Positions 1 through 64,000 of a DNA stretch of 64,000 nt are shown here, one piece after another. The notes below the pieces were generated by a model. It saw only the letters and a list, made by a program, of their open reading frames with translations, was not told where the DNA came from and ran no database searches. Position 1 is the stretch's first letter; every line of letters starts with the position of its first letter. The translations under genes and the position numbers were made by a program. Source of the DNA: Apostichopus japonicus (Eukaryota; Echinodermata; Holothuroidea; Aspidochirotida; Stichopodidae); assembly GCF_037975245.1 (NCBI RefSeq), contig NC_092564.1, positions 14,635,984 to 14,699,983 of the forward strand, given 5' to 3'.

Positions 1-198
1 TTTTCTTGAAAATGTTAATCAGTCAAAAGAAGTGACGAGAAATTGCTTTAATATAAACTAATCAATAGTGTCCAAGGCTTAAATCAAACTGGGGTAGGTA
101 TAGGGTTGATGCAGCGAATTGAAACTATACAAGAATTATGTATAACGTTTCAACCCTATATGATGTAAAAAGGCTGTGCTAACAACTAGTGAGTCGAC

Positions 199-286
199 TT
201 GAAAAGTAACGGACGAATTTAGAGATCGTTTAACGGCAGGTTTGTGTCACATGAAACGGTAAAAAAAAGGGGGGGGGGGTTGTCTA
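199..286. repeat. Direct repeat, copy 1
   Basis: An 88-bp segment (TTGAAAAGTAACGGACGAAT ... CACATGAAACGGTAAAAA, G-run, TTGTCTA) that recurs at 526-619 with a few changes and a longer, interrupted purine run. Confidence 0.9.
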
Positions 287-525
287 GTTATTCTTAGTAT
301 ATGCAACATAAATATGACGTCACGTAATATCCGCCTTATCAGAGGAGTACGGTAAAATCAGTCATCTACGCCCTGTACTTACAAACTAACAAAAGTGTAA
401 CTTTCTTATTTAACCGCGCACACCCCAGCTTAATAACTTTTCTCCTAGATTAAAAATTCATTTTGAGAGTTGTAGACCTAAGCGATATGCTATTGCTCAA
501 TTTACGGAGAAGACGATTTAACCCT

Positions 526-619
526 TTGAAAAGTAACGGACGAATTTAGAGATCGACTAACGGCAGGTTTGTGTCACATGAAACGGTAAAAAGGAGGATG
601 GGGGGGGGGGGGTTGTCTA
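526..619. repeat. Direct repeat, copy 2
   Basis: Second copy of the 199-286 segment; it ends directly at the first unit of the 33-bp minisatellite. Confidence 0.9.
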
Positions 620-1457
620 CACTGTCATCAACACTTGTTCTTTCCACTTACCCACTTTCATCAACACTTGTTCTTTCCACTTACCCACTTTCATCAACAC
701 TTGTTCTTTCTACTTACCCACTTTCATCAACACTTGTTCTTTCCACTTACCCACTTTCATCAATACTTGTTCTTTCTTCTTACCCACTTCCATCAACACT
801 TGTTCTTTCCACCTACCCACTTTCATCAACAATTGTTATTTGTACTTACCCACTTTCATCAACAAGTGTTCTTTCTACTTACCCACTTTCATCAACACTT
901 GTTCTTTCCACTTACCCACTTTCATCAACACTTGTTCTTTCTACTTACCCACTCTCATCAACACTTGTTCCTTCTACTTACCCACTTTCATCAACACTTG
1001 TTCTTTCCACTTACCCACTTTCATCAATACTTGTTCTTTCTTCTTACCCACTTCCATCAACACTTGTTCTTTCCACCTACCCACTTTCATCAACAATTGT
1101 TATTTGTACTTACCCACTTTCATCAACAAGTGTTCTTTCTACTTACCCACTTTCATCAACACTTGTTCTTTCCACTTACCCACTTTCATCAACACTTGTT
1201 CTTTCTTCTTACCCACTTTCATCAACACTTGTTCTTTCCACCTACCCACTTTCATCAACACTTGTTATTTGTACTTACCCACTTTCATCAACATTTGTTC
1301 TTTCCACTTACCCACTTCCATCAACACTTGTTCTTTCTTCTTACCCAATTCCATCAACACTTGTTCTTTCCACTTACCCACTTTCATCAACAATTGTTAT
1401 TTGCACTTACCCACTTTCATCAACAATTGTTATTTGTACTTACCCACTTTCATCAAG
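620..1457. repeat. 33-bp minisatellite, about 25 units
   Basis: The unit contains ACTTGTTCTTTCCACTTACC and CACTTTCATCAAC. Because 33 is divisible by 3 and the unit lacks stops in the plus-strand frames, three long overlapping open frames run through it; none has other coding signs. A block of five variant units recurs 8 units (264 bp) later, showing a duplication inside the array. Confidence 0.97.
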
Positions 1458-2583
<1,126 letters not shown>

Positions 2584-2753
2584 CAAATGATATCACAAAT
2601 GATTTTCGAGTTGGTTAGCATCATGTTTGATCTCTAGAGTAAGGCAAAGTATGTCACCAAAAACAGAACTAGTATTGTTCGATACAGGTGACAAACGCCT
2701 ACAGTGGAATTACGATCTTCCTTTCCGGTTTCGAACCTCTGGACATACAATCA

Positions 2754-2825
2754 GCGTCCATAGCCTAGTGGTTAGGGTGTCCGCGTACAGAGCGGGAGGC
2801 CCGTGGTTCGAATCCCGGTGGAGGC
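2754..2825 (+). tRNA. tRNA-like sequence (tRNA pseudogene or SINE head)
   Basis: 72 nt fold as a cloverleaf: acceptor GCGTCCA/TGGAGGC (one mismatch), D arm with TAGCCTAGTGGTTAGG (A box), anticodon stem TCCGC/GCGGG, loop GTACAGA, T arm with GGTTCGAATCC (B box). The T stem has two mismatches. The anticodon reads ACA, which no normal tRNA set uses. No CCA is expected in a nuclear gene. A non-tRNA stretch and then a TA microsatellite follow within 55 nt, as in a short SINE with a simple-repeat tail. Confidence 0.6.
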
Positions 2826-2872
2826 TGAAAGTTTTTTCACTGTTCTTGATTTTCCAACTCATTACGATTTTC

Positions 2873-2875
<3 letters not shown>

Positions 2876-2917
<42 letters not shown>
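2876..2917. repeat. (TA)n microsatellite behind the tRNA-like sequence
   Basis: About 20 TA units starting 50 nt after the tRNA-like sequence; possibly the 3' tail of a SINE. Confidence 0.95.
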
Positions 2918-2921
<4 letters not shown>

Positions 2922-3050
2922 TATTGACCCATTTTTAGTAAGCAGTTTATATGTATAATATGGCAATAAATAATCAACCAGTGCATAGAAGGATTGCGAG
3001 GATATTTCTTTGCAATCAAAACTGACGATATATATATTTCATTCAAACAT

Positions 3051-3231
3051 CACGGGCATGGCTAGATTTAATTTCTAGGGCGGGGGGGGGGCAAAGCATT
3101 TCCAGCGGGCAGCCAGAATCCATTTCTAAGAAACGAAGCATTATTTTTTTGGGAGGGGCACGCAGACATATATTATCGTGTGGGTGGCTTGTGTCGCCCC
3201 CCCCCCATCCCCCACCCGTGGATACGCCCTG
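3051..3231. mobile_element. Possible small hAT-type MITE
   Basis: The ends CACGGGCATGGCTAG and GTGGATACGCCCTG are loosely inverted and resemble the ends of better supported MITEs here. Interior runs of G and C are also shared in style. No clear target duplication was found. Confidence 0.35.
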
Positions 3232-5016
3232 AATCACAAACCAACATGGATTCCCTAAACATCTAGCTCTGTGTCAACTAACACTACAAAGAAACAGTTC
3301 AATAGTCAGAAGTTGCAAAGGGGACTGATTCCTCCGTTCACCTATATTCTCAATTAGACTAATAATAGACTAGTTACAGGCTTTGTCTCTCTTGTGGTTT
3401 ATCTTTTTCTTGGAGCATATAGACGATTAGTTAGATTAAATTTTTACCTCATGGTTCCTTCTCAGGACTCAAGTTTCTTTTATCTGCCGACATTTCTCAG
3501 AGTTGGACGGTGGGTTCGTATATATTATCTGGGAGGGGGCGTTTTTCTTTAATGAATGTATACGGATTTCGCCCACTCCGGATGTACAATGCCCGACGAA
3601 ATCACCTCTTATAGATTGCTTCTCTCTCAAGTGGTATTGTTTTCCAGTTATTTCATTCATTTTCTTTTTGATATAACTCCGTCTTAATATTGGTAGAAAA
3701 ATTGTCACTCAGTCAATTCAGCGGTCCAACTTCTTAAGTTGCTGTGTCTACTTAACAGCTATAGTCGGTGCATAAAAGGACATTCTTGTAACATCATTTG
3801 GTTGGATGTATCGTTCATTTTTTGCGATTTCTCCACAGTTTTGTTCACTAAGCATGCTCTCGGTTGCAATATCTGACGCAAAGATTTATTAGAACGGAGA
3901 TAACTATTCTAAGAACAACTACGGAGTTAATAGTCCAGCGATGCGCAAGCATTTGTCAACCACGATCCTGTTTGGATTCTCTATCGATACTTAATGCATC
4001 TCTATGCATTTTCCACCTTGACTTTATTCAAGATATCGCTGGAAGCAGTTTCACCTCTTTGAAATCAAATAAACTGCAGAGTTAGTTTTTCTTGTCTTAA
4101 ACATTATTTCGCGCCAATAGTTTTCAGTAGATTTAAAAGCAGAAGGAAGAGCTGAGTTTTGTCGAACGGCAAGGTTATTACGACTAGATCCAGATGGTTG
4201 AGAAATTAATAACATGACGGACGATATCAGATAATTCCTTATGAAAGATCGAGCTAAATATGGTCAAATATAAATTCAATCGATAACATTTGGCGTGCTA
4301 TAGAAACATTTACTTTAAGAGAGGAAACTGTATACAGCATTTGTAAAGTCATGTTGTGTTATTGTTTTACCCACCATTCTATAAGGTTAAAGGTTCGCCT
4401 TATTACACAAAAAGCAGAATCATTGAAGCAAAATCAAACCCAAACAATTATTATTGAATACCACTGTACTTTTGACTGAAACCTTCAAATTTAAAAGGTT
4501 GAAAATAAGATATTAACATTCGTATGATGTGTGACATGTTAAGGGAATATAGTTTAGTCTAGTATTAAAAATGCCACCATAAGCTGATTGGAAACCCGAT
4601 GTATGTTATTTGTCGTACATATGAAATGCAGACGTAATAGGTTAACGAAGATGTTTGAAAAAAAAGAAACACTGAAAACCACATAAGCAAACCCCATTAG
4701 CAAACCAGAAATACCTTATTCACGGAGTTTCCGCACAACAACACTGAAAAGCAGAAGTTTTGAATAGGTAAAGAGAATTTGGTTCCTGCTCTTGGACCAG
4801 GGAACCAGAGATTGTGGTATATTTTAACCGCTACATCACAACTTCTGCACCATTAAGTTATACTCCCCCCTTCCCCCAATAATGACAGTTGTACCACATT
4901 TTCACTGAAATTACTATGTTTAGACAGGAGAGGTAGGGGTGGGGTGGGATGGGGTAGGGGTGACCATAAAATGAGATTGCAATTATCCAAATTAAAATAT
5001 TCTTAAAGATATTTTG
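3232..5016. other. No gene seen
   Basis: Unique AT-rich sequence. Short frames lack splice-linked partners or recognisable motifs. G-runs occur near 4930. Confidence 0.6.
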
Positions 5017-5450
5017 TTACCAAGTGAATGTTACCAAGAGAATGCTACCAAGTGAATGCTAACAAGTGAATGCAACCAAGTAAATGCTACCAAGAGAATG
5101 CTACCAACTGAATGCTACCAAGTGAGTGCTACCAAGTGAGTGTTACCAAGTGAATGCTACCAAATGAATTATACCAAATGAATGATATACCAAATGAGTG
5201 CAACCAAGTGAATGCTGCAAAGTGACGTGAATGCTATCAAGTTAAAGCTATCAAGGGAATGCTACAAAGTGAATGATATGCTATCAAGTGAATACTAACA
5301 AGTGAATGCTGCCAAGTGAATGCTGCCAAGTGAATACTACCAAGTGAATACTACCAAGTGAATACTACCAAGTGAATACTATACCAAGTGAATGCTACCA
5401 AGTGAATGAGACCAAGTGAATGCTGCAAAGTGAATGCTACCAAGTGAGCA
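5017..5450. repeat. 14-bp minisatellite, degenerate
   Basis: About 30 variants of TACCAAGTGAATGC in tandem, with changes such as GCAAAG and ATGATA insertions. No frame is maintained. Confidence 0.95.
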
Positions 5451-7612
5451 AGTAATGAATTTGATTCAATCCTCAACATTTCGTCGAACGGACACTTTTC
5501 AAAGCAATATAAAAGTCATGTAAACAGGTTTGGACTTTGCTTCACTACTTGAAGTGGAACTTGACTAAATAAACAAATGGGGTATACTTTGTTATGGGAT
5601 ATTAATATGGACTATAACATTGAAATATTTAGCAATTTCAACTCAAAACCTGCTCGTAGCAAACTATAATGAGAAAGTGCCTTTCTGTTGAAACACAAAA
5701 AAATTATTAAACGGTGTCGTGTAGTTGAAAACAGATATTCCAATACTGGAATTTGTGAAAACAGAATACACAAGCAATTCTACTTTTCTGGTAATTCTGA
5801 AGAAGCGATTTTGTGGTTCGCATCCTCAAATTAAAGTAGTATGTCCAACTGCCATTCGTAATTTGTGGTAGCCTATACCTCCCCCCCCCCTACCCCACCC
5901 TTCCCAGTCCATCCGATTGCACCCTCTTCTGAATAAGGTTGAACGAAGTCTATGAAGGGGCAGATCTATCGTACTTTTTTTTTTATAATACTTTATAGTT
6001 TCTCAAGCATTTTATATCAGTGCAACATATCTTACCGTGAGAGATATTATGCTGTCACATTAAACTGCTACAAATAGTTGTCAGGTGAACAAATAAGCAT
6101 TATATGTCTCATAAATATACCGTATAAATTACACGACAATCAGAGGAGTCGAGGCTCAGGTCGGGTCCAGAGGAAAGTTTGTCACCGGAACCCCATTTTA
6201 AAGCCTTCGTATATCCCATGTTTTTTCGGGCCGTCACCCTCAGTAATTTTCCAGGACCCACAAATTGACTCCGGGTTGTACTTACTTGATCTTCCTCCAC
6301 CTCCACCTCCATCTCCACCCCCCCCCAACCGCCCCCCCATCCCCAAACACCACCTCTCGGCAAGCCTGGTTACACTTTAATATTACATCGTCTAAAACCA
6401 CGTACCTGGTTATCTCCCAAAAAATAGAAACATTTACAAACGAAATTCCAACAAGATGTCGCTTTTGGAGACTACTTAGTGGAGAGAGCTTTATTCTGAT
6501 TAAAAAGCAATGGTCATCAAATTTTGCTCTTTGCTCTAAACCATTGTTATTTATCAATGAAAAATGAATTTCAGTGTCTGAAAATGTGAATAAATTCCCT
6601 GTTTGAGAAGAGTTTGACCATTTTCGTCTTTCTCAGATTGCGAATTCTGGCTGTTTTGGAGATGTTTTTTGATCCTAGGCTACAGCTAGCCGTCTCCATG
6701 ACTTGTCTATTAAGTCTTCGAGATACTACAGAAAAAAAGCAACAGTGTTTATTTTATTTTATTTATTTTTATCACAAGAGACTCACATCTTTAGGGTTTT
6801 AAACTAAATCTCAATTCTGTCATCCATCATGAATAAGTTTGATGCCTACATTAAAATATATAATAATACTAATGTTTGTTACCTATATAAGCTCGATTCA
6901 TTTTCACCGGGCTACATAAAATATCACACGTTTTTATTCTTAGTGACTTGCGTTGCTTATATGCTTTACCATTATGATAAATACTAAAACCTAAATATTA
7001 AAGAACCCATAAAAATGTCAACACATCTCTCGGTTCAAGCCCCCCCCCCCCACCTTCCCACCCCACCTCCACTTCATTCGCAATGCATAGATCACATAGT
7101 CGTCACCCTTAATTGCAGTGTTTTTAATTCTTTGTGTTTTTTTTTTGGCAATATGCGCTTTATAATAACGCAATATTAACTTCGTGACAAGAAATTATAT
7201 TTCAATTGAAACAGCAAACATGAATTAAATTTCATAAGCCGATTACTTCTATATAAATTCAGGTTATTGCGTGCATGCATTATTCGCTTCGAAGTTGATG
7301 GGCCTGATGTTACTTTGAATTAAAGAATACTTAGTATAATACTTTGCAGCACTTTTTAATAAGGAGGAAGGGAGCTTGATTGACTCGGTCTTAGTTTTCC
7401 AAAGTACAATCTATAATGAATCAGACATTAATGTATTGTAATGTATCAGAATTATTGAGTAGGAGACCATTAGCCAGACTTTCAGTAACTGATAAACGTG
7501 ACCATCACATCCACAAGAATGTTGAACGACATCCACAAGTCTGTCACATTAAATTTGTTTGTATCTGTATACGTGTTTGTATTTCGCTATTGGCTAATAC
7601 TTAACAGTTATT
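5451..7612. other. No gene seen
   Basis: Unique sequence with C-runs at about 5880, 6318 and 7039. The proline-rich frames around 6265-6380 come from these runs. Confidence 0.6.
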
Positions 7613-8172
7613 GGTGAAGCTATAGGTGCAAATGTTGTCCTGTATTGATCGTAATGGTGAAGCTATAGGTGCAAATGTTGCCCTTTATTGATCGTAATGG
7701 TGAAGCTATAGGTGCAAATGTTGTCCTGTATTGTTCGTAATGGTGAAGCTATAGGTGCAAATGTTGTCCTGTATTGTTCGTAATGGTGAAGCTATAGGTG
7801 CAAATGTTGTCCTGTATTGTTCGTAATGGTGAAGCTATAGGTGCAAATGTTGTCCTGTATTGTTCGTAATGGTGAAGCTATAGGTGCAAATGTTGTCCTG
7901 TATTGAATGTAATGTTGAAGCTATAGGTGCAAATGTTGTCCTGTATTGATCGTAATGATGAAGCTATAGGTGCAAATGTTGTCATGTATTGATTGTAATG
8001 TTGAAGCTATAGGTGCAAATGTTTTCATGTATTGATCGTAATGATGAAGCTATAGGTGCAAATGTTGTCCTGTATTGATCGTAATGGTGAAGCTATAGGT
8101 GCAAATGTTGTCCTGTATTGTTCGTAATGGTGAAGCTATAGGTGCAAATGTTGTCATGTATTGATTGTATTG
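7613..8172. repeat. 43-bp minisatellite, 13 units
   Basis: The unit starts GGTGAAGCTATAGGTGCAAA and ends CCTGTATTGATCGTAAT. Units differ mainly in GATCG/TTCG and GGTG/GTTG/GATG positions. 43 is not a multiple of 3, so no frame is carried through. Confidence 0.97.
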
Positions 8173-10179
8173 TGGGAAATGATGAGAAACGAATAAAAGA
8201 CCAACAACAGAAAGGGAAAAAATAGTGGTAGCGAATGTATCTTCCATCTTTCTTTTCCAAATCAATTTCATGTCTCTTTGTGTAAACAACGCGCTCGGAT
8301 TTTGTTTCGACTTTAGATCGACTTATTAGTAATACAAGGACTACTGCCCATACTTTCGTTTTCCTGTGTGACTAAGAAATTAATTAAAAGATGTTACAGT
8401 CAAATAACTATGGAATGTGAGCAAAGCGTGAGCATATTGTTATAGCTTCGTCCATAGCAAATACCAACGAAAAAGCATTTTCCATCTTTCTTATCAGAAC
8501 GTTACGCTAACGTTATTATGAAGTCAGTCGTTCTAACTTGAACATGTGCATCCCAAGGGGAGGGCAAGGGAGAGCGGATGCAATCCCACCCCCCCCCCCC
8601 CGGAGAATCAAGGAAGTAAATGCTAAGCTTCTTCCTTTAAGAATATTCCAAACCCTTAAATATTTACTGATCGAAGCATGTAATTCATGCAATAATGGCC
8701 AGTTATTTTGACGGTATCGATCCTATAGTATCGTAAACCAATTAATCGGTTTATACTTTGGACCTTTGACTGATAATGGCATACACGAAGATTAATTCCC
8801 ACACTTCTCAATCATTCTGCATGTTTTTCTAAGGACGCCCATGAACTTGTATAATCATAGTGAATAGTGCAAACAGAAATTTGTCAGTAACAGTGGATTA
8901 CTTTTCAATATGCCAAAATTTCGAATTTTTCACCAATAAATACATAGATAACGTGTCGGGTATAGCCGCTATAGATCAACAAGAAAACCTTTTAAAACTA
9001 CGTCAGCAGAAATTACTGATTGTTGACGAAACAAACTGCACTGTGGAAATATCAATTGGAATTAACCTTTTTTGGTATGTTTGTGAACCCATTATCTGCA
9101 TATGAAGAAGAATAACTAAGAACCGTCTGTGACAAGAAGAAAAGATTTTTTTATTTCCAATAACAGAATAATAAAACAAGGATTATAGAATCTCAGTGTT
9201 ATTAATTGGTATTTTTAATAGATATATAATAGTGCGCGCTTTCATTATAAAAGTGCAATAGTACTATATCTATATATTCCTCCACCTATGAGAAAATCTC
9301 TTCATATATAACAAAGTGAAGGAGCTGATTTTTCTTTAACTGCCACACTCCTTCACTATCAAAGGCAGAAAATGCTGTGCATTGATGGATATTACGCAAA
9401 TGATAAAATTGACGAGATTTAAGATGAAATGAGACGATTTGATAGTTCAACGCAAGATGATTGATGACAAGGTATCGGTATTAGCGACAGTACTCCCATC
9501 TTCGGGTGTCTCGACTGTCAATATTACTCGCTGAAATTTGTAAAAAGACTCAAAGCTATTTTAAATGAGGCACAACGTCCCAACTTGCACAGGACGGAGA
9601 TGATAGTCGGTGGCGGCGACGGCGATAAGGGTAAAGTCTAAATCAAATCAACGAAAATGGAAGCGAATGAAGGGAAAAAGAAAGTCTGTCAAATTCACTC
9701 GGAAATGAATTTACAATGAAGACCAATCAGAAGCACACTCGTTGGTGAAGATAAAGGGTCAATAGTGCTACGTCAAAAGTAAGGAGTATCAAGCTAAGGA
9801 TACTCATGTACAATCATGAAGAAGTAATTAATCCTCTTAACGTATCAGATGGACGTTATATAGTACTTTGCTTGGAGCGTCTATACAGAAGTTGTATAAA
9901 ACAATAAAAGAGGATTTTGTTTTTTTCCTTTAAAAGGGCAGAGAGGATGGTCGGCCTTGATGAGAATTCATTTTACGATACACTGTTATTACTTTAGTTC
10001 AAAGAAACGTGTAGGCTAAAATATACTTGCGAACAACTGCGTGTACTAATTAACGTTGATAGTTATACGGCTTTCGCGATAGTAGGAATAAAAGCCGGCA
10101 CGATGGGATGATTATAAGTTGTTGCTTGAATGTAACACAGGTAAAAACCATGATTAAAAACCGCGGAAAGGCAACAATT
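8173..10179. other. No gene seen
   Basis: AT-rich unique sequence with short frames only. Confidence 0.6.
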
Positions 10180-10480
10180 ATGTCTGTTGCTTGCACTGTA
10201 CTGTTCGATTCTTGTTTATGCCTTCTCAGTGGTCAACGTGCAACAACTATATATCTATTGCTTATACTTTACTGTTCGGTTCTATACGATACTGCAATCA
10301 GAGATCAACGTGCAACAATTATATGTCTGTTGCTTATACTTTACTGTTCGATTCTTGTTTAAGCCTTCTACGCTACTGCAATCAGTGATCAACGTGCAAC
10401 AATTATATGTCTGTTGCTTATATTTACTTTAATGTTCGATTCTTGTTTATGCTTTCTACGATACTGGTATATCAGTTATA
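10180..10480. repeat. Degenerate tandem repeat, about 72-84 bp period
   Basis: CAACGTGCAACAA recurs at 10234, 10306 and 10390, each followed by TATATGTCTGTTGCTTATAC-like text and CTGTTCGATTCTTGTTTA. Spacing varies through internal deletions. Confidence 0.85.
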
Positions 10481-10492
10481 TACAGGCGCGTA

Positions 10493-10720
10493 TCCAGGAT
10501 TTTCTAACCCGGGGGGCGCGAATTACTATCTAAGCGGAGCGCCACCATCGGTTGGCGCGGAGCGTATAAGAAAAGTTCTGGTTTTGATACCCCCCAGATC
10601 ACCGGAAATGGCACTTCTCGGGCTTGAAAATGAGCAACCAGATGTACACTTTTGCCTGAGAACCAAGTATTTCCCAAAAGTTTTCTTTTTCCATCCATAA
10701 CCTTTTTGAAGATTGTCACC
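10493..10720 (+). mobile_element. hAT-type MITE fragment (CAGGCGCGTATCCAGG end)
   Basis: It starts with CAGGCGCGTATCCAGG and holds the core ACTATCTAAGCGGAGCGCCA ... GTTGGCGCGGAGCGTA. That core is also found at 12075-12310 and 61369-61701. The right end is not certain. Confidence 0.65.
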
Positions 10721-10902
10721 AGTCACACATCATGTTCGACCTCATTGCATGTCCTATGGATCATTGCTTTTGTAGGTTATTCTACGTCACGGCCCACAAT
10801 ATCCGAAAGCCCCACTTTTCAAGGTTTTAAGCCCAGTACTTGTTGAGAATTTGAAAATTCACTTTTCTCGTGAATAAAATCACTTCAAAACATACCCATA
10901 AT

Positions 10903-11274
10903 CAGTGGCGTAGGAAGTTACTTTTGAGTGGGGGGGGGGCTGAAGACTGATGGCCGGCCTGGGGGAGGGGTCTAAGGGGAGGGGGTGTCCCCCTCCCCTT
11001 TGGATTTTTTTGCATTTCCAGGTGGCCTCAGATGCAATTTGGTGCAATATAGCACACTTCAACACCCACTCCATTTTGTAAACTTAATTTTGTATTTTCA
11101 CCTGGCCTTAGATGCAATTTGGTGCTCCAAATGAGATTTTTTTCTCATTTGGAAATGAAAAAGGGGTTTTTTGACTTGCGAAGTGGGGGGCGGAATGATA
11201 CTTCCGCCCCTCCACATTTGTCACTGGGGGGGCTGGCGCCCCCCCCCCCAGCCCCCCCGGTTCCTACGCCCTTG
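10903..11274 (+). mobile_element. hAT-superfamily MITE, 372 bp, with 8-bp target duplication
   Basis: The ends CAGTGGCGTAGGAA and TTCCTACGCCCTTG are inverted repeats. The element is flanked on both sides by CCCATAAT (10895-10902 and 11275-11282). An 8-bp duplication is the mark of hAT transposition. There is no coding capacity, so it needs a transposase from elsewhere. A close copy lies at 54966-55335. Confidence 0.92.
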
Positions 11275-11541
11275 CCCATAATGTTGCAGAAAATTCAATC
11301 TATAGACAACCAATATAGAAAAACCTCCTTGAACCCCTAACAGACAGGTCAAAATTGAACGAGTAGAGGAAAGTAGGATGACGAATGTTGGTGAGGAAAT
11401 TTTCGAAAATCCCGACACAGTTAATTTATTGGTGTAGAAATATTGCAACCTCTTATAATGGCTTTTACAAAACTTGGTTGAAGGAACAGAAAAATAGGAG
11501 ATATTTCCGATATCATGTATATCGAAACCGAACACTTCACT

Positions 11542-11973
11542 CATAGACGTAGGTCCCGTAGGAGGCGGGGGCTGCAGCCCCCCCCCCCAATTGTTTTCCC
11601 ATTTTTTTCTGGCACCTACTGAAAGAAAAATAAATAGCAATGAATAGCTTAAAATGATCTCCTTGGTAATTGAAATAAAGTTGTAAGCTTGGCCGACATT
11701 ACTACTGTAAAAGAGAGTTTTGACATAAATGGATCTGTATGGTTTTTCTCCATCTACATAAGACATTTGGTTGTTTACATTAGCATCCGGCGGTATACTG
11801 TGCAACTTTGACGGACCGTGCGGTAGACGATGCCATACAATGTAATGACCGATCTTGCCTATATGATATTGGTATCGACACGTTGAATGCGCGCTTTGCG
11901 CGCGAAAAATTTTGGCTTTTTTTTCGGGCAAGTCATTACAGCCCCCAAATCCAATCTGGCTCCTACGCCTTTG
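11542..11973. mobile_element. Probable hAT-type MITE, 432 bp
   Basis: The ends CATAGACGTAGGTCCC and GGCTCCTACGCCTTTG are inverted (imperfect). The flanks ACTTCACT and ACTACACA agree at 6 of 8 positions, which fits an old 8-bp target duplication. The interior is unrelated to the 10903 copy. Confidence 0.6.
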
Positions 11974-12074
11974 ACTACACACATTGACAGTTTTTGAGGC
12001 TGTTCATCGTGGAACATGCATTTCAATGCTCATTGATATGATGTTATATCTGCTCTTTGCTTTACAAATTCGAA

Positions 12075-12310
12075 CAGGCGTGTAGCGAGTAATTGCCAAG
12101 GGAGGGCGAAGCCTGTAGGCAAACTATCTAAGCGAAGCGCCACCATGAGTTGGCGCGAAGCGTACAAGAAAAATTTTGGCCGAAAATGCCTCCCAGATCG
12201 CTGGAAATGACACTTCCCAGGCCTTGTAAGTTGCATCTAAGCATTGTCTATCTTGAAATTACTAGCGATGTCATAAAGAAAATTTGCTCGGGGGGGGGGG
12301 GGCGGTCGCC
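12075..12310 (+). mobile_element. hAT-type MITE fragment
   Basis: It begins CAGGCGTGTAGCGAG and shares CTATCTAAGCGAAGCGCCAC, GTTGGCGCGAAGCGTA and CCCAGATCGCTGGAAATG with the elements at 10493 and 61369. It abuts another repeat at 12329, so the right end may be truncated or nested. Confidence 0.6.
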
Positions 12311-12328
12311 ACCTTCCCGAAATGCGTT

Positions 12329-12713
12329 ATGTTCCCCGACGACTCGGTCGAGTTCAAGTACATTGGTGAGAGAGGAAAAACGGAAACGTCAAAAATGGAG
12401 TTGTCGAAGTAAGGGGTAGAGTGAGGCGCACACCCCCTCCGTAATCCTTGATCTGTCACTGGCTACCCTGTGTATATTATAGGGATCAGCGCTGTAATTA
12501 TGACTGTTCCTCTTTCTCTTCCCGAGGTCTTGGCTATCTTCTACTCCCTCCTTTTCTCCTTTTTCTCTCTTTTTTTCTTTTTCTTTTCCCTTCCTTCCTC
12601 TCCTCCTTTTCTTTTTTCCCCTCCTTTTCCCTTTTTCTTCTCTTTTTTTTTCTCTCCTCTTTTCCTTACCCGGGGGGCGCGCGCCCCCAACGCCCCCCCT
12701 GGATACGCACCTG
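12329..12713 (-). mobile_element. Repeat element with long polypyrimidine tract, copy 1
   Basis: Inverted relative to 51922-52272. Shared blocks include GACGACTCGGTCGAGTTC, ATCTGTCACTGGCTACCC, ATCAGCGCTGTAATTATGAC, a C/T-only tract (about 12539-12667 here) and the end CCCCCTGGATACGCACCTG. The end is a hAT-like terminus. Confidence 0.75.
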
Positions 12714-15700
12714 ATATACAACATCATAATGTGCATTTCCAATCGCTTCTGGACTTTTGCGCGTTTTACTCCACAGCATATATACCTGTATCTTTCTCTG
12801 ATAGGAGCTAGAATATTACATCCATTTCAAATATAAATAGGTCGCAGGGGGTATCGCGTAGAATCAACGGTATGATTACAAACAAGAAAGGTCAGTAACT
12901 ACAAAAGAAAAACAAAGAATCAGCCCGGGCCGGGTAAAAGCTTAATCTTTCTATGATTTTGTCAAGAAGAAATATTTTCCTGTCTTAACAACAATAAAGA
13001 TATACTCTCTGTAATACTAATATTAAAGTAATATAGAATGGTGCGTATTCAGCCCCCGTAACCAGAGAATTTCTTTTGTGGGAAGGAGGGGAGGGGGCAC
13101 AACATTTGGCTGACCATCGTTCTGGGGAAGAATCTGAGGGGAGGGGAAATTGTGTACCGGTAAAGGGGGTTAGATACAAAAGGGTGCTATCGTTTTAGGA
13201 ACATTTGTGTAGTTCAACTTTAAAGGTTGCCTGTGCTGCATACGACTTTGGGTGCGTGTATTATCAAATGTTAGCCATTTGAAACAAAGTTTGGAATGAA
13301 TGTGAAAAGACTGAGAGGTTGGCGGATGCCCCACCTCCACTCTACAGCGGTCACGGTCTTTAATGTATTAACGCGGTCAAACATTTTCAAATGCATAGCA
13401 GAATATGTGTATAGTAACACTTTGACTAAAGTGTCACTCACTGCCCAAAAAATAATAATAGAAATAATCTTTTGCTTTTTTTATGGCCGTCCCCGTTTCG
13501 CCAACGAAAATTTCTGTGGGGACACTTGCCCCCCCCTCCCCCTCCCGATGGCTACGCCACTGTACATATACCGTCAGAAAATATACGTCGAGTATTATTG
13601 ATTTCACCGGCTAAAGTTCCTCTGTTGTGGATGGGTGTTCCTCAAGAAATACTCCAATCGGTACTAATGTCATTTCACGTGTCTCTATAACATTTCGAGT
13701 TGAGTATACTTTGCTGTGCTCAGTAATCATCGCGGACCGCCGTTCATACAGAAACTAGGTCAGGTAATCATTAGATAACGTGTCATCCAGTTACTGAGTA
13801 TTAATGCTATAAGTATAGATAGGCTGCTAGAAACTAGGGCTACTTTCGGGCTCATTTATTGCGATCAGTAGAAAGTTACCGTCTATACTAAATCATGCAT
13901 TTTAGAACTGAAATTGATTGATCACACTCGTTAGATAAAATACAGAATTACACACTAAAGCGTTCAAAAGGCACCTGTCTTTTTACACGGTCGTAGTAGG
14001 TGCATATATGAAACCGAGTCTGTGTTTAAGCTCACCGAATATAAACATAGTGTACATAGTTCTCACGGTGTATGTGCAGTCGGCTGATATAGATGAGCGG
14101 ACAGTGACCTAAAGAATGAAGATTAGGCTGTGATGATGCATTTGGAAAATCAATGTAAACCCCTTCTTTTCGCCCCATTTTCTTGTATCTTTTATTAAAT
14201 TATATGTTTCCGACGTCGATTTCGTCGGCTTCAAACTTTGGCTACTGATACATCAATTAACCCGGCGCGAAGAAACGTGTAACGTTGTGAAAACTCATGC
14301 TATGACATTAAGTGGAAGTTGTCTCCATGTTACTTTCGACCTATGTCCTTTTGACCCAACAAGGGGCCCTGAAAGGGCAAAGAATAATGTGTTCCGTCAC
14401 GATCGAATGTTTTTTGAACATCATATTTTCCTATCTAGTGGTTTTCATATACTAACCTTTAATTCTGTAAAAAAAAAATTAAAAAAAAAAAAAACTATGT
14501 TTGTCCTAAGCCGTCGGTAAATGGTCGCGTCAGGAAAATTGCACGGTATTCAGTTTTGGCCATAAATAACTGATCAATTGTACCTTGGTTTGTATAATCA
14601 TATCAAGTATAGGCATAAATCATCAACATTCGGACCGTACTTGAAAACCTCCTGATCAAATCCACTGCCGCGGATAAAAACAACACCAAGGCCCGCCCCG
14701 CCATCTCAAAATGATAACGCAATATATTATGTATCACTAACACCGCAAACATGGAACCATCATAAAGTGCCTATATCATTACCATTCTCGCACAGCAGTG
14801 GCCGCTCTCAATTCGGCCCCCGTGGAGGGAAAAGTTTACAACCGGCCCGGGAAGCAAAAGACATCACTTGCACTGTGGATCCTTATACCGTGCACGGGCA
14901 CTCCTGCACATTGTTAAGCCTATGCGTTATATGAGATTTTGGTTCTTTGCGGACCTCTGATCCATTCGTGAGAAGCGTACGTTATACAGTCACACAGTAT
15001 ACCATAATGCAAGACAGATCTTTTTCTCTTTTTAATGTCGACACCTGGAGCTAGCATTTTGGGGCCCACCATTTTCCAGCGGAAAGTTACTGGTTCTGTA
15101 CACCGCCATACAGGTGAAGATTCTTCTGAAGAACTGGACATAATTTGGGTGCTGCAGGGTCATACTATAAGTGTCCCGCAAACATGTTTCTATCCCTTTT
15201 GAAAGGATAATCAATCATCCATCTTACCATGTTTTGTGTACTCCAGAGAAGTGCATTTATATTGCTAACTTTCGGTCTTTCAAATTTCTTTAGGGCAAAC
15301 ATTTCACTCTCTCCTTTTTTCCCTTTCGAATTAAATCTTATCTAGATCTGAAATGACGTAAAACCATCTGACGTAGACTGGGTAATCTCGAACAATCATT
15401 ACGCCTTTTGGAACGGAACAAGAAAAGGAAAGGGGAGGGGGGGGGGATAATAAGCTTACTACTTGGAACAATGCCTTTATGGCAGAGTAAATGACGTCAC
15501 GGGTACAAAACAGCAACATGGGATACGAAGAGAATAACTATACTCAAAAATAGATTTGAAAGAATTGAATTTATTTCCGTATATAGCTATAAATCATTGC
15601 GGTATCTTATATATCGGATGCAAATACATGAGTCAGAAAACGTAGTTTGAACATTCGTCGATTTTTAAAAGATGCAGGACATAGCAAGACAAATTTGATA

Positions 15701-18226
15701 TGAAGTAGGTTAGATGGATACAACCCTACATAAATCGAACATTTTACCGGATATTGCACTAGGTTCGGATCAATAGATACGGTTCCTACGTCAGTAATGT
15801 TAATTACACTTAACCAAATCTGAGAGATGACCCACGTGACACTCATTGAATATCTGAGACTACATAGAATCGACCAATGAACAATGAGTATATATTTGCC
15901 CACCAGGCTAAATATTGAGTCGAACGGAAGAAAACAATTTGCTCGATAATGAAAGCTGCAAAGAGCTATTTTTTTATGAATATTCATTGTTGTTCTGATA
16001 TGAACATTTTAGATAAAGTTTAATAAAAGGGCAAATATACGTTTCCCAACATAATGGAGACAATTTAAGCTTTACAAGAGCTGTTGGTTAATTAAACAGT
16101 ATAAAGGTCATCTTAAAATCTCGATGAAATCTCCTCGCCGAATATCACATGTATGTTCACAAACATTCGGTTTGTCAGACTAAAACAGTTCGTTGTGTGT
16201 TTCACTGTAAACACTGCAAATTCTTACTTCCCTTACTAGCTTCACTACACTTATTGCAATTGTATGTAGGCTACGCATCGCCCCCAAAAGGTTGCAACCA
16301 AACTGTTAGTAAATATAGTTTGCTATATAATTTGGTGTAACTATTGTTATGCACCGATTTTTAGTCAAAATTAAACCATGTAAGCCAGTTGAAATAATTC
16401 ACTATGAAATTTCTGTAGACGCAGCTTTACCCGTGCTGCATTTTTTTTTTCTTTTTCTTTTTTGAAATGGTACAAGCTATCATTTTTTCTCGAATTTTGA
16501 CGCCTCATATGTGACATAAATGCAAACTTACAATTTATATGTGCATAAATGTAAATTGTTCTTCTTAACGGGAGGAAACTGCGTGACTTGAAATCAAATC
16601 ATACAAAACCTATACTGCTGCAAACTTAACGTACTGTTCAATATGCCTACTATACGATAAGTTTACGTCCCGCATGTCCACATTTCCACGTGATTTTGAG
16701 TGTCCAATGATACAACTTTTAATGTTAACCCAAGATGAAGCCTTGCATGGGCAGGAAAACGTGACCAAGGGTGGTTATACAAGCAATACAATAGTACCTT
16801 ATTTAGATACTTTAAAACCGACAATCGAAAACAATGGCAAAAAATATGATTGCATGCACATGAATATTGATGATAATAATTCAAAAAGAGCGAATTCATA
16901 CAAAAACGCAATTTGGAAAAAAACACTATTCATTCTTTCAATGCGTTCGTAGTGGTAAACAAATATGGCAGTATATTCGCTCTTGCGTATCATTTGTTTT
17001 CGTCAAACATCACACACACGCTCACAAACATACACACATACTCACGGATACAGTAACACCAAGACAAGAGAGGGATAAAGTTTACACATAAATAATGACA
17101 TGATTTTTAAAGTGATAAAAATGTCTCGCCAACACCTGTCATGACATCACGAGGTAAGCTCTTAGTATGCGTTTCATCCTGTTGTCATTCTACTGATTTT
17201 CCTCTTGGTCAGTATTAATTTACGGAACGATAAATCTAGGAAGGTCTCTGTCGCCCTCTACATTCTGAGTAGATAGTTGGAACGATAGGACAAAATATAA
17301 GAGAGTGAAACAAAATGCGACTACTACTACCGTCTGAATCAAGAAGAAATGATGGAAATGAGAAAACTAAATGTTGAAGGTCATCGTGACAGTAGTAATA
17401 TATATACTGATTAAAGGTAAAATGATTTACAGAGTAACTAACTCACAAGCCTTTCTTTCGTGATACAGTAGAGAGTGTGTAGCAAGCAATGCGCGCCAAC
17501 TTGGCATGCATACACTGGATTGTCTAAATCTGTATTGAGGGGCACGTTTAAGGCTGATGAAACAGCCCGTTTCATTCAATATCTCGTCACGTTAGTGTCG
17601 AAAAAACCTGACCACAAAAATAATGTGCATTGTGATCTGGTTGAACATTGTACAATCAACTTTAATTTATCTTCATCTAGTTCAAACGGGAGAACGTGGT
17701 TGACTGATAGCTGACATTTGACTTTAACAAACAGGTATATTATCACTATGGTGATTAATGTACACAACCGTTTCAAAAGGAAGAACAGTAGGAATGGGAA
17801 GCATGGTCTTAATGGCAAAGATGCCTCCACAGCATATTATGGACGAAGAACAGTACAACTCCCCCCTCCCCTCCCAGCTCCCCCTCCTTGTTTTTATAAC
17901 TCATATTACGGTCCTGTTAGGATTACGTGCTGCTCATAAACGTGCCACTGTGTCGGGGGACAATACAACTGTACACACTGGACCCCATAGCGATTTGGCT
18001 ATCGTGACGTCAGTTCTGTAATTATTACAACCATTGTTAACCTAACATTCCACCCTGTCAGGTCAGTGAGGTCACCAACCTTCCAGCAGAGAATAAAAAA
18101 AAAGTAAAACTTCTTGAAAGACAAAATTTTGAAAACATATTTTTTGTAAACAAATGGAAGTTAAAACAGAATAAATAAAGACGCGATAAGTTTTCTATAA
18201 CGTTGAAGAAGGAAAAAAACAATCCT
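12714..18226. other. No convincing gene; possible 3' region of the TMX-like gene near its upper end
   Basis: There are scattered short frames. The longest, 126 codons on the minus strand at 15607-15987, has no recognised motif and no splice-compatible neighbour. On the minus strand, AATAAA-type polyadenylation signals (TTTATT on the plus strand) occur, for example near 15572. Confidence 0.5.
13500..13564. mobile_element. Right end of a hAT-type MITE
   Basis: CCCCCCTCCCCCTCCCGATG followed by GCTACGCCACTG matches, inverted, the CAGTGGCGTAGC-type ends seen at 10903, 54966 and 61369. The left end was not found. Confidence 0.4.
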
Positions 18227-18394
18227 TTAAACTCCTTTCTTCATTTGCCGTCCTCCACTACTACGTCCAAAGAACAAAAAGAATAATAGCGCTAATACTA
18301 CGCTCACACAGACTCCCGCAATTAGAAAGAATGGAGTCTGAGGTCCATCCTGTTCAACTTTAACTTCCAAATTTTCTTCTTTTTCTTCTCTTTC
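18227..18394 (-). CDS. Candidate alternative terminal exon of the TMX-like gene (second membrane span, KKGV end)
   Basis: Acceptor ATCCATTTACAG followed by 55 codons and TAA. An acidic stretch EREEKEENLEVKVEQDG is followed by the span PFFLIAGVCVSVVLALLFFL then FFGRSS, and the end GGRQMKKGV. KK again sits at -4/-3. It is phase 0, so it can be spliced to exon 7 or 8. No start or upstream exons of a separate gene were found between here and exon 9. The alternative is the last exon of a decayed paralogue. Confidence 0.6.
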   Translation of the reverse strand, partial: EREEKEENLEVKVEQDGPQTPFFLIAGVCVSVVLALLFFLFFGRSSGGRQMKKGV

Positions 18395-18489
18395 CTGTAA
18401 ATGGATCGAAATGTGCAAAGTAAAAAAATCAATTGCAACTCCAGTGATGCGTTGTTTAAATTACACAAAAATGATAAATATAAAGTTGT

Positions 18490-18493
<4 letters not shown>

Positions 18494-18531
<38 letters not shown>
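18494..18531. repeat. (TA)n microsatellite
   Basis: About 19 TA units, 100 nt before the alternative TMX-like terminal exon in its transcription direction. Confidence 0.95.
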
Positions 18532-18532
<1 letters not shown>

Positions 18533-18675
18533 TTTCATGATTCATGTCAACATAATTGTGTAGCTCTATTCAAAATAATTACATCCAAATCTTAAATAAT
18601 ATCCATGCATTCCAGTTTTACCTCAATTATCGTCTTAACATTTTTTTTAAATATTCGACTCACTTGACTGAGAAC

Positions 18676-18999
18676 CAGGGGCGCAACCGCCACTATTTGA
18701 ACTGGAGGGGGGTGGGGCTAAGATATACGTCGTCCATGGGAGGGGCTAAGGAATTGGTGGCTCCTCCCAGTTTTAGAAATTTGGTAAAAGTAGAGACTGC
18801 TGTGATGCCAAATGGAGCTATATTTTGCAACTTTTGAAACAATTTTGAAGAATTTTCGACTGCTTAAGTCGTATACCGCACATACATGTTATATATTTAT
18901 GAATTGTACGCCAGGATGTGTTTGTTGTTTGGGGGGGGGGGGGGCTAAGCCCTCTGATTCTATATCCCTCCCACGAAAGATACGCGGCTGCGTCACCTG
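18676..18999. mobile_element. Possible hAT-type MITE
   Basis: The ends CAGGGGCGCAACCGCC and CGCGGCTGCGTCACCTG are roughly inverted. G-runs followed by GCTAAG occur near both ends. No matching 8-bp flanks were found, so the borders are uncertain. Confidence 0.4.
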
Positions 19000-21900
19000 T
19001 GGACAGCATCCTGATCGGATAAACAATGAAAATGGAACCCTTTCATACACAGTACATTACAAGTGTTAACACCCCAAACGAAAGAGAAAATTAAATCTAG
19101 ACAGGAAATTAGCATACTACTTGAATGTTTTCAAGAGTCAAATTAGGCTGCACCCTTAATATTACATTTTGTGTGATAAGATGAAGTTAATTCAGTTTTA
19201 GGTACACGGTATTCAGTTGGAGGCGGACTATGGGGAGCATCCAGTTAGTATTCATGAGCCCATATTGTGAGCATGTATATACACATGGTAATTGGCCAAG
19301 GCTGGGCCAGTTAGAAAAGACGGGGGGGGGAGGGGGGAGCTCGAATAAAATACTTTTTTTCAAAAAGACCAATACTTTATAATAAATATCTGGATAAGTT
19401 GTGTTCAAGTCGAAGTGGCTCCTTTACATGTGCCCGTTTGTTTGTCACTAAAGACACTGCATTTTAGAGCAAGTTTCCTCGTTCTCTTATTTGATATCGT
19501 TAATCAGTTTTCTTGCTTTTTGACATCGCAGATTCTTTTGAAATGTTTTCATGTCACTTCTTTCAAAACATCAATCTGTAGGTATATATCCCATACAAGC
19601 CAAGTCAGTATACGTGTATAATTCGACTAATGGTAGACACTACGCCTGTTATTAACTGAACAATAACATGACGGAGGTGGGGGGGGGGGGTAGAAATTAA
19701 ACTATAAGTTTAAAGAGAGTTCGCGTCGGAAATATTTAGTGACACTGTACCTTGTATATCAGATGTCAAGGTTAGACAGTGCAGATATACACATTGATTA
19801 TTTAATTGATACAAAATCGAAAAAAACAAAAGCCCTTTTCTAATGAAAGAATTTGTCACAATTTGTGTTGCTTTCTTTTCTTTTAGCCAGGCCCAGGACA
19901 TATCTTGAAGCAGTTAAAAATCCAAAGCAATTGTAACACTGTATAATGACAATCACTGTCGGGAAGCTGACATGAAATTCAACCCAGTTTATAAATTGAC
20001 TGCATCTCCCTTCACGATGAGTTAAAAAAGAGAAACTTGCATCGGTAATATGCAAAAGAGGGTGATAGCTATCTGGAAAACCTACAACCCACTGTCTATG
20101 TCGAGTTATATAAATGGCCTACATTCAATGTGATTAGATCTATAGAAGTAAAAAAAAAGACAGACCAAACTTGATCAGAATTGGCTTTTAACACTTATTA
20201 CATTGAGCCTCCGGTTTATTTGGTTAGTCTTTTTTTTTGGGCTTTCTTCCATGAAGGGCTCTTGATTTGCTATCTCAGCATGTCATCAACATTAAAGCTT
20301 TTGCAAAGTCAGACTGGTATGTGGGAGGCTTTCTACCTTGCTACAGGGACTTGGGGCAAAGAAAATATACTGAATCAGTAACAACCTACACCTAAACATG
20401 CCAGAATTTCCATAATAAACTGGACGAATGAAGTGAGAGAGAGGTGGAGTGAGAGAAGAAATTGAGGGACGTTTAAGGGTGTTGCTTCTATATTTGGGGG
20501 GGGTGGGGGGTAGGGGGACTTGATCTCTTTCTCTGATTTCTGGTATTGATAAGTAACAGGGGCAACCCCCAACATTATGCAACTCTCCTGTCAACTTCTT
20601 ACTGACATAACATATAAGCACATAGCACGGCTTGTATTGCATCTATATATACGATCATCATACATGGAGTTATGAGAATTGCAGTTTCAGAAAGAAAAAA
20701 AAAGCCAACACCAAACCTGGTACTTGTGTACACACAGATTTCCATTGTCAAGAAACAAAACAAGAAGATTTACAAGTCATTTTACAACAGTTTCATCAGA
20801 AATAAGAAAGAACAGTTTGAGTTCATGTTTACTACACCACAAGACCAAGTGACTATTAAGAAACATTCTCCCAATAACTAGCCTATTAACCCCCCCCCCA
20901 AAAAAAAGGGGGTTTCTAGCAGGAAGGAAAAGAAAATTTTAGTAAAAATGCTATTAAGGGGGTGTGCACAGACAAAACAGCAAGTCGTACAAAAAGAGTT
21001 GGGTTGTATAATCGACTATGATTTAAGAGTGAGCATTAACAATGTGCACTATCTGAAATGTTTTGCAAACAAAATTTACTTTTAGAATGAGAGATATAAT
21101 GTTAGTATGAATGAAAAATCATAGTAGCTGTGAGTTAAATCTCAATGAAGATAGCTGAGCCCCTAAAAATGTCATAAAAAAAGTCATCATGATAATAGCT
21201 AGGAATCCACAAAAGTGGGTAAAATGAGAAAAGATTGTTTGTAAAGATAAAGCAAAGATAAGTAAACAATAAACCATTTGACCCAACATCAGTCCAATTT
21301 ATAATATCAAAAAAAACTTTCATTGATGGGACTTTTGAAAAATAGTTGCACCAAACCATAAAGAAAAATGGTTCTCTACTGTACTTTTTTAATATTTAGA
21401 AACCTGATTTTCTTTGTGTTTCTGTTGTTGGTAGTAAGCTATGCTAACCTTAAAAATCATCTTTTATATCCACATTGATCTAGTTTGAAAACGAAAGAGT
21501 TCAATATTAGGTAATTATCATAGTACAGTTTGGGTATATGAAATGAAGTTAAATAACAAAAGCAGTATTTGGTACATAAAACGCCATAGACCACTTTAAC
21601 AATGCACAACCTGACGCCTAATCTCTAGCAACAATTACTTAGAAGAGTCTAAGGAGAACCCCTCTTACATTTAACATTATAGCACACAAAATAGGACATG
21701 TCATATTTGTAACTACGACAGAAGACAGGCTGAAATAAGATTGCTAGCACTCATCGGAAGGATGGAGTCTTTGTTGCGCATTTGAAGGTAAAGATATATA
21801 TATTTAGAAAAGCCTAAAATACTTATAGGGCTAATTCTCTGAAAAACTGGTCACAGAAAAGGAAATCAAAACAAGATCTGTTTAAGATAGCATACAATGT

Positions 21901-22006
21901 CCTCCCCATTTGTCTCTATGCCCGGTGGATATTATTCTGTTGATGTCAGATGCAAGGCTTTCCTTCTCACATGAATGATGCACTTAAGAAGCTACAAATT
22001 ATCTCA

Positions 22007-22062
22007 TCATCATGATCGTCGTCATCATCATCATCGTCATCATCATCATCGTCATCACAAAT
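22007..22062. repeat. Short CATCAT/CGTCAT repeat
   Basis: About 55 bp of CAT and CGT triplets, the same motif class as the large array at 29794-30173. Confidence 0.85.
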
Positions 22063-24339
22063 GAGCTAGGATACCTGACAATCTATTGATTTACAGCTGA
22101 TGTTACCTCTCATTTATCATATATGATACACTTGTTTCTTTGATTCAAGTATCTCATACCATCAGAGATACTGCGTTATTTGTCAGAGAAGATACCTCAA
22201 ACACCGAAGGGAAATAGGACAATGACACAGTTCAATTTCCAAAAAAAAATTATGATGAAGAGCAAGCAATGCCAAAGAAATAAGAAAAAGAAAAAATAGA
22301 ATAAGAAAAGAGCCATAAAGAGTGAGAATTGAAAACTGGAAATGAATGAGCGGCCCACTTACAAAGAGAGAAACGAACGAAACTCAATAATTATGACAAC
22401 AGATCTGAGGCTTTCGCCTGTCTTTCAGTTCTGCAAGAATTATTCAAATGGGCTTCATAGTTTTGTGATGATTTATCCAATTATTGAGATATGAAATGGT
22501 AACATTTGTGGACAAAACAAAAACCAAATATGAAATCCTTCTCTGAAAGCCAGCAGCCCGGCTTTGAGGGCTCGTACGGTCCAACAAGTTATGAAACAAA
22601 CACTTTCTCCCGACTTCATTTTGTATGACTTTGTACAGGATTTTAATGCTGAAGTCACTGGTTTTAATCCGGTCCTTGGCGTATATATATGTAATTCATA
22701 CCTTTGCATTTGGGGGCGGGGAATGTGTCCCAATGTGTTTTAAAGTGAGACAAGTTGAGGAGGGCAGGCTGTTTACTGTAATTTCAAACCACCACCATGT
22801 GATGCTTCTGTTTACATCATTATGTACACCACCCCCACCCCCCTCCCCCACCCTGCAAGAGATTATACAAAACTGATTAAAGCTACAGATCTATGTACAG
22901 ATTTTTATGTAGGGATCAAAACACTTTAATAGTTGATCCTTAACATTAACAACTTAGCAATTTCAAAAGTTTTGGAATAATAAATATATGAATATTTATA
23001 TACATTTAATTTACAAAAGGAAAAATTTGAAGATTATCTCACTTTCTTTTGAGAGAAATAAAATACAAGAAAAAAACTCCCTTACATACTGATTAAAAAT
23101 GATGATGGACATTTACAAAAATCATGGGCGGGGGGAATGGGTTTCACATGAAAAGTGACACAGAAGATATGGCAGACCAAATACAATACTGTAGGTCAAC
23201 TTTCTGGGACCAAAAAAACTGATAATTGATACAATTATTAAGGTCAACCAACAACTATTCTTCATTTGCCAATAAAAACCAAAACTTGATGTCCTGTAAT
23301 TATAACTTTTCCCTACACTTTCCACTACATCTCACTATTCATTGCAAGAAACCGCGCTTGCATATTAAAGTCATTAGTTAAGAAAACGGCTCAGATGAGG
23401 AATTTTTTCCTTTCCTTGTTTCCAAGACCACTCTTTAAACTTCCAAGAACTTTCAAGACCTGGAAAAGAGGTTTTTCTACTTCCCTTACTCTCTTCCACG
23501 AGTTATTCCAGTTTTTCCATGTTGATTGGTCGGTTCTTATGAAGAACAAAGTGACTCGCTGATAAGGAACGCGAATGCTCAGCGAAACTTTACTCCAAAT
23601 TGTGCTGCCAAATAATACATTCATTCCTAACTGACACCAATCCTTCAATTGAGCCACACATATTCAATTCAGTAAAATGGAATATTTAGAACATTTCTAT
23701 AAGCAGCTACATTATGTATGTGTAAGAAGCCAATTGGCAACTTACAATTCATATCAGGTGGCTACTCAGTTAACAGTCATAGCTCATTTTTACATGTACT
23801 GACTTTTGCAAGACCAATTTCAGATGAGTTAAACCGTGCATTTCTCTTCGATGACAAAACTCACCTTACTTTTATCCATCCAGGGCTCAAACACACAACA
23901 AAGCATCCATGTGCCTTTATTAACAATTGCCCCGCATTTTATCCCCTCGACCATAGCAATATGCGATAGGGCAAGTGCCCTGCACCTACACATGTACAAC
24001 TGTCGCTCTTTCTTCTGACAAGAATTTATCTTTGAAACCAGCAATTTTCCAAATTAGATACTTCTTTAAGGAAACACAAAAATCTGCACTCAACAAAACG
24101 GATGTAACTAGACAGAGAGCTTTTTTTAAGAACGATACTCGTTAATATGTTTTTTTTTTCTTTCTTTCTAGATAGAATGGAAGTTTTAAAGTCACCCACC
24201 TTATGACTGACTCTTCAGCTTTGCCTTTTGGTCAGAGTTATGAAAGGAAGACAGATGAAAACAAGGCGAGAATGGGAATGTAGATAGAACGGTACGGTAG
24301 GTAGGTAGTCTTCTAAAAAAGTTGATGAAATAAAATGAA

Positions 24340-35549
<11,210 letters not shown>

Positions 35550-35775
35550 GTTTGCGTGGTTTACGAGAACGGTTTGAAGCCAGCAGCCATTTAAGAGCAG
35601 TCACTAACAGCAGACAATAACAACAGCTATTAGTGTATACCTTAGCGTTGCGCACGGTTTTGGCCACTGTGGTTAGTTGACAAAAGACATGAACGGCCTT
35701 AATACAGATCCTTACTGGATTAGAGATCCCTAGCAGCCATTAGGAGCAGGAAAATTACCATAAACAATTTCAAAT

Positions 35776-36211
35776 GCGAAAACATCCTAAATTCGAGGGC
35801 AAAGCCTCAAACATATGGATTTTTCAAAATTACATAATTCGAGTTATAGAGGGATAAACAAGTTTATTCTATATCAGACTTGGCATTAGAAGTTTTGTTA
35901 TCGATAGTGGACTTAATACCACGTAAAAGAGGAGGGTTTTGTCTCGTGTCTGGTACTATTTAGGCCCTTAAATCCCCCATGACTCGAATTATTTCATTTG
36001 AAACATAGGTGAATATTTAAGAGGCTTATTGCACGACTTCAGGAATGTTTTCGAATTTGAAATAGCGGTAACTTTAATATTCATGATCAATTTTGGTCAA
36101 GAAATAAGTTTTGCTACCGACAGTGGACCTATAACACGTGAAATTTTGTATAGTATCTTGTCTATTACTATTCAATACCATCTTAGCTCGAATTATTTGA
36201 ATAAAAGTTAA
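35776..36211. repeat. Diverged tandem duplication upstream of the TMX-like gene
   Basis: Two segments (about 35776-36003 and 36010-36211) share AAGTTTTG-TA-CGA-AGTGGAC, TAATACCACGT/TATAACACGT and CTCGAATTATTT in the same order. The rest is strongly diverged, so this looks like an old duplication of about 230 bp starting about 230 bp upstream of the start codon. Confidence 0.6.
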
Positions 36212-37333
36212 TAATTAAAATCAACAGCTGTTTGCGTAATAAGTTGCACATTTGCCTGTGAGGCCGCTGGTGTGGTAACCCGTATGTGTGTCTGAATGTC
36301 CTTTTCGTTATTGTCTTTGTTAGTGGCTGCTGCTGTAGTCTGCTACTAATGGGCTGCTAGCTTCCGACAGGCGTCTACGAGGTACGTGAAGAGTGAATCC
36401 GAAGTGGCCAGAAATAGATGATTGGGATAGTCTAGAAAACGTTCCTCTGACGATATCGTTAAAAAGCATAACTATGGGGCACACAATTAATTGTGGTATA
36501 TTGTAGACTGCTTAATTTAAAACCATTGCAATCAGTCCAGGATGTAATTTTATACTACTTTTCATTACAATGAATGACATTTTAATTAATCGTCAGATGT
36601 CCACCAATCAAATAGACTGGCGTCTATAGCACGTGACAGGTTAGATGCGACACTCGAAAGGAAAAGAGGCCGACCAAAACTATAACTAACATGCTTACAA
36701 ATTTTCATCCAGCGACGGTTATATGTAAGGTATTATATTCCAACTGATCACTGTTGTTTCTCATGAAATCAAACATGTTTCGGGTGAGTTGCCATAACCT
36801 TTCTTGCTCCGTGATAATTGTCATGATATTTTTGTCACTAACTATGGTAATAAAGTATTAGAGTCATCACCGTGTGCAATGAACCAGATTATGAACTAAG
36901 AAATATTCATTTGAAGATTTCTCATTCTCATCATAATGCAGCAAATTCCGAAGTCAGTTGCCTAGAACTAGAATAGAGAGACCACCGATCGCTATTGTTT
37001 CAACACAAGAAGTCGCCTGTAATTTCATGTAGCTTTCTGCATGACCCACAAGGAAGAAGAAGATACCAACTCCCAACATAGTTTGATAAAGAAACAATTT
37101 TTAGCCCAATGTTTGAAGTTTACCTTGCTGTTTACCGTTAACCTTGTAGCACCAAAGATAACACTTAATGATTCATATTCAACGGTTTCCGAATGACACA
37201 AAAGTTCAGAAGTTTTCATTTTTATATTCTCATAAATAAATTGGATCCCATGCATGCACGAAACACACAATTCCCCAGCTTCAGAGTTCATCCAGATGAT
37301 TCGTGCAACTGATCACCGATTCACACAGAGATT

Positions 37334-37612
37334 ACAGTAACTACTGTAAAAATCTTAAAGTTTTGTACGACAGTAAAAACTGGATCTTCCTGACAAATCT
37401 GATGATCCGGTAGCATGTGCTATTAGGATAAGGATTACATTATAAGAACTGAGGATATGTGTAATCCCAACAAATGCATCAAACTGGAGGATTTGTTGGG
37501 GTTACATATCCTCAGTTCTTACTGTAATCATAATAGCACATGCTACCGCTTCATAGCACGATCCAGTTTTTACTTTGGTACAGTACTTTAAGATTTACAG
37601 TATAGTTACTGT
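37334..37612. mobile_element. Foldback/MITE-like inverted repeat, about 280 bp
   Basis: The left arm (37334-37482) and right arm (37493-37612) are imperfect reverse complements. Shared blocks are ACAGTAACTA, CTGTAAA, ATCTTAAAG, AAAAACTGGATC, GGTAGCATGTGCTATTA, AAGAACTGAGGATATGT and CCCAACAAAT. The loop is about 10 nt. The left arm carries about 20 extra bases. There is no coding capacity. Confidence 0.85.
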
Positions 37613-39666
37613 GTTCAGGCTGTAGCCTGTGTGTATCTGTGTGCACTGATTGAACCGAAACGAAACAGACTATCCGTCCGTATCTTTGATTTTTAATTAG
37701 ATTAAACATGAATTGTTAATGACCGAGTGGGTGGTTGGAACAAGTAATAGAGAAGTGATTGGAACAGAAGCGTGGGAGGTCTTCAGTTCTGGTGTATTAA
37801 TTATACATGTTTGTGACAATTCGACATGCAGAGATAAGCAATTTTACTGAATGGCTCACCATGTCAAACCATCCTGGTACGATTTTCATTGAGAAGACGT
37901 GATATTGCAAAGGTCTTTGAACATTTATCACGTTTTGACAATAGCAGGGTATCATATTTTAAATGGTAATTTGCGCTGAAAATATATTCAAACAGAGGGA
38001 AAGACAGTTTCAGGGATGAATAACTTCATAGGTATACACTTTGAAAGATTTACGCGTACATTTCATTTATTCAAAATGTTGTTTGAAATGTTTGAAATTG
38101 TCCAGTAACTTTACATTAATCCATATGTAACCTTTCGAAATGTATCACAATTCATTCAAGTTCAGATAAACAAAAACATGATTAAGAAACAGCAAAGCTT
38201 TTTTTCTAACGTATACTTTACAATCTTATAGAACACCCATGGTGGTCTCGAATAATGTCCATTAAAGGTATTGTAGCGTTGCCACCAAATTGTAGAAACT
38301 TTAAACGGAAATCTTCCACCGTAATTTGTATAGACATTTTAACGGAACTGTTTAATGTTCAAAGAATAACATAGTAGCTCCAAAATAAGTCACGAAACTA
38401 CAGCTATTAAAAGTGTGTTCTATTTATTAACGCAAAACGCTAAATTAAAAGGCTATATAACAACAAGCTAACTAAAACTGACTGAACAATAACTAATAGC
38501 TGACAACTTACAACTGACAAGTAACAACTGAACAACTAAAAAACTAGCATGCAACTAACAAGTATAACATGTATAGCAACTCACAAGTAACTCGGACTCA
38601 CCGACTACATCCCTTTTTAAACACAAATCATGCCCAGGTACTGATCCACTAATCTTAAACTAATCCAGCTGTCTTCACACCCCTTTTACAAAGAACAAGA
38701 TAAGCGTATGCATGCAGTAAAACTTTCCCAGGCTTTCAAATACATTGAAGACTCGCCCCAAACCGCGTGCCGCCCTGTGAAAAAGTTGCAAGTGAAGTTT
38801 TTCTCTTGTCGCTACAAAATGCAGACTGTAATGAAACGTGATACCTTGTTATCTTTAGCTGGACCTGGGATGTCCATCGCTGTATCGTTGGTACACTGTG
38901 CTGTGGGTATTGACCGCAGCTGTATGTACTGTCTGTACACTAGTGTCTAATTACCGACGGAAAGCAAGCTGTAGGTGTATTTTCTGCGATCGATGGTGGT
39001 GTCTATAGCACTTCTGTTACACCTCATACGAAACTAGGTCAGATTACCGGCATTAGACGTTTCTTTTTGCGCGAGTCTTTACACCATTTAAATCAAGATC
39101 AGCTACTCAAATGACACTTATACGTATGGCTCATTAGTTTTTCAATTCACACTAAAAGTTTCTCAGTAGTAGGCTATAATTACAAAGATTACATATGAGG
39201 CCCTCTAATTACTGTCATCTAATAATACAATGGGAGTAAACAAATTTGTGTGAGAAAAATCTACTTTCTCACCACCCCGAAAACACTACAGTATATTGAC
39301 TTTCAAGGAAATTAGAATGATTATTGGTCGTGTTTCAGTGGATTAATATTACTCAGAAAGTAAATATACATGGTCCCTCTAGACTGAGGGGGAAGTCAGG
39401 TTCACGTTCTTCAAAGTGAGGATATTTGCATGTATGGATTCTTTTTTTTAAATTTGTTTTAACAAAGCATCTCCTTTTAATACGTTTCAATTCATTCCAT
39501 ATGAAATTTGCTTCTAGCATCAGCATATCACAACAAAACCATTCTTAATATACAATATATACATCTAAAAAAATTGTGACTACCAAAATTGAATCTTCCA
39601 TGGTATCAGAGCGTCTATGCCATCCTGTCCCGAAATGAATGAAGTATTTAGAACGAAATAAATTAT

Positions 39667-39672
<6 letters not shown>

Positions 39673-39740
<68 letters not shown>
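39673..39740. repeat. (TA)n(TG)n microsatellite
   Basis: About 26 TA units followed by about 8 TG units. Confidence 0.95.
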
Positions 39741-39741
<1 letters not shown>

Positions 39742-40491
39742 AGATATAAAGTAGTTATTTAATACCTTCATTCGACCGAACATGCACGTCCTTTCGAAAA
39801 GTAACGTTGAAACTATCGTTAAGACATACGTTCAACGTGGACGTATTTAAGGCATTAAGGCCTAAATCCCATGACGTTGCATACATGGTTAAATCTATAA
39901 CGTAGAATGTTTGTTGCTACAAGTCTATATGCACAGCGCATTATTGAAAGAAATCAATTTTTAGTGCCACGCCCTGTCTTGTATAAGCAACTGAAAGATG
40001 TCTTCAAGATTATTGTGACGGTAACATGCTATTGATGTTTCTCACAAAACTGTTTGATTGCTGACTAATTCTTCAGTTACAGAATACTATAAATGTGTTT
40101 TTTTATAATTATGACAATAATCGTCATTTTAATCGATCGTAGAATATTACATTAGCATCCTTTCAGAACTTGGTGGCGAAATATTTTCAAACGAGCCCCC
40201 AAAATAGCTCAAACCTGCAGTACACAAGGGTTCGACTGCCATTTCAACGTTAACACTATTACAGATTAGTAGTTCAATTAATATACAAAGAAAAGAACAA
40301 TGTCAGTGTCTTCTGATTTAAAGAAGAGTTAACCCAATTTGATGAAGTAAACATTATGTTCCTATGACTCTCCATGCATCAACTACCTACTAAAATACTA
40401 AAAGCAAATGGCTTAATTTTCTTTCAATTACCTCATAACTACCAGCAGAAAAAAATCTACCAGGATTTGATATCCATCGTTAATTAAGTTT

Positions 40492-41220
40492 TCAAGACTT
40501 TTCAAGACTTTCGTCGGGATTTCCATCCTGTACTATCAACTGAGTATTCTCATCGCAATGAAGGCAATTAACACCTGGGGATTTACCTTGGATAACGTTA
40601 CTGTACATATGATGTCCATGATCACCACGAAGGGAGTCAACATGGCGCCCACCAATGACGTAACAGCCTACGTCAATACTGCTGGCATTGCATTTATCAG
40701 GCGTTTTACCGTGCATGATTTCAACACAGTTCTGGTATGATCTATCAGTATCATCGTGCTTGCTAATTTCTTCGTGAATGCAGTTTTGATATCCGTCGTC
40801 AACCGCATGAGAACCAACCCGATTTCCAACTTCATTTTCATACATTAATTCCGTCATATTGTCCTCACTTTGTCTGTCTACTTTGTCAGTCTTTCTTTCC
40901 ATGACGTCAGTGGTTTGGGTGGTCTCACCTGACAGGTTGTAAGTGCTTACGCCACTGCCCAGGTACTCCGTCCCATCACAGTTACTCGAGACGCCAGAGT
41001 CTGTTGTCGAAAATATCTCTCCTGTCGAGTGACGGTCGTCCTTAGATGTCATTGCCTTTACCGTTTTGTCTTCGGTATCGACTTCTTTCGAAAACGTCTC
41101 TCCGTTTAACTTGTACCGTTTCCCGGGATCTGTAGTTTCTGGACGCAACTTCAAAACATCAAACACCTCTTTCTCTTTCTCTATTGTTGGAGGTCGTCTT
41201 CTTGTAAGATATTGGATCAT
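40492..41220 (-). CDS. Cytokine-receptor-like gene, exon 11 (cytoplasmic tail, stop codon)
   Basis: Acceptor ATTGAACAG followed by a 242-codon open frame to TGA, phase 0. The tail is Asp/Glu/Ser/Thr-rich and has no domain. Tyrosines in YENE, YQNC, YQNC and YSNV (tail positions 127, 144, 162, 206) fit the pYxN consensus for Grb2-type SH2 domains. No YxxQ (STAT3-type) motif is present. The frame is far longer than chance in AT-rich DNA. Confidence 0.85.
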   Translation of the reverse strand: MIQYLTRRRPPTIEKEKEVFDVLKLRPETTDPGKRYKLNGETFSKEVDTEDKTVKAMTSKDDRHSTGEIFSTTDSGVSSNCDGTEYLGSGVSTYNLSGETTQTTDVMERKTDKVDRQSEDNMTELMYENEVGNRVGSHAVDDGYQNCIHEEISKHDDTDRSYQNCVEIMHGKTPDKCNASSIDVGCYVIGGRHVDSLRGDHGHHMYSNVIQGKSPGVNCLHCDENTQLIVQDGNPDESLEKS

Positions 41221-44194
41221 CTGTTCAATGAAAATGCAGCAAAAGAAACAAGAAATGAGAGAAGAAAATGAAAAAATGAGTATCTTTTAGCCTTGAGATA
41301 ATTGTTATTGTAGCCATTGCAGCCATGTAGCTTATTCCTCCCGGACGAAGCACTCGACCGTACGCCAGACATATACAAATTGGAGAAATAATACAGTTTG
41401 CCATTTGTATGAACTACCAGATCAAGTGGATAGTTTTTATTTAAGAATAAAAGAATAACATTGCAATGTGAGGAAAGATATCGGTGAAGATAATCAGATT
41501 CTCATACTTCAGTCTTAAAGAGTCTCAATATGTGTTCGCTGTTGAATTTCGGAAAACAAACTTCCAAAGTAGATGCAATGTTTCTTATTCTTAATGCACT
41601 CTGACCAGGTGGGTTTAATAGAGATAAGCTGTTCGCAATCGAAAGAAAGAAATTTATTTTCTGTTGCCCTTATGGCGGGAACGATTTACCGTAAAATCAC
41701 TGCGACCGCCCATGTCAGCATGTTTATTACACAAATGTAAACAAAATAGTCTACACATGCGGCCGATCAAGATTGTAACGCAGTCCTATACTCGTATCAT
41801 CCACTTTTTTACAATGCCACGGAGGAAACGTCTGAAAATCTGTTTATTCATTGCAATGGAAGGAAATGACACAATTTCGCAAGCTACCTCGGTAAGACCG
41901 AGAGAAAGATACAAGAGCAGGAACCATAAGACAGGCTTGTCACGAAAGTAAGCCTAGGCTTAAACAAAACAGTAAACAAAACAGAGAGATTTGATTGGCG
42001 TATGATCTGTTGGGCGGGGCTTGCAAATTTTGATTAAAGCTTGGTGAATCTACGGACTCGTTAAATAAATCTGACAAATTTTATTCAGTTCAAAATGTTT
42101 AACGACATATAACTCAATGAGGAAAAATGAATATTAATATCAACATTGCATTGAACGGTGTCGTTTTCACTGAACTTTTAGTGCAGTAAGCTGGAGAAGT
42201 CGAAGTTTATATTTGGCAAACAAGTACTGTGACTTTAACGTAAAGGTTTAGGAGTTGTGACTTAACCTCCGCCACGTACCACGATCTTGCGCAAGGTTTA
42301 TTGCTTCCTCGAAATTGTTAATGTTCACGTCCTTAAATAACGATTTTATTTTTCCAAGCAAGGTAGTCACGGGCCTTCCTATTGGTTTAGCAGTGTGTAT
42401 CAATGCTTCTCTTAAAGCAAACTTTGCTGGAGCGTCCTCCTGGAGTCTTGCTACATGACCGAAAAATCTCAATCTTCTATGTGCGACAATGGATGACTAA
42501 GGTGTTTGGTTGGTTTCATTGTAGAGCTCATCGTTTGATAACCAATTGTTATTGGTCAATCTAATGTTGAGAATATTACGAAGTAGTCTCCTTTGAAAAG
42601 TGTCAATATTGCGATCAAGATCCTTCGTTGTGCCCCACAGTTCGCAATTGTAAAAAAAAAAAAAATACTCTTTAATAAATCCTCGAAAATCCTAAGCTTA
42701 ATTTTTCGGCTTATGTTTTTGCTTTTGAAAATCTTGACAGTGTGTTGAAAGCACCGTTCATTTTAATAACGGGTGACCATTCTTATATACTTACTCTAGC
42801 TTCTGGCATTATATAAGGCTCTGGAAGATGACGACTCAACATTTTCTTCCGTAAGACAAAAGCAATTCGACAAAGTAACAGTAAAGTCAGTGTTCCGAAA
42901 GAAGGAGCCAATACGTACAGAACTAGAAAACAAGCAGAGACAAGTATGAGGTGCCGTTTATGACAAAATTATAATCCAATATATAGGTTATGAAACCATA
43001 TATATATATTTACGGCTCCTCATAGACAAGCACGATCATGTTAAACAAAAGAAAATATTAAACATGTTACAAAATAAGATCATGTACATTTCTAAGAGAA
43101 TTTGTTGCTTTTTTTTACGGTATGCTAACGTACAAGAGCCAAACAACACACATGTCGTATTATTATATGGTATGCTGGTATATGTATTGAAGGCTAACAA
43201 TTTCATTCGCTTTATTTTTTTGATAATTTACCACATGGCTTTCCATTCTTGATAACATTTATATACGTTTATATCATATAAGATATTTCTTCAATGTTTT
43301 TTAGTTTATTATTAATCTCTTCTATTTAGCTCCTTGACAATCGTTTCACTCCCCCCCCCCCTAAAGGGGGCTTGATCGCAAATTGGTTGGAACTAAGTAT
43401 AAAAAAATTATGTCATGAATTTCATGTTATCTAAATTGGATCAGTAAAATGTGGAAGAAATCTGTGAGTTGGTTAAAAATAGAAGTCAAGAATTGATCAT
43501 TCTTTGGATTGTGTTTGAAGATGAAATTACGATATAAAGTTACCTATATTCGGCGGTGGGAATCCCTTCAAAAATAACACAGCATGAATGGTTGACCACC
43601 CTGCACTCGTGGAAGCATAGAGAAGAACATCATAATCTATGTATGGATCTGAAGTGAAAGGGAACGTACCGTATTTGTTGAAAAATGATTTACATCATTA
43701 TTTTATGATTATTACTTTAATATCGGAAGGAAATATTGGTCTACAGAATGACAATTATTATGCCATCTCAATGAACCCCCTCCCTCTAACGTGCACCTGA
43801 CAAAGTGGAATAAAAAATGAAAAAGTGAAGAAAAAAAATGATGCGTCTGTATACTCTACAGTTTCTGCCATATGTAGTCAATTTCCAGTCAAACTTCATT
43901 CTTGTTGTTATTTATCTCAGTCAGTCCCTGGTGTACCTCTGCTTAATGAAGGTAACGAAATAACATGAAAGTATACCCTCTAGCTGGATTTGTTTTCTAC
44001 ATATTATAGTCATCAAAATGATGTGCCATTTACCTTCTAGTTCCACTGTCGTCTCTCTTCCACTGACGTTCTTTTCGCGTACTGTATGTCGAGACAAGTG
44101 TTCAACAATCAATAGTTTGTAGCCTGTGATGATACCATTCCTGTCGTCTTCTTGTGGGGGCTTTAAGATTGGACATAAACAAATGTATACTATG

Positions 44195-44234
<40 letters not shown>

Positions 44235-44313
44235 ATAATATACTTAACTAAACTATCATCATACTGCTACTCGGAGTTTCACGTGTGCGGCTCGCGCACC
44301 GATCATCAGGCAA

Positions 44314-44385
<72 letters not shown>

Positions 44386-44520
44386 CTTTAATGAAAGAAT
44401 AACATAACTATATAAAGTATTATACAACCGAATCGAGTTTTATAGTTGACGTCGTCATCGAGTCAACCAGCGTTTGACAGAAATAATCATTGTTGGATAT
44501 TTACCAATTACAAAGCTGAT

Positions 44521-44575
<55 letters not shown>

Positions 44576-47500
44576 TGGTACTACGCCGATATGGTTTGAT
44601 CTTGTATATGTATTTTAGATCCTCCTGCAAGCAAGAACTCGCGAAGAAGCCTCATTGGCTTATCAAAGCCACAAGCTGACCGAAGTGACTCTTAGAGTCA
44701 TATTTAACGCCCATGATTATGAATTGTTAATTGTCAACAACTCTGTAACTGGACGACATACATTAATCTGGGAGTGACTAGAACCGGGGACCTTATGATT
44801 GAAAGGCACCGGCGTTAACTACGTACGGAGCTAACACTCCAAGTCAATCTTGACAATTAGAGACAGCTATCAGAATGTGTACATCTGCAATCAAAGTTCC
44901 ATTTGTTGGGCTATGACACATCAACAACCAAATCCCGTCTAATGTCTTCGCTTCGAACTAATTCGAATTACTTACAAACGAGCCTTGGTGATCCCACTAT
45001 CATATGTATATATAAGGGCGGTATATGTGCAGGTGTAGGGAGTTTCATTTTTAACTAAGGAAAATAATATTTGTATATAGTTACTTACATCCCATGATAA
45101 AGTTACGGTCCTTTCTTTACGTCCATTTATTCTCGAATCCTCTGTTTTCGTTAGATTCAATGGAGAACCAGATGGAACTGTATATATAATAATAATAATA
45201 AATAAGTTCTTAATGTAGCGCCAAATACCAAAAGGCCTCTAGGTGCTTTACAAAACCTAAAACAAATAGAAACATAAAAAGACAGAGAAATCAAAGGAAT
45301 AAGAAGTCTAGAAAACACATAAACGAAAATTAAACAGTATGTAAAATACGAACATAAAAATCTTAAAACACGAGAAGACTATAAAACAGACCAAAACCTA
45401 TAAAAAAAAACAATATTTTTATATAAATTAGTACCGTGCATTGAAATTTAAAGATATAGATATAAGCCGTTATTTTCGTTACTGAATGCTGTCACAGAGA
45501 CAGCAAACTGGGGTACCTTGGAGTTTTAAATTGAAGAACATTAATGACAGTTGCAATAATTATACACAAGTTTACAGGGGCGAGCAGCGATGTGATAAAT
45601 CAGAACTACAATTGATATCACAACAGGAAATTCAGTAGATGCATGGTCATGCGAAACCTTCCCGAGACAAGTTACAGGTAAGAAATAGTATGGTGGATAT
45701 TGTTTGTAACGTCATCATGGTATTTTATTTCATTGATGTCCTTGAAAAGGTATAATTAAATAAATAAATCGAGGATATAATTATGTACTCTTCAAAAGTG
45801 GAACAACGTACTAAATATAAGTTTAACCAATGTGTAGCATTGTAATTTGGGTGTATAAGAAGGTTTGTGGACTTTGAACTCACTAAAGGGGGGAAATGAT
45901 ACACAACTTATAATGTTCTATTTTCAGACTTTGATATCTCTTGACCACAAGTGACCTTTGACTTTCAATAATACATTTCGGAGATCGTATCTGCGAGCGC
46001 GCATTGTTCCTGTCTGTGACCTTTCTGTAGGATACAGGTCAGTCGGTAACCATGCAGTGAAATATATAATCCCACTCCGGAATATTTCTAACATCTTAAG
46101 TCAGCGAGGGCATCTATTTTACCTAAACTGTTTCTCTTTTTAAACAAAAGATGTTTGAAATATAAAACATGTATTTATACGATCTAACTTTTCCAGGTAA
46201 CATATTTACTACTAACAACTGTGAATTTCGAATATATGTATGCTATCTATTGAGTGTGGTATGTAATGTGTACAAATATAAATAAAGTAATACACTTACA
46301 TTACCGGAGATTGAGAAAGGATAAAAATTGCATTGATTTTCTTACAATGTTACAAAGCCGAATTCTTAAAATTGTTCCTCATATAGCTGAATTTTAAGGC
46401 ATTTTAGGGCATTTTACGACTATTGAGGCGAGCTTCAGGATGTATAGCCAATCTAATAATATAAGTCAATCAGCTTACCTTTCGTTATTGTGAAGTTACA
46501 CGATAACGAGGAAAAGTTGCCATAGACAGTGCCATACCTGGCGTATTTAAAACGGACTCGATAACACACTTCGGTGTGACCCGGTAATTCAAATATTTTC
46601 AGTTTTGGAGATGTGGTAACACTCCTTTCGTTCTCTGGTCCAAATAGCTCATCCTGAAGTAGAAAAACAAAACATACTTTGAAATCCCTCTGTTGAGTTG
46701 CAATTAATTTCTGGCACCAAATGAGGCAGTAATGAGTCTCTCCATCAAATCTGAAGCTTTTTTTTTTAAGTTTCTCAAAATATCCAACAAGAAACGTTTA
46801 TAATTATAAAACGTATCTAAAAATACAGTTTGCTATTTTTCAACTTCTACTTTTCTCTTTGAAAATAAATCTTCAATTAGCAAGCTGACTATTAACCTAT
46901 TTTGTTATAGGATTTATGTTAGTTCTAGTTTTTGCATTTTGAACTAATCGCATACTTCCATGGATGTCATGGGCATTGTGCTACCCATTGCATAGTATGA
47001 TCAAAAAGATATCAAGAAACGTCAGCCGCCACTATATACTTGACTCAGCCGCAGTTAACCCTGCACGTGATTTTGGTAACATCAGACACTACAGGTGTTG
47101 GCAGCACCGTTGGGGGGGGGTGGATGGGGGGAGATCATGGCCTTTCGTTCCGCATTTCTCCTGCCAATATCGCTTCTTTACCATGATGTATTCTTCCAAG
47201 GAAGTTCTATTACATTCTTAATTTCCCTCCAACTCTCACTAATTGTGAATAATCCTATATGTATCATTAATATATTGGATTAAGTCGCTTAGACATTTTC
47301 ATCACTTTGGATATGGATTTGGATAAACTTGGTCTAATTTGACATCTTGTTACGTAGTCAGTCTGCCAGTTGGACCGACTGCACAGTGTAGTACTCTGGC
47401 TCCACCTCTCTCGCTCTCGCTCTGATTCCAGCTAAATACTATATATATACACCTGGTGTCAGTTGTTAATGTGCACTCGATCATTTCATTACCTGTATCG

Positions 47501-50500
47501 TAATTCTATCGCGTTAGGTTCATTCTTTCACAAGTTAGTTGAGTACAGTTTTAGAAAATATATTAATGTTTATTTCATGTTTTTAGTTTTTTTTTGGTGG
47601 AAACTCTCAGAGGCTATTTCTGTAGGTATATGAATTCTTTCCCACGCCGTTACAATGGTCAATGGGATATATTTTTTCCCTACATGGATGTTCCGCGTCT
47701 GATATTTTACGCAAATCTTATTATCAATGAAAAAGATGAATGTAAATGAAGCTTCAAAAATAGCTTCAATTGAAGGTGAAGGATTCAGAAACCAACTTTC
47801 GGTACCTCATTTCTATATACGCATCGGTGATGTTATGCTTATCACATCTCAAGATAAAGAAAAAAAGAAGTAACATACTGTTTTGCTATCCTCATCTGCT
47901 CCGCTAGACGGAATGTGTCGCTCGATCTCATAAATGTTCGTGGATCGTACACCCCACGAATCTGGGAAGTCAAATGTAACGTTAAAGGACTCATTGCCTG
48001 TACGTATAACCCTCACATTCACAGGTGGGTCCGGTATTACTGTTGGAAAGAAAGAGTAAATATTTTAGTATGTTTATAAGGATGGAATCAGTAGGAAGCT
48101 ACAGATATCAACCGAGGTGCACATAATACAGTAGACAGATATGGACGGGCATTTAAATTTTGTGCCTTCTGCAGGACACTGCATGGTGGAATATGGCGGT
48201 ATTTCATTCATTATTATTCATTATTATTTAATAATACAGTGTGAAATAATTTCATCTATATTTAATACACACATAATATAATAATAAAAGGCTTATGGAG
48301 GAGTAACATTATAACTATTTCGCCTTCTTACAGGACACTGCATGGGAGGGGAAGGGGGGGGGGTATAGTGTTATGCCATTCATTGAAAATAACGTCTACC
48401 TATATTCTATTTAATAACTGAGTCCTTGTGAAACAACCGTCATCGATACCAACATAGCACTGCATGCATAAAACATAAAATTACCTTTTTGGTTCAAGTT
48501 CAGCTGGACGCTGTGTGTCTCAGATCCATTTTGTCGTGCTGTGATTTTATAAATATTCCCTCTTTGGTCTTCAAGCGAAATCTTTTTCTGAACCGTGCCC
48601 TTGGTACTGATGCATTTCTCTTGGCCTACCTGAGTCAGACCATGACTGTTTACAAGCAGGTGATATAATCCAACAACACAAAACAAGGAGAATGGAAGAA
48701 AGAAAGAAAGAAAAAATAACAGATCATGGAACTTAACGTTAGCTGTTATAGTGGTTACTGCCAGATATAGATGTGACCAGTCAACAACGGAAATGCCTAG
48801 ACAAGAGTGCACTTCTTACCATGCAAATCGACTTGTTATCAACATAAATTTGACGTCCTATACCATTCATATCCTAACACTAGGCCTGATGAGAGGGACG
48901 TAAAGGCTATACAGCCTCTGAGCCCGGAATCACTTGGGGGGGGGGGGGTATATCATAAAAATAAGTGTATTTTAATTTTTCAAAATAGATTAATAAGGAC
49001 AAAGGAAGATCGGAAGGACGGATAAGGTCTCTATACATTTATATACTTACAAAAAATTTTCCGCAATATTTAAGCAAACCTCGTCCGTCGAATTGTCCGC
49101 TTTCCTTGCGAAGCATGAGATGGTCGTATTTGGACTGTCGTCGCACCACAAAAGTTGTGAATTGTCTGAAGATGAGAAAGCAGAAATTGGAACATCCAAA
49201 GGATTGAGAGGTTGGTGTGGAAGCGTTTAGGTGTTCTAACAGCTCCAATAAATAAATTTGCTTTATTAGCAGATGATTTTCACTTTAAATAGATAAGGCA
49301 ACAAAATTGGGTAAAATTTTATGGTGAAGAAAAAAGTAACATTTCTTTGCAAATTGTTCTATTGGTAACTTTTCTAAATCTCCCATGGACAATCAAGAGC
49401 GTTATGGACTTACGTGTGACAATGTCCACCAGTGACGGTACGAGAAACTGACAGATATCAATTGAATTCGACAAATGCCGATTTCTCGTTAGATTTGACA
49501 GTTTCTACCAATCATGGGCGTTATATTGCAACATGTGACATTATTCTCCAATGAGAGTACGGGAAACTGAAACAGGTCAATTTAAATCACCATATGCCGA
49601 TTCATTCCAATCAGAACCCAAGAATATTCTGAATGAACCAACTTGATGAAACGAGAAATTAGCTATTTGTCAGGAAATCTTCAACCGTTGATACATCCTA
49701 TCAAGGTAGAAATGACGATTTTGTCCAATGAGAGCACAAGAAACTGACATTTAATTCCACATATGTCGATTTACAGATTAATAACCGTGCGCACCATATA
49801 TGTTATACACAGTAACAGCAAGGTCATGGTCAAACTTCACATTGTGCTTTTAGCTTATACAGTACAGTGTATATTGAAATATATGTCGTCGACTGACTAT
49901 ACCGAGTACCCCGCTACTCGAGTAACCGATTTATCGATCAGTAGTCGCCAATACAGATTGCGAAAAGAGTGGTCTGATTCAGTGGCATCATGCCCAGTAT
50001 TTCAAAGGTGGGGTCAAAAGTCAAAAAATGGGTCAAGTATGGACCTATATCACAGAGCATACTGTGCCAGGTAGAATGACTTCATTCTTCCTTAAATAAA
50101 TGCTAGAACTAACGATGCATGTGGGGAGCCACGCCCCCACCCCCACATCTCCCCCCCCCTTGCGCACTTCACAAGTCTGATCCATAATTTCAATACTATA
50201 GTTTGACTGTATCTCCTTCATATACTTTTCAGATCAACGAATTAATGCAGAGGGTATTTGGTACTTTGCGAAAGTGGGTATACTTATGAAAACTGATTTC
50301 GCTCGACACAACTAGAAATCAAACATTTACCGCCGTTTTGAAGTAAAAAAAACCGGGCTATTACAAAGGTACAGTTGGACTCATAAAATTTACTTACCAA
50401 ATCGAGCCAGCATATAGATACATTGGCCTGGCTTTTCTATATGAGGACCTCATAATCTCGTAGCTAAACTGAGCATTTTTTTTCAATGAAATTGATTACT

Positions 50501-53500
50501 TTTACCTTAATTAGACTTAATGTGTAGTAACACAGTTGCTTTTTCTTCAGAAACACATGTAAAGTGTTGCTATACTCTCATCTGAACTGAACAGTTTGCA
50601 TTTACAACGTGTGAAAGGCAAGATCACTCTGTTCTGCATGGTGCATGGTGAGTCTTTTTTTTTAAAGGGGGGGGGGTGGAGCTATACAAAATACTTGTAA
50701 CATTAAAATTTTAGTCGGGTATCTACGTGAAATTGTTTGAAATATTGAACTGATTTGTCACGGCAGTGAATGTTTTCAAACAAGATACTATTTAAGTCAT
50801 GCATCATTCTGAAGTATAGGGATTGTAAAAATTGTACACATTAGAAAACTGCATGGAAACCTTAAGGAAGTGCAAAACGTATACTCTCTGTGTATTTCAT
50901 TTATATAAACTTCTACAATTCGTGCAGAATCACCGTTATCATCAAAGACATTCATGTTTCACTATAATATATCACAACAAATCAGGACGTACATTGAATG
51001 TTGAAACAACAACCATAATAAACAAGAGAGCAAAGTTTTCCATTTTGTATGTTGCCGTCTTCTTATTAACTTTATCCAATGAGTTAGATTGGCAAAAAAG
51101 GAATAATAATATGCTTTTACAAGAATTTTCTTGTATAAAAGAAACGTCATGGATTATTTTAAAGTTATAGGCTCTATAAGAGACAAGGACGACGTATAAG
51201 GAACTGGCCGAGACTATATGGTGGACCCAAATAATAAACAGATACTGATTCCCCCCCCCCCCCCACCCCCACCCCATCTCACTCCATGTTCAACTAACCA
51301 CCGCAGCCCGAGCTACCGGTTTTTCATGTCAAAACTATTATGTATTGAAGACTAATTCCCTGCCTTTGTCTAATAATTAAGTCATGACGATATAACAAAA
51401 CCCTGAGACGAATTTTCAATATTACAAAATAAAGGTTTCGCATTAGTATGTATACAATTCCATTTTTTTTTTATCATCTATCAACTTCAGAGAAGATTGC
51501 TCTATCATACATGCTTGCGTCTGCTATAGAATAATGGTTGGAGTCATTAAACAATGATTTGTGCAAACTTGATCGTTTTCTTACCCGTGACTGTCTGAGA
51601 AGATCCACACATGGTCGCCATGGCAACGGAGAGGAAGGTAAAACACAGTATTCTCGTCATCTGGTGAAGTAAAAGCAAATTGAGAATTAGTGCCAATTCT
51701 TAGATAAATGTCATATTTCTAGATAACGCCGATATAGATAGAAACCCTTTACCTAAAAGTAGTGAATTTCGGTGTCCAAATTGCATAATTTAGCAGTTGA
51801 CAAATTCCGTTTTTAATTTGTGTATTTGTCACGAGTTTTTTCTTTCTTCTGCTGTTTCTGAGAAGGAACGTTTTTATGGTACTTGTTTTTAGCACGGATT
51901 GAACAAACATCAGTCCGAGAGCAGGCGCGTATCCAGGGGGGGTGTTGAGGGCGCGCCCCCCCCCCGGGTAAGAAAAAGGTGAGAGAAAAAAAGAAAAGAA
52001 TAAAGGGAAATAAGAGGGGGGAAAGAGAGGAGGAAGGAGAGGAAGGAAGGGAAAAGAAAAAGAAGAAAGAGAGAAAAAGGAGAAAAGGGAGAAAAGGAGG
52101 GAGTAGACGAAAAACGCCAAGACACCGGGAAGTGAAGAGGAACAGTCATAATTACAGCGCTGATCACTATTACACAGGGTAGCCAGTGACAGATCGAGGA
52201 TTTCGGAGGGAGCGCGCGCCTCACCCTACCCTAAAACTCCATTCGAACTCGACCGAGTCGTCTGGGAACATGACGCTTTTCAGTATTAGACCAGGATCTA
52301 TATGCGAACTGCACTAGACCTACGTCCTTCAATGCAACACTGCCATCCAGAGATAAAATGTTATACACTCCGACCTGCTAATTGTTATCCCAAACCTAGT
52401 ACCGTAACTCTTACAATGAATCTAAATATAAATTCCGAATGCAATTGGAGAATTGAGCACGTTTTCTGTGAATATCATGTAGTTGATCCAAGGGCGTATC
52501 ATGGGCGTAGGGGGGGGGGCGGATGCACCCATCACTTCTTGAGATTGTTCCCATCTGCATGAAAACGCGCGCCCCACAACCCTACGCCCACCCGTCTAAT
52601 CGCTTCACGATGAGTTACGAAACTTAATTAATGACCTTCGCCCGTAGTACCAAGACCTTGACAAACTCCGGCAACATACCACTTCTATGGCGGGCCATCA
52701 GTCTCAAATCATGGGGAATCGACTTCTACCGATTTAAATCGACATATACCAGTTTAATTCGACATATCATCGATTTAAATCGACATATACCAATTTAAAT
52801 CGACATATACCAATTTAAATCGACATATACCAGTTTAAATCGATGATAAGTAAAATAAATCGGTATATGTCAATTTAAATCAACATCTATCAGTTTAAAT
52901 CAATGATATGTCGAATTAAATCGGTAGAAGTCAATTTCCTTGGACTTATACCAGTTTCTAGCAACTAAACTTAAATTGACATATACCTATTTAAATCGAC
53001 ATATCATCGATTTAGCTCATTAACATATTTCAAATCCCGATTTCGGTGATGATTGACATGTTGAGTTTGGTTATTTTGGAACTATTTAATTATTCCCCCG
53101 CTTTGTCAGGTGACTGCACGTGATGTATCTTCCGCCATACACTTCCGTCATACATTCGCCATACATCGATAACAAGTGATCGGGTTGTGTATTAGTGACG
53201 TCTAAAGGTCGTGCACTGATTTACATGGAGTGTGACCACTCCCGACTTTGGAATTTCCCAAGATCAGGCCCGGAAAAAATCCCAAGGGCACTGTACTGTA
53301 TGGTTATCTAGCAATATCTAGCGATATCTAGGGATGAAAATCCCATGATCTTCCCTAAACTGAAGGCAAATAGAAAATCGAAGCCTTCAATGTGTAATGA
53401 ACTTCAAACTGTGCGTCTTTCGAAATGAAAAGAATGTGGGGCAAAGTAGCGTAACTCCTATGGGCTCGGACCGTGCTGAGCCGGTGGCCCCGACCAAAAG

Positions 53501-54200
53501 GGGGCCCCTCTGTACTGATGCACAGAAAAAGGGTACCTCTTTGGATAGGGCCCGTTTTACTGGGAAAGGAACACTCATGCAAGACTGAACAAGACAATAT
53601 ACATATTTTCACGTGAAACGGAATACGGATATCATGATCATGGGCTCATTGGGTATTAATGTCTGTATCGAGCTAGTTGTGTTAATTATTATTATAATGA
53701 AGCAAAGTATATAATTAAAAATCCAATTCCAGCCAATGTTGTACTGAGTACAACATTGGAACATATGGTTTTTTCAACAATTCTAAAACAATAACCCAAC
53801 ATCCAGGGCGATTGACAATATAGCTCCCGGCTGCGCTTCTGTAGTTTGGTCGAACGAACAGCAAATTTAAAAGCGCTTTAGAAAATGCAAAGTTAAGGTG
53901 CTTAAACAACTTGTGTGAATTGAACACATGTTTTCAAAATATCTCTTCCACAATACTTATGCAAATTGCATTCACTATTAGTGATCAGATTTCAATAAAT
54001 ATATAGATCGATAACGAAATCATTTCCTAACACATTTATTTTTAATCTAGCACCTTATATTGTTGACCTTGTAAAAATAGGCCACTGTTACCTTGTTACA
54101 GTACTACACAGAGCTTTAAGAACTCTGAATATTTGTATATCTTAGGCTAAAATAATACGGAATAACTTACCATAAGTGCCACAAACCTGTCCAGCTTCAT
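40492..54200 (-). CDS. Type I cytokine-receptor-like transmembrane protein (11 coding exons, 631 aa)
   Basis: Eleven minus-strand exons with GT-AG borders and matching phases join into one 631-residue frame: 54200-54171, 51660-51585, 49165-49051, 48645-48485, 48039-47879, 46653-46479, 45177-45089, 44160-44034, 43648-43544, 42922-42795, 41220-40492. Seen: signal peptide (about 1-30); domain 1 with four Cys (43, 53, 66, 85); PDPP hinge at 130-133; domain 2 ending YGNFS (225-229) where the family has WSXWS; a fibronectin-III domain (about 240-340) with NGIITGYK and AGWS; membrane span about 347-369; LPEP (379-382) as a box-1-like motif; tail 390-631 with YxN at Tyr 516, 533, 551 and 595. Known: type I cytokine receptors (gp130, LIFR, Domeless) share this order and signal through JAKs bound at box 1. 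Inferred: a single-pass surface receptor. The CxW and WSXWS tryptophans are absent, so it is divergent. The ligand is unknown. Confidence 0.85.
42248..42660 (-). pseudogene. 5'-truncated non-LTR retrotransposon (LINE) ORF2 C-terminal remnant
   Basis: Minus-strand reading from about 42650: YNCELWGTTKDLDRNI, then FQRRLLRNILNIRL, then one in-frame TAG, then AHRRLRFFGHVARLQED, GRPVTTLLGKIKSL, AQDRGTWRRL and a stop. The pattern 'Y-x-CE-x-W ... F-x-RR-x-LR-x-IL ... RRLR-x-x-GHVAR ... GRP ... A-x-DR-x-x-WR' is the conserved tail of reverse transcriptase ORFs in several LINE clades. It starts next to a poly-T run at 42652-42663 and lies in intron 10 of the receptor gene, same strand. It is dead through truncation and the stop. 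Confidence 0.75.
42795..42922 (-). CDS. Cytokine-receptor-like gene, exon 10 (transmembrane and box 1)
   Basis: Acceptor GTTTTCTAG and donor GTAAGT, phases 1 to 0. A hydrophobic run (VLYVLAPSFGTLTLLLLC, then IAFVL) is followed by RKK as a stop-transfer signal. SRHLPEPYIMPEAR comes ten residues later. The P-x-P close to the membrane matches box 1, the JAK-binding motif of class I receptors. Confidence 0.85.
43544..43648 (-). CDS. Cytokine-receptor-like gene, exon 9 (end of FnIII)
   Basis: Acceptor TTCACTTCAG and donor GTAACT, phases 1 to 1. It encodes PYIDYDVLLYASTSAGWS and then FPPPN, matching the F and G strands of an FnIII domain (Y-x-V-x-x-x-A-x-T-x-AGWS). Confidence 0.9.
44034..44160 (-). 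CDS. Cytokine-receptor-like gene, exon 8 (FnIII core)
   Basis: Acceptor CAATCTTAAAG and donor GTAAAT, phases 0 to 1. It starts PPQEDDRNGIITGYKLLIVE, the textbook FnIII motif PP-xxxx-NG-I-I-x-GY. It ends TTVELE, with a split Asp codon into exon 9. The intron before it holds the hammerhead-like motif. Confidence 0.9.
44199..44230. repeat. (TA)n tract 3' of the intron 7 hammerhead-like motif
   Basis: About 16 TA units between the motif and the exon 8 acceptor on the minus strand. It is self-complementary with the tract at 44317-44380. Confidence 0.95.
44263..44314 (-). ncRNA. Type I hammerhead-ribozyme-like motif in intron 7 of the receptor gene
   Basis: Minus-strand order: GUUGC (44314-44310), CUGAUGA (44309-44303), stem II region, GAAA (44280-44277, the last A opening stem III), ACU-CCG-AGU stem III (44277-44269), A (44268) as the NUH cleavage base, then GCAGU (44267-44263) pairing with GUUGC. 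Stem II: C-G, G-C, bulged A, then GUGCG/CGCAC with loop CGAGC. All core bases of the hammerhead consensus CUGANGA/GAAA/NUH are present. Odd points: a U-U opposition replaces the usual first pair of stem II, and stem III is only 3 bp. TA tracts on both sides could extend stem I. Activity is inferred, not shown. Confidence 0.7.
44317..44380. repeat. (TA)n tract 5' of the intron 7 hammerhead-like motif
   Basis: About 32 TA units directly abutting the hammerhead-like sequence on its 5' side (minus strand). Confidence 0.95.
44525..44574. repeat. (TA)n microsatellite in receptor intron 7
   Basis: About 25 TA units; the third TA tract in this intron. Confidence 0.95.
45089..45177 (-). CDS. Cytokine-receptor-like gene, exon 7 (start of membrane-proximal FnIII)
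   Basis: Acceptor ATATATACAG and donor GTAAGT, phases 1 to 0. It encodes PSGSPLNLTK and then TVTLSWD, the A, B and C strand pattern of a fibronectin-III domain ending in the conserved SW. A TA-rich stretch lies immediately upstream of the acceptor. Confidence 0.85.
45182..45250. repeat. Possible 3' end of a dispersed retroelement
   Basis: An AATAATAATAAT stretch followed by TTCTTAATGTAGCGCCAAAT and CTAGGTGCTTTACAAAACC. The 'TAGCGC ... GGTGCTTTACA' arrangement recurs at the ends of dispersed repeats in many invertebrate genomes. No second copy lies in this window. Confidence 0.3.
46479..46653 (-). CDS. Cytokine-receptor-like gene, exon 6 (second half of domain 2)
   Basis: Acceptor CTACTTCAG, donor GTAAGC, phases 0 to 1. 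It encodes CYRVRFKYARYGTVYGNFSS then CNFTI. The YRVRFK strand, then YGNFS 12 residues on, occupies the place of the family WSXWS box, with aromatic-for-aromatic changes at both Trp positions. Confidence 0.85.
47879..48039 (-). CDS. Cytokine-receptor-like gene, exon 5 (PDPP hinge and first half of domain 2)
   Basis: Acceptor TTTCCAACAG, donor GTATGT, phases 1 to 0. It begins VIPDPPVNVRVIRTGNES and continues to SFNVTFDFPDSWGV and NIYEIERHI. PDPP-xN followed by a V-x-F/W strand, 'P-x-SW' and YEI is the typical start of the second fibronectin module of class I cytokine receptors. This exon is the strongest single piece of family evidence. Confidence 0.85.
48485..48645 (-). CDS. Cytokine-receptor-like gene, exon 4 (rest of domain 1)
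   Basis: Acceptor GTAAACAG and donor GTAATT, phases 2 to 1. It encodes residues 74-127 with the fourth Cys (85) and beta-strand-like text ending VQLNLNQK, directly before the PDPP hinge. The acceptor choice rests on phase; another AG 16 nt further in (CTCAG) breaks phase with exon 3. Confidence 0.75.
49051..49165 (-). CDS. Cytokine-receptor-like gene, exon 3 (domain 1, first three cysteines)
   Basis: Acceptor ATCTTCAG, donor GTAAGT, phases 1 to 2. The phase carried over from exon 2 gives an uninterrupted reading starting DNSQLLWCDDSPNTTISC, with cysteines at residues 43, 53 and 66 and N-glycosylation sites NTT and NST. The C-x9-C spacing is that of the first disulfide of cytokine receptor homology domains, but the following CxW is CFA here. 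A second frame in this exon also stays open but has no Cys pattern and does not match the neighbours' phases. Confidence 0.75.
49166..51584 (-). other. Receptor gene intron 2
   Basis: Contains the threefold diverged repeat and G/C homopolymer runs at about 50150, 50665 and 51250. The small open frames (for example 50832-51170) have no coding signs. Confidence 0.55.
49438..49770. repeat. Threefold diverged repeat in receptor intron 2
   Basis: The blocks 'CCAATGAGAG-AC-(A/G)GAAACTGA ... CATATG(C/T)CGATT' begin near 49438, 49548 and 49718. Similarity is limited to about 50 bp per block. Confidence 0.6.
51585..51660 (-). CDS. Cytokine-receptor-like gene, exon 2 (signal peptide)
   Basis: The acceptor TTCACCAG is followed by ATG and the hydrophobic stretch MTRILCFTFLSVAMATMC, then SSQTVT, with a GTAAGA donor in phase 1. 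The hydrophobic core and small residues fit a cleaved secretory signal peptide. Exon 2 joins exon 3 through a split Asp codon. Confidence 0.75.
51922..52272 (+). mobile_element. Repeat element with long polypurine tract, copy 2
   Basis: It starts CAGGCGCGTATCCAGGGGGG, then carries an A/G-only tract of about 140 bp (51967-52106), then AACAGTCATAATTACAGCGC and GGGTAGCCAGTGACAGATC. It is the reverse complement of 12329-12713 and lies in receptor intron 1. Confidence 0.75.
52493..52600. mobile_element. Possible short hAT-type MITE remnant
   Basis: GGGCGTATCATGGGCGTAGG at the left and ACCCTACGCCC near 52579 at the right are inverted and resemble other MITE ends here. The interior is G-rich then ordinary. 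Borders are unclear. Confidence 0.35.
52717..53015. repeat. 20-bp satellite arranged as an inverted repeat
   Basis: Units of AAATCGACATATACCAGTTT run forward from 52717 to about 52828 and then as reverse complement (AAATCGGTATATGTCAATTT) to 52937. The ends ATCGACTTCTACCGATTT and AAATCGGTAGAAGTCAAT mirror each other. Two further forward units follow at 52970-53015. Confidence 0.9.
54171..54200 (-). CDS. Cytokine-receptor-like gene, exon 1 (start codon)
   Basis: Ten codons beginning ATGAAGCTGGAC and ending at a GTAAGT donor in phase 0. An in-frame TAA stands directly before the ATG, which fixes this as the first possible start if the exon is used. Exon 2 also begins with ATG and has its own signal-peptide core, so a transcript starting there would still be secreted. 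Confidence 0.65.
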
Positions 54201-54242
54201 TTAGATGATTCGCCTAGACTGGGAGTACAGTAGCCAAACACA

Positions 54243-54297
54243 GAAGTCGTTCAACCAACCAGCCGTAAATTTTGGAAAATGATTTGAAGTCGTTCAA
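54243..54297 (+). promoter_or_regulatory. 12-bp direct repeat just upstream of the receptor start codon
   Basis: GAAGTCGTTCAA occurs at 54243-54254 and 54286-54297, 43 bp apart, within 100 bp upstream of the minus-strand ATG at 54200. It may be 5'UTR or promoter. Function is not indicated by the sequence. Confidence 0.3.
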
Positions 54298-54541
54298 TGT
54301 CTGCCTTTATATGAACCTTTTGAATTGTAGTTCAGCAAGTGGGTGGTCGGCACGAACAAAGATCCCGTGCTTTCACATGCATGGAAACATAGGTCACCGA
54401 ACCAAGATACGAGATGCGTTGGAAATGTCCTTACACAGATGGAAAGATCATTGGAGGGTGGGGGCTCCGGTGGGAGGAGGCAATATACATGAAAAATTAA
54501 ATAAGCATACAGTTTCGTTGAAACTTTCTTCTCACTGTTCA

Positions 54542-54544
<3 letters not shown>

Positions 54545-54596
<52 letters not shown>

Positions 54597-54602
54597 ATAC
54601 AT

Positions 54603-54638
<36 letters not shown>

Positions 54639-54640
54639 GT
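54545..54640. repeat. Palindromic TA/TG-CA/TA microsatellite
   Basis: (TA)n, then (TG)n, TATACATA, (CA)n, (TA)n in strict mirror order, so the whole tract is self-complementary. Further ATATGTATATAC text follows to about 54710. Confidence 0.95.
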
Positions 54641-54965
54641 ATGTATATGTATATATTTACATAAATATATATATGTACATGTATATATATACATATATAT
54701 ATACACATGTGACGTTGCGAATTAAATCCGTCTAATTGATTTGTTACTTTCTCATGTAATCTTCGTACAGTGAAATCTGCAATCTATATTGGAGAGTTGC
54801 ATAAATTTGCTCAGTTCCAAGTTTGATTTCGAGACGGACTCGATAGGTTGTTGATTTTACAAACGAAGAGTTAGGTTTACATGCAGTTTAAAGTAGCATG
54901 ATATATTTATGTTTAGTCTCTCAATGTCTGCCACCGGGATGTCCCTTTAACGTAACGTTATTAGA

Positions 54966-55335
54966 CAGTGGCGTAGGAAGGTACTTTTGAGTGGGGGGCT
55001 GAAGACTGATGGCCGGCCTGGGGGAGGGGTCTAAGGGGAGGGGTTGTCCCCCTCCCCTTTGGAATTTTTTTGCATTTCCAGGTGGCCTCAGATGCAATTT
55101 GGTGCAATATAGCACACTTCAACACCCACTCCATTTTGTAAAGAATTTTGCATTTTCACCTGGCCTTAGATGCAATTTGGTGCTTCAAATGAGATTTTTT
55201 TCTCATTTGGAAATGAAAAAGGGGTTTTCTGACTTGCGGAGCGGGGGGGGGCGGAACGGTACTTCCGCCCCCCCCCCCATATTTTTCACTGGGGGGGGGG
55301 CTGGCGCCCCCAGCCCCCCGGTTCCTACGCCCTTG
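54966..55335 (+). mobile_element. hAT-superfamily MITE, 370 bp, with 8-bp target duplication
   Basis: Nearly identical to 10903-11274, with the same ends CAGTGGCGTAGGAA and TTCCTACGCCCTTG. It is flanked by TTATTAGA at 54958-54965 and 55336-55343, an exact 8-bp target duplication. Differences from the other copy are mainly G/C-run lengths and a few substitutions, so both inserted fairly recently. Confidence 0.93.
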
Positions 55336-55343
55336 TTATTAGA

Positions 55344-58300
55344 ACAATGATATATAGCCACAATGGATGTTTTCCTCTTAAATGCATATATACCGTGTAA
55401 CCATCACCAATAGCTACCAAGTATTTCCTCTCGTGGTTTAACCCACAATGCTGTTTTCTCTTTTTCTTTTTTTTGATAAGTATGAATTCTACTAATATAT
55501 CAAATAACCATTTGATATTAGGTTTGGATAGCCGCTTCCTTTTTTGCATATATTAATCGATAGGCCGTGGAAAACAACAGACGAAATGCGGGGAGTTAAC
55601 AAGCGGTTAACGTAAACTGGATGAAAGTACGGTTACAGATTTCATTTATAAGATATATTGAAGAGGATGTTTGTCACAAGCCTGCAACTCGGGAAGGATG
55701 CGTCAAACATCTAGGTAGCAAAACTATTACTTTGGCACGGTTCTTCCATCAAACATATTGTCTATTACTTCATGTCGCCCGCATTCAACATATATGCGGT
55801 GACCCACTGCCCAATAATCATTCCATTATAGGCTTTAACCACGAGCGACCAGTCTATAGACCTCCATACACTATGGTTTGCGGACTGTCCGCGTTGTACG
55901 TAACATATTCTCGTACGAAAAAATATTTCTGAAAAAAAAAGGAATTATACGTATTATTTGTGCAGGGAAAGTTAAGGTGCCATCAAAATGCTAAGTTATG
56001 AAGAAAATTTTCAAGAAAACGGTTAATTGTTCAGATAATTTGTCAACAATTTGCAAAAAAAATGATGAATTCCTTGAATTACAAGATATATACGTGAATT
56101 CAGCAGTTTTGCTACAGAGTGACAAGATCATCATCAATGTACCGATTTTTCAGTAAAAAAAAATCGATTGCTTAATATATTTCAACATATGAAACAAATG
56201 ATGAATTGCACCCAGAAAGTCATCATTTCAACAATTTGTAGCAAAGTGATAAATTGATCACTTAAATATCTCTTCAGTTCAACATTTCGCCCCCCCCCCC
56301 CCAAAAAAATCATCATTTTAACTACATTTGTGTAGTACCAACTGAAATGTTGCCTGTGTCTACCACTTTGCGTGCGAAAGTTCAAAGAAAATTGTATAAG
56401 CCGATTGGAAGGGATGGAGGAAGGGGTGGAGGGCCTCGACATGCCACCATTCAACTACTGTATGTCCCTCGATTTATAACCCCTATTCATATCTCTGAAT
56501 GTGAATTAATTAACGCTCTGTCTTGATGACGTCATTTTTTACGAATCATTCCACCGTCTGACCTATACCGTCAATATCTATGTTTGCATATTCTGTTCCT
56601 GTTTGTCCTTATATTTCGTGAACCTTCGTAGTATATACAGATTTTAAGTGACATTGCGTTCCACGACTTCCAACATGATACACGATGACAATAGCAGATA
56701 CCATGTACGTTGCGCAATGGTGACGTCAAATGTAAATTGACTATTCACTTGAGTGCATGGATGCTTGCCTGCACCTGCCTGAGTTATTGCAAAGTTACAC
56801 ACTAATACTAGGCTAAAGTAAACAACAATCATAAATGACACAGCGTATATATCTACAGATCAATTCAAAGTCATGACCACGTGTCCCACTCGGCAATTGG
56901 ATTGCCGGGATTACCGTCGCTCAAATTAGAAATCAGAGCAGTAGATATAGAGATAATAAATACGGCTCTGGTATAGAAATGACTATAACCCCGCCTCCAT
57001 ACTTCCAATCGCGAAATGCACGTGACTTTCCTACACACGCTAATCTTACTATTTAGGTTGTTCGTGGAAATTATGACTCTCACTGACTGCTCACAATCAC
57101 ATTTACCAAGGAAATGACTCTGTATCGATATAATGATTTACTGGATGTACATACATAGATTAAAATCAGTGTCATGCGCAAAGGGTATGCCCGCTCACTC
57201 ACTCCCTCCCCCCCCCCCCCCCCTCCCTCCACCTCCTTCGTCAGTCGAGGAAAACGTTCGGTCAGAGGTAAAACGTTTCCTAGGAGTTTCATTTGTTTTC
57301 AAAATTCAAAAATATGTATAATTATATATCTAGTTTATAGTCTAACTATGCTTTAGAGTGCATCATTTGACGTTTAAAGTTGATTTGTAGTTGTCAGGTT
57401 CAAGTGGCTTAATCCACCAAGTTTGCGGAAAATTCCGGCCAAGTCGAATAGCAATCGACCATTAGCCCCAGACGGTGGTGTAACTAGGCCAACTTTGCAG
57501 CTGTTACGTTCGCCAGGGCCCGGTGACAAGTCCTGAAATAGTTTTGTTTAAGAAAAGGCCATCGACCGAAGCTGGCCCACTGAAAAGCTGCTTAAAAAAG
57601 TTTTTCCAGATAACCAGCAAACCAGGGATTCAAAAGTAATACAATTCCTCGTCAGGAAAAGCAGAGGAGTGCACCATATCCGAATATTTATAGAGGTGCC
57701 AAATATAACATTTAAAACAAAAAGACTCAGCCAAGCCCAAGTTTATGGTTGTGATACTTGAGTAACTATGACACACTCTGTCAGTGCACATTAATATTGC
57801 GCTGCCACTTGTCCAACCTCAGAAAACAGAATGTGTATATAACTAAAATACCAACTAACAAACAGTCACCCAATGTGAGCGTATCGATCGGGTATAGCAT
57901 AAGGTTTACAAATGAACCGAGGACAGCGTGTTACAACCCTATATAACCCATCAAAAATGACAGATCTAAAGTGTATTAAATGTCTTGTTGAGAGAACGAT
58001 GCTGCTCAGTTCATATATGTCTAGGTTTAATATCCAGTCGCCGTGTTATGAATTACAGAGAAAAACCTTTCAAAAAATGTCAGACAAACACCACAGACAT
58101 TATACAACACACAGCAATCCCCACATCCCCTCCCACCTTTTCACCCATCGACCAGCGCACACAGACACCCTCCACGTATCAGTTTTTTTTTTCTTTTCTT
58201 TTTTCTTTCAAATGTATCGATATACATGAAGAAGTCCTCAAAGGTTAATATTAAATTTCTATTTTAATATTGTTGTTATAGCAGCGTAAACTTATTTGAA

Positions 58301-59994
58301 GCATTTGACTCATTACCGGAAAAAGGAAGTCTTGTCGAACACGTATACCTTTCCAATAATGTGCCATTTCATCCATGCAACTGTTGACAAATAAGGTATA
58401 ATTATTCAGTCAGAAGTATAAATATACTTCCCTCAGATTCTTAGAAAGGTCATAAAGAGTGAAAAGATCATTAGAGCAAAGATCCTTCTATCATTATATT
58501 GAATTTATGGGTTAATACGGGGATATTTAAAAGTTGGCATATGTAACATTTAATATACTTGGGAAGATTACTGAGAAAGACCTTATCAATTTAAAAATAG
58601 GGGAAAAGATCTACAATGCGATGTGTTGCTCTATTCCAAATCATTGCAATGAGTTCTCGTTGGTTTTCATTCAACTTAATGCAAATTACTACTGCAAATC
58701 ACTTTAACATTTCATTACAAATCACCAGCAGCTGTCTCTCTATGTATATAAGATCACCCGGCAGTTTCAATGTTTGCGGAACCAATTCAGGGGGTAGGGG
58801 GGAGGGGGAAGGGTGGGGAGCGGCATTTTGATGGAAGAGCCGCTTTCTGTAAATGTTGTGCTTAACTAAACACAGCATATACATCCTATACTTTTTTGCA
58901 GATTGATCATCTTGTACGCATTTTAGTACCTTTTGTACGTAATTTAGCGGGACTATGAAGTATAATCCTCGATCAGAGTGTAGTGTGGTACGGGGAGGGG
59001 CTAAAAACTGTTATGAAAACTAGGAATTAAATCATTTCTCCATACCACCCTTACCCTTATCCACACGTCCGCAAGGCCTCAGCTCTTTGCGTTTAGTCCT
59101 TGACAAAGTCGGTAGTATATTGATAACATGAGATGCAGCAAACAAGTTTAAAGACTATAATGAAGACGGCTAAATGTTTTATACTGTTTCCCTATTAAAC
59201 GTTGCGTTGTTTGTGCGCGGTTGGCATCATGTTTTGTGCGCTAAATTTGGTTATCCAGCCACTGTAGCCTCCGCTGTTTGTTTTTTTTTTAAATTGTTAT
59301 AAATCATTTTTTAAAATTATTATTATAATTTCTTTTAAGCCATCTTTTCTGAACTGAAATATCGCACTGTAAACATGGACAGGACAGGAGAAGTTGTTAA
59401 TCAAATATGATACAATGATCACAAACAAACAGACTGGAGCTACTAACTTTTCAAGGGTTTAAACACATCCAATATACAGCTTTCTTTCGCTCCGCAATTT
59501 CTTGGCCGCAAAATCGTTATGAATCTTGACTTCCTGTTTTGTTGTTTGTACGCTTGACGTTCACTGTCGTTGGGCACCATGACTTCCAACCACCACCCCC
59601 CCCCCCACCACCCCTCCCTCATTGAATCCACACACTCTTTAAATACTTAAATGCTTTCATTATTTACGTCCACCTTAATCGTCGGAGCCAAAAAGGCAAT
59701 ACAAAAACAGATAAAAGACTCGTACGTGCCTAAGTGGAGATAAATTACTTCTGGCTCAAACATGTTAAACAAGAACTGGAACAGCGAGAACATGAAACAA
59801 ACACTAAATAATTGATAAATGTACTCTTCTGAGAAAGCAATGATAGTACCACGTGTGCACATGAAATATGCATGCATATATGGCTGTTCTATACCGTACT
59901 TGGTGAACGTGCAAAATTGTATTGACATCATATATAAATAAATGATAAAGAGTCCACTGGTTCCAACTTGATATAAAGGTCAGCCTACATATAA
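55344..59994. other. No gene seen
   Basis: Unique AT-rich sequence with a few C/G runs (56290, 57210, 58796, 59595). Frames of about 100 codons occur without recognisable motifs. Confidence 0.55.
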
Positions 59995-60287
<293 letters not shown>

Positions 60288-60344
60288 TATTCCGCTCGGT
60301 CCAATGGACATAGAGCACTCTGCGCCAAGATAGACGCCAACCTA

Positions 60345-60349
<5 letters not shown>

Positions 60350-60431
<82 letters not shown>
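60350..60431. repeat. (TA)n microsatellite, about 41 units
   Basis: A pure TA run about 60 nt beyond the hammerhead hairpin. The non-repetitive spacer 60288-60349 (CCGCTCGGTCCAATGGACAT and on) could be the rest of a small element. Confidence 0.95.
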
Positions 60432-60434
<3 letters not shown>

Positions 60435-61368
60435 GTATATGTATATATATATTTATATTTATATAGGAATAACGGAAAAACTGTTAAACATGCTGCCTCT
60501 CAGATATGCTCAACAGCTATACAACGATCACACTTATTCAAACATTTCACTGCATTCGTAAAGCATTTTGATCTCTTCGTGGAGGTGTCTTTAATTCTAA
60601 CGACGCATTTAAAAATGTTTTCCTAAATGGGTTGAAAATTCAATAAAGGCCTAGTTCGCTTTTGATTTTCTTTTCTCTTTTGTTTCTTCTTGCCTTTGAG
60701 CAGCTGATGTATACCATCTGTACTGAGAAGAGGATTGTGGGCGGTAATAATGGCTTATTATGAAACTACTTAAACGGCTTATCATACTGAATATTCTCTC
60801 TATCATAATGAACAAGTAGTTTTGTGCGTGTATTTTCTGGGGTCGTTATAGGTGTGATCGTACTGTCTGGCACGAGTAGGTGTGTATCGCGACCATGTGA
60901 CGATTGCCAATATATGGTCATTCACGATCGCACCTGGCACTGTTTTGTATCCACGGAACAGTCACCATCATAAGCACCTTCTGCAGGGGAGGTACTATAA
61001 TTGTTTAGCCAAGTTGCTGAAACATTTCTACATATTGAGGTCCAATCAGGTACCGTTATACCAGGAAAGCATTTTCGTATCGCGAAGATACGACTCGCAA
61101 GTTCTTTTTGGGTTTTCCGAAAAGGGAAAACTATTGAGTAACTCTTACCGACCTTGCAAAATTGTGAGCGGAAAATTGGATTGCAAAGTCGGCAATCACT
61201 ATAACGCATATCGCAAAGTCGGTAATTACTATTACGGTTAGATTCACCCAACACTGCAACATACAAAAATGCTGTACTAAAAGCCCAATAATTCGTTGCT
61301 ATACAAGTCCTTTGGGCAGAAATCATTTCTCAAAAAAGGTTGTTATCACTAAAATCGTAGGGTCTGCA

Positions 61369-61701
61369 CAGTGGCGGAGCTAGGGGTATTGGTCAAGGGG
61401 GCGAGAAAGGTCTGTAGGGGCGCTTTCGACACTATCTAAGCGGAGCGCCACCAAAGGTTGGCCCGGAGCGTACGGAAATTTTTGAGTAAAGATACTTCCT
61501 AGATCGCCGGAAATGACCCTTTCCTGGCCTTGCTAATTTGCAGATAAACGAAGAATAAATAGGTGTCATCGCCAACAAAATGTGACAAATGTCAACAGGT
61601 AGATGAGCTGTAAAAGCTGAAAAGGGCGCCAGCAGTCCATTTGAGTCCGTCAGGGGGGGGGGGGCATTCGCCTCCCTGACTATATGGACGCTCCGCCACT
61701 G
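61369..61701 (+). mobile_element. hAT-type MITE, 333 bp, with near-perfect 8-bp target duplication
   Basis: The ends CAGTGGCGGAGC and GCTCCGCCACTG are perfect 12-bp inverted repeats. The flanks are GGTCTGCA (61361-61368) and GGTTTGCA (61702-61709), 7 of 8 identical. The core ACTATCTAAGCGGAGCGCCA links it to 10493 and 12075. Confidence 0.88.
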
Positions 61702-61993
61702 GGTTTGCACTGTTTACCAATGTTACAAACCACATTCAACAGGTAGACTAAAATTATCAAAAGAAACATTAAATTTGCAATTGGTAGGATGGTGACTTCG
61801 AAGTTCGGCCACTTAAGACTTAAAACACCCCAAAACTAAATCTTCTGGTCTAAATCACCAGAAAATATACTTCATATGGTGGGAGAATTGTGTTTTAGTA
61901 CGATACACGGCCAAACTTTCTTTCCTGCAAACTGTTTTCACGTTGTTTTCCAAGAAAATTCTCCGTGATTGTGGAACTGGTATTTCTTGCTAG

Positions 61994-62269
61994 AGTATTG
62001 CGAAGTTCGGACACGCAACCTACAGTGTGGCGCTGGTAATAATTGGTGGCGCTGTTGCTCTTTCAGTAATTATAACAGACTTCATAGATCTTCGTCATTT
62101 TATTGATAAATATGTAAGTAATTTCTTGCACACGGGTCATTTTGGAGAGAAAGTAACTGAAGCTTCGTACTTTTTGGTGAAATTTGGCTCTTCCTGTAGG
62201 TTTTCATGGTGAAAATCGTGTATTTCTTAGGGTGCCCGAACTTCGCAGTATGGCGAACTTCGCAATACT
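61994..62269. mobile_element. Possible MITE with 16-bp inverted ends
   Basis: AGTATTGCGAAGTTCG at 61994-62009 is the exact reverse complement of 62254-62269. A second inverted match (GCGAAGTTCGGGCACC, reversed) sits inside the right end at about 62232-62247. No target duplication was identified. Confidence 0.5.
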
Positions 62270-64000
62270 GACTATACTATTGAATTGGTAAATGTTCATA
62301 ATATTATGTAGTTAACAAGTCTTAAAAATGTTAAAATATTATTGGTATATGCGTTAGATACCGAATTTTGGTAACCAACCATATCATAGTCCATGTGCCG
62401 AGGCCTTGGTAAGTACCATTATGTTGATAAGGGCAACGTAAAAACAAAAGTGGAAATATATCTATAACGAGAATAACTGCTTGAAGACGTATAAGGAACA
62501 TTTTTTATGTATTCTGAAATAAAGTTTTCATTCGACTACTCAAAAATGTATATTACATGTCAACTTTACGAATTTGCGAGTAGAATCCCTGTGACAACTT
62601 AATCTTACATGGTACACGGTATAGGACTGCGAATTCATCATGGTCACACATCCGGAGTCTTTCCATGCAAAGTTTTTCAATACCGCCCTTGATGTTTCCT
62701 TTCGGGGAAACAATTTATAATGTAGTTTTGATCATCCCGCTCTGTTCCATCGTTTCCCTTGTAATCTTACCTACCGTATTTATAAACCTCGTCGACGTGA
62801 CATCATCACTTTGCACGGTTCGAACAGGTCTTTCACTCTGACCATGCATGTATCACAGTCCATTTGTATACGAGCTTAGGCTGAGAATATTGTCAATATC
62901 GCAAACTGCTTGTAACGTTTCACCGTCCTGACATAGTGCTTTGCTTTCCTGTTTTTAACTATTTTTGCATAAAAAAATACTTAGAGATCATGTTCTGATT
63001 CATAAGCATTACAATGCAATATCGCCAGTTTCGAAGTAGGATTACAACACTGTGTTGTCGTGTCAATATGTACAGTGTCGCACGTCTGCCATCACGCTCA
63101 GCTATGAACTGGGGTTTACATAGCGGCCGCGGAAGGGGAGGGGGGGGGGTGTCACATCAGAAATAAAATAAAAACATCAAAGTCGATCAAGTTAATCTAA
63201 AGTAATTAGAGAGTTCAAAATCTATAAACATGGAAATGGGTTGGTGATATTTTTAAGAGCGGGTTGGGGTGGGCTAGGGTGGGGAGGATCTTTCGAACCC
63301 AATGAATCCACCCGCCCCGGTTTGGACGGGCATGGACCTGTTGAAATTACGTCATTGCCACTTCTCTTCGTTATTGCAAATTGCACGGTTGAGTTTTTAT
63401 CCTTTTTCTATAGAGTTTTATGAACACACACCACATAGATGAATGCTATTCCATAGCCTTCTAGGATCAATGATTTAAGAGATCTTAACTTCATTATTAT
63501 TAAAACAGTAATAACGGTACATTGTTGCACAATACACCACCACACCTCCCGTCCTACCCCTTCCCCGTCACCCATGAAATTACCGACCAGAAGTTAATTC
63601 CAAATGTTTCCCAAATGTACCTGGTCGAACAGAGTCGACAAAACTAACACAATGCATGGGCAAAATACCAAACATAACACCAACCTTCAACTCCCTAACT
63701 TCCCGTCTAAAGGCCCTGGTCCAAGCTCTGCATTTATCTCTCTGGGTCATGAAATATTTCTAATATGTGTTATATCTGACAGGATTGTAGCCTGCCCGAG
63801 AACTCAGTTTCCGACTTTTTATAACTCAGTTTTAATCTCGATATAAATTTGCTGTGCCCTATACAAAGTCATCGTGTTTCCTGTGTCTTCATATTTCTTT
63901 CCTTCCTATTTACCTTGATCGTTATTTCAACTAAAATCTACTTTTTTGAGTGTACAGTTGTTGTTGTACTCCTCCCTACCCCCACCCCCCACCCCGACCC
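62270..64000. other. No gene seen
   Basis: Unique sequence with a G-run at 63135 and short frames; no repeat family recognised. Confidence 0.55.

Follow-up and report, generated by a model that had tools for sequence, protein, structure and literature searches.

A probable Penelope-like insertion with a type I hammerhead in an intron of the sea cucumber Apostichopus japonicus

Introduction

Does a hammerhead-like motif in an intron of Apostichopus japonicus serve the gene in which it lies, or did it arrive there with a mobile element? The motif belongs to a stretch of 64,000 nucleotides (contig NC_092564.1, positions 14,635,984 to 14,699,983; hereafter "the window"), and a sequence-only reading had placed it, in sense orientation, within an intron of a cytokine-receptor gene, where cleavage during transcription could affect splicing. 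The answer that we prefer, with a probability of about 0.84, is that the window copy is a short Penelope-like insertion with a pLTR hammerhead, probably an inert or weakly active passenger of the intron. Hammerheads in Penelope-like elements (PLEs) were reportedly described by Cervera & de la Pena in 2014 and by Lunse et al. in 2017; for hammerheads in sea cucumbers, no ribozyme paper could be recognized by title among the literature matches listed.

Results and Discussion

The hammerhead and its host intron

On the minus strand the window sequence from 44315 to 44260 reads AGTTGC CTGATGA TCGGTGCGCGAGCCGCACACGT GAA ACTCCGAGT A/GCAGTATG, with the slash at the cut. Stem I pairs 44314-44310 with 44267-44263 (GUUGC/GCAGU, two of the pairs being G-U), the core CUGAUGA occupies 44309-44303, stem II is formed by 44301-44282 and has U opposite U (44302/44281) at its base, and stem III is ACU-CCG-AGU at 44277-44269; the cut follows A44268 and is preceded by G-U-A. 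All parts of a type I core are present: CUGANGA ... GAAA, an NUH before the cut, and three stems, open at stem I. Re-reading the minus strand bore out the parts, coordinates, stems and weak points given by the sequence-only reading, and the cut, which had been placed about 107 nt before an exon acceptor, lies 107 nt upstream of the acceptor-like AG that precedes 44160 (Table 1).

The nature of the host gene is less clearly defined. Translation of the downstream exon alone matches fn3 with an E-value of 0.2; the joined exon translations reach 7e-5 and 23.4 bits, below the curated cut-off of 25, and their best match in PDB is neogenin (E 0.0065). Matches of this kind do not establish the cytokine-receptor label given earlier, and the gene would be fn3-like at best.

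Table 1. Features read in the window (strand "." where none applies; R1 is the covariance model of family 1, 37 sequences).
Feature	Position	Strand	Remarks
Type I hammerhead-like ribozyme	44260..44315	-	cut 44268/44267; 89 bits with R1, a model built from the window copy among its 37 sequences
Short arm, putatively a Penelope-like insertion	44231..44315	-	5' limit at the recurrent end A44315; 3' end without tail (...TATTATGTGA), followed by (TA)n
(TA)n tract downstream of the arm (minus-strand sense)	44195..44231	.	repeat search
(TA)n tract upstream of the arm (minus-strand sense)	44317..44385	.	repeat search
Downstream host exon, fn3-like translation	44034..44160	-	boundaries implied by AG/GT
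Second hammerhead, sister family	60213..60260	-	AGUUGU CUGAAGA ... ACUCCGAGU U/ACAACU
No-tail arm with second hammerhead	60181..60260	-	ends CAACA before (TA)n; sequence read
Inverted partner arm with tail, cut off before hammerhead	60261..60349	+	ends TACTCTA before (TA)n; by eye against the pLTR of locus L114

An apparently recent copy of a dispersed repeat

Judged by itself, the motif says little. The loose pattern CTGANGA..GAAA has seven matches in the window against 3.95 expected, at least seven being found in 9 of 100 shuffles, and plain folding of the window copy was uninformative (z -0.11; 88 of 200 shuffles fold equally well). The loose motif alone is thus near chance level, and the window hammerhead is more than chance because the whole unit is a dispersed repeat. 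When the window's own genome (671,581,487 bases in 35 contigs) was searched with 44190-44335, a search in which the best candidates alone were scored, 152 matches came up; of those listed, 50 span the hammerhead unit (E<=2.3e-30) and most others are TA-tract pieces. A strict pattern, CTGATGAN{12,34}GAAACTCCGAGTAGCA, has 84 exact matches in the genome; a looser one, CTGANGAN{6,30}GTGAAACTCCGAGT, has 812, a count that takes in family 1 plus a few nested double counts. The reversed control gave 0 in each case. Over the 88-nt unit 44315-44228 the window copy is identical to seven other places among the fetched loci, and it therefore looks recent.

Rfam detects no hammerhead in the whole window at the gathering score, in 43900-44700 at E<=10, or at the copies of the three family loci submitted (L009, L091 and L106). 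The covariance check proposed with the sequence-only reading thus came out negative at the window copy; since Rfam is silent at family copies also, this reflects the coverage of the library. What emerges is a class of hammerhead that has hundreds of pattern matches in one animal genome and that goes undetected by Rfam at the copies tested. The best Rfam score near the copy came from a pestivirus model lying over the TA tract (34.6 bits, cut-off 90), and was put down to composition.

Association with an open reading frame and the Penelope-like architecture

Longer family-1 copies run upstream of the hammerhead into the end of an ORF, the stop codon of which, in locus L039, ends 12 nt before AGTTGC. 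At L114, a locus of a sister family, an 821-aa stop-to-stop ORF lies between two direct repeats, each with a hammerhead, and is 46-52% identical to the family-1 ORF pieces; direct pLTRs with the hammerhead inside them therefore surround an ORF in the one element examined, and an inverted pLTR with an optional tail is found in the family loci. Searches of the ORF against Pfam, NCBIfam and PDB returned nothing usable, with sub-threshold or unrelated names at most. The ORF pieces have motifs that we take to be RT-like and GIY-YIG-like, and we read the hammerhead repeat as the probable pLTR hammerhead of PLEs. The combination of direct pLTRs, inverted pLTR and optional tail matches the architecture of the Penelope elements described in excerpts of PMC3846280 and PMC11167929.

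PLEs are known to carry minimal type I hammerheads, which may act as dimers (PMC7761336 and PMC6155905, in excerpt); the published examples resemble ours in being located in a pLTR, in their very short stem III, in the dimer proposed for them and in having no obvious loop-loop contact. In the copies described here the U-U opposition at the stem II base is conserved and stem III is ACUCCGAGU; unlike in those accounts, the 5' end of short insertions is the edge of the hammerhead. In the green anole Poseidon/Penelope element PAc (PMC11167929, in excerpt), too, a hammerhead is found in the pLTR near the ORF start, targets are AT-rich, and RT has two adjacent internal start sites, which delimit the genomic "tail"; PAc differs in that its ORF starts inside the hammerhead and that RT is initiated within the ORF, whereas in L114 the hammerhead and both ends are, by eye, upstream of the first ATG. 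Penelope elements of Adineta vaga (PMC3846280) share the direct pLTRs, the inverted head-to-head pLTR, the optional tail on one inverted pLTR and an Inr-like sequence, and the passages on these families mention no hammerhead.

The course of events that we favour is as follows. A minimal type I hammerhead would lie in the pLTR, right after one ORF and right before the next, and would probably form the first ~50 nt of an RNA initiated in the pLTR. RT would begin at one of two internal sites downstream and run to the 5' end of the RNA, onto a TA-rich break, so that even the shortest insertions would retain the whole hammerhead; the window copy would be an 85-nt product joined into a TA microsatellite within the intron.

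Ends of the insertions

The 5' limits of 101 family-1 arms were mapped on L039, position 0 being the A of TTC/AGTTGC. Exactly at this base are 11 of the 101, with 25 within 2 nt and 34 from -2 to +7; the remainder comprise 49 that lie more than 13 nt upstream, 11 from -13 to -3 and 7 beyond +7, in a sample where arms were found by their hammerhead, those cut inside it are under-counted and a few loci are segmental duplicates. The window arm has its limit at position 0. Among 40 family-2 arms, taken mostly from close pairs, 20 start exactly at the equivalent A and 37 within 2 nt.

Both families read TCAGTT at the recurrent 5' end, presumably an Inr, and L114 has TATATATT, which we take to be a TATA box, 32 nt upstream of it; no TATA-like box was seen by eye at the usual distance in the family-1 sequence. 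We infer that the recurrent 5' end is a transcription start, and the shortest insertions suggest that transcription starts at, or close to, the beginning of the hammerhead. That the end at AGTTG is instead where RT stops, where RNA is processed or where joining is favoured deserves serious weight, short of even odds: some arms begin at +1 to +7, microhomology occurs at many junctions, and family 1 has no visible TATA-like box. Set against this, the same base recurs in two families within TCAGTT and L114 has its TATATATT at -32, and the hammerhead cut would leave ends at GCAG, which is the exact start of none of the 101 arms.

At their outer ends, 52 of the same arms have no tail, 42 have a 52-bp tail and 7 are cut short. 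(TA)4 follows within 25 nt in 34 of the 42 tail arms and in 52 of the 52 no-tail arms, where it is part of their definition; it is found in 347 of 20,000 random 25-mers of the window. If the tail is, as excerpts of PMC11167929 have it for the anole element, the stretch between two RT start sites, the window copy has the recurrent 5' end and the first of these sites as its limits.

The arm ends also bear on whether the unit is a retrozyme, a non-autonomous tandem hammerhead repeat spread via circular RNA. Metazoan retrozymes, reported at ~170-400 nt in many invertebrates, are likewise small dispersed units with type I hammerheads (PMC7229834, in excerpt), and the small size of our unit, its type I hammerhead and the (TA)n on both sides would suit one, as would L041 (C15:23122200-23123600), which has three same-strand units ~187 and 374 bp apart with TA tracts between them. 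According to the same excerpt, however, retrozymes are tandem and are expressed as circles, whereas the window copy is a single arm of an ORF-linked family; in 49 of the 101 arms the 5' limit extends continuously into the ORF, and the fetched family loci are mostly head-to-head pairs and ORF-joined copies. Tandem units at ~170-400 bp are lacking at the window copy, L041 being one tandem locus among those fetched, and we consider a retrozyme unlikely.

Head-to-head pairs and the tail rule

Every classifiable head-to-head insertion, 43 of 43, consists of one tail arm and one no-tail arm (24/24 in family 1 and 19/19 in family 2). The family-1 pairs are a first 21 plus L042, L039 and L040; dropped were L085 and L093, in each of which one arm is cut short, L013 and L041, where all arms are on the same strand, an extra same-strand fragment in L081, and L043 (same place as L052). 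The family-2 pairs (L135-L151, L153 and L154; L152, which is not head-to-head, was left out) were fetched from 22 head-to-head neighbours within 1.2 kb, counted by eye among the places listed for contigs C1-C3, and their tail or no-tail class was read by eye; the no-tail arm of L148 has no (TA)n at its end. In family 2, 17 of the 19 junctions are distinct (L137, L145 and L150 are alike). The family-1 comparison covered the 15 short junctions among the 24 (the other 9 are long) and gave 14 distinct strings (L017 equals L074, from which L034 and L087 are one base off). Repeated junctions mean that the pairs are not all certainly independent events, and, as most junctions differ, most cases are not explained by a pair that was inherited ready-made.

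The account of Adineta vaga favours self-priming for head-to-head arms (PMC3846280, in excerpt), a mechanism which is disfavoured here since the two ends are unlike in every classifiable pair; the pairs fit an insertion that is initiated twice, separately, once at each site. The tail rule would accordingly be a testable constraint on Penelope integration, and we make no claim that it is unpublished. The start site did not differ between strands in the anole experiments, as excerpted from PMC11167929, an observation that neither supports nor excludes two initiations.

A further proposal, which we think quite improbable, is that the main job of the hammerhead is to pair two element RNAs, on each of which one end of the target break is primed, with cleavage being secondary. 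With a near-palindromic stem III right at the transcript's 5' end, an RNA dimer would form and the two ends of one break would be primed at different start sites, which would explain both the pairs of one tail and one no-tail arm and their frequent meeting at the hammerhead edge; against it, anole templates truncated to +20 of the ORF, with most of the hammerhead gone, still inserted in vitro (PMC11167929, in excerpt).

Predicted folding, dimers and a role in the intron

Stem III, ACUCCGAGU, is self-complementary apart from its central C, and a dimeric ribozyme is therefore plausible. Dimeric action is the most likely mode in the source elements, where two RNAs would pair through ACUCCGAGU and cut element RNAs, and the hammerhead would probably serve there to trim or separate RNAs. 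Each of the three family-2 RNAs tried has as its two-strand MFE a double hammerhead in which stem III is slightly longer (-23.0, -29.2 and -24.8 kcal/mol). For the window copy, nearest-neighbour energies, which ignore tertiary contacts and protein, put the hammerhead at -6.3 against an MFE of -13.3 kcal/mol as a monomer and at -24.6 against -35.7 kcal/mol as a dimer; the commonest family-1 sequence gives -4.3 against -12.1 and -20.6 against -30.4 kcal/mol, respectively. The window copy is thus predicted to misfold, other folds being favoured whether it is alone or a dimer. Excerpts of PMC11167929 report that the anole PLE hammerhead cut in vitro only with its protein, and that catalytic mutants of it left insertion in vitro unchanged.

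Much of this tells against a functional intronic hammerhead, in which co-transcriptional cleavage at 44268 would modulate processing of the receptor-like gene. The sense orientation and the intact core 107 nt before an acceptor-like AG are what such a role would call for, and the conserved intronic hammerheads of amniotes, such as that in RECK, are alike in being type I, intronic and in sense orientation, resemble those of retroelements and have been proposed to take part in splicing (PMC6155905, in excerpt). The window copy, by contrast, is an apparently recent mobile copy without sign of conservation, as its 88-nt identity at seven other fetched places indicates; its hammerhead fold is disfavoured by 7 kcal/mol as a monomer and 11 kcal/mol as a dimer, and it is the single hammerhead of its class in the intron, the next in the window being 16 kb off. 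We therefore hold this role to be very unlikely, and as an intronic switch the window copy is probably of no importance. The sequence-only interpretation stands as regards a short-stem-III type I fold of the retroelement kind, in sense orientation before an acceptor-like AG and probably dependent on a dimer; a conserved or specialised intronic ribozyme gives way to a retroelement insertion.

Conservation of the fold

The stems are kept by compensatory change between families. Within family 1 there is no signal of covariation, 51 of 500 shuffles reaching the paired cells and 96 of 500 the score. Between families the set was 33 distinct rows from 44 matches in 30 sources of our own choosing, with the alignment fitted to the model, and there 97.9% of cells pair (reached by 0/500 shuffles), 21 cells are altered on both sides (0/500), six pairs are altered on both sides (3/500) and the covariation score is matched by 0/500; the number of further pair types is matched by 57/500 shuffles. 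Stem III is invariant across families, partly since the search pattern fixed it: the family-2 copies were sought with ACTCCGAGT fixed, and covariation between families says nothing on stem III there. The U-U opposition at the base of stem II, noted above for the window copy, is a family trait, present in 72 of 75 family-1 copies. Chance resemblance to a hammerhead, to which a loose motif near chance level and the silence of Rfam might point, can be dismissed given hundreds of copies, 0 matches in reversed controls and stems that covary between families.

A divergent hammerhead at L076:1008-1054 on the plus strand differs in its stem I pairs and has ACUCGAGU, which is shortened and fully palindromic.

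Other hammerheads and features of the window

Searching the window with R1 gave a second match on the minus strand (60260-60213; 30.1 bits, E 3.1e-6), which belongs to the sister family: 60186-60345 has 74 matches in the genome, some of them partial pieces. The stretch 60181-60349 is a Penelope-like head-to-head insertion in a TA microsatellite, one arm with a tail and the other without, as judged by eye.

A different hammerhead family, outside the window in the same genome, is represented by loci L098-L105 and scores over the Rfam Hammerhead_1 cut-off at 50 of 69 listed places, a count based on the best 74 of 66,307 candidates scored. Several of the eight loci read have directly upstream a stretch that we take, by its box A and box B, to be tRNA-promoter-like, and most have (TA)n downstream; this family is possibly a SINE-like element sharing PLE machinery.

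Within the window, a tRNA-like gene is located between long TA tracts at 2754-2826 on the plus strand (47.2 bits in Rfam; Cys with anticodon aca according to ARAGORN), and two tandem repeats are found at 620-1456 (33 bp, 25 copies) and 7612-8169 (43 bp, 13 copies).
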